Virus record (IMG/VR): IMGVR_UViG_3300024346_000306
Span: 1 to 31,829 of that record
Strand: one strand, 5' to 3'
From: a virus
Length of the DNA stretch: 31,829 nucleotides
Positions within the stretch are counted from its first letter, which is position 1; every line of letters starts with the position of its first letter. Positions 1 through 31,829 of this stretch are shown here, piece after piece. A program made the position numbers and the translations under genes. The notes below the pieces were generated by a model, which worked only from the letters and a program-made list of their open reading frames with translations, was not told the DNA's origin and made no database searches.

Positions 1-1
1 C

Positions 2-1042
2 GCGGTGACGCGCCAAAAAGTTGGCGTAGAGCAGGCCTTATTTGTCAACGGTGTCAAAGACCCTACCACAACCGCGTTTGCAGGTGCCACGTTTAACACA
101 GTAAATATTGGCGTGGTTGGCGCAGGTGCTAATCAAGCACAATTTCTAGTCGGCTTGTGGGGCAGGGCGTTAAGCGACACTGAAATATGGGAGCTATCAC
201 AAGACCCATACCAGATATTTCATCGTCCGAATCGCAGAATATGGGTTGATGTTCCTAGTGGTGGGGGTGGATATACTATGCCTGCTGCATTAGGCGCCTA
301 TTCACTTGCAGGTAATGCTGCAGGACTAAAAGCCGATCGTAAAATTTTAGCAGCTCAAAGTAGTTTTGCATTAACAGGTAATGCTGCAGGACTAAAAGCC
401 GATCGTAAAATTTTAGCAGCTCAAAGTAGTTTTGCATTAACAGGTAATGCTGCAGGACTAAAAGCTGATCGTAAAATTTTAGCAGCTCAAAGTAGTTTTG
501 CATTAACAGGCAACACGACGTTATTTAAAGCCTCGAGAGCAATGCTTGCTGCTCAAAGTAGTTTTGCATTAACAGGTAACGTTGCTTTATTCAATGCTTC
601 GAGAAAGTTAACCGCGTCACTAGGTAGTTTTGCATTAACAGGTAACGATGTTGCGCTGACTTATTATGGGTCAAATAAAGTTTTAAACGCAGCCACAGGG
701 GTTTTTACTTTAACTGCAAATAATGCAGTATTGGCTGCGAATAGGAAATTAGTAGCCCAAAGTAGTTCGTTTTCATTAAGCCCAAATTCGGCAATTTTGA
801 AGGTTACCAGGAAGTTGGCTGCATCTGTTGCAACGTACTCTTTTACAGGTAATTCTGTCGGGTTTACATATGGTTCAGGCCAACTCAGATTGACGGCTAG
901 TGCTGGCGTATTTACTTTGACCGGCGTGCCTGTAGTATTTACCTCTGGTAGTTACACAAGGGCTCCTGGAGGTGGGGGTTACTCTCCAAAAAGAATTAAC
1001 ATACAAGTTAGACCTGAGGCAAAACAAAACAACAATCGATAA
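2..1042 (+). CDS. LamG-like virion protein with C-terminal tandem repeats (5' end missing)
   Basis: The reading frame is open to the left edge, so the true start lies outside the window; a GTG at base 5 is the first possible start inside it. Residues 1-80 look like the end of a concanavalin/LamG-type jelly roll: the stretch GLWGRALSDTEIWEL followed by DPYQIF is typical of phage LamG domains. After a Gly linker (GGGG) come about nine repeats of roughly 22 residues of the type GNAAGLKADRKxLAAQSSFALT, predicted to be beta-rich. The C-terminus is basic and Gly-rich. The gene lies directly before the head-tail connector genes, so it is probably a virion surface or decoration protein that binds carbohydrate or host surface. 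That role is inferred from family and position only. Confidence 0.7.
   Translation, partial: AVTRQKVGVEQALFVNGVKDPTTTAFAGATFNTVNIGVVGAGANQAQFLVGLWGRALSDTEIWELSQDPYQIFHRPNRRIWVDVPSGGGGYTMPAALGAYSLAGNAAGLKADRKILAAQSSFALTGNAAGLKADRKILAAQSSFALTGNAAGLKADRKILAAQSSFALTGNTTLFKASRAMLAAQSSFALTGNVALFNASRKLTASLGSFALTGNDVALTYYGSNKVLNAATGVFTLTANNAVLAANRKLVAQSSSFSLSPNSAILKVTRKLAASVATYSFTGNSVGFTYGSGQLRLTASAGVFTLTGVPVVFTSGSYTRAPGGGGYSPKRINIQVRPEAKQNNNR
311..706 (+). repeat. 66-bp coding tandem repeat
   Basis: Units begin at 311, 377, 443, 509, 575 and 641, exactly 66 bp apart. The first three are almost identical at the base level (one base differs near 464, GCC versus GCT), while later units diverge but keep the period. 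This indicates recent in-frame duplication of a 22-residue unit. Confidence 0.92.
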
Positions 1043-1061
1043 ACAAAATTACGGCTAAAAA

Positions 1062-1622
1062 ATGACAACAAAACTCATTACCCCACCATCAGCTTTAGCC
1101 GTATCTCTAAGTACAGTCAAAGAAAACTTAAGAGTATATACATCTGACGATGATTCGTTGATTACTTTGTGGATTGAAGGTGTAACATCACACGCTGAAC
1201 ATTATCTTGGACGATCTTTAATTAGTCAGACATGGCAAGAAACTCTAGACAGTTTTCCAGATGCTATCAAACTAACAAACGTACCGGTCGCGTCAGTATC
1301 ATTTGTTAAATACTATGATTTAGACAACGTTATTCAGACTTTAGATCCATCAGACTACGTATTGGACAATGTGAGCGAACCTGGCTACATTGTCCCTTCG
1401 ATAAGTGTGTCTTGGCCTGAAACATATGATAAAATTAATGCGGTACAAGTACAATACGTTGCCGGATACGGGGCAACTAGTGCTAATGTTCCAAAGCAAA
1501 TTCAGTTGTATTTGTTGGCCAAATTGACCGAACAATTTGACCCAAATGTTAGAGCGGAAAAAGATACTGTCCAAAGTTCATACATTGATAGATTGCTTGA
1601 CAGATTTAAGGTGTACGGATAA
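1062..1622 (+). CDS. Head-tail connector (phage gp6-like / phiE125 gp8 family)
   Basis: This 186-residue protein has the hallmark N-terminus of the family: a short lead (LITPPSALAVSLSTVKENL), then an acidic turn (SDDDSLI) and a helix containing AEHYLGRSL. It continues with a beta-rich middle (VASVSFVKYYD, YVAGYG) and a C-terminal helix. Such proteins form a ring under the portal and join head to tail. It is the first of four overlapping neck genes, and its TAA shares a base with the next ATG (TAATG). The ribosome binding site is weak. Function rests on sequence pattern and gene order. Confidence 0.85.
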   Translation: MTTKLITPPSALAVSLSTVKENLRVYTSDDDSLITLWIEGVTSHAEHYLGRSLISQTWQETLDSFPDAIKLTNVPVASVSFVKYYDLDNVIQTLDPSDYVLDNVSEPGYIVPSISVSWPETYDKINAVQVQYVAGYGATSANVPKQIQLYLLAKLTEQFDPNVRAEKDTVQSSYIDRLLDRFKVYG

Positions 1623-1981
1623 TGGGAGCAATAGCTTACTCGATGAATCGTCGAATTACGATTGAATATAAAGTCGTAACTCAGAACAGTGATTACGGTA
1701 CGGAGTCCATAACGTGGACCACTTTATTTTCACGCGTAGGTGCCAATATTCAAGAAGTTTTACCTAGTAGGTCTGAATCTTTGAAACAAGGTTTACGTCT
1801 AGATTCAAATCAAATTCGTGTTAGACTTAGACGGTTATCAGGAATAACCTCAGACATGAGGGTGATTGTACACGATGCTTCAGACAAGACTTACCAGATT
1901 ATCGGTGGACCATCGGAATTAGATGGCCGACGAGTGATCGAATTGGTGTGTGAGAAGTATACTACTACAGGCCAACCGTGA
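1622..1981 (+). CDS. Head closure / head-tail adaptor protein
   Basis: A 119-residue protein of the phage head-tail joining family (SPP1 gp16 type). It begins with a beta strand (MNRRITIEYKV), has the typical TWTTLFSRVGANIQEV segment and ends with strand-rich VIHDASDKTYQIIGGPSELDGRRVIEL. These proteins cap the connector after DNA packaging and form the interface with the tail. The gene overlaps its upstream neighbour by one base and the downstream gene by four (GTGA), consistent with a coupled neck operon. Confidence 0.82.
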   Translation: MGAIAYSMNRRITIEYKVVTQNSDYGTESITWTTLFSRVGANIQEVLPSRSESLKQGLRLDSNQIRVRLRRLSGITSDMRVIVHDASDKTYQIIGGPSELDGRRVIELVCEKYTTTGQP

Positions 1982-2469
1982 CCGTTAAGAATATAACAGG
2001 CTTAAAAGAATTGCAGGCAATGTTAAACTCATTGCCTGCCAAACTTGAAGGCAACATTATGAGGACCGCGCTACGGGCAGGAGCTAAAGTTATACTTGAA
2101 GAAGCAAAACTCAATGTTCCAATTAGACATGGTGATTTAAGAGACAGTATTAGAATCTCGACTAGAATTAAAAAAGGCAGGGTGACCGCGTCCGTTAAAG
2201 CAGGTAATAAAAAAGCCTGGTATTGGCGATTTGTTGAATATGGTACTGCTGAACATGCTATCTCTGCTAAAGATAAAGGTGTTCTGTCATTCGGTGGATT
2301 TTTTGGTAAGTCAGTATTGCACCCGGGAGCAAAAGAAAAACCATTCATGAGACCCGCGTTAGATGTAAAATCTTCTGAGGCAATTGTTGCTGTTGGTGAA
2401 GCTATAAAAAAACGACTCACTAAACAAGGCTTAGACGCTACAGACATATTTATAGAGGTTGAAGAATGA
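1978..2469 (+). CDS. HK97 gp10-like tail completion / neck protein
   Basis: The 163 residues match the HK97 gp10 family pattern: an N-terminal GLKELQAMLNSLP, a helix with ALRAGAKVILEEAK, the signature VPIRHGDLRDSI, then WRFVEYGTAEH and a C-terminal MRPALD segment. The start is GTG at 1978, overlapping the preceding stop (GTGA); no better start lies nearby. The stop overlaps the next ATG (ATGA). The protein is expected to help close the tail end that joins the head. Confidence 0.86.
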   Translation: MTVKNITGLKELQAMLNSLPAKLEGNIMRTALRAGAKVILEEAKLNVPIRHGDLRDSIRISTRIKKGRVTASVKAGNKKAWYWRFVEYGTAEHAISAKDKGVLSFGGFFGKSVLHPGAKEKPFMRPALDVKSSEAIVAVGEAIKKRLTKQGLDATDIFIEVEE

Positions 2470-2873
2470 GCTCCGTAAAAGTTATCAGAGCATTGCTGGT
2501 TGCTAATTCGAATTTAGTTGCTGTAGTACCTTCAACTCGAATAATTGCAGGGGTGTTACCTCAATCGACCGTCGTTCCTGCCTTGTGTGTTACTGAAATA
2601 AGCACGTTAGAACTGCCAAATATTGATGCTCAAGCGACCAAATCTCTTGTTTCTGCTAGAGTTCAAGTAACAATTTTTTCATCAAATTACGCGACTCAAA
2701 AACAAGTTTTAGACCTGGTGAGAAAGGCATGCAATTATGAACGTGGTAATATTGCATCTACAGAAGTAGTATCTGTGCAAAGATTACATAATGGTCCAGA
2801 TTTTAATGATTTGGAAACAGGACTTTTTATGCAGTCGATAGATTTTAAAGTAATATTCAATGAAGACAATTAA
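2466..2873 (+). CDS. Tail terminator / tail completion protein (DUF3168-like)
   Basis: A 135-residue protein located exactly where DUF3168 tail-terminator proteins occur, between gp10 and the tail tube. Visible features are an N-terminal helix plus VPSTRIIAGVLPQSTVVPALCVTEIST, a strand (SARVQVTIFSS) and a helix (TQKQVLDLVRKAC), a common DUF3168 arrangement. Such proteins cap the tail tube and fix its length together with the tape measure. It starts with ATG overlapping the previous stop. Assignment is by pattern and position. Confidence 0.75.
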   Translation: MSSVKVIRALLVANSNLVAVVPSTRIIAGVLPQSTVVPALCVTEISTLELPNIDAQATKSLVSARVQVTIFSSNYATQKQVLDLVRKACNYERGNIASTEVVSVQRLHNGPDFNDLETGLFMQSIDFKVIFNEDN

Positions 2874-2906
2874 CGTATTACAATTTCATACATTAAATTT
2901 TTAACC

Positions 2907-2926
2907 TGCCCTAAAGGGTTTTTAAT
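2907..2926 (+). terminator. Weak hairpin before the tail tube gene
   Basis: CCC-TAAA-GGG followed by five T sits in the 67-bp gap before the tail tube gene. The stem is only 3-4 bp, so at best it slows RNA polymerase or protects an RNA end. A clear ribosome binding site (GAGGA, 2930-2934) follows for the ATG at 2941, suggesting the highly expressed tube gene has its own strong initiation region. Confidence 0.3.
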
Positions 2927-2940
2927 AACGAGGAAATATT

Positions 2941-4152
2941 ATGCCTACAGCAGCCGGACTATTTAAGCAAGTAGCTTATAAAGAAGAAGTGACTTACGGT
3001 ACAGTTCCGTCGGCTGCTTCAGCACAATTACTTCGAAGAGTTAAATCTTCTCTCGATATGACTAAGGATGTTTACGAATCAAATGAGATTCGTGCAGACT
3101 TTCAAGTAGCAGATATGAGGCATGGAGTACGTCGAGTTGGTGGATCTATTGACGGTGAATTGTCTCCAGGTACATACAAAGACTTTTTTGCTGCTTCACT
3201 GAAAAAAGCTTTTGCTGCAATCGCCCCATCCACCTCTGTCAGTTTGACAATCGCAGGCACTTCACCGACGTTTACGGTAACTCGCGCTGCCGGTTCTTTT
3301 TTGACTGACGGATATAAAATTGGCCATGTTATTCGCTTAAGTGTTGGTTCACTGAATGCTGCGAATATTAATAAAAATCTAATGATTACAGCTTTAACTG
3401 CAACAGTTGCAACGGTCCTCGTACTTAATGGAGTTGCGATGGTTGCTGAAGGTCCTATTACTGGTTGTACAGTAACTGCCGCCGGAAAAAACACGTGGGT
3501 ACCGTCCACATCCCACACAAATAAATCTTTTTCGATTGAGCATTTTTTCAGTGACCTGACTCAATCTGAAGTTTTTAGTGGATGTAAAGTTGCAAAGATA
3601 GGTTTGTCTTTGCCCCCTACAGGTATGGCTACGTGTAACATTGAATTTAAAGGGCAAAGTATTACAACAGCTTCAGCTCAATATTTTACTTCACCCACAG
3701 CAGCAACTACAACAGGTAATCTTGCTTCTGTGAATGGGGTTCTACGTGTAAATGCAACGAGCGTTGCAAATGTTACCGGCCTATCGATGGATATTATGAG
3801 TGATCAAACAGGAGATGCAACTGTTGGTAGTAACGTGATTACTGCTCAATATCCCGGCCGAGTAAAAGTTTCAGGTCAATTTACAGCGTATTTTGATTCT
3901 GTTACATTGCGTGATGCATTCATTAATGAAACCGAGATTGATTTGTATGCAGCTTTCACTGCTAACAATACTGCTACATCAGACTTTGTTGCTATCGGTT
4001 TGCCACGTATTAAATTAGGTAGTTCAAATGTAGATGATGGTGAAGGGGGATTAATCCGTACATACTCATACACGGCGTTATTGAATACTGCAGGCGGTTC
4101 AGGTATTGCAACAGAAGCAACAACAATTCAAATACAAGATTCGGCTGCTTAA
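2941..4152 (+). CDS. Major tail tube protein
   Basis: A 403-residue protein beginning AAGLFKQVAYKEEVTYGT, typical of the siphovirus tail-tube family found in long-tailed proteobacterial phages. The pattern SSLDMTKDVYESNEIRADFQVADMRHGVRRVGGSIDGELSPGTYKDFFAASL is characteristic: new-fold strands around a conserved GSIDGELSPG-type turn. A Thr/Val-rich insert (about residues 100-180) may be an extra exposed domain. It follows the tail terminator gene and precedes the chaperones and tape measure, the standard order. It has the best ribosome binding site of the late block, fitting a protein needed in many copies. Confidence 0.88.
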   Translation: MPTAAGLFKQVAYKEEVTYGTVPSAASAQLLRRVKSSLDMTKDVYESNEIRADFQVADMRHGVRRVGGSIDGELSPGTYKDFFAASLKKAFAAIAPSTSVSLTIAGTSPTFTVTRAAGSFLTDGYKIGHVIRLSVGSLNAANINKNLMITALTATVATVLVLNGVAMVAEGPITGCTVTAAGKNTWVPSTSHTNKSFSIEHFFSDLTQSEVFSGCKVAKIGLSLPPTGMATCNIEFKGQSITTASAQYFTSPTAATTTGNLASVNGVLRVNATSVANVTGLSMDIMSDQTGDATVGSNVITAQYPGRVKVSGQFTAYFDSVTLRDAFINETEIDLYAAFTANNTATSDFVAIGLPRIKLGSSNVDDGEGGLIRTYSYTALLNTAGGSGIATEATTIQIQDSAA

Positions 4153-4197
4153 TTGCCTACTTGTAATAAACCCGGCGCAAGCCATAACCAGCACCGG

Positions 4198-4261
4198 CCA
4201 ACCTATTGTCTCCTTTCGTGAGGAGCGGTAGGTTGGTACGGGCATTTTTAACTCACGAAAG
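4198..4261 (+). promoter_or_regulatory. Two mutually exclusive hairpins before the tail chaperone gene
   Basis: Hairpin A: CCAACCTA (4198-4205) pairs with TAGGTTGG (4229-4236), with an inner CTCCT/AGGAG stem. Hairpin B: CTTTCGTGAG (4213-4222) pairs perfectly over 10 bp with CTCACGAAAG (4252-4261), which lies immediately before the ATG at 4268 and contains its only purine-rich ribosome binding stretch. A and B share bases 4213-4222, so they cannot form together. A run of five T (4245-4249) follows A, so A could also terminate. Confidence 0.55.
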
Positions 4262-4267
4262 TAAAAA

Positions 4268-4711
4268 ATGAATAGTACACCTAGCAATTTATTATCTTCT
4301 TTGCTCGCAAATCTAGATCTTGAAGATTACGAAGACGTTAGCACAGGTACGCTAACAGTTCTGAATCCGGAAACTCAAGCCCCGACTACATCAAAAATCA
4401 CACTTGCTAGTCGTGAACATCAGTCTCGCAAACAGATTGACTTGGCTCGTACTCGTAAACTACGCAACTCTTTTAACCAGACTGGCAAAGTGCCTGTTTC
4501 TGACCCAGTTGAAGATTACGAAGACGAAACAGATTACTTGGTTGCTTCAACGTTAGGTTGGAATTTGATTAAAGGTGGTCAACCTTTAGAATTTTCTCCT
4601 GCTGTTGCAAGACAGTTATACACTGACCCGAAGAAACATTGGCTACGTGCTCAAGTTGTTGCTGCATTGAATAAAGACTCGCTTTTTATCAAGGACTCCG
4701 GGAAGAACTAA
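4268..4711 (+). CDS. Tail assembly chaperone (G-like short form)
   Basis: A 147-residue, acidic and charged protein between tail tube and tape measure, the slot of lambda gpG. It starts MNSTPSNLLSSLLANLDLEDYEDV and has a Lys/Arg-rich middle (REHQSRKQIDLARTRKLRNSF). Such proteins coat the tape measure during tail assembly and are absent from the mature tail. The next frame (-1) is open from 4675 across this stop to 5031, so a frameshifted longer product is expected. The start region may be hidden by an RNA hairpin just upstream. Confidence 0.8.
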   Translation: MNSTPSNLLSSLLANLDLEDYEDVSTGTLTVLNPETQAPTTSKITLASREHQSRKQIDLARTRKLRNSFNQTGKVPVSDPVEDYEDETDYLVASTLGWNLIKGGQPLEFSPAVARQLYTDPKKHWLRAQVVAALNKDSLFIKDSGKN

Positions 4712-5031
4712 TCGCCTGCTGCCGTTCTGAGTTTGAGTTATCAGAACGGCAGGGTGATGGGGCGAGTCTGCGTACACACCTACAACGATTAGCCAAAAAT
4801 ACCGGCAAGATTGACGAGAGGTTGAACATCACATGGCCAAAACATGGAGGTGTGATTTGGGAGATCTTTAATCAACTTGGACGATCAGTAGCTATGGGTG
4901 GAGTGAGTCCTATTAGTGCCCAAGAAATAATATCTTATCAATCTTTAAGAAATATTCGTTTCACTGCGTTTGAACTTGATATGATCGAAGAATTTGATCG
5001 TATTGCGATTGAGTATTCAAACAAAAAATAG
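4687..5031 (+). CDS. Frameshift extension of the tail assembly chaperone (T part of GT)
   Basis: The -1 frame relative to the preceding chaperone is open from 4675 (after a stop at 4672-4674) to the stop at 5029-5031. It has no ATG start and only a poor TTG at 4822, so it is best read as the second half of a fused product of about 254 residues made by ribosomal frameshifting. The shift must happen between 4675 and 4709. The likeliest place is the T5 run at 4683-4687 (codons CTT TTT, then TAT after a slip on TTT). The segment contains REELIACCRSEFEL and ends IEEFDRIAIEYSNKK, and is followed at once by the tape measure gene, as in lambda G-GT. The exact slip site is inferred. Confidence 0.72.
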   Translation, partial: YQGLREELIACCRSEFELSERQGDGASLRTHLQRLAKNTGKIDERLNITWPKHGGVIWEIFNQLGRSVAMGGVSPISAQEIISYQSLRNIRFTAFELDMIEEFDRIAIEYSNKK

Positions 5032-5039
5032 AGGTGTAT

Positions 5040-8000
5040 ATGATAGCAGGCTCACTTGAAATCCAACTTTTAGCAGATATTGCCAGACTCCAGCAAGATA
5101 TGGATAAAGCATCAAGTGTAGTTGGTGGTGCTATGGGTAAAATATCTTCAAGTGTATCTACTGCTACAAAACTTTTGGGTGGTTTAGCCGCAGGCCTATC
5201 TGTGGCTGCTTTTTCTAGCTGGATTCGTGGTGCAATTGATGCTGCGGATGCTGCGAGTAAATTATCTGCTAAGACTGGTGTTGCAGTCAAAGACCTAGCC
5301 GGATTACAGCTCGCGTATAGTTTAGGGGGGGCTGAGGGTGATGCTTTCGCTAAATCAATGACCAAACTGTCCGTCGCGATGGTTGAAGGTAATAAAGGTT
5401 TGGCCCAATTGGGCATTAAAACCAAAACAGTTAGTGGTGAATTCCTAAGTACGAAAGACGTCCTTTATTCTGTTGCAGATTTGTTTTCAAACTTAGAAGA
5501 TGGTGCGTTTAAGACAGCAAAGGCCGTTGAAATTTTTGGTAAATCAGGCGCTGATTTAATTCCTCTTTTGAATGGTGGATCTGCTGCATTTAAAGAAATG
5601 GATGCAATGGCCCAAAAGTTAGGGTTAACAATCTCAGAATCCACTGCAAAAAGAGCTGAAGAATTCAACGATACCTTAGAGTTAGTTCGTTTGGGTAGTC
5701 AAGGTGTGGCTAGGGGGATTGCTGCTGAATTACTACCTACACTAACTAACCTAGCTACTTCATTTTTAGGTTCTATGACCGAGGGTGACAAGCTAAAAAA
5801 TACAGCTGATTTTTTAGCTAATGGGTTAAAAATTCTCTATAGTGTGGCTGTTGGTGTTGTAGAAATATTTAGTACGTTAGGGAAAACAATCGGGGCGACT
5901 GCTGCGGCCATTGTTGCTACTTTGAGTGGTGATTTTAAATTGGCAGCAAGTATTGCCCGTGAAGCATCAAAAGATATAGGTAATGGTTGGTTAGATAGTG
6001 CAAAAGCAATTTCGACTGCTTGGGAAGGTTCAGCCAACGTAGTCGTGTTAGCCCAAGCAAAATTAATGAAATCTACAAAATTTGTTACGGAAGATATGGT
6101 GGCTGCTGTTAAGGCTGTGTCCCAGGTCAAGGATGAATTTGAGAAATTGTATGCAAAAATTCAAGGCAAAGATCAGGGGGTCGATTCTGATTATGAAAAA
6201 AATCTAACAATACTAAATCGAGCGTATGAAGAAGATATACTCACTCTAGACGAGTATATGAAATTAGTGCTCAAATACAATAGTCAACAAAAAGTTAATA
6301 TTGATCTTGCAAAAAAAGAAGCAGACGAGATTGAAGCATTAAAAAACGCTATCGATAAGCAAAATGATTCGGCAAAATCAATGTTGGCTACGATCCAATT
6401 TGAGACAAAATTACTCGGATTGAATTCTATTCAGCGTGCAGAAGCTAACGCTTTACGTCAACTTGAAAGTGCAGGGGTCGTCGAAGGTACCGAGGCGTAT
6501 ATTAATTACGCAGAAGCTATAAAGGAAGCATCGATCGGTAAAGTAATAGTCGAAGAGCAAATAAAGGCCAATTCAGACCAACTTGCAGATACTAAAAAGA
6601 TGTGGGAGTCTGTTGATAAGACTGCCCATGACGTTTTTGTCTCAATTTTTAATGGAGGTAAAAGCGCTTTTGATAGGTTGCGCGATACTTTAAAATCCGG
6701 ATTGCTCGACATGCTTTATCAAATGACAGTTAAGAAGTGGGTATTAAATATCGCCTCTAATATAACCGGAGGGGGGGGTTCCTTACTACAAGCGGCAGGT
6801 TCAAGTTCATCTGGCGGTGGCAGTATGCTGAGTAGCGTCGGTAGCCTTTTAGGTAGTGGTGGTGCTATAGGTAATTTTGCAGGCGGGTTCACATCAGGCC
6901 TTTCCTCTTTCGGTAGCCTGGCGGCTACTAGTGGTAACCTGAGCGCGGGTTTTACTGCACTAGGGGCAGGAAATATTTCAGGAGGTCTTGGTTCCTTAGC
7001 GGGTACGTTAGGACCATACGCACTTGCAGCAGTAGCCATTTCCCAGATTATTAAAAATACTAAGGGGGAAACTCGTGGTGGTGGGCAGTATGGTTACTCT
7101 TTCGACGGTACTGTGCAAAATAACCGTCGTCCGGGTTTAAGTGTAAATGCATCACCTGGTAGTGTTGCATTTTTAGAAGGGCCTAGTGGTGGTGAACTTG
7201 GTGGGGACGCAGTCAGAACCGCGATAGCCGCTACAGTACAAGGTATCAATGCAACACTTAAAGCTGTGGGGTCAAGCGCTGCGTTAACTGGTTTTCAAGC
7301 AGCGCTTGAAACTAGTGGTAAGGGCCGCGGAGGGGTGTTCGCCGGAGGCATGCTAAATACCGGAGTGGCTTTTGGTGAGTCAGGATCAGGTGATAATTAC
7401 CGAGGGACTCTATTTGAAAAATCCAGCTCACAAAGTCCAGATGCTAAAACGGCTCTTGCAAACTTTTCGCTTGATCTAAAGCAAGCGACCATTCAGGCAT
7501 TGCAGGCCGCAGTTGATTTGCCTAAATCAATCTCGGAACAATTGAGAGGGATCAACGCTGAAAGTCTTGCGGATGATGCGACAAACAAATTACTTGGCGC
7601 GATCAACTCCCAAATTGTTGCAGTTACTGAATTTAGAGATGCGATCGCCACGTTACCGTTTGTCGGTTTGCGTGATTTGAGTTTTGATACGGCTGACGCT
7701 TTGCTTAAATTTACTGGAGGCATTCAAGGTATCAGCTCCCAGTTAGCATCATTCGACAAGAATTTTTATAACGAGGCAGAACGGGCTACAAAGCAAAGTG
7801 AAGAAGTAACTAAACAAATGACTAACCTTGGTTTTTCAAGTATTAAAACAAAAGAGGAATTCAGAAGCTTGATTGAAGGAATGAGTGTTACAGACGAGGC
7901 GAGTGCTAAAACTTTTGCCAGCCTATTAGCTGTATCTGACGCATTTGCCCAAGTATCAGACCGAGCAAATGACTCTGCTAAAGCTATTGCAGAAGCTCAA

Positions 8001-9296
8001 GCGCAGGCAGCCGTTGTTGCAGAAGCTCAGGCAGCAAAAGCATCGGCTGACGCTGTAAAAGCATCGGCTGACGCTGCCCAGGCAAATAAAGATGCTTTGA
8101 TTAAAAACGCAAATGATGCTTTCTCCGCCTTACAACGGTCAGTTGACGCTCAGAAGAAAATTTTACAGGATGCATACAATGATCAATCTAAGTTGTTGCG
8201 TAATCAATCGCAGATAGCAACGAGTTCATTGCAAAATATCAAATCCGTATTTACATTGTTAAGTAGTTCTTTATCCTCGTTAGTACCACTGAGCCGCTCA
8301 GCAGGTAAAGACATTTTGAATACCGCCCTTTCACTGTCTAATTCTGGGGGTTCATTAAAAGATTTTCCAGGTTTAAGTGATGCATTGCAGGCAGTTGCAA
8401 AACCTAGCGAGGATTTATTCGTAAGTTTTGCAGACTGGCAGAAAGATCAAAAACTTACAGCGAACACAGTATCTCAATTAAAAGATAATGCTAGTGCTCA
8501 AGTAGGCGTGGCAGAACTAACTTTAAATGCTATTAACGATACTATTAAAGTGCTTGATGAAAATCACGATGTAGATATTTCAAATTTAAATAGGACTATC
8601 GAACTTGCTAAATCTCAGATCAATGCAATTAATAAGGTAGATGATTCGGTAGTTAGTATACATACCGCGTTAAGTAACTTAGCAGATGTCATCCTGGGAA
8701 TTAGGAAGACTGGTCTGTCTACTACTTCAAGTAATGATACTAGCCCAGAAATTCAATCTGCTAAATTAAATGCCGATATTAAAAAGTACGCAAGTAATAG
8801 TGCAAAGGATAGTTATTATTTTATTCCTGGGGTAAATGATTTTAATGCCAAAATGCAAAATGCTAAAAACCTATCTAAGCAGTTAGGTTCTTTTGATCCT
8901 GCTAAATTTGGAACAGCCGAATTAGCGCTGTTGAATACTACAGGTCGTGATGTAAAGTACTGGAAAGATGTGCAAAATCAGTTTGATGCAGGTTTAGGTC
9001 CTCGTGCAAGTTTTGCAGTTGGAACAAATTTTGTGCGTAGAGACATGGACGCTAGGATTCATGCTGGTGAGAGAATCATGCCTGCAGCGGATAACAGAGA
9101 ATTAATGCAAAGACTTAGAGATCCATCTAAAGGAGAACTGCTTGAAGAACTTCGGGCTACTCGTGAAGATAATCGACAAATGCGTATGATGATGGAGTCT
9201 CATCTTTATGCAATAGCGAAAGGGGTTAAAATGACTTCAGAATCACTAGATGATGTTATTGTTGGTGGACGTTCAATTAAAACAACGGCGGCTTAA
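5040..9296 (+). CDS. Tail tape measure protein
   Basis: About 1418 residues, the largest protein here; its length sets tail length, by the usual 0.15 nm per residue roughly 210 nm. The N-terminus (LEIQLLADIARLQQDMDKASSVV) is the common helical start, followed by hydrophobic stretches near residues 40-60 and 260-300 that may enter the host membrane. Around residues 515-580 the segment DTKKMWESVDKTAHDVFVSI and its continuation resembles the lambda gpH C-terminal family, followed by a Gly/Ser-rich region. A long Ala-rich coiled coil spans about 975-1045. The C-terminus has the frequent HAGERIMPAADN motif. An in-frame GTG at 5034 is possible, but GAGG at 5031-5034 is correctly spaced for the ATG at 5040. 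Confidence 0.93.
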   Translation: MIAGSLEIQLLADIARLQQDMDKASSVVGGAMGKISSSVSTATKLLGGLAAGLSVAAFSSWIRGAIDAADAASKLSAKTGVAVKDLAGLQLAYSLGGAEGDAFAKSMTKLSVAMVEGNKGLAQLGIKTKTVSGEFLSTKDVLYSVADLFSNLEDGAFKTAKAVEIFGKSGADLIPLLNGGSAAFKEMDAMAQKLGLTISESTAKRAEEFNDTLELVRLGSQGVARGIAAELLPTLTNLATSFLGSMTEGDKLKNTADFLANGLKILYSVAVGVVEIFSTLGKTIGATAAAIVATLSGDFKLAASIAREASKDIGNGWLDSAKAISTAWEGSANVVVLAQAKLMKSTKFVTEDMVAAVKAVSQVKDEFEKLYAKIQGKDQGVDSDYEKNLTILNRAYEEDILTLDEYMKLVLKYNSQQKVNIDLAKKEADEIEALKNAIDKQNDSAKSMLATIQFETKLLGLNSIQRAEANALRQLESAGVVEGTEAYINYAEAIKEASIGKVIVEEQIKANSDQLADTKKMWESVDKTAHDVFVSIFNGGKSAFDRLRDTLKSGLLDMLYQMTVKKWVLNIASNITGGGGSLLQAAGSSSSGGGSMLSSVGSLLGSGGAIGNFAGGFTSGLSSFGSLAATSGNLSAGFTALGAGNISGGLGSLAGTLGPYALAAVAISQIIKNTKGETRGGGQYGYSFDGTVQNNRRPGLSVNASPGSVAFLEGPSGGELGGDAVRTAIAATVQGINATLKAVGSSAALTGFQAALETSGKGRGGVFAGGMLNTGVAFGESGSGDNYRGTLFEKSSSQSPDAKTALANFSLDLKQATIQALQAAVDLPKSISEQLRGINAESLADDATNKLLGAINSQIVAVTEFRDAIATLPFVGLRDLSFDTADALLKFTGGIQGISSQLASFDKNFYNEAERATKQSEEVTKQMTNLGFSSIKTKEEFRSLIEGMSVTDEASAKTFASLLAVSDAFAQVSDRANDSAKAIAEAQAQAAVVAEAQAAKASADAVKASADAAQANKDALIKNANDAFSALQRSVDAQKKILQDAYNDQSKLLRNQSQIATSSLQNIKSVFTLLSSSLSSLVPLSRSAGKDILNTALSLSNSGGSLKDFPGLSDALQAVAKPSEDLFVSFADWQKDQKLTANTVSQLKDNASAQVGVAELTLNAINDTIKVLDENHDVDISNLNRTIELAKSQINAINKVDDSVVSIHTALSNLADVILGIRKTGLSTTSSNDTSPEIQSAKLNADIKKYASNSAKDSYYFIPGVNDFNAKMQNAKNLSKQLGSFDPAKFGTAELALLNTTGRDVKYWKDVQNQFDAGLGPRASFAVGTNFVRRDMDARIHAGERIMPAADNRELMQRLRDPSKGELLEELRATREDNRQMRMMMESHLYAIAKGVKMTSESLDDVIVGGRSIKTTAA

Positions 9297-10442
9297 ATGG
9301 TAATAATTGACCCTATTGCAATTACCGACCTAGTACTGACTAGCACGAATGTTGCGGAGACTGATTATGCTGCTTACAACAGCGGTACATCTTATGCCTT
9401 AGGTGACAAAGTCATTTTGACTACTGCGACCTCTACGGTCACATTTTCTATCGCTTCACCGTGCGTAGTTACATGGGCAGCTAACGGTTTAGCTGATAGG
9501 ACTCCAATCTATTTTACGTCTAGTGGTAATCTGCCATCAGGCATCGTATCAGGTACCCAGTACTATGTTGTTGCTGTTGATACAGACACTTTCCAATTAA
9601 GTACAACACTTGGGGGTGCGTCTTTAACTACAAGCGGGAGTCAAAGCGGTACTCATACTGCCGTTGCTCAAATTCATAAAATATTCGAATCCCTTCAAGC
9701 CGCAAACACGGCCCATTATCCTTCTGCTGCGGCCAGCTCAACTTGGTGGCAAGATAATGGATCAACCAACGCTAGAAAAATGTTTGATACTGCCAGTAGT
9801 ACTCAAACAGCTAATAGTTCTAGTATTGTGGTTACACTTGATCCGGTTGTAATTGTAAATGCAATTTATCTCGGTGGGGTTGAGGCGGATTCAGTGACTG
9901 TAACTGTAACCGATGATATTGAGGGGGTTGTCTATACTGTGACTCAATCGATGGTTATGTCGAATTCAAACAGTAGTTTTTGGAATTGGTATTTCAAAAG
10001 ACTTAAGTATAAAATGGTATTTGTATCGACTCAGTTGCCAAGTTATATCAACGCAACAATTACGGTTACAATCACTAAAACAGGCGGTGTTGCAAAATGT
10101 GGTATGATTGCTTTAGGAACCATAGAAGAGGTAGGCCTTAGCCAGTACGGGGTTGGTTTAGACATAAAAGATTATTCTACAACCCAATTTAATTTTGATG
10201 GTTCTAGTACTACTACTGAACGAGGTTTTGTGAAACGCATGTCAGTGGATGTTGTTTTAAATAACGATGTCATCGATTCTGTTTATAATACCCTTGTTCA
10301 ATTTCGACAAAAGAACGTAGTGTGGGTTGGAAGTGAACTGTACGAGGGCACCATTGTTTACGGAAAATTCTCAAGTTTTAAAAATGTCATTCCAGACCCG
10401 TCTTGTTCTAAAATGGCTCTACAAATTGATGGAGTAATTTAA
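9297..10442 (+). CDS. Tail-tip protein with inserted beta domain
   Basis: A 381-residue protein starting DLVLTSTNVAETDYAAYNSGTSYALGDKVI, a pattern seen in many phage virion proteins encoded just after the tape measure. The YALGDKV...IFESLQAANTAHYP element resembles a small carbohydrate-binding fold. It is split by an insert (about residues 44-125) with the signature VTWAANGLADRTPIYFTSSG ... GTQYYVVAVDTDTFQLS, a mobile beta domain found in various phage tail proteins. The rest is beta-rich and ends with a conserved-looking VVWVGSELYEGTIVYGKF. It probably sits at the tail tip (distal tail/minor tail position). It abuts the tape measure stop and overlaps the next gene by one base. Confidence 0.65.
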   Translation: MVIIDPIAITDLVLTSTNVAETDYAAYNSGTSYALGDKVILTTATSTVTFSIASPCVVTWAANGLADRTPIYFTSSGNLPSGIVSGTQYYVVAVDTDTFQLSTTLGGASLTTSGSQSGTHTAVAQIHKIFESLQAANTAHYPSAAASSTWWQDNGSTNARKMFDTASSTQTANSSSIVVTLDPVVIVNAIYLGGVEADSVTVTVTDDIEGVVYTVTQSMVMSNSNSSFWNWYFKRLKYKMVFVSTQLPSYINATITVTITKTGGVAKCGMIALGTIEEVGLSQYGVGLDIKDYSTTQFNFDGSSTTTERGFVKRMSVDVVLNNDVIDSVYNTLVQFRQKNVVWVGSELYEGTIVYGKFSSFKNVIPDPSCSKMALQIDGVI

Positions 10443-11515
10443 TGGCCCTAACACCACCGACCACAGCTCCTTTAAGGACAATGAGTCAAACGGATTTTGA
10501 TGCTGCTGTAGCTGCTCGAATTGCGTGGGACACAACTAACGTTAGTGAACTTACCGCATTTCAAGCAGCACTTACATCAATTGCAGCCGGTACCGCATTT
10601 GCAATTCCTTACACGTTCAGCACGACGACAACTGACAGCGATCCAGGTGCGGGATTTTTAAGACTTAGTAGTGCAACACAAAATGCCTCAACGGTTATTC
10701 GAGCAGATTTAGCAGGAGCTGACGGTTCAACATGGACGTCTGTAATAGACACATTTGACGACTCGACAAGTGCGATTAAAGGACAAATACTGCTAGTCAA
10801 ATTAGGTGATGCTACAAAGTGGCTCGCGTTCAACGTGACAGCACTTGCATCACCATCCGGCTATAAAAATCTTACTGTTACTAACGTTGCGTCTAGCGCG
10901 GCAAGCCCATTTGCTAATAACGATTCCCTAGTGATGAAATTCACTCGGAACGGGGATAAGGGTGATACAGGTCCGACAGGCACAGCATTCAAGCCTGTTA
11001 TGGTGGCAAATAAATATTACGGTTATCCATTTATTGAAGCATCATTTGCAGGAACAGAAGTTGCTGACCGAATGTATGCTGTGCCTATTTATATCCCTAA
11101 TGCTTGCACTATAACCAAAATTGGCATAGAGCAAACTACTGGTGTTGCAGGTAATTGCAGATTGGGCATTTATAATATGGGTAGTGACGCACTACCCTCA
11201 ACCTTACTTTTAGACGCGGGGGTTGTTACTACTACTGCTACTGCAGAAAAAGAAATTACAATATCCCAAAGTATGAGCCAGGGCTGGTATTTTCTAGTTG
11301 CTCTATTTGATGCGGGGGGTGCATCAGCCACTACGCGACGGATTAGTACATGCTCCAACGGTGGATTTATATTTGGCGGGGATTCGGCCGCCGGAACTGT
11401 TACAGCTAATGCCCCATACGTTGCACAAACTTATGGGGCATTGCCGGGTACTTTTGGGACACCAACTCTTGCCAACATAGCGGCTGCGCACCCGCTATTA
11501 TGGGTAAGAATATAA
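10442..11515 (+). CDS. Tail fibre-like protein with collagen-like linker
   Basis: 357 residues. The N-terminal half is Ala/Thr-rich (SQTDFDAAVAARIAWDTTN), the middle holds a short collagen-like joint, GDKGDTGPTG (about residues 171-180), and the C-terminal half is a beta-sandwich-like domain (YYGYPFIEASFAGTEVADRMYAVPIYIPNACTITKIGIE cut by turns) that resembles receptor-binding tips of phage fibres. Collagen-like triplets usually trimerise such fibres. It lies between a tail-tip protein and a DUF4376 protein, consistent with host recognition. Which receptor is bound cannot be seen. Confidence 0.68.
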   Translation: MALTPPTTAPLRTMSQTDFDAAVAARIAWDTTNVSELTAFQAALTSIAAGTAFAIPYTFSTTTTDSDPGAGFLRLSSATQNASTVIRADLAGADGSTWTSVIDTFDDSTSAIKGQILLVKLGDATKWLAFNVTALASPSGYKNLTVTNVASSAASPFANNDSLVMKFTRNGDKGDTGPTGTAFKPVMVANKYYGYPFIEASFAGTEVADRMYAVPIYIPNACTITKIGIEQTTGVAGNCRLGIYNMGSDALPSTLLLDAGVVTTTATAEKEITISQSMSQGWYFLVALFDAGGASATTRRISTCSNGGFIFGGDSAAGTVTANAPYVAQTYGALPGTFGTPTLANIAAAHPLLWVRI

Positions 11516-11517
11516 CT

Positions 11518-11946
11518 ATGGGAAAATATCAATTATTTGACGGTGCGGGTAACGTTATTCAGTCTATCGACTATGGTGATCCCATAGTCGATATAGCTCT
11601 TGAAAAATCTAAAAAGAATGCGCAGATTGATTTGTGGAGGGTTGCTGCAAACTCATCCACGTTTACGCACGCGGGAAAAATATTTTCATGTTCTGATTTA
11701 TCAAAATGGGATATCAACCTAGTTGCAGGAAGTATTGCATTAACTAGTGATTTTCCTGCTGACTTTCCGATGCAATGGAAGGCTACAGACAAAACGTACT
11801 TACAACTCGCTAATGTGGATGCATTCAAAGCATTTTATGCTTCAATGGTTGCACAAGGTACAGCTAACTTTATTCGCTCAGAACAACTCAAAGCAGAACT
11901 CACAGTAGCATCGACCCCTAATGAAATTGACGCAATAACCTGGTAA
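11518..11946 (+). CDS. DUF4376 tail-associated protein
   Basis: 142 residues from the ATG at 11518; an in-frame ATG at 11500 overlaps the previous gene but lacks a ribosome binding site, whereas GGGTAAG (11502-11508) fits 11518. The body shows the DUF4376 pattern: LWRVAANSSTFTHAGKIFSC, DLSKWDI, WKATDKTYLQLANVDAFKAFY, then a helix and a C-terminal STPNEIDAITW. The family occurs beside phage tail fibres and is sometimes assumed to assist their assembly; no catalytic residues are apparent. Confidence 0.72.
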   Translation: MGKYQLFDGAGNVIQSIDYGDPIVDIALEKSKKNAQIDLWRVAANSSTFTHAGKIFSCSDLSKWDINLVAGSIALTSDFPADFPMQWKATDKTYLQLANVDAFKAFYASMVAQGTANFIRSEQLKAELTVASTPNEIDAITW

Positions 11947-11950
11947 AACT

Positions 11951-12427
11951 ATGGATATAGCCACTGTCAGATTCACTACAAAATGGCCCCCTAATCCAAC
12001 AAGCCCTATCATTGCGAGGCTTGGTGGTTCAAAAGTCTTCTCTCATTGTATGACCATCATTGACGGGGTGGCCACAGAAGCAACAATGATTCATGGTTGC
12101 CGGAACGTACCTGTTGATATAGCAATGCAAGGTGTAGCAAAATATCAGGACATGTACGTACCTATACCTAATAAGGCGGGCGCAATAGCCTTTGGTGAAG
12201 ATCAAGAAGGTAAGGATTACGATTTTGCAGGAGCATTCGGCCTACCATTTTTAGCGTCGGACAATTGGGACGACTGGAATAAATGGTGGTGTTCTGAGAT
12301 TACGTTTATGCAATTGGCCATGGGTGGTACATGGATATTAGATCCGATTGTGTGTACTCGTGTTGCGCCGATCCATATATTGATGTGTAATTATCCAAAA
12401 TCAGAAATAATAACAGTAAGTAGTTGA
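11951..12427 (+). CDS. Permuted papain-fold (NlpC/P60-like) hydrolase
   Basis: 158 residues with circularly permuted papain-fold order: His first (SHCMTIIDG, H32), then YDFAGAFGLPF and the Cys in KWWCSE (C114). This YDxxG...W[WF]CSE arrangement is typical of YiiX/YaeF-like and lecithin:retinol acyltransferase-related phage hydrolases, which can cleave peptide or amide bonds in cell wall. It lies after the tail genes and before the lysis cassette, so it may help the tail cross the wall or act in lysis. The fold assignment is fairly secure; the substrate is unknown. Confidence 0.66.
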   Translation: MDIATVRFTTKWPPNPTSPIIARLGGSKVFSHCMTIIDGVATEATMIHGCRNVPVDIAMQGVAKYQDMYVPIPNKAGAIAFGEDQEGKDYDFAGAFGLPFLASDNWDDWNKWWCSEITFMQLAMGGTWILDPIVCTRVAPIHILMCNYPKSEIITVSS

Positions 12428-12452
12428 AGGGACGCGACTACGCACTGTTCAT

Positions 12453-12484
12453 AGGAGGTATCTGCCCGGATAAATAATTTTTTC
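12453..12484 (+). terminator. Orphan Shine-Dalgarno and weak terminator-like element
   Basis: In the 111-bp gap, a perfect AGGAGGT (12453-12459) is followed by no start codon at proper distance. A short TATC/GATA hairpin (12459-12472) precedes six T (12478-12483). It may be a weak terminator between tail and lysis genes, or the remnant of a lost small gene. Confidence 0.3.
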
Positions 12485-12538
12485 AGAGTGTGATACTATA
12501 TACTAAATAGTAATTAGTTTTGTTAATATAAAAATACT

Positions 12539-12889
12539 ATGAAAAACGCCGATAACCTTGATAGCAAAAAAATCAACCATCGCATCGGGGCCTTTATGCA
12601 TAAAGTACTTACCGTGGTAGGGGAGAAATTCCTGCAAATAATTGCTACATTACTAGCTTCAGCTATTGTTGCTGGTGTCTCTATCATGTGGAGGCTATCA
12701 AGCATGGTAGAAAATCATGAAGTCAGGCTCCAGTCAATTGAAGCAAAGTATGTTTCAATTGATAAAATGAAAAATATGGAGTTGATTGCTGTCGGTGCAA
12801 AAGACGCCGTCGTCGAACTCAAACATGTAATTGAAAAATTTAGTGATAAATTAGACCGAGTAGTAGAACGTGCATCGGATAAAAAATGA
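12539..12889 (+). CDS. Single-pass membrane protein with coiled-coil tail (lysis cassette)
   Basis: 116 residues: a basic N-terminus, one hydrophobic segment (about residues 32-53, FLQIIATLLASAIVAGVSIMW), then a charged helical tail (VENHEVRLQSIEAKYVSIDKMKNM, to KFSDKLDRVVERASDKK) likely to form a coiled coil. It overlaps the endolysin start by four bases, so it belongs to the lysis unit. It could be a pinholin-like, antiholin or spanin-related component; no lipobox or signal-peptidase site is seen. The ribosome binding site is poor, and ATG 12596 is an alternative start just before the membrane segment. Confidence 0.6.
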   Translation: MKNADNLDSKKINHRIGAFMHKVLTVVGEKFLQIIATLLASAIVAGVSIMWRLSSMVENHEVRLQSIEAKYVSIDKMKNMELIAVGAKDAVVELKHVIEKFSDKLDRVVERASDKK

Positions 12890-13377
12890 TCTATTCAGCC
12901 TCATTTTCTTCTTGCTTTGAAGCGCTTATCGGTAACGAAGGCGGTTATGTTAATAATCCAAATGATCCTGGTGGTGAAACCAGCTGGGGTATCTCCAAGC
13001 GGGCCTATCCCCATTTGAATATTCGATCGCTGACTAAAGATGGTGCAATGGATATTTACTATCGAGATTTTTGGTTAGTTGCCCATTGCGAGAATTTCCA
13101 TCATGCTCTTGCGTTTGAAGTATTTGACGCGGCTGTCAATCATGGAATAACTAAAAGCATCATGTTGTTACAACAGGCTGCTGGGGTTGCTGATGATGGC
13201 CACTTCGGGCCAATTACCAGAAAAGCCGTAGATGCTACACCTCTCAATGATTTGTTGCTTCGTTTTCAAGCGTATAGATTGAAGTTCTATATTAAGCTGT
13301 CGAAATGGGATAGCTTTGGGCGCGGCTGGGTTGACCGTGTTGCAAACAATCTGATTAGAGATAGTAATACTAACTAG
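12886..13377 (+). CDS. Endolysin, glycoside hydrolase 108 muramidase
   Basis: 163 residues with the GH108 signature: LIGNEGGYVNNPNDPGGETSWGIS, where E18 of EGGY is the catalytic acid. The C-terminal half (AAGVADDGHFGPITRKAV) is the small peptidoglycan-binding module (PG_binding_3) that normally follows. The enzyme cuts the glycan strands of peptidoglycan at the end of infection. No signal peptide or SAR helix is visible, so it should need a holin to reach the wall, and one is encoded immediately downstream. The ATG overlaps the preceding stop (ATGA). Confidence 0.92.
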   Translation: MIYSASFSSCFEALIGNEGGYVNNPNDPGGETSWGISKRAYPHLNIRSLTKDGAMDIYYRDFWLVAHCENFHHALAFEVFDAAVNHGITKSIMLLQQAAGVADDGHFGPITRKAVDATPLNDLLLRFQAYRLKFYIKLSKWDSFGRGWVDRVANNLIRDSNTN

Positions 13378-13386
13378 GGGATTAAA

Positions 13387-13815
13387 ATGGACATTATTGG
13401 AATAGGTTCTGTTTTGGATTTTGGTTCTAAAATCATTGAGCGTATTTGGCCTGATCCTGCACAACGAGATGCTGCAAAGCTTGAACTCTTCAAAGCTCAA
13501 CAAGCAGGTGAATTCAAGGAAATAGAGCAAGCCTTTGAAATTGCTAAAAGTCAGATTGGTGTTAATGCTGTTGAGGCTGCAAATCCGAATCCATTTGTAT
13601 CTGGATGGAGACCGTTCATTGGCTGGATTTGCGGTATTGCATTGTTGTATGTGTCCCTTGTTGAACCTACTGCACGGTTTATAGCGACAGTGGTTTATGG
13701 TTATAAAGGTGCTTTTCCAGTCATTGATACAACCATCACCTTTCAACTTTTAGCTGGCTTGCTAGGCTTAGGTGCTATGCGCACTGCTGAAAAGTTTAAA
13801 GGTGTGGCCAAATGA
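13387..13815 (+). CDS. Holin of the 3TM family
   Basis: 142 residues matching the GTA/phage 3TM holin pattern: an N-terminal amphipathic part with IIERIWPDPAQRDAAKLELFKAQQ, the conserved NPFVSGWRPFIGWICGIALLY, then two more hydrophobic segments ending in LLAGLLGLGAMRTAEKF. It forms inner-membrane pores that let the endolysin out. It has a good ribosome binding site (AGGGGATTAAAATG) just after the endolysin stop and overlaps the following small membrane gene by four bases. Confidence 0.87.
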   Translation: MDIIGIGSVLDFGSKIIERIWPDPAQRDAAKLELFKAQQAGEFKEIEQAFEIAKSQIGVNAVEAANPNPFVSGWRPFIGWICGIALLYVSLVEPTARFIATVVYGYKGAFPVIDTTITFQLLAGLLGLGAMRTAEKFKGVAK

Positions 13816-13976
13816 TGAATTTATTTCTATTGCTGGTATTTGTAATAGGCCTCGTTATATTCTTCGATCCCGAGGCCTCATTCGCCAAATGTTTCCGCGG
13901 CCTATTTCTTATGGCCGCTTCAGCCTTAATATTCATACTCACAGGAGTATTCAGTCTTGTACATGACTTGTTCTAG
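13812..13976 (+). CDS. Small two-helix membrane protein after holin
   Basis: A 54-codon gene overlapping the holin stop (ATGATGA). The product MMNLFLLLVFVIGLVIFF...FRGLFLMAASALIFILTGVFSLV has two hydrophobic helices joined by a short polar loop. The coupling and position make it a real member of the lysis operon, perhaps a second holin or antiholin. Its last 26 bases overlap the end of a minus-strand gene, so late and early transcripts converge here. Confidence 0.62.
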   Translation: MMNLFLLLVFVIGLVIFFDPEASFAKCFRGLFLMAASALIFILTGVFSLVHDLF

Positions 13977-14115
13977 ATCTACCTATTCCTTTCAGTTCTT
14001 GAAGTTCTCCATACAATCTACTTACTTCATTAGCGAGTAACACCCTATCCGGGTGTGTTACTTCTTGCCTAAAGTCAGTCATCTTTAACAACAATTCTCG
14101 TATTTGGTTGTTCAT
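13951..14115 (-). CDS. Small 54-aa protein at the end of the minus-strand operon
   Basis: The ATG at 14115 overlaps the stop of the HTH gene by four bases (ATGA), the coupling used throughout this operon. The product MNNQIRELLLKMTDFRQEVT...VLLANEVSRLYGELQELKGI is helical and probably coiled-coil forming. No family is recognised. It converges on and overlaps the last late gene, and a stem-loop lies inside it (14037-14061). Confidence 0.55.
   Translation of the reverse strand: MNNQIRELLLKMTDFRQEVTHPDRVLLANEVSRLYGELQELKGIGRSRTSHVQD
14037..14061. terminator. Stem-loop between converging operons
   Basis: GTAACACCC pairs with GGGTG(TG)TTAC around a TATCC loop, a 9-bp stem with a two-base bulge on one side. 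It lies just past the convergence point of the late plus-strand genes and within the last minus-strand gene. No T-tract follows, so termination there is only possible. Confidence 0.3.
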
Positions 14116-14363
14116 ATTGCACCCCATGATAATATTTCTTTAATGTCTGTGCCTAAACGTTCGTTTACCTTAAGTATCATTTTTGAGTTTATTGCCTCCT
14201 TACCTGCACGCATTCTTGATATTGACGGTTGACATACTTCAAGTTCTATAGAGAGTGCAAAATCATTTGTAAGTCCGAATTTTTCCAGTAGAATATTAAA
14301 AAACCTATTTGGAGTAGGTGTTTTATCTACTGGAAATAAAATTAAGCCTCGACAATTTTTCAT
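14112..14363 (-). CDS. Small HTH DNA-binding protein
   Basis: 83 residues with a Cro/CI-type helix-turn-helix: TNDFALSIELEVCQPSISRMRAG (residues about 32-54), followed by a capping helix (MILKVNERLGTDIKEIL). This ending resembles a family of small regulators common in betaproteobacteria (pattern NDAALxxALEVxxPxISKxR). It is probably a phage transcription regulator. An 8-bp-arm palindrome (14402-14420) lies upstream of its start, fitting autoregulation. It overlaps the downstream 54-aa gene. Confidence 0.68.
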   Translation of the reverse strand: MKNCRGLILFPVDKTPTPNRFFNILLEKFGLTNDFALSIELEVCQPSISRMRAGKEAINSKMILKVNERLGTDIKEILSWGAI

Positions 14364-14401
14364 TTGTATTTAGATCCTGGTGAATAAGTCACTTCATAGA
14401 G

Positions 14402-14420
14402 TTTAATCTTATAGATTAAA
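14402..14420. promoter_or_regulatory. Palindromic operator candidate upstream of the HTH gene
   Basis: TTTAATCT-TAT-AGATTAAA is a perfect 8+3+8 inverted repeat about 40 bp upstream of the HTH gene start. On the minus strand it contains TATAAG, a possible -10 box. It could be a binding site of the adjacent HTH protein. Confidence 0.45.
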
Positions 14421-14440
14421 AATTTTGCTGCCCGCTATTT

Positions 14441-15652
14441 TTAAAATAATAGTGTTTCAAAAGTTTCGTGTAGCCCAACCTTAATCACTTCAACTTTATT
14501 TGGATCATAACTGACTTGTGCAAGTGCTTCACTCACGCTATTGGCATGTTCCAGTCCGTCCCATTGCATGGCGATCGAGATATATTCGGACAAATCGGTT
14601 TTGTTCTCCAAATACTCATGCGCTACAGATTCTATGAATTTTGGGTTATCCGCAAGCTTGATAAATTCGTTGTAAATCGTCCCACGAGTAGCCCCATTGT
14701 CTAATTGCCCTGACCACCACTGCAATCCCCCCTCTTCACCTTCGCGACCTAACACAGATTTATATACATCTTTTATAAAATCGAAATTTGACTTGCTGCC
14801 ATACCTATGCTGCCCCTCTGCTGAGTTGATTAAGGCATCGGAAATTGAAACTTTATCTCCACCTTTAGCTACTTGATCAGACCACCATTTCATCCCACCT
14901 ACTTCTGCTGGTCGCTTTAGTATACAGGCATATTGCTGGGCCACAATCTCCTTTGCGTTCGTGTACTCGAAGTCCATGCCCATAAATCCGGTAGCAACCG
15001 TAGCGGAGATTAAATCCTTGCCGAAGGGCTGGTTATTCGCGTTTATACCTGGTATTTCGGAAAATGGGATTTTCCCATATCCATTAGTTCCCCACCCAGT
15101 CCACGAATTCAAAACGTTATAACTTTGTGTTGACTGGTCAACACCGGTTATTACGTACGCATGTGGACCAACCATCGGCGAGCTAATACTACTGCCATTA
15201 CCGAACTGGTCATGCACCCACGCTGTGATAACAACGGGCTTGCCTTGCGATAAATATTCAGTTATCTCAGATGCAAAACCACCGGAATGCTGGTACATAT
15301 TAAGCCATTTATATCCACCCACTTTCTGAGTTGATGCTAGTTCGTGTACATCTTCGCTTGGCTTTGTGTATAGATTGTGAGAACCGTACGTAAATGCAGA
15401 TTCTGGCGCAACACCTATTGTTTTAGCTGCAAACCAAGCTACATCTATATTTGAGCCACAGTCAACTGTGAATTTATTCATCAAAATACGCGTATCGTTA
15501 TACAGTTGCTGCTCAGACAGCGGTGCAACGGGTTTGCCAGCTATGCGAGCTTGCATTTCTAATGTCCGTGAAATTGCATATGCAAGACACGAGTTTTGAT
15601 TACCTTGTTCTTCAGCCTTCAGCATAAAGCCAGATAAATCTACTGTAGTCAT
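14441..15652 (-). CDS. Papain-type (C1) cysteine protease with DUF4214 repeats
   Basis: 403 residues. The N-terminal half has the papain catalytic order: QGNQNSCLAYAIS (Q16 or Q19 oxyanion, C22 nucleophile), GPHAYVITGVD (H164) and NVLNSWTGWGTNGYG (N182 before the canonical SWGxxWGxxGY-like motif). The C-terminal half carries two DUF4214-type repeats (about 235-277 and 289-340) with the YxxxLxRxxxxxGxxWW pattern (LKRPAEVGGMKWWSDQ; LGREGEEGGLQWWSGQ). DUF4214 is usually seen in secreted, surface or S-layer-associated proteins. No signal peptide is visible. It is encoded in an early minus operon, not among virion genes, and overlaps the upstream gene (ATGA). Possible roles are cleavage of a host protein, anti-defence or surface modification; none is proven. 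Confidence 0.8.
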   Translation of the reverse strand: MTTVDLSGFMLKAEEQGNQNSCLAYAISRTLEMQARIAGKPVAPLSEQQLYNDTRILMNKFTVDCGSNIDVAWFAAKTIGVAPESAFTYGSHNLYTKPSEDVHELASTQKVGGYKWLNMYQHSGGFASEITEYLSQGKPVVITAWVHDQFGNGSSISSPMVGPHAYVITGVDQSTQSYNVLNSWTGWGTNGYGKIPFSEIPGINANNQPFGKDLISATVATGFMGMDFEYTNAKEIVAQQYACILKRPAEVGGMKWWSDQVAKGGDKVSISDALINSAEGQHRYGSKSNFDFIKDVYKSVLGREGEEGGLQWWSGQLDNGATRGTIYNEFIKLADNPKFIESVAHEYLENKTDLSEYISIAMQWDGLEHANSVSEALAQVSYDPNKVEVIKVGLHETFETLLF

Positions 15653-16032
15653 GATTTACTCCCTTGTTTGTGAGCCTCGTATGCGTTTAAAAAACTTCTC
15701 ATGGCTCTAATTGAAACAATGTGTCCAATTGACGATTCCCATAAGTTTGCAATCTCCTCGTCGCTCAACTCTGGCGCTGCTTGCTCTGCTTTGACTGCTG
15801 CAATAGCTGCAATAGCGTATTCCTGCATTTGCCCGCTTGTGAATAAGTCATCTGGAACAGCTTCCATAACTTTGTCTGCGCCATCTTGCCAACCATACTC
15901 AGCAGCTTCGTAGCGGTCATGAATACCCCTATCTTCAACACCGCATCCAAGAGCTTGGCAATGTAACTCAGGCCAAATTAGCTCTATTGGCTCTGGCAGC
16001 GGCGGTAGATTTATTTGTGTTGTATCAGTCAT
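15649..16032 (-). CDS. Hypothetical phage accessory protein
   Basis: 127 residues beginning MTDTTQINLPPLPEPIEL, a lead seen in many phage accessory proteins of unknown role. It contains LFTSGQMQEYAIAAIAAVKAE, another recurrent phage motif, and an acidic C-terminal half. There is a GAGGGA ribosome binding site and four-base overlaps with both neighbours. No function can be assigned. Confidence 0.65.
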   Translation of the reverse strand: MTDTTQINLPPLPEPIELIWPELHCQALGCGVEDRGIHDRYEAAEYGWQDGADKVMEAVPDDLFTSGQMQEYAIAAIAAVKAEQAAPELSDEEIANLWESSIGHIVSIRAMRSFLNAYEAHKQGSKS

Positions 16033-16256
16033 TTAGATTCCCTCTTGTTAATTACCCACTCTTGCCCTGAGATGTTCATCAATGAGCGCGGTTCGACTAT
16101 GCAAATAAATTCCATAATTTCCGCACCGTAACCCAGTTTCCATGCTGTTTTCAGTGCCTGGAACTTTGAATATCGTTTCTTTAGGCGCTGACACTTAACT
16201 GCATGTGGATCATAGTCAGGTGGGTAGACAATGAACCGCTTGCGCCTATGTGTCAT
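16029..16256 (-). CDS. Hypothetical basic protein
   Basis: 75 residues from the ATG at 16256; GTG at 16259 is an alternative, but AGAGGAA is better spaced for the ATG. The product is basic (THRRKRFIVYPPDYDPHAVKCQRLKKRYSKFQALKTAWKLG), probably binds nucleic acid or protein partners, and matches no family I recognise. It overlaps the next gene by four bases. Confidence 0.6.
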   Translation of the reverse strand: MTHRRKRFIVYPPDYDPHAVKCQRLKKRYSKFQALKTAWKLGYGAEIMEFICIVEPRSLMNISGQEWVINKRESK

Positions 16257-16264
16257 CACTTCCT

Positions 16265-16867
16265 CTACCCATTGCTCACGAGTTTTATTGCTGCCCCTAA
16301 TTTTGTTAAAATTCTGCGAAATTCTTTTTCTTGTGCAGCCTCAGCAGCAGCCCCAGCAGCCCTAGCAGCAGCCTCAGTAGCCCTATAAGCAGCCCAAACA
16401 GCAGCCGCAGCAGCAGCCTCAGCAGCCTCAGCAGCAGCCCAAGCAGCAACCCAAGCAGCAGCAGCCGCAGCAGCAGCCTCAGCAGCCCCAGCAGCAGCCC
16501 CATAAGCAGACCCAGCAGACCTAGCAGCAGCCGCCGCCGCAGCAGCCCTAGCAGCATCCAGTTCAATCTTAGTCGCTTCACCATTTGCAAATCTTTCAGC
16601 AACTTTTAAAGCATCTTTGCTACGCTGATCTGTCATTAGATGCTCTACTTGCCTTGCACAGAAAACAGCAAATAATCTGATCTCTTTATCGTAACCATTT
16701 ACTGCGCGTAAGCACCAAAGTGCATCGTCTAGTCCGTTACTATCCAACACCTGTAAAATCGATAGGGGCTCATCGTCAGGATTTGATTTATTTAACGTTT
16801 TTAATAACTTCGCCCAACCATCGGCGCATGGTTGAAATTCTCTAATTTTATTCAATGTTGTTTTCAT
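16265..16867 (-). CDS. Phage accessory protein with polyalanine helical repeats
   Basis: 200 residues. The N-terminal 95 residues (TLNKIREFQPCADGWAKLLKTL, DALWCLRA, RLFAVFCARQVEHLMTDQRS) match a recurrent phage/plasmid protein whose C-terminus is a variable Ala-rich tract. Here residues about 104-180 are almost entirely Ala with spaced Trp, Arg, Glu and Tyr, probably one long helix or helical bundle. The final AQEKEFRRILTKLGAAI closes it. The start has AAGGAG and overlaps the upstream stop. Function unknown; the repeat DNA is prone to length change. Confidence 0.7.
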   Translation of the reverse strand: MKTTLNKIREFQPCADGWAKLLKTLNKSNPDDEPLSILQVLDSNGLDDALWCLRAVNGYDKEIRLFAVFCARQVEHLMTDQRSKDALKVAERFANGEATKIELDAARAAAAAAAARSAGSAYGAAAGAAEAAAAAAAAWVAAWAAAEAAEAAAAAAVWAAYRATEAAARAAGAAAEAAQEKEFRRILTKLGAAIKLVSNG

Positions 16868-17268
16868 GTTGGCTCCTTTGGTAGTGGCATAAGCATAAAG
16901 TGCGTAATTAATTCACCGTACGCCCAATCCCAAGCCGTCCCGATTGTGTTATGGATAACACCATCGATTGATGGGGCAACCTGCCCTTTATTATTCATTA
17001 CTAGATACACCACTGGCATTGGCCTAGTCGCGGCCTCAATCGGTTGCCACGTTGTCGCATCCTTCTTCCCTTGCTCGTATGCTTCAGCAAGTCGTGCGTC
17101 TATGTGCTCAATCAGCGCATTGAATGGCTTTGCTGCGTCTACCGGCCACCATCTATAACACTGGCAAAGGTTGTAAAACTCTTCACTCTCAATCGTTAGA
17201 TTTTTCATATTCTCCCGTTCGCATCCTGATTTTTTGCAGTCACCGCCGCAACTAGAGCATTGAGACAT
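16864..17268 (-). CDS. DUF551-like phage protein with Cys-rich N-terminus
   Basis: 134 residues. The C-terminal half has the DUF551-like TTWQPIEAATRPMPVVYLV ... ITHFMLMPLPKEP pattern common in phages, including the terminal xHxMxLPxxP motif. The first 20 residues are Cys-rich (CSSCGGDCKKSGC), possibly metal-binding; a shorter form could start at M21. SD GAGGAA precedes the ATG. Function unknown. Confidence 0.65.
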   Translation of the reverse strand: MSQCSSCGGDCKKSGCERENMKNLTIESEEFYNLCQCYRWWPVDAAKPFNALIEHIDARLAEAYEQGKKDATTWQPIEAATRPMPVVYLVMNNKGQVAPSIDGVIHNTIGTAWDWAYGELITHFMLMPLPKEPT

Positions 17269-17610
17269 TTATTCCTCGTCTACTCGATCAGGGTTGCAAG
17301 TATTTGCACACGATTTGATCCATTCAATCGCATCGCCAACAGTACTAACGAAAGACGCTAGTACGTCACAACCCCCACTAGCCAACCAAAATTTCCCATC
17401 AGGCGATCTGTACCCTGTTTCGATATCGCGCCAGCCGAATCCAGTCAAACGGTCTAAAACCGTGATACTTCCTAGATTTGAATTAAATGCTTGTAGCTGA
17501 CTATAGTCTCCCATGTCAGTAACGGTGTGAAATAGCTCACTAGAGAATGGCGATGATTCGTCAACTCCTTTCCAAACCTCTTTACCATGTTCATTTATGT
17601 ACATTTCCAT
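17269..17610 (-). CDS. Hypothetical protein
   Basis: 113 residues, acidic, with a hydrophobic core pattern (GSITVLDRLTGFGWRDIETGY, FWLASGGCDVLASF) that suggests a compact globular alpha/beta protein. The ribosome binding site AGAGGAA is well spaced for the ATG at 17610. No family is recognised. It sits mid-operon between a 32-codon gene and the DUF551-like gene. Confidence 0.58.
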   Translation of the reverse strand: MEMYINEHGKEVWKGVDESSPFSSELFHTVTDMGDYSQLQAFNSNLGSITVLDRLTGFGWRDIETGYRSPDGKFWLASGGCDVLASFVSTVGDAIEWIKSCANTCNPDRVDEE

Positions 17611-17612
17611 TT

Positions 17613-17711
17613 TTATTCCTCTACTAAGATCATTTGAACTTCACCACATGAGATTTCGTCGTTTTTCCAAAACTCTTCTGTAATGCTTTTTGAAAAAATT
17701 GGTGTTTTCAT
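17613..17711 (-). CDS. Tiny 32-aa protein
   Basis: A 32-codon gene whose ATG overlaps the stop of the preceding gene (ATGA at 17708-17711), the coupling used across this operon. The product MKTPIFSKSITEEFWKNDEI...VQMILVEE is short and acidic. It could be a small inhibitor or a filler peptide that maintains translation coupling. Confidence 0.4.
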   Translation of the reverse strand: MKTPIFSKSITEEFWKNDEISCGEVQMILVEE

Positions 17712-18019
17712 AACATAATCTCCCTAGCAGTTGCAAATGTGATTCCTGCAATATAGGCCTCAAATGAAGTTTGTACGACCACATAAGTATAAGCCCCATC
17801 AACACAACCGAATGGGGATATACCATATTTTTCTGAATACCACTTTTCAAAAGCCATTCGATTGTTATCCCGGCATACCGGTACGGGCACAGGCATCTTT
17901 TTAATATCTTCATCTAGTTGCTTGTAAAGATTTTCCTTAACCCCCTTATCTTTTCTGATTGAGTCCATCATCTTTTCGGCTATCTTTTCAAGTTGAAAAT
18001 AAGCATTCGAATTATTCAT
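17708..18019 (-). CDS. Hypothetical phage protein
   Basis: 103 residues. The NNRMAFEKWYSEKYG ... SFEAYIAG segment resembles a widespread phage motif (AFExWxx... xxAYxAG) of unknown function. The N-terminal part is helical and charged. SD AAGGGA lies inside the end of the upstream gene, and starts and stops overlap on both sides. Confidence 0.62.
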   Translation of the reverse strand: MNNSNAYFQLEKIAEKMMDSIRKDKGVKENLYKQLDEDIKKMPVPVPVCRDNNRMAFEKWYSEKYGISPFGCVDGAYTYVVVQTSFEAYIAGITFATAREIML

Positions 18020-18251
18020 AATCTAATCCCTTAACTTTGAAGCATAATTTATCGAGTTTTTCAGTGTTTACTTTATGCTTGGCCTGCATTTGTTTTTCAA
18101 TCTCTTTGCACATCCTTCTAAACTCTTTCTCTTCTTCCAAATCTTTATACTTTTGAGCTAGTGCGGTGGCCTTTAATTTTTTGTAGAACCATAATTTCAA
18201 ACTAGGTAAAATAGGCGCAAATAATTCGTCAACTAAAGTTTTAGCGGTCAT
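18012..18251 (-). CDS. Hypothetical coiled-coil protein
   Basis: 79 residues from the ATG at 18251, chosen because GGGGAT is correctly spaced before it; the longer reading to 18308 runs through another small gene. The product MTAKTLVDELFAPILPSLKLWFYKKL then EEEKEFRRMCKEIEKQMQAKHKV is a long, highly charged helix, probably coiled-coil. Function unknown. Confidence 0.55.
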   Translation of the reverse strand: MTAKTLVDELFAPILPSLKLWFYKKLKATALAQKYKDLEEEKEFRRMCKEIEKQMQAKHKVNTEKLDKLCFKVKGLDYE

Positions 18252-18253
18252 GA

Positions 18254-18334
18254 TTATCCCCAAAATAAAGAAATAAGTACACAAACAACAGTGATTACAA
18301 AAACACAACTGGCAAAATCAGTAAGACTTCCCAT
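18254..18334 (-). CDS. Tiny 26-aa membrane peptide
   Basis: A 26-codon gene with a strong ribosome binding site (GAAGGAG, six bases from ATG). Product MGSLTDFASCVFVITVVCVL plus ISLFWG: a single transmembrane helix and almost nothing else. It overlaps the upstream 49-aa gene and its stop lies inside the next gene's ribosome binding region. Confidence 0.5.
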   Translation of the reverse strand: MGSLTDFASCVFVITVVCVLISLFWG

Positions 18335-18467
18335 TTCTAGCTCCTTCAATTAATACCCAACCTAGCTGCCTACGGACTTCTTCAATAGTTGGATAAATAG
18401 GTTGTTTGGTTCTATCCCTATTCATCCAATGCCTAACTGCCTCTTTGCTTGGTTTTGTTATTTGCAT
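18318..18467 (-). CDS. Small 49-aa phage protein, first gene of the operon
   Basis: 49 codons. MQITKPSKEAVRHWMNRDRT ... PTIEEVRRQLGWVLIE matches a recurrent small phage protein pattern (KPSKEAVRxWL ... PxxEQIRRELGW). It is the first gene after the paired palindrome promoter at 18512-18541, preceded by GAGGGG. It is presumably made early. Function unknown. Confidence 0.6.
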   Translation of the reverse strand: MQITKPSKEAVRHWMNRDRTKQPIYPTIEEVRRQLGWVLIEGARNGKSY

Positions 18468-18511
18468 TTCATCCCCTCTTCTTTAGGTTTGAATTTCAGC
18501 AACATGATTAT

Positions 18512-18541
18512 ATTGTACAACGTATTCAGGTGTTGTACAAC
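18512..18541 (-). promoter_or_regulatory. Paired-palindrome promoter/operator (copy 1)
   Basis: ATTGTACAAC (18512-18521) and GTTGTACAAC (18532-18541), 20 bp apart. On the minus strand this reads TTGTAC (-35 position), 17 bp, TACAAT (-10 position), about 45 bp before the ATG at 18467. The same arrangement recurs near 20012, 24781 and 27668. Confidence 0.7.
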
Positions 18542-18559
18542 ACTATTTTTTAAAATAGT

Positions 18560-18873
18560 TGTCCCTCATTACATCACCGTGAGGGACGTCGGTTGTTGTT
18601 TGTCGGGCTACCTTCATTTCTACGTACTGCCTCGATCAATGGCTTTAACGGGCTCGGGTACTAGCCGTCCAATTCCAGTCATGCGACTAACAACAAATTT
18701 GAAAACTACGCCCACAATTGCCCGTAGGTCGAGGGTTGCTTTCGCTGGCTCTTTGCAGTTTTCAAATTTGTTACCCCTCTTGCGAAGGGCTTGTACTAAC
18801 CGAATCGGCCATTCTATTTAGCTTCGGTCGCCGTTTATGGAGTGCTGCCGGGTATTCTTAATTCTATCTGGTT
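18560..18873 (-). other. Structured gene-free region (possible ncRNA or gene remnant)
   Basis: No convincing gene starts in the gap between the thymidylate-synthase-like stop and the 18467 operon. The base composition looks richer in G+C than the neighbours. On the minus strand there is a 57-codon stretch without a start (reading ... RKRGNKFENCKEPAKATLDL ... SRMTGIGRLVPEPVKAIDRGST), then in another frame a second open stretch ending VARQTTTDVPHGDVMRDNYF. These may be remains of a frameshifted gene. Several hairpins are present, including 18561-18587 (GTCCCTCA with TGAGGGAC), which could end transcription before copy 1 of the promoter. Confidence 0.4.
18692..18772. repeat. 16-bp perfect inverted repeat
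   Basis: AACAAATTTGAAAACT (18692-18707) is the exact reverse complement of 18757-18772, with 49 bases between. In RNA this would form a stable 16-bp stem inside the gene-free region. Confidence 0.8.
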
Positions 18874-19695
18874 TTATACAGCCATCGTCATTTTGATTGG
18901 CTCACCATGAGAGTAGCCTGCTAAGCGTACTGATGTACGCTTAAATGATGTTACGGGGGCACCTAACGCAGACTCAAGCACTAAAGTCGGGGGCTTGTGA
19001 ATCTCACGTTGTATATACGCCCTTACACCCTCATCATTAGATGTGTATATATGCGCATCGGCTAAAAAGGCAGTTAGCTTTCTAGGTTTTAGCATCAACT
19101 CGTTAGCAATTAGAGTTTGCAATAACGCATAGCTAGCAACATCAAAAGGCAAGCCAAGGGCTATATCAACGGACCGCATATAGAAGCACAAATCTAAAAA
19201 CCCATGAGCAATTGATAGCTGCCACATAACATGGCATGCAGGTAGCGCAACTAATGAGCTATCTTGTGCCTCATCGGGCAACCATGCGGACACTAGCAAA
19301 CGCCTAGAATTTGGGTTTGCTTTGGCTTCCGCAAGTACAAAAGCCAACTGGTCCAAATCCCCCGGTTGGGATCCACGCCAAACGCGACCATAAATAGGAC
19401 CAAGATCTGTGTTATTAGGTCTATTTGTTCTTGCATTAAAATCCGCAAGGTTTGCGTCCCAAATATGACAACCTCGTGCGTGGAATTCACGAATATCGTG
19501 AATTCCATGTATAAAGCATTCAAGCTCGGCTGCAACAACGTTAAATGCTAATTTACGACCTGTTATAGCGGGGAACCCGTCTCGTAAATCAAAATCAATG
19601 ACTTCATGATGCACGCTACGTACTTCTCCGGCACGGGACTTTTTTAAAACACCGTTGGAATAAACACGGCTAATTAGGTTGCGATAGTCTTTCAT
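18874..19695 (-). CDS. Thymidylate-synthase-family enzyme, predicted dCMP-specific
   Basis: 273 residues, full ThyA length. Visible motifs: the helix with E57 of AAELECF, W79 of IWDAN, LGPIYGRVWR (Y102), NPNSRRLLVSAW (R131/R132 phosphate binding), LPACHVMWQL with catalytic C154, FYMRSVDIALGLPFDVASYALL, DAHIY (H215, Y217) and C-terminal IKMTMAV for folate closure. The key oddity is D185 in GLPFD: ThyA enzymes have Asn here (GLPFN), which recognises uracil, while dCMP hydroxymethylases have Asp, and Asn-to-Asp mutants of ThyA prefer dCMP. I therefore predict a dCMP methylase or hydroxymethylase rather than an ordinary thymidylate synthase; which product is made cannot be told. SD AAGG precedes the ATG. 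Confidence 0.82.
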   Translation of the reverse strand: MKDYRNLISRVYSNGVLKKSRAGEVRSVHHEVIDFDLRDGFPAITGRKLAFNVVAAELECFIHGIHDIREFHARGCHIWDANLADFNARTNRPNNTDLGPIYGRVWRGSQPGDLDQLAFVLAEAKANPNSRRLLVSAWLPDEAQDSSLVALPACHVMWQLSIAHGFLDLCFYMRSVDIALGLPFDVASYALLQTLIANELMLKPRKLTAFLADAHIYTSNDEGVRAYIQREIHKPPTLVLESALGAPVTSFKRTSVRLAGYSHGEPIKMTMAV

Positions 19696-19703
19696 AACTT
19701 ACC

Positions 19704-19790
19704 TTAAAATAAATAAATAAAATACATTAAACAATCAGCAATATAATCTGCCAAGACAACCGGGACAAACACAAACGTTATTTGTTTCAT
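19704..19790 (-). CDS. Tiny 28-aa hydrophobic peptide
   Basis: A 28-codon frame between a conserved small gene and the thymidylate-synthase-like gene. MKQITFVFVPVVLADYIADC then LMYFIYLF is largely hydrophobic and could sit in the membrane. The ribosome binding site is weak (AGAAG). It fits the pattern of tiny membrane genes in this phage, but may be chance. Confidence 0.35.
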   Translation of the reverse strand: MKQITFVFVPVVLADYIADCLMYFIYLF

Positions 19791-19798
19791 CTTGACTT

Positions 19799-19969
19799 CT
19801 ATAATAAATCAAAAATGTAATCAGGTTCTAATCCAAGTTCGTCCTGTAGTACCTCTTCTGGATCACAACCATCTGCAACCATATCCCTACACTCTTTTAA
19901 AACTTTACGAGCATCATGTAAATCTAAACCGTCACGTTCCATCAATACTTCAATGATTGGTTGTACCAT
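19799..19969 (-). CDS. Conserved small acidic phage protein (56 aa)
   Basis: 56 residues: VLMERDGLDLHDARKVLKEC ... DPEEVLQDELGLEPDYIFDLL. This pattern (xLMERDGxxxxEAxxLxxEx ... DPEEVLxDExGLEPDYxFDLL) is a recurrent small protein in many phages and mobile elements, role unknown. A strong AGGGGAA precedes the ATG, and it is the first gene after promoter copy 2 (20012-20041). Confidence 0.7.
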   Translation of the reverse strand: MVQPIIEVLMERDGLDLHDARKVLKECRDMVADGCDPEEVLQDELGLEPDYIFDLL

Positions 19970-20011
19970 TTAATTCCCCTGGTTTGTTTTCAAGTGTTGT
20001 GCAATGATTTC

Positions 20012-20041
20012 ATTGTACATCATATTCAAGTGTTGTACAAC
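20012..20041 (-). promoter_or_regulatory. Paired-palindrome promoter/operator (copy 2)
   Basis: ATTGTACATC (20012-20021) and GTTGTACAAC (20032-20041), 20 bp apart, giving TTGTAC-17 bp-TACAAT on the minus strand ahead of the 56-aa gene. It overlaps the last codons of the DNA polymerase gene. A third, weaker half-match, GTTGTGCAAT, lies at 19996-20005. Confidence 0.68.
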
Positions 20042-21822
20042 ACTATTCCCAAATCTTTTAAAATTAATTCAGATTTTGTGACATACCAGGTACGATCTAA
20101 ATTATCAGGGATTGAATCAGGTAGGTTCATTAACGGGATTGCACCATCAGTCATAGCCACCTTGTTCCCATTCTTTTTGTAGTTTATTGCGCCGGTTTCA
20201 TTTGTTGCATAATACCAGCGCACTGCCTTACCTAAATATTTATCACCCTTTACCGCACCACCCGTCACTGAACGAACCGATACAAACTGACGAATGTCAC
20301 TACACATCTTAATAGTCGTGCTGATAGGTATATCTAACTGAAGATAATCAATAACCGCTTGAGTACAAATTTGAGCAGTAGGAGTTTTAGATAATTCTGC
20401 ATCGGCGTAAGTACCTTTTGATTTATATGAGCTATCGGGTTTAAGGGCTAGGTAGTTGTTAATATCTCGGGAATAAATTGCAGTGTATAGTGTCTCTTCA
20501 GTATTAAACCCAGTGGTCTGTTCCCATTGAGCGATAACCTGGTCCAAAAGTGCCTTGTTCTTTACAGGGCAATAAATAACAATGCCGTCTGTATTTGCAC
20601 TCACGACCCTGATTCCACAAGCTTCAATGGTCTCTATCAACATCAATAAACAAAGTTGCCCTGTAACGGTAGTTTGAATGAGCAGGTTCGGGCCATACAA
20701 CGCTGACCACCTGGACCCGAACTTACCAAAACTACCATTGATGGTAACCTTAAGAGACTCATTAACGACTTTGTTACCTTCTCGTTTTGCTTTGATCCGT
20801 TTATCTACAAGATTTTTATATACAGTCAAAAAATCTTTACCGATATGCTTAGGGTAGAGTTGCTGACTCAAGATGATATTTGGGTAGTAACTAGTCACAT
20901 CTCTATCAATAACCATATAATCCTGGTCAGAGAGGTAATGTACCTTTTTCTCACAAGAATGAATCCCACCAATGCCCAACTGATACTCACTAGAACCTAA
21001 TGCAACCTTGAGCTTATTGACTCCTTCAGGTTCCAGTACGTTGCCTTTTTCATCGAGCGTAAATGGTTGTGTAGTGAATACACCTAGTGCTCTTTGAAAA
21101 TCTGGGTGAGAAAATTTGATAAATGGTGGAGCGACATATTTAAAAGAGAAGTCTTTAGGTAATTCAGGTCTAAAGACTCGCTCGCCTTTTATTGCCTCAA
21201 TCTGTTTTTTGATTACCGCTTCGGCAATTTGTGCGTCTGACTTTGAGCGCAGGTCAATGCTGTATTCAACTCCCATTTGTTCTCGCAATGCAATCTGACT
21301 CTTCAATCGTGTATAAAGATCGATTGTTGTATCTAGGTCGTTAATGCAATAACTTCCCAATAGTTCACGCTCGTCAAAATTAATGAGTGCACTAGGTTCA
21401 ATAGGTAGATCTTGCATCCGCTTACTATGCAACCTTCCCCCGTAAATCTTTAAACTCGCCTTACCTGGGGCCACATCAATTAAATCAATGTGGTCAATGT
21501 ATTTACATTTAGGCAGTGAGTAGTTTGATTCGGCATCCCATGCCTTCAGGTCATTGACAATAATGTCGTCAGATAGATCTTTTAGCAGTTGATTATCAAA
21601 ATTGGCGATTGCACCTTTTAGCAATAGTAAGTCGTAACGCTTACCGTTAAAAGTCACAATAGTATATTTTGACAGTATGGCTTTCAATTGTTCTACGTCA
21701 AATTCTGACCAGGTTGAACGCTCGAAGTTCACAACTTTACCGTTCTCAATAGACTTAATCGCAATCAAAAAATAATTGGTATAGCACTCAATATCTAATA
21801 CACATTTTGGCCGATTAGTCAT
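20026..21822 (-). CDS. Family B DNA polymerase
   Basis: 598 residues from the ATG at 21822 (GGGAG about 10 bases upstream; a GTG at 21843 is an alternative). The exonuclease domain has ExoI VLDIECYTNYF, ExoII TFNGKRYDLLLL and ExoIII YCINDLDTT. The polymerase domain has motif A DVTSYYPNIIL, motif B LKVTINGSFGKFG and motif C SANTDGIVI. Motif C has Asn in place of the first Asp of the usual DTD but keeps the essential second Asp, as in many small phage B polymerases. It replicates the phage genome with proofreading. At about 600 residues it is shorter than T4 gp43 and lacks obvious protein-priming inserts. It overlaps the dCMP deaminase gene by eight bases. Confidence 0.93.
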   Translation of the reverse strand: MTNRPKCVLDIECYTNYFLIAIKSIENGKVVNFERSTWSEFDVEQLKAILSKYTIVTFNGKRYDLLLLKGAIANFDNQLLKDLSDDIIVNDLKAWDAESNYSLPKCKYIDHIDLIDVAPGKASLKIYGGRLHSKRMQDLPIEPSALINFDERELLGSYCINDLDTTIDLYTRLKSQIALREQMGVEYSIDLRSKSDAQIAEAVIKKQIEAIKGERVFRPELPKDFSFKYVAPPFIKFSHPDFQRALGVFTTQPFTLDEKGNVLEPEGVNKLKVALGSSEYQLGIGGIHSCEKKVHYLSDQDYMVIDRDVTSYYPNIILSQQLYPKHIGKDFLTVYKNLVDKRIKAKREGNKVVNESLKVTINGSFGKFGSRWSALYGPNLLIQTTVTGQLCLLMLIETIEACGIRVVSANTDGIVIYCPVKNKALLDQVIAQWEQTTGFNTEETLYTAIYSRDINNYLALKPDSSYKSKGTYADAELSKTPTAQICTQAVIDYLQLDIPISTTIKMCSDIRQFVSVRSVTGGAVKGDKYLGKAVRWYYATNETGAINYKKNGNKVAMTDGAIPLMNLPDSIPDNLDRTWYVTKSELILKDLGIVLYNT

Positions 21823-22246
21823 GCTTGATAAACTCCCATTCACGACCGCTTGCTAGCCATAATTCTTTGCCACTAGCCACATAATCTTCATCAACAACAA
21901 TTCGTTTTATTCCTGTACACAGCGCTAATTTTGTGCAGCTAATACATGGGGCAGTAGTACAATACATTGTGTCAGCTGCGTCAAAATCTTTAAGTCGGGC
22001 AATGGCATTTTGTTCGGCATGCGCAGACATACACAAGTCTAACCATGTTCCTGAAGGTAAATCCGCACCAATGCACGGGCTAATAGTGCAATGGGCTGAC
22101 CCGGAATAAGATCCGTTGTAACCTGAAGACAGGATATATCCTTTACCTGTAATTACGGCCCCCACTCGCCTACGAGCACAAGTTGCTCTTTTAGCGAACA
22201 CTCGGGCAACTTCCATATAAGTACAATCTAATGTCGGCCTAGTCAT
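21815..22246 (-). CDS. dCMP deaminase
   Basis: 143 residues of the zinc-dependent deaminase family: SAHAEQNAIA (zinc ligand H76, catalytic E78) and TTAPCISCTKLAL (zinc ligands C101, C104), plus the dCMP-specific N-terminal VGAVITGKGYILSSGYNGS region. It converts dCMP to dUMP, feeding thymidylate synthesis. Lying between the DNA polymerase and the hydroxymethylase genes, it competes for the same dCMP pool. SD AAGGT precedes the ATG. Confidence 0.93.
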   Translation of the reverse strand: MTRPTLDCTYMEVARVFAKRATCARRRVGAVITGKGYILSSGYNGSYSGSAHCTISPCIGADLPSGTWLDLCMSAHAEQNAIARLKDFDAADTMYCTTAPCISCTKLALCTGIKRIVVDEDYVASGKELWLASGREWEFIKHD

Positions 22247-22258
22247 ATAGTGTTTACC

Positions 22259-22426
22259 TTATTTGCACAACTTATTTTGTAAATTAGGTGTATTTTTTAG
22301 TTCTAATGCTTGAATACTTTTTTCAATCTTATCGATTCTGTATATTTCATGGACGATAATACTAACAAGCAGTGTTGTTAGTAAAAATAAAAGAACAAAT
22401 AGAATTGCTTCAAAAAACCATTTCAT
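22259..22426 (-). CDS. Small single-pass membrane protein (55 aa)
   Basis: 55 codons with a good ribosome binding site (AAGGGG, five bases from ATG). MKWFFEAILFVLLFLLTTLL then VSIIVHEIYRIDKIEKSIQA: an N-terminal transmembrane helix followed by a short charged helix. It sits between dCMP hydroxymethylase and dCMP deaminase. Function unknown, possibly a membrane anchor or an exclusion peptide. Confidence 0.55.
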   Translation of the reverse strand: MKWFFEAILFVLLFLLTTLLVSIIVHEIYRIDKIEKSIQALELKNTPNLQNKLCK

Positions 22427-22440
22427 GTTAACCCCTTAAT

Positions 22441-23172
22441 TTATTTACACCATTTACTTGAGGGATTCAAAATCCTGTATTCAGATTTTGAAATTGATAA
22501 CTCGCCTGTTTTTACAAAATGGTCAACTAAATAAAACTGACTCGGATAGACGTGCAAGCTGTTTGCGTTCCAGTATAAATTTCCAATTTTGACTTTAGGG
22601 AAGTGCTTTGATATTTGAGCTTGTGCGAGTAGATGTACTTTTTCATGCCAAGACCTATCTCCCTGGTAATTTACCGTCGCATCATTACTCCGCAGGTTTA
22701 CTATATAGTGTAGCCTATTTGACCGAATTAACAGTTGAGTCGAATAAGTACACATAAAGTCCCGTTTACCTCTACTGACACTATCTTTGTGCATAGTTGG
22801 GCGTATGTAAATCATGACTGCCTGCCTACTATTACGATTAGCCCTAAGCGATAAAATTGCACGGTCAAACTGATTAAAATTTTCCTTACTGAAAATAGCC
22901 CACCCATAATTCGAATTGATGGAGCCATCGTGACCGGCCACCTTGCCCCATATTGCTGGAATAGGTGGAGGTATGTCGGCGATATTTAGTGACTGGCTCA
23001 AATACCATTTCAATTCTCGTTGATTCCAATCCTCATTAGGTACACCAAAAATCATTGGCGAATCTGCGATGAACGAAGCATTGATAATCTCTAAATTTCC
23101 ATCCTCAGAAAAGTCTTCCTCTATCAACTTTTCAGCAAAAATATCCCTGATACTCTGCACAGTCACGTTCAT
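22441..23172 (-). CDS. dCMP 5-hydroxymethylase (T4 gp42-like)
   Basis: 243 residues that follow phage T4 deoxycytidylate hydroxymethylase along the whole length: IINASFIADSPMIFG, RELKWYLSQSL, GSINSNYGWAIFS, NRNSRQAVMIYIRPTM, DFMCTYSTQLLIR (catalytic C141), VNLRSNDATVNYQGDRSWHEKV, SLHVYPSQFYLVDHFVKTGE and SISKSEY. D172 aligns with T4 Asp179, the residue that selects cytosine over uracil. The enzyme would use methylene-THF to make 5-hydroxymethyl-dCMP for incorporation into phage DNA. It overlaps the MazG-like gene by four bases, linking it to a dNTP-hydrolysing partner as in T4 (gp56 with gp42). Confidence 0.92.
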   Translation of the reverse strand: MNVTVQSIRDIFAEKLIEEDFSEDGNLEIINASFIADSPMIFGVPNEDWNQRELKWYLSQSLNIADIPPPIPAIWGKVAGHDGSINSNYGWAIFSKENFNQFDRAILSLRANRNSRQAVMIYIRPTMHKDSVSRGKRDFMCTYSTQLLIRSNRLHYIVNLRSNDATVNYQGDRSWHEKVHLLAQAQISKHFPKVKIGNLYWNANSLHVYPSQFYLVDHFVKTGELSISKSEYRILNPSSKWCK

Positions 23173-24137
23173 CCCCTTTTAAATCTATCGTCTTTGTCTT
23201 TATTATTTTTAAAATGCTCCATCAGGATAAAGAGCTGCGTTCCAGCGTGAGCTAAATGGCTTAAACCGGATTCTTGGTCGTTATCCTCACCTGCCCAAAA
23301 TAACATCATATGGCGGATAATTGATCCGTAAGTCCTTGACCATACTACCGTGTCACCATCACGATACGAATTCGCATAATATTTTTTTGCACCAAAATCA
23401 AAAACATTGGCCACTTGCATCAATTGGTCGATTGGCAAAAGATCGACTCGCACTTTATGGGTATCATCTTTTGGACAAGGTCGAATAGGGTTATGTTTAT
23501 GCTCAACGATGGGGTTATGTTTATGCTCAACGATGGGGTTAGGCTTAGCTACCTGTTTCATCCAAGACGGGGACATGTCAGATAAGATAAAAGGGGTATT
23601 TAATGTATCGATATAATGTAGAGGTGGTGGGGGTGTTCCTCTCACTCGGTCCATGCGTTCTTTGCTAATTATGTCCTTCAAAGTTGCTTCAGGTCCAGTC
23701 CAGCCTTTTGGCTTAACAAGATCACGTTTAAAGCCACCCCGCTTTTCGCCATTTTGACCTAATTCTTTAGCCATATTTGCACGCATGACTGCCTCAAAAC
23801 CCTGGAGCAACGGGAAACCCTGACGTTCGAGCGTACCTATAGCAAACACGATCAAATCCAGTAGTGCGTCATATTGATCGACGGAATTTTTTGCGTCTTT
23901 ATACTCATCTAATTCTTCTTGCATTGCTGCAACTCTAAAATCAAATTCGTCTTTGGTCAGCAATGTAGGTCCAACTGTGTTATTCAGTCCAAACTTTTCG
24001 TGCATTGCTTTTACTAAATCCATCAATCTCGATTCCATAATTTCCTCTATTTGATTTTCTTTGATAGGTCTTGGGCAATTCCAATGGTAGCCGTTTATCC
24101 CACTGCAAGTATTGCAGTAATCTTCATTTTCACCCAT
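23169..24137 (-). CDS. MazG-like NTP pyrophosphohydrolase fused to dATP/dGTP diphosphohydrolase-like (MazZ) domain
   Basis: 322 residues from the ATG at 24137, chosen because GGAG sits six bases upstream; an ATG at 24191 is possible but would translate through a strong hairpin. A short Cys motif (YCNTCSGxxGYHWNCP) starts the protein. The first domain (LVKAMHEKFGL ... MQEELDEYKDA ... YDALLDLIVFAIGT) is an all-alpha MazG/PRA-PH-type pyrophosphohydrolase. After a linker with a duplicated NPIVEHKH comes a DUF5664/MazZ-like domain (DLLPIDQLMQVANVFDFGAKKYYANS ... SIIRHMMLFWAGE). Together they could degrade dNTPs, including dCTP to dCMP for the hydroxymethylase. Exact substrates are not visible. Confidence 0.78.
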   Translation of the reverse strand: MGENEDYCNTCSGINGYHWNCPRPIKENQIEEIMESRLMDLVKAMHEKFGLNNTVGPTLLTKDEFDFRVAAMQEELDEYKDAKNSVDQYDALLDLIVFAIGTLERQGFPLLQGFEAVMRANMAKELGQNGEKRGGFKRDLVKPKGWTGPEATLKDIISKERMDRVRGTPPPPLHYIDTLNTPFILSDMSPSWMKQVAKPNPIVEHKHNPIVEHKHNPIRPCPKDDTHKVRVDLLPIDQLMQVANVFDFGAKKYYANSYRDGDTVVWSRTYGSIIRHMMLFWAGEDNDQESGLSHLAHAGTQLFILMEHFKNNKDKDDRFKRG

Positions 24138-24151
24138 TTTAATCTCCATAA

Positions 24152-24179
24152 CAACCGACCAAAGCAACTTGGTCGGTTG
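24152..24179 (-). terminator. Strong 11-bp hairpin between genes
   Basis: CAACCGACCAA (24152-24162) pairs exactly with TTGGTCGGTTG (24169-24179), six-base loop. It lies between the DUF2815 stop and the ATG at 24137. No T-tract follows, so it is more likely an RNA-processing, stability or attenuation element than a full terminator. Confidence 0.5.
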
Positions 24180-24187
24180 GACTAACA

Positions 24188-24709
24188 TCAACCTAATGGA
24201 TCTTCTTTACTACCAAAATCAGCAAAGTCCTCACTTGCGTCCGTACGACCACTAAAGGCTTCACCGTCTTTAGTTTTCATGACATTGTCAAGTGCGATAG
24301 ACACGCCTTTGCCACCTGTAGGATGATCCCAAGCATACGCACGAATTGAGGCACGATAGTATGCTCCGCTGTATATCTCCTCAGCATCCAAAATTGGCTG
24401 CAAAGAAGAGTCAACAATCCCGGGTTTGTTGTTGCTGCAGGCTTGAATCACAAAGCAATCGACAAATTCCGGACGGTCTTCTTCATCTCCATCTTTAAAT
24501 GGTGACTTCAATTTAGGTGGGATTTTGCCGAATTTTGCTTTAGCTGTTTCGTCAACTAAAGCTTTAACCTTAGCAATAAATGGATCATTCTTAGGGATAG
24601 GCATTGTGATGGAATACCGAGGTTTTGCTGTTTCTGAACCCTTAATTGCATGGGGAACAAGTAAGTGAACAAATGAACCACGGAATTCCGGAGTGATAAG
24701 TTTCGACAT
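24188..24709 (-). CDS. DUF2815 single-stranded DNA-binding protein
   Basis: 173 residues matching DUF2815, an OB-fold ssDNA-binding family related in role to T7 gp2.5: LITPEFRGSFVHLLVPHAI, PRYSITMPIPKNDPFI, IYSGAYYRASIRAYAWDHPTGGKGVSIALDNVMKTKDG. The tail is acidic (DASEDFADFGSKEDPLG), as in SSBs that bind partner proteins. It is the first gene after promoter copy 3 and would coat replication intermediates. Confidence 0.88.
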   Translation of the reverse strand: MSKLITPEFRGSFVHLLVPHAIKGSETAKPRYSITMPIPKNDPFIAKVKALVDETAKAKFGKIPPKLKSPFKDGDEEDRPEFVDCFVIQACSNNKPGIVDSSLQPILDAEEIYSGAYYRASIRAYAWDHPTGGKGVSIALDNVMKTKDGEAFSGRTDASEDFADFGSKEDPLG

Positions 24710-24780
24710 TTTATATCTTTCGACAAGGTTAAGGATTTAGACGATTTTGTTGCAAATTCATTTCAACTTGCAACGGGTTC

Positions 24781-24811
24781 ATTGTACAACACTTTGAATG
24801 TGTTGTACAAC
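24781..24811 (-). promoter_or_regulatory. Paired-palindrome promoter/operator (copy 3)
   Basis: ATTGTACAAC (24781-24790) and GTTGTACAAC (24802-24811), 21 bp apart. On the minus strand: TTGTAC, 18 bp, TACAAT, about 75 bp before the SSB start. Downstream, a 7-bp inverted repeat (GTTGCAA 24749-24755, TTGCAAC 24768-24774) lies in the leader. Confidence 0.7.
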
Positions 24812-24816
24812 GCTTT

Positions 24817-25914
24817 TTACACTGAATCAAAATCTTTTTTAGCCGATTGATTTTTATCTACCGAAGCCCTTTTGTCCTTTTCAGGAGCAATAGTCGGACG
24901 GCCTCGACTAACTTCAACCAACTCTTCAAAATTAATATCTTGATCCTTCAAAGCTTTTTCCATCTGAGCCACACTCAACAATGATACAGGGGTGTAGATA
25001 TTTTTGCAACCTTGGTCTTTTAACCATTCTTCAGCTGCTGACTCATTTACCCAGCTACGACTTCGGCGTCCTTCAACAACTTTCCAGCCTTTAATTTGAC
25101 CACCATTCAGCAGAGTATCTTTTGCCTTAGATTCGACTGCCTCAATAAATGCTTTGAGCAATCCTAATTTGGGCATCCACTCTTCAATATGGTCTGTTTG
25201 AAGTCCTGCAAAATCTGTTGATGCGGCCTCATTTGCTAGCCTTTTCATCTCAGGGCACTTATTGACTACGGGACACCATTTGCATGCCTTGTCACTCATC
25301 ACAAATTTGTTAGGTTCGTTTTGAATTGCCGCGTATGAGCGTTTAAGCTCATTTGCAAAAGCCAACAAATCTTCTAGACTAATTGTCCAATGCTCAATAC
25401 TAGCCATTGGTGGTTGGACAATCGTCATTGTTATTGTCTCAATATCAAAGGCAGGGGCGTATTTGAGGTAGGCCCCTAACGCATAACACATTAATTGAGT
25501 GTTGTAGTCAGCTTCAACCCTAACTCCTGCTCCGGTCTTTAGGTCAATCACGCGCATATTAGTATTGTGAATCACAATACCGTCTGCCGTACCCCAACAA
25601 TCATTGATAACCTCTACAAGAGTGACCTTCTCTTCGTAGAACTTGTGACCATCAAGTGCAAGCATGTAGTTGACATATATTTGCACCATGTCAACCATGT
25701 CATGGGTGATAAGATGGTTGTTAACTGTTTTTCCTAAAAAGCTTTTTGGTTCAAGGGATTTAGTCAAGCACTGTTCAGACACTTCATGCATTGCTGTGCC
25801 TTTTTCAGCGTACACGCTTGACTTACCCCCTTGAATATCAGGCTCTAAATGCACACTACCTGGACAGGTCATCCATCTTGAGCTAGCACTCGGAGAAAGT
25901 TTTGCGTGAGCCAT
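24817..25914 (-). CDS. DUF2800 PD-(D/E)XK nuclease with Fe-S cluster cysteines
   Basis: 365 residues. The nuclease core is CWGTADGIVIHNTNMRVIDLKTG (D111, then D124 and K126), followed by QLMCY (Q140). The cysteine set C17 (SRWMTCPGS) plus C211, C214 and C220 (CKWCPVVNKCPE) is the Cas4/AddB-type 4Fe-4S arrangement that locks the nuclease fold. The last 90 residues form a helical domain (LKDQGCKNIYTPVSLLSVAQMEKAL). The family works as a phage exonuclease in recombination and replication. Its stop overlaps nothing on the right except the helicase neighbour, sharing one base with it at 25914. Confidence 0.87.
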   Translation of the reverse strand: MAHAKLSPSASSRWMTCPGSVHLEPDIQGGKSSVYAEKGTAMHEVSEQCLTKSLEPKSFLGKTVNNHLITHDMVDMVQIYVNYMLALDGHKFYEEKVTLVEVINDCWGTADGIVIHNTNMRVIDLKTGAGVRVEADYNTQLMCYALGAYLKYAPAFDIETITMTIVQPPMASIEHWTISLEDLLAFANELKRSYAAIQNEPNKFVMSDKACKWCPVVNKCPEMKRLANEAASTDFAGLQTDHIEEWMPKLGLLKAFIEAVESKAKDTLLNGGQIKGWKVVEGRRSRSWVNESAAEEWLKDQGCKNIYTPVSLLSVAQMEKALKDQDINFEELVEVSRGRPTIAPEKDKRASVDKNQSAKKDFDSV

Positions 25915-26321
25915 TATTTAGCTTCTTTCAAACGAGCCATTGTTAGGATATACTCCGATTCAAGAATTTCGCTGATTTTATTTGCGTTAAAGTCTTTCAG
26001 TATTGAAAGAACCATTTCACGTTTGCCTGAACCAATCAACTTTGCTGCAGCTTCCCTCAGGTCGTCTAGGGTAACTGCTTCGGCACTTTGTTCAGTTTTG
26101 GCTTCAGGTTCAGTTTTGGCTTCAGGTTCAGTTTTGGCTTCAGGTTCAGAGGTAGCCTTAGCCTTGTTCTCAGGTTCAGCCTTAGCCTTGTTCTCAGGTT
26201 CAGTCTTAGATTTAGTCCTTTTTTCTTCAGTTGGCTGAGCAATAACAGGCGTATTGGTGGTTACACCTTCAAACAGGTCGGCCAATTCACGTAATTTTGT
26301 TGCAATTAGATTTGTGTTCAT
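25914..26321 (-). CDS. Possible internal start: C-terminal protein of the helicase gene (135 aa)
   Basis: ATG at 26321 lies in frame inside the helicase gene and is preceded by AAAGGAA at an ideal seven-base distance. The protein would start MNTNLIATKLRELADLFEG, which reads like a natural N-terminus and marks the end of homology to SNF2 helicases. It may be an overlapping second product or the relic of two genes that fused after loss of a stop. Confidence 0.4.
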   Translation of the reverse strand: MNTNLIATKLRELADLFEGVTTNTPVIAQPTEEKRTKSKTEPENKAKAEPENKAKATSEPEAKTEPEAKTEPEAKTEQSAEAVTLDDLREAAAKLIGSGKREMVLSILKDFNANKISEILESEYILTMARLKEAK

Positions 26322-27533
26322 TTTTGATTCCTTTATGATATGGTCAATAACATCCATTTTTGTTAGTACTTTATGTAGTATTAATTCATCAATGGATCCT
26401 GCAATCACAAGCAAGTCAATGGTTACATTACTTGCTTGTGAAATTCTGTGAACCCTGTCCGCCGCTTGTTGCAACTCGGCGGGTGACCAGGGTGATTCTA
26501 CGAAAACAACATGATTGGCAGCAGTCAAGGTTATTCCTACACCTGCAGCTTTAATATTTCCAATAAACACCCGGCACTCGGGGTTATTTTGAAAAGATTC
26601 AACGGCTTTTTGCCTATCCTCATTTTTGACTGATCCTGTAATATGAACAGGTTTGTAATCAGTCAAAGCGGCCATAAGTTGTTCAATAATGTGGGTGTGG
26701 TGGGCAAATACAACGACCTTATTGGTTTGTTCAAGGCAGTCTTTTATATAGGTCACAGACTGGTCCAATTTGCGATCCGCATTCAATTTACGAATGTCAG
26801 ATATTGCCTCAAACGGAATAGAATCAGGTTTGTCAATATGGGACAAATCAAATTTAGATTCGCGTGAATCCACAGGTAAGTCTAATGAAATGACTCGGTA
26901 AGTTTTTGGTGGTAAATCAATGCACTGCTCTTTAGTCATACGCAACATTACGGGTTCAAGCAATTTAACAAGCTGCTCTTGTCTGCTTGATCCGCTAAAG
27001 TCGTAAACGTTCCAAGGTGTTAACCAACCACCACAATACTCCATACCAAATTGAAAATAATTAAGTTTGGTAGCACCAATTGAATGCACTAATGTCCAAC
27101 ACTCAATAGGCCTATTAACCACAGGTGTTCCGGTTAATAGTCTAACTCTTGGTGTGAACTTAATGAGGTTGCAGACTAGTTTGGTGCGTTTGGCTTTATT
27201 GTTTTTACAGTAATGGGCCTCGTCAACAATTAATGTTTTGTAGTTGGGTAAATGGTATTTTGAAACAACATCATAATTAATGATGGTTACGTCTGAACCA
27301 TTAAAACGGTCTTTTGATCCACGAATGACTTGTGTAGACAACTCAGGCCGCCAAGTCTTCAACTCATTTTGCCAATTCAACTTAAGGCTCGCCGGGCAAA
27401 CAACTAACGCCGGAGTGACTAGATCTAAGCTAGATATACACGTTTTACCCAAACCCATATCTAAAGCTAACAATGCTTTAGGTCTAGACTTAAGCCAATC
27501 TAACGCTTGTTTTTGATGGGTGTAAAGTTTCAT
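25914..27533 (-). CDS. SNF2-type helicase fused to a C-terminal phage domain
   Basis: 539 residues from the ATG at 27533, which overlaps the preceding 37-aa gene by four bases; ATG 27548 is an alternative. Helicase motifs: Walker A DMGLGKT (25-31), motif II LIVDEAHYC (DEAH, 104-107), LLTGTPV (about 130), and the second RecA domain with AGVGITLTAANHVVF and QQAADRVHRISQ (motif VI). After about residue 404 comes a new segment (MNTNLIATKLRELADLFEGV), an EPEAKT-rich repetitive linker, and a small helical domain (LDDLREAAAKLIGSGKREMVLSI and onwards) resembling domains found in phage recombination proteins. It probably remodels DNA during replication or recombination. Confidence 0.88.
   Translation of the reverse strand: MKLYTHQKQALDWLKSRPKALLALDMGLGKTCISSLDLVTPALVVCPASLKLNWQNELKTWRPELSTQVIRGSKDRFNGSDVTIINYDVVSKYHLPNYKTLIVDEAHYCKNNKAKRTKLVCNLIKFTPRVRLLTGTPVVNRPIECWTLVHSIGATKLNYFQFGMEYCGGWLTPWNVYDFSGSSRQEQLVKLLEPVMLRMTKEQCIDLPPKTYRVISLDLPVDSRESKFDLSHIDKPDSIPFEAISDIRKLNADRKLDQSVTYIKDCLEQTNKVVVFAHHTHIIEQLMAALTDYKPVHITGSVKNEDRQKAVESFQNNPECRVFIGNIKAAGVGITLTAANHVVFVESPWSPAELQQAADRVHRISQASNVTIDLLVIAGSIDELILHKVLTKMDVIDHIIKESKMNTNLIATKLRELADLFEGVTTNTPVIAQPTEEKRTKSKTEPENKAKAEPENKAKATSEPEAKTEPEAKTEPEAKTEQSAEAVTLDDLREAAAKLIGSGKREMVLSILKDFNANKISEILESEYILTMARLKEAK
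26091..26202 (-). repeat. Coding tandem repeats in the helicase linker
   Basis: Three copies of an 18-bp unit (26091-26108, 26109-26126, 26127-26144) encode EPEAKT repeats, followed by two copies of a 24-bp unit (26155-26178, 26179-26202) encoding AEPENKAK. These give a flexible acidic/basic linker of variable length. Confidence 0.85.
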
Positions 27534-27643
27534 TTTACTTTTGCCCATATAAGCAATTTGGTAAAAAGCTTAAGGGCAATTAAACCTGCGCCTATAAACG
27601 GGGACAGCAACAACATAGGCAGCAATATAATCCAAATTCGCAT
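27530..27643 (-). CDS. Small 37-aa membrane protein
   Basis: 37 codons with a strong ribosome binding site (GGAGGATTAA). MRIWIILLPMLLLSPFIGAG then LIALKLFTKLLIWAKVK: one or two hydrophobic segments with a basic end. It is the first gene after promoter copy 4 and its stop overlaps the helicase ATG at 27533 (ATGA), showing translational coupling. Function unknown. Confidence 0.55.
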   Translation of the reverse strand: MRIWIILLPMLLLSPFIGAGLIALKLFTKLLIWAKVK

Positions 27644-27667
27644 TTAATCCTCCGTATCAATGGAGGT

Positions 27668-27698
27668 ATTGTACAACGCTTTGAATGCTTTGTACAAC
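27668..27698 (-). promoter_or_regulatory. Paired-palindrome promoter/operator (copy 4)
   Basis: ATTGTACAAC (27668-27677) and TTTGTACAAC (27689-27698), 21 bp apart. On the minus strand: TTGTAC, 18 bp, TACAAT, then the strong ribosome binding site of the 37-aa gene 10-15 bases further. It lies between the helicase operon and the YdaS-like regulator gene. Confidence 0.7.
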
Positions 27699-27713
27699 GC
27701 TTTGCGTAGTTTA

Positions 27714-27941
27714 TTACCATGATAAATCAGGTCTGATTTGGGATGCAGTAAGGCCATGCCCGGGCATACTTGCAACCTTTAACACACTATCTCTACCTAC
27801 TTGCCCTCGAGTAAACCAATAACCAATACAGTTGCGGCTAACCTCAAATTGTCGGCCCATTTCAGCTTTTGTCCCATAGTAGGCTAGGATTTTATCAAGC
27901 GCGGCTTTGCACTCAGTTTTCATCAGATTTGACTGTGTCAT
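27714..27941 (-). CDS. YdaS/Cro-like HTH regulator
   Basis: 75 residues. ILAYYGTKAEMGRQFEVSRNCIGYWFTRGQVGRDSVLKV is a helix-turn-helix, and the ending TASQIRPDLSW matches the YdaS/Cro-like family (usually xxELRPDLY). These proteins are the Cro counterparts in many proteobacterial phages and bind short palindromes. The gene is divergent from the primase operon, with palindromes on both sides, so it is the best candidate to bind the GTTGTACAAC-type sites. There is no clear ribosome binding site; M7 at 27923 is an alternative start. Confidence 0.75.
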   Translation of the reverse strand: MTQSNLMKTECKAALDKILAYYGTKAEMGRQFEVSRNCIGYWFTRGQVGRDSVLKVASMPGHGLTASQIRPDLSW

Positions 27942-27964
27942 GATTTTAAAAAAAAGTTTAGAAG

Positions 27965-27997
27965 GTACAATTGTACATCTATTTTTTGATTTATAAT
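27965..27997 (+). promoter_or_regulatory. Divergent promoter with 12-bp palindrome
   Basis: GTACAATTGTAC (27965-27976) is a perfect palindrome sharing the TTGTAC/TACAAT words of the four paired sites. TATAAT (27992-27997) downstream is a good -10 box for the plus-strand primase operon, with TTGTAC 15 bp before it (or TAATAC at 17 bp). The minus-strand regulator starts 24 bp on the other side. Confidence 0.6.
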
Positions 27998-28005
27998 ACC
28001 TTTAT

Positions 28006-28088
28006 CATCGGATAGGCCAGCGCGGCCGAAAAGACAGTTCCTAGTCTGTTTTCCGATGGTCCTTTATACTAGGCTGTTTTCTAGGAAC
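28006..28088 (+). promoter_or_regulatory. Structured leader RNA of the primase operon
   Basis: CATCGGA (28006-28012) pairs with TCCGATG (28052-28058), enclosing two hairpins: GGCC/GGCC (28015-28027) and AAA-GA-CAG/CTGTTT around the loop TTCCTAGT. GTTCCTAG (28037-28044), mostly that loop, is the exact complement of CTAGGAAC (28081-28088), which holds the ribosome binding site for the ATG at 28095. The leader could therefore switch between folds that hide or expose the site. Confidence 0.5.
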
Positions 28089-28094
28089 AATATC

Positions 28095-28379
28095 ATGCTA
28101 AACCAAGCAAGGCTATGCTGTCCCAATTGCGGGGACACATGGTTGCATCAGCGACAAGTTGACTCTTACATAAGTATAAGCAACGATACCCCATCGGACG
28201 TTGGCATTCACGTGATTGTGGCCAAGCAAGTTAAAGTTGACACCGATATTTCTAAAAACCCAAGTAAAAGAAGAGACGGAATCAGGATTGCTTTTGAATG
28301 TGAAGCATGTGGTCCTGTACAACCCCTAGTTATTTATCAACACAAAGGCGAAACTTTCGTCGAATGGGAAAGCAAATGA
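28095..28379 (+). CDS. Zinc-ribbon phage protein
   Basis: 94 residues from the ATG at 28095, which has AGGA upstream; ATG 28056 is in frame but lacks a binding site and lies in the structured leader. Two Cys pairs (LCCPNCGDTWLHQ and FECEACG) make a zinc ribbon around a beta-rich middle with DISKNPSKRRDGIRIAF. The same pattern (CPxCGxxxLHQ ... MSGNPSxRRHGLxIxFxCExC) recurs in phages and plasmids next to replication genes. It overlaps the primase start by four bases. Role unknown, possibly DNA binding or regulation. Confidence 0.75.
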   Translation: MLNQARLCCPNCGDTWLHQRQVDSYISISNDTPSDVGIHVIVAKQVKVDTDISKNPSKRRDGIRIAFECEACGPVQPLVIYQHKGETFVEWESK

Positions 28380-30778
28380 TCAACTTTAAACCGACCCCTT
28401 TACCCGTCTTACCTGAAAAGATTCCACATGAATTAAAAGAGTTGCATCGTTGGGTTGTTTGGAAACTTGATGTATTAATCAAGAAAAATGGTGATACTGT
28501 ATGGAAAAAAGTGCCATACAGGACCAATGGGCGTTTGGCCCAGGTGATCAATTCAAAACATTGGTCTACTTATTCTGAAGCAATGGATGCCTATTTAACC
28601 GGTGCTTTTGACGGAATAGGCATTGTGTTTGATGGTTCAGACGATATTCACGGGATTGATTTAGACGACTGTATTGTTGATGGGAAATTAAATGAGACAG
28701 CTACCGAACTACTAGATCGTGTAGATGGATATGCTGAAACTAGTCCGTCAGGGACAGGTATTAAACTGTTCATTAAATCAAACTTAGCAATAAATGGTAG
28801 AAACAATAACGTTGAGGTATATAGGGACGGGCGATATTTTACCGTTACCGGTCATCAATTAAATGGTCATGAATGCGTAGGTGAATCTAGGCAGGATGTG
28901 TCTTGGTTTGTTGAGCGACATTTTAGAAGCAATGAGGCAATGAGCCTTGATGCCTACAAACCAAAGCTTTCTGATTGGGATGTGAACCGGGTGGAGTCGG
29001 AATTGCTGTCCTATGTAGGAGATATTGAGAACTATAGCTCATGGTTGCAATTAGGCATGGCGCTTCATCATCAGGGGGGCGGGTCGGAGGAATGGATGGC
29101 TTTATGGGATCAAGCCAGCAAGGCAACTCAGTCTTATGACCACAAAGAGATTGTATCTAAATGGGATTCATTTAATGACCAGCATTACACTGGTTCGGGC
29201 TCAGTCACATTAGCCTCTATCATTAAGGTCGCTCAAGAAAATAAGAAAGTTGAACAAGTAAAGATTTTTGACAAATACAGGTCAATGATTAGCGATGAGG
29301 CGGCGTTAGATCAACTTAGGACTAGGGTTATTGATGAAATCAAAGCAGATACTGCTTTGGACCATGTGACGCGTAATGTGCTGGCCGGTGAATTAAAGAT
29401 TAAGTTTAAAGCATTAGGTTTCCCAATATCTATTAGTGATATTAAGGCAATGATTAAGCCTAAAGTCCACGGGGGTGTGCCTGAATGGCTTTCCGATTGG
29501 GTTTATGTAACAAGCATTGATAAATTTTTTAATGTCACTACAAAAAGAGTTGTAAGCCTGCAAGGCTTTGGGGCGATGTTCAATAGGTTTTGTGGCGATG
29601 AGCCTGCTACGTGCCTTGCCCTAGACTTTTTCAAGATACCTACACCTGACAAAATCATTTATTTACCTGCAGCCGAAGACATGTTTTATTTAAATGACTG
29701 CCCTTGTGTTAATGAATATAACCGCAATAGTGCTCCGGATATTCCAGTGGAGTATAGTAAAGGGGACCTTAAGGCAATTGAGGCAATTGAGAAACATATT
29801 GCAATGATTCTTGTTGAGCCTAACGCTGTAGAAATAATGATTAGTTGGATGGCCCACAATGTCCAATATCCGGGTGTGAAAATTAGATGGGCACCTTTGA
29901 TTAAAGGTATTGAGGGAGACGGTAAGTCGGTGCTCGGTAACCTAATGATGGCTGCAATGGGTATGGTAAACGTTGGAATTGTGTCCCCTTCAGTATTAGG
30001 TACAGGCTTTACTAAATGGGCATCAGGCAGGTGTGTGAACGTACTGGAAGAGATCAGGATGGTCGGTCATAATAGGCATGATGTATTGAACACCATTAAA
30101 CCCTATATAACGAATGATCAAGTGACCATCCATCCAAAAGGCTGTGATGAGTATGTTGCACCAAATACAGTTAACTATCTCGCATTCACTAATCATCCTG
30201 ATGCCCTACCTCTAGAGGACACGGATAGAAGGTGGTGGATTCAATTCACACCATTTTTTGATCAAGAAGAATTAATAAAGGTTGCGGACACAACCTACTT
30301 TAGCAGGTTATTTGATGCAATAAGGGATCATGCACCTGCAATTAGGAAGTGGCTATTAGAGTGGAAGATGAGCCCATTATTTAATGCAAAAGGCCAGGCA
30401 CCTTCATCATCAGCTAAAAATCAAATGATAAGTCTCAATGTTCCAGGTGAATTTAGGGCCATTAAAGAGCTGATTGAACGAGGCGGCCACGGGTTTAATA
30501 GTGAGATTTTATCAAGTCGACACTTTACTTTGGCCCTAAGTTTTGTTGAAGATATTGAGGTCCCAAAGAGTAGCGCACTACCAAAAATGCTCATGAAATT
30601 GGGATTTTCTGTCTTTGAAAACCCCGTGAAATGGGAAGGCCAGGCTTGTACGATCTGGTTAAAAGGTTCGAGGTTAGGGGAGCTGTCCCTCACGTTTAAA
30701 GGAAAGGAGAAGTCAGAAATAAACAGGATTATCCGATCGATGCTTGAAAAAACAGGAGTAAATGACTTATTGAGCTAA
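28376..30778 (+). CDS. AEP primase-helicase (NrS-1 polymerase-like)
   Basis: 800 residues from the ATG at 28376 (overlapping the upstream stop; GGGAAAG fits). The N-terminus is an archaeo-eukaryotic primase-type domain: HGIDLDDCI (D95, D97), SPSGTGIKLFIK (123-134) and VEVYRDGRYFTVTGH (146-160). A PriCT-2-like helical domain follows (about 204-270, WLQLGMALHHQGGGSEEWMALW). The C-terminal half is a superfamily 3-like helicase (DUF5906) with Walker A GIEGDGKS (about 511-518), Walker B VNVLEEIRM and a conserved LAFTNHPDALPLEDTDRRWW. It should open and prime the origin. An unusual repeat region starts right after its stop. Confidence 0.9.
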   Translation: MINFKPTPLPVLPEKIPHELKELHRWVVWKLDVLIKKNGDTVWKKVPYRTNGRLAQVINSKHWSTYSEAMDAYLTGAFDGIGIVFDGSDDIHGIDLDDCIVDGKLNETATELLDRVDGYAETSPSGTGIKLFIKSNLAINGRNNNVEVYRDGRYFTVTGHQLNGHECVGESRQDVSWFVERHFRSNEAMSLDAYKPKLSDWDVNRVESELLSYVGDIENYSSWLQLGMALHHQGGGSEEWMALWDQASKATQSYDHKEIVSKWDSFNDQHYTGSGSVTLASIIKVAQENKKVEQVKIFDKYRSMISDEAALDQLRTRVIDEIKADTALDHVTRNVLAGELKIKFKALGFPISISDIKAMIKPKVHGGVPEWLSDWVYVTSIDKFFNVTTKRVVSLQGFGAMFNRFCGDEPATCLALDFFKIPTPDKIIYLPAAEDMFYLNDCPCVNEYNRNSAPDIPVEYSKGDLKAIEAIEKHIAMILVEPNAVEIMISWMAHNVQYPGVKIRWAPLIKGIEGDGKSVLGNLMMAAMGMVNVGIVSPSVLGTGFTKWASGRCVNVLEEIRMVGHNRHDVLNTIKPYITNDQVTIHPKGCDEYVAPNTVNYLAFTNHPDALPLEDTDRRWWIQFTPFFDQEELIKVADTTYFSRLFDAIRDHAPAIRKWLLEWKMSPLFNAKGQAPSSSAKNQMISLNVPGEFRAIKELIERGGHGFNSEILSSRHFTLALSFVEDIEVPKSSALPKMLMKLGFSVFENPVKWEGQACTIWLKGSRLGELSLTFKGKEKSEINRIIRSMLEKTGVNDLLS

Positions 30779-30780
30779 AA

Positions 30781-30984
30781 CCTCTAACCTCTAACCTAAC
30801 CTCTAACCTTTCTCTAACCTTATTAAGTCTTTGATTTATATATATAATATGCTTAAAAGGTTAGAGGTTATAGATAATAGTATAAAGTTACATACAGAAA
30901 TAATATATATCAACATAAGACATTAGCTATATATATTTCCCGGGGCAGACTAAAGTTTAAAACCTCTAACCTCTAACCTCTAAC
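30781..30984. repeat. CCTCTAA heptamer arrays, candidate replication origin
   Basis: Left array 30781-30821: CCTCTAA twice, CCTAA, CCTCTAA, then a degenerate copy. Right array 30963-30983: three perfect CCTCTAA in tandem. Between them, 30858-30870 holds the inverted form AGGTTAGAGGTTA, within a very A+T-rich stretch (TATATATA runs at 30839-30846 and 30930-30937). The middle copy can pair with either array. Position next to the primase-helicase gene and the iteron-like design suggest an origin; a transcription attenuator is the alternative. No gene is present from 30779 to 31005. Confidence 0.65.
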
Positions 30985-31005
30985 CTTTTTATTGAAGACA
31001 AAATC

Positions 31006-31494
31006 ATGATTAAAGTGGGCAATATCAATACGATTAAAGTGAGTAAACCTGGTTCTAAGGCGGTTGTTAAGTCTGGTTCTAAGGGGGTTGTTAAGTCAGA
31101 ATCCAGCGAACAGACAACGTTGGTTGCTCGTGTACGTAACCTACACCCTGAGCTGGTTCTTATGAGTATTCCAAACGGTGGGAAAAGGGAACCTCGGGTT
31201 GCCGCTCAAATGAAAAGGGAAGGGGTGTTGGCTGGGGCACCTGATCTATTCTTAGCTGAACCCCGTGAATGCTGGCACGGTTTATTCATAGAGATGAAGA
31301 AAAAGATCGGGGGTAAAATAAGTAGCGAACAGACGTCAGTTATTAAACTTTTAAAGGACAGAGGTTATCAGGTTATCGTTGCAGAAGGCGCCGACAAGGC
31401 CTACATCGAGTTATTGAGGTATGTCTATGGGGATAAACTACCTGATTGGCTTAATCGCCCCCATGGGGTTTTTAGCAGTAGTTTAAAAAAATGA
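31006..31494 (+). CDS. VRR-NUC domain nuclease
   Basis: 162 residues. Core: SSEQTTLVARV (E35), SIPNGGKREPRVAAQMKREGVLAGAPDLFL (N57, D80), LFIEMKKKIGGKISSEQ (E96, K98, Q109). This is the VRR-NUC pattern of the PD-(D/E)XK fold, used in phages as a Holliday-junction or branched-DNA nuclease. The first 33 residues are basic with a duplicated GSKxVVKS, encoded by a 24-bp tandem repeat. It overlaps the HNH gene by four bases. Confidence 0.88.
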   Translation: MIKVGNINTIKVSKPGSKAVVKSGSKGVVKSESSEQTTLVARVRNLHPELVLMSIPNGGKREPRVAAQMKREGVLAGAPDLFLAEPRECWHGLFIEMKKKIGGKISSEQTSVIKLLKDRGYQVIVAEGADKAYIELLRYVYGDKLPDWLNRPHGVFSSSLKK

Positions 31495-31784
31495 CCTGGT
31501 CCTCAATTTCAAGACACCAACGAGGCTATGACAACGAATGGGTCAAACGACGCAAAAGGATTCTTGAGCGCGACTGTGGGTTGTGTCAAGTCTGTGCAAA
31601 GCTCGGTAAGGTTACAATTGGCAAGCAAGTTGACCATATTAAACCTAGATCTAAAGGTGGAACAGACAACGATGAGAACTTGCAAACAATCTGCAATGAC
31701 TGTCACAAGATCAAGACGCTACAAGACGAGGGCAAAACAATGACTCGCCGCGTAACGATAGGGGTCGATGGCTGGCCAATTTAG
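31491..31784 (+). CDS. HNH endonuclease (packaging-associated type)
   Basis: 97 residues: CQVC (C32, C35), VDHIKPRSKGG (D48, H49), DENLQTIC (N63) and CNDCHKIKT (C68, C71, H72), the standard zinc-supported HNH fold. Genes of this type often lie directly before the small terminase gene and help terminase cut at cos. Here it is the last complete gene of the window, fitting that order. The C-terminal VTIGVDGWPI is typical of the group. Confidence 0.9.
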   Translation: MTWSSISRHQRGYDNEWVKRRKRILERDCGLCQVCAKLGKVTIGKQVDHIKPRSKGGTDNDENLQTICNDCHKIKTLQDEGKTMTRRVTIGVDGWPI

Positions 31785-31829
31785 GGAGGGGGGGTAGTGT
31801 TAATCTCTAGAAACCTTTCCTACGAGTAC
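31785..31829 (+). other. G-tract after HNH gene, possible cos/terminase leader
   Basis: GGGAGGGGGGG (31784-31794) is followed by a short sequence containing CTCTAGAAACCTTTCC, up to the window edge. G-runs followed by similar short sequences are frequent between HNH and small terminase genes of cos phages. A GTG at 31797 opens a frame that runs off the edge; too little is visible to call it. Confidence 0.35.

Follow-up and report, generated by a model that had tools for sequence, protein, structure and literature searches.

Putative early promoters with a probable shared palindromic operator and a recurring leader hairpin in an uncultured phage group

The DNA analysed here, referred to as the window, is a 31,829-base IMG/VR fragment; related records reach up to 56 kb. 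Its minus strand carries genes for DNA polymerase B (polB), an SNF2-type helicase, an Enc34-type ssDNA-binding protein (SSB) and a small YdaS/Cro-like HTH protein (Table 1). A hydrophobic 37-aa ORF (27530-27643, minus strand) lies directly downstream of promoter 1; its stop codon overlaps an in-frame ATG of the SNF2 helicase gene (ATGA), and a family search with it returned no match. The window also contains two thymidylate-synthase-family genes (18874-19695 and 22441-23172, minus strand), a dCMP deaminase and a dATP/dGTP diphosphohydrolase domain, which together make base modification possible. Short direct repeats occur within the dGTPase-like gene (23500-23550) and the SNF2 gene (26080-26200). 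Searching with the DNA polymerase B of the window yielded 23 related contigs, with identities of 36-77%. In the distant polB phage L033, the ribosome-binding stretch GGAGATAACACAATGTC is repeated, with at least five copies of 14-mers distributed over both strands.

Table 1 Coordinates of the features discussed, in window positions.
Feature	Position	Strand	Remarks
Promoter/operator 1	27668..27698	-	TTGTACAA...18...TACAAT; between YdaS-like gene and SNF2 helicase unit; syntenic in relatives
Promoter/operator 2	24781..24811	-	Between DUF2800 and SSB gene; syntenic in relatives
Promoter/operator 3	20012..20041	-	Right arm ATGTACAAT; directly after polB; syntenic in relatives
Promoter/operator 4	18512..18541	-	Upstream of 49-aa ORF (18318-18467); no counterpart shown in relatives
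5' hairpin at predicted +1 of promoter 2	24749..24774	-	10-bp stem (one G-U), 6-nt loop
YdaS/Cro-like HTH protein	27714..27941	-	75 aa; candidate binder; orthologue adjoins first element in relatives
TGTACAAT	27965..27978	-	-10 and putative operator core of the YdaS-like gene's own promoter; inside GTACAATTGTAC
DNA polymerase B (polB)	20026..21843	-	Query for relatives
SNF2-type helicase	25914..27548	-	Unit proposed to be controlled by site 1
SSB, Enc34-type	24188..24709	-	First listed gene after site 2
int-alpA RNA (RF02996)	28005..28074	+	44.8 bits, cut-off 35.8

Four sites in the window each hold two palindromes, with start-to-start spacings of 20, 20, 21 and 21. All four were recovered at the coordinates of the original prediction and in the orientation it had described, reading TTGTAC-N17/18-TACAAT on the minus strand upstream of early genes. 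Six of the eight palindromes are exact copies of RTTGTACAAY, and the remaining two carry one mismatch (ATTGTACATC at 20012 and TTTGTACAAC at 27689). A start codon follows 25-75 nt downstream of each site, and the genes behind them are an ORF at 18467, a 56-aa ORF at 19969, the SSB gene at 24709 and the 37-aa ORF at 27643. Random occurrence does not account for the pairs: with up to one mismatch and a spacing of 20-21 bp, four are observed as against none in 60 dinucleotide shuffles. Exact TTGTACAA occurs seven times in the window, compared with 1.0 in dinucleotide shuffles. Additional palindromes include the near-palindrome GTTGTGCAAT at 19996-20005, next to promoter/operator 3, and the fifth related copy, GTACAATTGTAC, which had been predicted at 27965-27976 and is present there. 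A further site at 25382/25413 lies inside a gene and differs (GTCC/GGAC), and was taken as chance. When IMG/VR was scanned for the exact pair, 12 other stretches were found, all of them within open frames and mostly coding repeats, which makes the intergenic pair specific to this phage group. An element search in 50,697 phage records gave nothing above chance.

Among the relatives, the element TTGT-N13-18-TTGTACAAT is present in 15 of 23 records, with one to five copies per record, always on a single strand within each record; the reversed control pattern gave 0. With the window proteins mapped on the relatives, copies stand at three syntenic positions: one separates the YdaS-like gene from SNF2, a second separates DUF2800 from SSB, and the third follows polB. 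In this order they match window sites 27668, 24781 and 20012. For relatives chosen by the promoter pattern, the consensus reads AAAATA-TTGT-N-AAAA-GTGTTGTACAAT-N6-ACGGCaannTCGCCGT-CTCAATGTTGTAAAGG-ATG. Of the phage-wide set originally predicted, the early-strand promoters are thus kept at orthologous positions, but the palindrome pair is not a conserved unit, as only the right palindrome with the -10 is invariant. This invariant part is TTGTACAAT, which contains the -10. Intact copies of the left palindrome are seen in the window and in one relative (G001); elsewhere it has decayed to TTGTRYR, keeping the -35-like TTGT as well as complementarity to the right arm, mostly through G-U-compatible changes. 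As a sequence feature, a phage-wide set of putative early promoters with a shared operator is well supported.

The promoter/operator reading had overlooked a hairpin at the predicted +1. A Watson-Crick stem of at least 5 bp begins exactly 6 nt after the -10 at 46 of 54 promoter-defined sites, a set that was entered in part via the hairpin pattern, and every other offset accounts for at most two. In a site set chosen by the promoter pattern rather than the hairpin, nearly all sites of relatives outside one record (L029) carry the stem. Two of its five pairs change on both sides, and the covariation score was reached in 0 of 500 shuffles. Pairing holds in 100% of the cells, but this percentage is partly by construction, as the alignment (A2) was drawn from stem-bearing sites; the compensatory changes are not. 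The element therefore has the covarying stem at a fixed place that is expected of a structured RNA leader. In the window, the hairpin behind site 24781 has the geometry seen in relatives, with an unrelated sequence, and is more stable than shuffled versions (z about -4, 0/200 shuffles); at the other three of the four window sites the +1 stem is absent. An Rfam search with the hairpin from three records (L020, L022 and L079) matched no family.

Since the -10 is built into the promoter pattern, a second collection of sites used the leader as its sole criterion and left the -10 unconstrained. Among these 64 leader-defined sites, TACAAT is found in 61 and TATAAT in one. A second promoter type is seen in relatives at the dCMP deaminase gene and is absent in the window; there, 10 of 11 distinct upstream sequences place TACAAT 7 nt ahead of the ATG, and in one relative the distance is 5 nt. 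For the YdaS-like gene, 18 distinct upstream sequences (L105-L138) have TACAAT at a distance of 5 nt from the ATG. Both promoters, which the original prediction did not include, share TGTACAAT, and their geometry is as expected of leaderless mRNAs, which we predict for the two genes; leaderless mRNA has been reported for lambda cI and paaR2 (PMC8630535). TACAAT is close to TATAAT and has a +1 hairpin or an ATG 5-7 nt downstream, so that a start can be predicted as for a sigma-70-type -10. Three contexts, the +1 hairpin, the dCMP deaminase ATG and the YdaS ATG, agree on this predicted start point, which is the strongest indication that TACAAT is a real -10 and that TGTACA is kept for a further reason. 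Set against TTGACA with a spacer of 16-18, only TTG of the -35 matches, and the spacers are 17-19. A simple promoter scan did not separate the sites from background (28 found, 30.2 expected), and the case for promoters, which we regard as well supported, therefore rests on conservation. Three other assignments were dropped: an intrinsic terminator, since T-rich sequence follows the repeat on the antisense strand only; an N4-like hairpin promoter, since the hairpin here comes after the -10; and a MerR-type spacer dyad, since the spacer length varies.

The complementarity of the two arms allows a different view, in which the promoters are real and the inverted repeat over -35 and -10 acts mainly as an RNA hairpin in read-through transcripts from the previous unit, for example as an RNase III processing site. 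The DNA palindrome would then be a by-product, because the arm TTGTACAA pairs with a copy of itself. In favour of such a role, 398 of 399 cells keep arm pairs 1-7, the left arm showing G-U changes at positions 5-7, but pairs 1-4 are imposed by the search rule (TTGT). Likewise, the surplus of G-U-compatible changes stands out under equal substitution (2e-5), yet is weak (0.10) once two thirds of the substitutions are taken to be transitions. Pair 10 alternates between A-T and G-C, and the promoter stretch is more stably folded than its shuffled versions (mean z -4.2); on the other hand, the window arms differ by non-pairing changes, and the dCMP deaminase promoters keep TTGTACAAT without a left arm. 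We consider this explanation rather unlikely. At these dCMP deaminase promoters (e.g. L015 9570), the left arm and the hairpin are both missing. The single TATAAT site, near 3144 in L015, has lost the right palindrome and retained the left one; the C of TACAAT is therefore no promoter requirement, and the -10 does not by itself account for the right palindrome.

The same site bears on a second possibility, in which the host polymerase, or a phage factor redirecting it, favours TTGTACAAT as an extended -10 and no repressor operator is involved. This would fit the TG that stands directly before TACAAT at nearly every early promoter, even where the left arm is missing. However, the known extended -10 (TGn) has a different spacing, which counts against this explanation, as do the non-consensus C at the invariant third base, the existence of the TATAAT variant, and the fact that TGTACA forms a perfect palindrome adjoining an HTH gene. 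We regard an extended -10 of this kind as improbable. TGTACA exceeds what sigma would need, and nearly all loci whose YdaS-like protein has the SRN..WFTRG helix carry TTGTACAA beside the gene; an operator role of the TGTACA palindrome is therefore likely.

The protein next to this palindrome is the best candidate for its binder. Orthologues of the YdaS-like protein beside the first element are 39-54% identical, and it is the only HTH protein of the window with orthologues, none of the others matching relatives at 1e-4. Thirteen of 13 members match PF15943, as expected of the Cro/YdaS family (best 7.2e-07; the window protein falls below the curated cut-off), and phrog_2856 is matched at 2.8e-07. 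The Xfaso 1 Cro protein (PDB 3bd1) is the best match in both sequence and fold, but with about 20% identity and a weak fold match (E 0.03, model pLDDT 76). Across the YdaS-like proteins, the recognition helix S(R/T)N..(V/I)...WF(T/S)RG is nearly invariant. Where a locus encodes an SRN/STN..WF(T/S)RG helix and its downstream DNA is long enough, TTGTACAA follows the gene at 3-45 nt; L138 stops 2 nt past the gene, and L133 is also too short there for a decision. Two loci with another helix (L139 and L140) have no TTGTACAA at this place. In L030, the YdaS copies are divergent, and TACAAT is kept without TGTACA and without the element. The linkage of helix and motif tracks common descent and does not count as independent evidence. 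In front of nearly every YdaS orthologue, TGTACAAT preceded by A or T is conserved; the YdaS promoter of one relative (G015) is TATAAT without TGTACA, so that autoregulation would not be universal. YdaS of CP-933P binds an intergenic region and represses (PMC8630535), and YdaS-like proteins have also been described as toxins (PMC5700373).

The site could instead be bound by a host regulator or by a phage protein encoded outside the window, as the window is a fragment of 31.8 kb with relatives of up to 56 kb, and another regulator may therefore lie beyond its ends. Against this stand the position of the motif directly beside the YdaS-like gene in relatives with sequence there, and the lack of TTGTACAA enrichment in distant polB phages (AchV4, ACF1, Kmi2C, L030 and L033-L036). 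A binder other than the YdaS-like protein seems to us hardly probable.

The description of the divergent promoter beside the YdaS-like gene had missed an int-alpA RNA on its other side. The RNA begins where the rightward transcript from this promoter is predicted to start, ahead of the primase gene. It is also found above cut-off in one relative (L055, 6024-6092, minus strand); a search of another (L048) at a lax threshold found none.

On balance, we favour control of the early promoters by the YdaS-like protein through their shared operator as the best reading of these sequences. We postulate that the sites serve as early promoters of an apparently strictly lytic phage, each with a weak -35 (TTGT) and a -10 (TACAAT) that would be read by the host housekeeping RNA polymerase. 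The -10 would be embedded in a palindromic operator, TTGTACAA, and the Cro/YdaS-like protein, encoded at the head of the region, would bind this palindrome, with the second, upstream palindrome providing cooperative binding in the window phage. By covering the -10, the protein would shut off or tune down all early units together with its own promoter; repression, rather than another outcome, is what we infer. For most relatives and for one site of the window, we propose an mRNA that begins with the +1 hairpin, whose most likely function is to protect the 5' end. A more speculative idea, which we think doubtful, is that the element is read twice: as DNA, a -10 within a palindromic operator, and in read-through RNA, a folded inverted repeat followed by the second hairpin. 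One cassette would then control initiation and mark the joints of early mRNAs, and a single phage protein or RNase III might act on both the DNA and the RNA.

The proposed scheme gives an uncultured phage group a concrete layout, in which a single small regulator and a single operator would serve several early promoters and the mRNA leader recurs; it looks like one on/off system for the entire replication programme. The parts of this compact promoter-leader cassette are testable singly in an E. coli reporter. No PF00589 tyrosine integrase was found in ten related records, which are incomplete, and a lambda-like CI/Cro switch was rejected on this ground; nor was a CI-like gene seen beside the YdaS-like gene in these incomplete records. 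A search of 84,980 prokaryote genomes returned no relative of polB and hence no prophage or host. Both results are consistent with lytic phages, and the group would illustrate Cro-like control in phages where no lysogeny switch is seen.

We found no similar phage elements in the literature. Parts of the arrangement have counterparts: the T7 gene 10 leader places a hairpin 5' of the ribosome binding site. The same holds for 5' stem-loops that stabilise bacterial mRNAs (PMC7509114). In contrast to both, one geometry is repeated here behind a shared promoter at several phage genes. Lambdoid Cro repressors and YdaS/PaaR2 of CP-933P likewise combine a small HTH protein near a divergent promoter with palindromic operators overlapping the promoter boxes (PMC8630535), but the putative operators described here lie at no fewer than four early promoters over about 10 kb, rather than in a compact OR/OL. 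The stoperators of mycobacteriophage cluster A also represent one repressor with many dispersed sites oriented with transcription; they are, however, 13-bp asymmetric sequences, 20-30 per genome and mostly off promoters (PMC6550527). The present sites are palindromic, few and at promoters, all four window pairs lying just upstream of genes, and were not assigned to the stoperators. Dispersed operators of one regulator are thus of a known kind; what is new is that they occur here together with a recurring +1 hairpin, in phages in which no lysogeny module was seen.

Follow-up and report, generated by a model that had tools for sequence, protein, structure and literature searches.

An Asn-to-Asp change in thymidylate synthase (TS, ThyA) switches its preference from dUMP to dCMP, which PMC8670742 presents as established for the E. 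coli and L. casei enzymes through the studies it cites. In the MetaGPA analysis (eLife 2021), residue 177 was among the top separating positions, with Asn on unmodified and Asp on modified contigs, and TS, pyrophosphohydrolase and dCMP deaminase co-occur on cytosine-modified phage contigs (PMC8670742). In the DNA of phage Xp12, 100% of the C is 5mC (PMC7653180), and a dCMP methyltransferase is made in Xp12-infected cells (PMC8543423). Hydroxymethylation by T4 gp42 has a signature of its own, which comprises Ser94, Tyr96 and Asp145, the last placed three positions ahead of the catalytic Cys; TS has Leu at the Asp145 place together with a sealing tail, and the gp42 D145N mutant gives no hmdCMP (PMC6400193).

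The stretch analysed here (the window, 31,829 nucleotides) is a 31.8-kb linear IMG/VR virus record that carries both a ThyA-like and a gp42-like gene. Its minus-strand early genes run in the order SNF2 helicase, DUF2800, Enc34-type SSB, MazG/dGTP-diphosphohydrolase fusion and gp42 homologue, followed on the same strand by a dCMP deaminase, a B-like DNA polymerase, a 56-aa ORF and the ThyA-like gene. The main features are as follows, ThyD being the name used here for the Asp-type ThyA homologue.

18513-18543, no strand assigned: second copy of the paired TTGTACAA palindrome, downstream of ThyD
18874-19695, minus strand: ThyD, predicted dCMP C5-methylase (PF00303, residue mapping, AlphaFold model)
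19141-19143, minus strand: codon GAT for Asp185, at the place of E. coli Asn177 (residue mapping)
19234-19236, minus strand: codon of the catalytic Cys154 (residue mapping)
19799-19969, minus strand: small ORF of 56 aa between polymerase and ThyD (ORF listing)
20013-20043, no strand assigned: operator-like pair of TTGTACAA palindromes ahead of the ThyD unit
20026-21843, minus strand: family-B-like DNA polymerase of the replication operon (phrog_1252, E=3e-195)
21815-22246, minus strand: dCMP deaminase with HAE..PCxxC motif (PF00383, E=5e-18; PDB alignments)
22441-23172, minus strand: gp42-like predicted dCMP hydroxymethylase with an S87/Y89/D138/C141/D172 signature (PDB 1b49, E=3e-62; alignment)
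23169-24191, minus strand: MazG-like domain fused to a dATP/dGTP diphosphohydrolase domain (PF01503, E=4e-7; PF18909, E=1e-26)
24782-24813, no strand assigned: paired TTGTACAA palindrome upstream of the SSB-MazG-gp42-deaminase-polymerase operon
27669-27700: paired TTGTACAA palindrome, the fourth in the window

The ThyD ORF encodes 273 aa, with an ATG start and no internal stop, and belongs to the TS fold family by a PF00303 match over residues 2-273 (E=5e-64). Its AlphaFold model (pLDDT 85, pTM 0.87) aligns with solved thymidylate synthases over residues 1-273, tail included (Z 33-34). Residues were mapped from E. coli ThyA, the sequence of which was verified against PDB 1aob: R21 corresponds to R21, E58 to E57, W80 to W79, Y94 to Y102, R126/R127 to R131/R132, C146 to C154, H147 to H155, R166 to R174, S167 to S175, D169 to D177, N177 to D185, H207 to H215, Y209 to Y217 and the C-terminal I264 to V273. 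An earlier, sequence-only reading of this DNA had listed C154, R131/R132, Y102, H215 and Y217 as ThyA catalytic landmarks and had seen GLPFN changed to GLPFD at D185; the alignment bears out the landmarks, their numbering and the position of the substitution, and that reading's account of the Asn-to-Asp switch agrees with the studies cited in PMC8670742. Compared with the ThyA enzymes of E. coli and T4 (td), ThyD shares the full-length fold, the tail and all other catalytic residues, but the Asn of dUMP-specific ThyA is replaced by Asp185. With its catalytic Cys, Arg, Tyr and His intact, it is an Asp-type (D177) TS. The warning that homology would misannotate such a protein as thymidylate synthase was apt: with NCBIfam's equivalog model for 'thymidylate synthase', TIGR03284, ThyD reaches 180 bits where the cut-off is 108, a match that we rejected as evidence for dTMP synthesis. 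Curated models give Asp-type ThyA the name of thymidylate synthase, and phage annotation therefore hides a cytosine-modifying enzyme class.

It seems likely to us that ThyD descends from ThyA and acts in the phage as a deoxycytidylate C5-methylase, alongside a gp42-type dCMP hydroxymethylase. ThyD very probably prefers dCMP, and, given that substrate, its product is a good deal more likely to be methyl than hydroxymethyl. With Asp185 in place of the uracil-reading Asn, dCMP would be bound and activated at N3, Cys154 would attack C6, and the one-carbon unit would come from methylene-tetrahydrofolate. With the site closed by the ThyA tail and no water-activating Asp present, the intermediate would be reduced by hydride rather than hydrated, giving 5-methyl-dCMP with dihydrofolate as by-product. 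The MazG-type pyrophosphohydrolase (a possible dCTPase in the form of the fusion protein) and the dCMP deaminase could be common to ThyD and the gp42-type enzyme. The 5-methyl-dCMP could then be incorporated into DNA as 5mC or be converted by deamination to thymidylate, a step described for Xp12.

The Asp-type class is already known in phages and is less new than the earlier reading implied: ThyD is a new member of it, and the novelty lies in its pairing with gp42. ThyD shares with the D177 TS homologues of MetaGPA both the residue and the company of PRA-PH/MazG and dCMP deaminase, whereas the window adds a gp42-type enzyme and ThyD retains His147. This residue, H155 in ThyD, is that of dUMP enzymes at the second MetaGPA separating position and counts against the dCMP-methylase reading; His stands at this place in 63 of the 68 Asp-type proteins of our scans, as it does in ThyD. 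The Xp12 group was represented by its close relatives DoCa6 and PaMx74, in which an Asp-type TS (GLPYD) adjoins a dCMP deaminase, PaMx74 also having a MazG-type pyrophosphohydrolase neighbour like the window. The TS fold, Asp at 177 and the deaminase neighbour are thus shared, but ThyD and the DoCa6 TS are only 28% identical, and the Xp12-group enzymes, unlike ThyD, have Pro for His147, Asn for Leu143 and no ThyA tail. Each Xp12-group record, unlike the window, holds a single PF00303 gene.

The closest GenBank phage match to ThyD (40%) is td of Aeromonas phage GomatiRiver_11 (L279; OP967013.2, 15800-16639), which is also Asp-type (GAPFD). Unlike the window, this is a T4-like 168-kb phage with DHFR beside td and no detectable gp42. 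Its annotation includes cd, frd, a DenB-like endonuclease and a host-transcription inhibitor. In T4, DenB and the host-transcription inhibitor act against C-containing DNA. Since GomatiRiver_11 combines these two genes and a GAPFD td with the lack of a detectable gp42, an Asp-type td is apparently able to replace gp42, and GomatiRiver_11 is probably another cytosine-modified phage whose enzyme is annotated as thymidylate synthase.

ThyD has the fold of T4 gp42 and its dCMP-selecting Asp (gp42 Asp179), but departs from it where the type of product would be decided: Leu151 occupies the Asp145 place, Pro100 the Ser94 place, and the ThyA C-terminal tail is kept. Having neither an Asp at position -3 relative to the catalytic Cys nor a Ser at -2 relative to the catalytic Tyr, and having the tail, ThyD reads as a methylase. 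The tail alone is not decisive between methyl and hydroxymethyl, because the Xp12-group enzymes are without it; the DoCa6 TS has Asn at the Asp145 place, which is compatible with methylation. The gp42 homologue of the window, 45-48% to T4-type gp42, has the equivalents of Ser94, Tyr96, Asp145, Cys148 and Asp179 in S87, Y89, D138, C141 and D172, and since it also has no ThyA tail it reads as a hydroxymethylase. The phage would then possess two dCMP-modifying enzymes of different lineages, one Asp-type ThyA-like and one gp42-like, as the sequence-only reading had suggested, and the published signature residues (PMC6400193) support its proposal that methyl and hydroxymethyl are divided between them.

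ThyD could instead hydroxymethylate dCMP, so that the phage has two hydroxymethylases or ThyD is replacing a decaying gp42, but this appears unlikely. Chemistry of the gp42 type would already be in use in this phage, and a second dCMP enzyme looks redundant beside the gp42 homologue, which counts against the dCMP-methylase reading. The window gp42 may itself be altered or being lost, judging from an Asn where each of the 177 TS and 15 other gp42-like sequences listed has Gly, and from its 60% match to orthologues that match one another at 80% (for the polymerase, 74% against 77%); its distance to T4-like gp42 is ordinary. Hydroxymethylation would also fit the lack of DHFR enrichment near Asp-type genes. 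In a gene-company count of 64 Asp-type and 102 Asn-type genes, each flanked by 3 kb or more of sequence, the Asn-type being those among the matches listed, DHFR lies within 3 kb of 3/64 Asp-type and 19/102 Asn-type genes. Its rarity beside the former does not favour a dihydrofolate-producing reaction, and we dropped DHFR company as support for methyl transfer, the trend being the opposite. Against hydroxymethylation, ThyD has Leu151 and Pro100 at the places of Asp145 and Ser94, the water-activating residues of T4 gp42, and it keeps the ThyA tail. A search of 48 records, made up of the window and 47 more and almost all carrying an Asp-type ThyA, turned up no carbamoyltransferase, which would be a sign of 5hmC.

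The gp42 homologue lies 2.7 kb upstream of ThyD. Among 76 virus records scanned for PF00303, many of which are fragments, the window alone has an Asp-type ThyA together with a gp42 homologue; gp42 was found in none of about 50 other Asp-type ThyA records (many fragmentary), and in the T4-like records G065, G066 and G070 the partner of gp42 is an Asn-type ThyA. In one further record, two closely similar Asp-type (GLPSD) ThyA paralogues occur (L273; G040:7055-7858 and 11948-12751). With a methylase-type and a hydroxymethylase-type dCMP enzyme together, how one precursor pool is divided becomes a question, and the pairing raises two more: that of mixed 5mC/5hmC genomes, and that of the deaminase accompanying Asp-type enzymes as a thymidylate source.

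We regard it as quite improbable that ThyD still makes dTMP from dUMP supplied by the phage dCMP deaminase, with Asp merely tolerated. The NCBIfam name, assigned above cut-off, would agree with this, as would the nearby deaminase, the overall ThyA fold and the retained His155. However, Asp at this place turns ThyA into a dCMP enzyme in the studies cited in PMC8670742, other residues co-vary with Asp (see below), and the deaminase and MazG genes accompany Asp-type rather than Asn-type ThyA. In the count described above, 47/64 Asp-type but only 2/102 Asn-type genes listed have a dCMP deaminase no more than 3 kb away (Fisher p ~1e-24, kinship ignored), and 35/64 but 0/102 of those listed have MazG at such a distance (Fisher p ~1e-18, kinship ignored). 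The window has this Asp-type gene company: upstream of ThyD, the deaminase is found at 2.1 kb and MazG at 3.5 kb.

A dCMP enzyme has no need of a deaminase that destroys its substrate. According to PMC12088426, which cites Wang and Ehrlich 1982 and Kuo 1982, 5-methyl- and 5-hydroxymethyl-dCMP are substrates of dCMP deaminase, and the Xp12 deaminase converts 5-methyl-dCTP to dTTP; an aromatic residue at the place of T4 deaminase Tyr153 is there described as capable of contacting the 5-methyl. PDB alignments put Tyr122 of the window deaminase at this place. Because deaminases take 5-methyl substrates and Tyr122 is kept, a route from dCMP through 5-methyl-dCMP to dTMP is a live option beside 5mC in DNA. 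It is tempting to speculate that gp42 supplies hydroxymethyl-dCMP for the DNA mark, and that ThyD with the deaminase provides a dUMP-free route to dTMP, or else 5mC beside 5hmC.

The sequence-only reading had called for an alignment of relatives to see whether Asp is conserved, and Asp is indeed present in the window and in its nearest relatives, L040 (57%), L014 and L026 (both 53%). In the tree these form a four-member clade with full support, Asp in 4/4. The relatives were obtained through pattern scans and an alignment query; a single-protein search of viral contigs returned none. A clade-specific DNA pattern blind to residue 185 matched, among viral contigs, no others than L014 and L040, both with Asp, and the clade motif had 0 matches in 85,000 prokaryote genomes. 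Broader scans yielded 68 distinct Asp-type sequences, a pattern-selected set, and at least 109 Asn-type sequences; on the TS tree the Asp-type sequences cluster, with at least 7 changes forced. Met at the place of E. coli Q165 occurs in 50/68 Asp-type against 7/109 Asn-type sequences among the matches listed, and ThyD has this residue, typical of Asp-type enzymes, as Met173.

GAT differs from AAT by one base, and the sequence comes from an IMG/VR contig, so that Asp185 might be a sequencing error or the gene might have been joined by chimeric assembly. A single-base error is unlikely because Asp is found throughout the clade along with Asp-associated residues such as Met173. As to a chimera, the gene is flanked on either side by a copy of the phage's operator-like motif, one of them at the conserved post-polymerase spot, and its G+C of 44% and GC3 of 36% are in line with neighbouring genes. 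On these grounds we set both aside as very unlikely. Methylation of the ribonucleotide CMP, which the earlier reading had left as an option, is scarcely credible: MilA is likewise a TS-family enzyme acting on a cytosine nucleotide, but its CMP preference lies in Ala176 and Lys133, where ThyD keeps Ser175 and Arg131/Arg132 like the deoxy enzymes, and ThyD lacks the extra C-terminal helical domain; a MilA-type CMP hydroxymethylase was rejected on the same residues.

The four paired TTGTACAA palindromes of the window, with a spacing of 20-21, stand ahead of early operons, including the SNF2 gene, and mark a putative operator-like regulon. Most relatives (e.g. L042-L046, L050, L052, L058) have a TTGTACAA site just past the polymerase gene, and sites in relatives match those of the window at several places. 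Lying between two paired palindromes with such counterparts in relatives, the ThyD gene seems to be cargo wired into phage regulation.

By polymerase, the nearest kin are L042-L059 (mostly 68-77%). In these, three inserted genes come after gp42, and the records scanned contain no second TS gene; the window is without the insert, and its ThyA-like gene stands behind the polymerase instead. The insert (L042:6368-9371) lies between gp42 and the deaminase, and is found at the same position in other PolB relatives. As read in L042, it encodes a phrog_13881 protein of unknown function, a PLP enzyme of the threonine dehydratase kind and an unknown 378-aa protein, and may be a cassette for cytosine hypermodification. 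Neither the 378-aa nor the 319-aa protein of this cassette in the relatives had an informative Pfam or NCBIfam match, and gp42 of L042 ends early, overlapping the next gene.

Further features of the window were noted in passing. No homologue of the 56-aa ORF (19799-19969) was found. The 318-nt intergenic stretch past ThyD (18555-18872, minus strand) matched no Rfam family, and folds better than 100/100 shuffles (z -2.7). At 16265-16867 (minus strand) lies an alanine-rich repetitive protein of unknown function (phrog_18326), and at 28005-28074 (plus strand) a match to the int-alpA RNA family (Rfam RF02996, 44.8 bits).

Follow-up and report, generated by a model that had tools for sequence, protein, structure and literature searches.

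The segment at positions 30781-30986 of a 31,829-base uncultivated phage record (the window; i.e., the whole stretch of DNA that was analysed) is very probably the replication origin of the phage, of the type known from PICIs and SaPIs, and is predicted to be read by the phage's own primase-helicase. The original prediction, an iteron origin with a duplex-unwinding element, is supported by comparison with relatives: the layout of the region is kept, the region stays with the primase gene, a predicted IHF site accompanies it in the close family, and wing residues of the primase-helicase co-vary with the iterons.

Results

Iteron arrays flank an A+T-rich core directly behind the primase-helicase gene

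The window has tail genes on the plus strand (1-14 kb), including those for a tail tape measure and minor tail proteins, replication genes on the minus strand, where a DNA polymerase is accompanied by an SSB, an exonuclease, and an SNF2 helicase, a CI/Cro-like gene on the minus strand, and after it, on the plus strand, a small open reading frame, the primase-helicase gene, a VRR-NUC gene, and an HNH gene. The N-terminal primase/polymerase region of the primase-helicase resembles NrS-1 PrimPol (6k9a, 6a9w) and PDB 7ola, which are AEP structures. The features on which the analysis draws are as follows:

20026-21843, minus strand: DNA polymerase
27714-27941, minus strand: CI/Cro-like gene
28307-30778, plus strand: primase-helicase (823 aa) with PriCT_2 and DUF5906 (D5/SF3-type helicase), proposed origin-binding initiator
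30374-30775, plus strand: C-terminal domain, predicted winged helix (residues 690-823; AlphaFold2 pLDDT 80.9)
30644-30646 and 30650-30652, plus strand: wing residues A780 and T782, which co-vary with the iterons
30781-30819, plus strand: left iteron array, five CTAACC cores (30784, 30791, 30796, 30803, 30814; spacings 7, 5, 7, 11)
30822-30935: A+T-rich core (80.7% A+T), proposed unwinding element, interrupted by the central iterons
30824-30836, minus strand: predicted IHF consensus site AATCAAAGACTTA (WATCAANNNNTTR)
30857-30873, minus strand: central inverted iteron pair AAGGTTAGAGGTTATAG, half-sites GGTTAGA and GGTTATA
30900-30937: A+T inverted repeat between the central and right iterons
30963-30986, plus strand: right iteron array, three CTAACC cores (30966, 30973, 30980; 7-bp period)
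31006-31494, plus strand: VRR-NUC gene, neighbour of the arrays, not constant in distant relatives

Tandem heptamers had been proposed on both sides of the core, and both arrays are confirmed, with five units on the left and three on the right as counted by the CTAACC core. Exact CCTCTAA occurs on the plus strand at 30781, 30788, and 30800 (left) and at 30963, 30970, and 30977 (right), and in inverted orientation, on the minus strand, at 30861-30867, giving six direct copies and one inverted copy within 203 nt; an eighth exact copy is distant, at 6754. In 300 Markov-1 random windows the maximum was 3 copies per 204 nt, reached in one window, compared with the 7 observed, and the array is the densest iteron cluster of the window, as is also the case in three relatives of 54-56 kb. 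The first copy begins 2 nt past the primase stop codon, in line with the predicted placement directly after the gene. The proposed inverted middle copy is present but is not single: it belongs to an inverted pair, GGTTAGAG at 30859 and GGTTATAG at 30866, of which the second half-site is degenerate. A one-mismatch inverted iteron copy (AAGGTTCGAGGTTA) also lies inside the primase coding sequence, at 30663-30676, and carries the C of CGAACC-type relatives.

Pairing of the middle copy with the right array over up to 16 bp, likewise part of the original prediction, holds exactly: AAAAGGTTAGAGGTTA (30855-30870) is the complement of TAACCTCTAACCTTTT (30974-30989), with a gap of 103. This perfect pairing, followed in the window by a T-rich stretch, is what would be expected of the transcription switch that had been offered as an alternative role, in which RNA pairing between the inverted copy and one of the two arrays would give a terminator or antiterminator before the VRR-NUC gene. 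Against such a switch, the region has no terminator-like site, one promoter-like site was found compared with 1.4 expected, the RNA fold has a z of only -1.66, with 13 of 200 shuffles folding equally well, and in relatives the T-run is not conserved and the downstream gene changes. We give this explanation almost no credence.

The A+T-rich core between the arrays, at 80.7% A+T, is the most A+T-rich 114 nt anywhere in the window. The inverted repeat between the central and right iterons has, in several relatives, a G+C base (CCGGCAG/CTGCCGG, CCAGCCA/TGGCTGG) that is absent from the window. The DnaA box has the consensus TTWTNCACA, for which there is no match near the origin region and there are three elsewhere in the window; a DnaA-dependent iteron plasmid origin was rejected for want of a box near the region. 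GC skew, suggested as a check, proved uninformative: the cumulative skew of the window changes direction near 28 kb, where transcription diverges, and not at 30.9 kb, and in three 54-56 kb relatives the skew extremes do not coincide with the array.

Other repeats and signals occur elsewhere in the window. An int-alpA RNA (Rfam RF02996, 44.8 bits, E 2.5e-6) is predicted at 28005-28074 on the plus strand, where the CI/Cro-like gene and the primase operon diverge. Palindromes like GTTGTACAAC (24781-24811, 27668-27698, 20012-20041, 18512-18541, 27970-27979) are mostly paired approximately 20 nt apart and lie mostly between minus-strand genes; with up to 2 mismatches the window has 31 matches compared with 16.7 expected, and they are possible operators of early or middle genes. 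Two different genes (18874-19695 and 22441-23172) match the thymidylate synthase family phrog_160, a 66-nt tandem repeat of approximately five copies, the first three 99% alike, lies within the first open frame (309-647), and a 24-nt direct repeat lies in the 5' part of the VRR-NUC gene (31049-31097).

The layout is kept in relatives and the iteron sequence drifts

A polymerase-based search returned 23 loci, and among 15 records searched the primase was present in 12 and the VRR-NUC gene in 11. In a 13-row comparison (the window plus 12 loci, among which L066 duplicates L067 and L065 duplicates L070), the order behind the primase is the same: the left array is followed by the A+T-rich segment and then by the central inverted pair, and the right array comes last, with mostly 75-103 nt from the central pair to the right array in relatives. 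The iteron cores differ from relative to relative (CTAACC, CGAACC, AGAACC, CGATCC, GGATCC, GTAACC), and L075, the primase of which is 27-29% identical, has the repeat GGGCCAGAAG. The copies within one phage vary in concert, with some degenerate copies in each phage. Conservation of the arrays, a check proposed at the outset, is thus seen as a kept layout with drifting sequence, in these 13 rows and in larger locus sets. The case named as counting against the origin, a close relative with the same primase and no arrays, was not encountered: repeats are visible by eye in 23 of 23 non-redundant close-family loci (window included; primase approximately 52-72% identical; enough downstream DNA). L004 is an identical 5-kb contig and provides no independent evidence.

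A primase profile search yielded 78 loci; after removal of those with less than 250 nt downstream and addition of the window and six loci of named phages, the set comprised 78 downstream stretches, 59 of them non-redundant. For each, the best inverted pair with a gap of 50-130 nt was compared with 100 dinucleotide shuffles, with p<=0.01 as the threshold. The threshold was reached in 35 of the 59 loci and in 12 of 28 held-out non-redundant loci from new contigs, compared with 1 of 53 coding stretches of the same genes; 24/59 and 16/28 loci missed it. Significant pairs of the first set have gaps of 50 to 124, and in 32 of the 35 the gap lies within 75-103. Repeats are visible by eye in several loci that the test misses (L088, L155, L158, phage chi L167, and BcepNazgul L166), chi having been tested on only the last 450 of the 941 nt behind its primase; none were seen by eye in L143 and Erythrobacter phage R16L (L170). 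Cultured phages with repeats behind the primase are Curvibacter phage PCA1, Vibrio phage 1.094, phiAxp-2, chi, and BcepNazgul.

The sequence WATCAANNNNTTR, which we take to be the IHF consensus, occurs exactly, on the reverse strand, in 19 of the 23 close-family loci, compared with 0.35 expected from mononucleotide shuffles and 0/23 in the coding control, and in the close family it lies just right of the left array. It occurs in just 2 of 36 distant loci and in 9 of 28 held-out loci. The whole 31.8-kb window has two matches, fewer than expected overall, so the weight of the predicted site lies in its conservation.

Central pair and right array could also be the arms of a DNA hairpin recognised by its shape. 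Arms of 13-31 nt with loops of 60-124 nt are common among the loci, and plasmid pRN1 requires for replication a stem-loop (21-nt stem, 58-nt loop) behind orf904, according to the available text of PMC4234260. But a left array of the same motif, superfluous to a hairpin, drifts in concert with the arms; the arms are themselves tandem repeats, in BPP-1 as well, where TTTGCCTCG occurs twice; the arms are mismatched in some relatives (e.g., in L109, central GGATAGA versus right TCGATCC); and the iterons co-vary with the wing. We consider a stem-loop origin of this kind unlikely, and favour iterons bound as such by the primase-helicase.

The array stays with the primase and not with other neighbours

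The constant neighbour of the array is the primase gene before it, and the gene after it varies. The constancy of the primase is partly by construction, since the loci were found through the primase, but the array's staying there is not. In the close relative L252 the array is followed by VRR-NUC, with a terminase gene (TerL) two genes later; in other loci the next gene codes for an endolysin (L148, L149, L192, L196), an SNF2 helicase (L136, L153, L171), a small terminase (TerS; L194), or a PAPS reductase (L150). Searches for TerL with phrog_2 (3/20 records) and PF05876 (0/20) were too narrow, and neighbours were then typed directly.

These neighbours bear on the possibility that the region is a packaging site before terminase genes, with terminase-binding repeats and an IHF site. 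The cosB site of phage lambda has R sites plus IHF, the position of TerL in L252 would fit, and the cos of BcepNazgul lies approximately 600 nt behind its primase. The array is nonetheless still behind the primase where an endolysin, SNF2 helicase, or PAPS reductase gene is next, TerL lies approximately 6 kb away in two distant records and near the other contig end in a third, and the iterons co-vary with the primase. A packaging function therefore seems to us highly improbable. A cosB site proper, next to cosN and terminase genes, was likewise set aside as a class, since distant relatives include arrays that are followed directly by a gene other than a terminase.

An operator array of a phage repressor, or an attP with arm sites, is as good as discounted. 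The CI/Cro-like gene at 27714-27941 would supply a repressor, and IHF and flanking direct repeats also occur at attP. Promoters at the arrays are not above chance, however, iteron copies are absent from the CI/Cro-like regulator's own divergent region, and a tyrosine integrase was found in 0 of 8 records (which may be fragments), a family that was detected in 14 of 14 control genomes; on the same count attP was rejected as a class, which calls for an integrase in the same element.

Wing residues co-vary with iteron bases

The C-terminal domain of the primase-helicase has predicted helices at residues 714-725, 737-746, and 757-764 and predicted strands at 734-736, 767-769, 774-776, 779-781, and 783-786. 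A Foldseek/VIA search with the model of this domain gave mostly winged-helix rows, with Z up to 6.0 and none standing out; P4 alpha and SaPI Rep are not among the structure matches listed, which excludes nothing.

To relate the domain to the iterons, half-sites were written from GG onward (GGTTAGAG in the window) and assigned by eye, and the columns of the protein alignment were ranked. Across 46 loci with 22 half-sites, column 780 ranks first of 650 for base 3 (z 11.0; next 8.1), and across the 46 loci column 782 ranks first of 650 for bases 5-6. For bases 4 and 5 taken singly, other columns lead, mostly in the protein body, which is the mark of common descent.

A rule assigning half-site classes was fixed before looking and was tested on 31 further loci (7 + 24) from contigs not used before: it was right in 9 and wrong in 6, made no prediction in 1, and met no recognised class in 15. 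In view of the misses, neither A780 nor T780 determines base 4. Among the 15 unclassified loci, read by eye, M780 accompanies base-3 A in L195, in a previously unseen motif, CCATACAAG; L203, L239, and L243 combine P780 with base-4 A, and L239 also combines Q782 with base-6 G; L173 is an exception to the R782 rule. As the unclassified loci were read with rule and wings known, the held-out half-sites are a test only in part.

In the pooled set of 73 loci (from which three held-out duplicates were dropped, as was L175, which has no half-site), with counts given as both, residue only, base only, and neither, M780 and base-3 A are associated at 9-0-1-63 (phi 0.94; next best 0.70), P780 and base-4 A at 6-0-1-66 (phi 0.92; next best 0.63), and R782 and base-6 C at 41-2-4-26 (phi 0.83; next best 0.65), each pairing being the top among 1967 residue indicators. 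A tree of the helicase part shows 5 changes of M780 and 6 of base-3 A, and likewise 5 changes of P780 and 6 of base-4 A. In independent pairs on supported branches (3 to 6 pairs), the two traits are never opposite on average; tree-aware sign tests do not reach 0.05, there being too few independent changes.

Wing and adjoining origin are exchanged as one piece

Between the primases of L104 and L105, identity is 95% over residues 30-330 and over 331-715 and 92% over 716-765, but only 44% over 766-823. In this last stretch L104 matches L089, L093, and L119 at 96-98% identity; its helicase part differs from theirs by 26%. The iterons follow the C-terminus: L104 has GGTTCGA, as do L089/L093/L119, and L105 has GGATCGA. 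In a second pair, L092 and L088, with AGAACC and CGAACC iterons, respectively, identity falls from 99% at residues 30-330 through 87% at 331-715 to 44% at 766-823. These patterns indicate that the wing and the adjoining origin move as one piece.

Given this linkage, co-variation that is raised throughout the C-terminus does not in itself argue for contact; linkage may inflate the whole domain, and only the ranking of single columns counts as co-variation evidence of contact. Linkage does not explain the first rank of single, alternating wing residues.

Discussion

The following mechanism is proposed. The C-terminal winged helix of the primase-helicase would bind the iterons, and in each half-site bases 3-4 and 6 would be recognised by residues 780 and 782 of the wing, as the co-variation suggests. 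IHF, at its conserved site, would bend the DNA beside the left array and bring that array nearer the central pair; the left array would be accessory and IHF a bending aid. From comparison with PICI/SaPI and pRN1/BPP-1 origins, the oppositely oriented central pair and right array are read as two opposed initiator platforms, on which two SF3-type helicase rings would assemble, approximately 75-103 nt apart. By analogy with SaPI Rep, SCCmec Cch2, and P4 alpha, and from the layout, the rings would melt the A+T-rich DNA between them, and the primase-helicase would then prime both strands for extension by the phage-coded DNA polymerase with SSB. Domain and origin form a linked cassette, so iteron specificity would change when both are swapped or mutated jointly, and patterns of such swaps are seen in the exchanges above.

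A broader reading, towards which we lean without great confidence, is that one origin architecture is common to a large class of tailed phages, cultured Casjensviridae among them, with iterons that can drift because the wing of the adjacent primase-helicase reads them. Specificity would lie largely in residues 780 and 782, making iteron bases partly predictable, wing and origin would have been exchanged repeatedly as a cassette, with a breakpoint near residue 765, and the 'stem-loop' origins of BIP-1/BPP-1 (perhaps also pRN1) would be origins of this kind viewed as hairpins. The replication origins of most uncultured phages are unknown; if this reading is true, those of many phages with this primase family could be found just behind the gene, and their iterons partly predicted from two residues. 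The natural initiator/origin pairs and domain swaps would then be material for the direct study of protein-DNA recognition and replicon incompatibility.

Comparison with known systems

NrS-1 PrimPol shares homologous primase and helicase regions with the enzyme here (6k9a, 6a9w, 6k9c). NrS-1 uses TTTGGTTA, according to the portions available of PMC8718748 and PMC7102993. By contrast, that priming motif is absent from the window's proposed origin region.

The origin of phage P4 is ori/crr. P4 alpha, like the protein here, is a primase-helicase with a C-terminal winged helix, which in P4 binds origin repeats, and its primase is of the TOPRIM type, as stated in the accessible part of PMC4234260. 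A P4-type origin with an alpha protein was rejected: the N-terminus here matches AEP structures (6k9a, 6a9w, 7ola) and not TOPRIM.

pRN1 and BIP-1 share with the present system an AEP primase, an SF3 helicase, a C-terminal winged helix, and an origin downstream of the gene. The available text describes their origins as stem-loops without iterons; for BIP-1, to which BPP-1 is nearly identical, iterons were set aside in favour of a stem-loop (PMC4234260). Here, and in BPP-1 as re-read, the arms are tandem repeats: in BPP-1 (L259, reverse strand), arms of 22 nt, separated by 60 nt, lie 465-570 nt past the stop codon of the primase, and each has two tandem TTTGCCTCG copies, which may recast the stem-loop origin of BPP-1 as iterons. 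A pRN1-type stem-loop origin without iterons does not describe the window, where the arms are tandem iterons and a third, direct array is present.

Among cultured phages, chi and BcepNazgul (Casjensviridae), PCA1, and Vibrio phage 1.094 have iteron-like repeats of other sequences downstream of a homologous primase. No origin annotation is among the features shown behind the primase in these four, and no literature on Casjensviridae iteron origins was found among the matches listed, subscription journals being mostly outside the search.

The closest likeness is to PICI and SaPI origins, those of Gram-positive and Gram-negative phage satellites. In the text available of PMC6092414, the origin of a PICI directly follows rep on its 3' side and always has two iteron sets with an A+T-rich region between them; for one such origin a test in E. 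coli is described. The iterons downstream of the genes for SaPI Rep and SCCmec Cch2 are bound by the C-terminal domains of these proteins, in the case of SaPI Rep apparently as two hexamers (PMC7581432, in the part available). The window has the same plan: two iteron sets flank an A+T-rich region directly 3' of the gene for a helicase initiator, 2 nt past the stop codon and likewise in relatives, and C-terminal iteron reading, known there (PMC7581432), is predicted here from the winged-helix model, the co-variation, and the domain swaps, which support it indirectly. The differences are an additional central inverted iteron pair and IHF site, an initiator of PriCT_2/DUF5906 build, and the carriers: these are tailed phages of full size, which code for tail proteins and a polymerase and, in relatives, for a terminase. 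With tail tape measure and minor tail genes present and an integrase in none of the eight records, the window has a PICI-type origin but is not a PICI; if our reading is true, an origin type described as peculiar to phage satellites extends to full-size phages.
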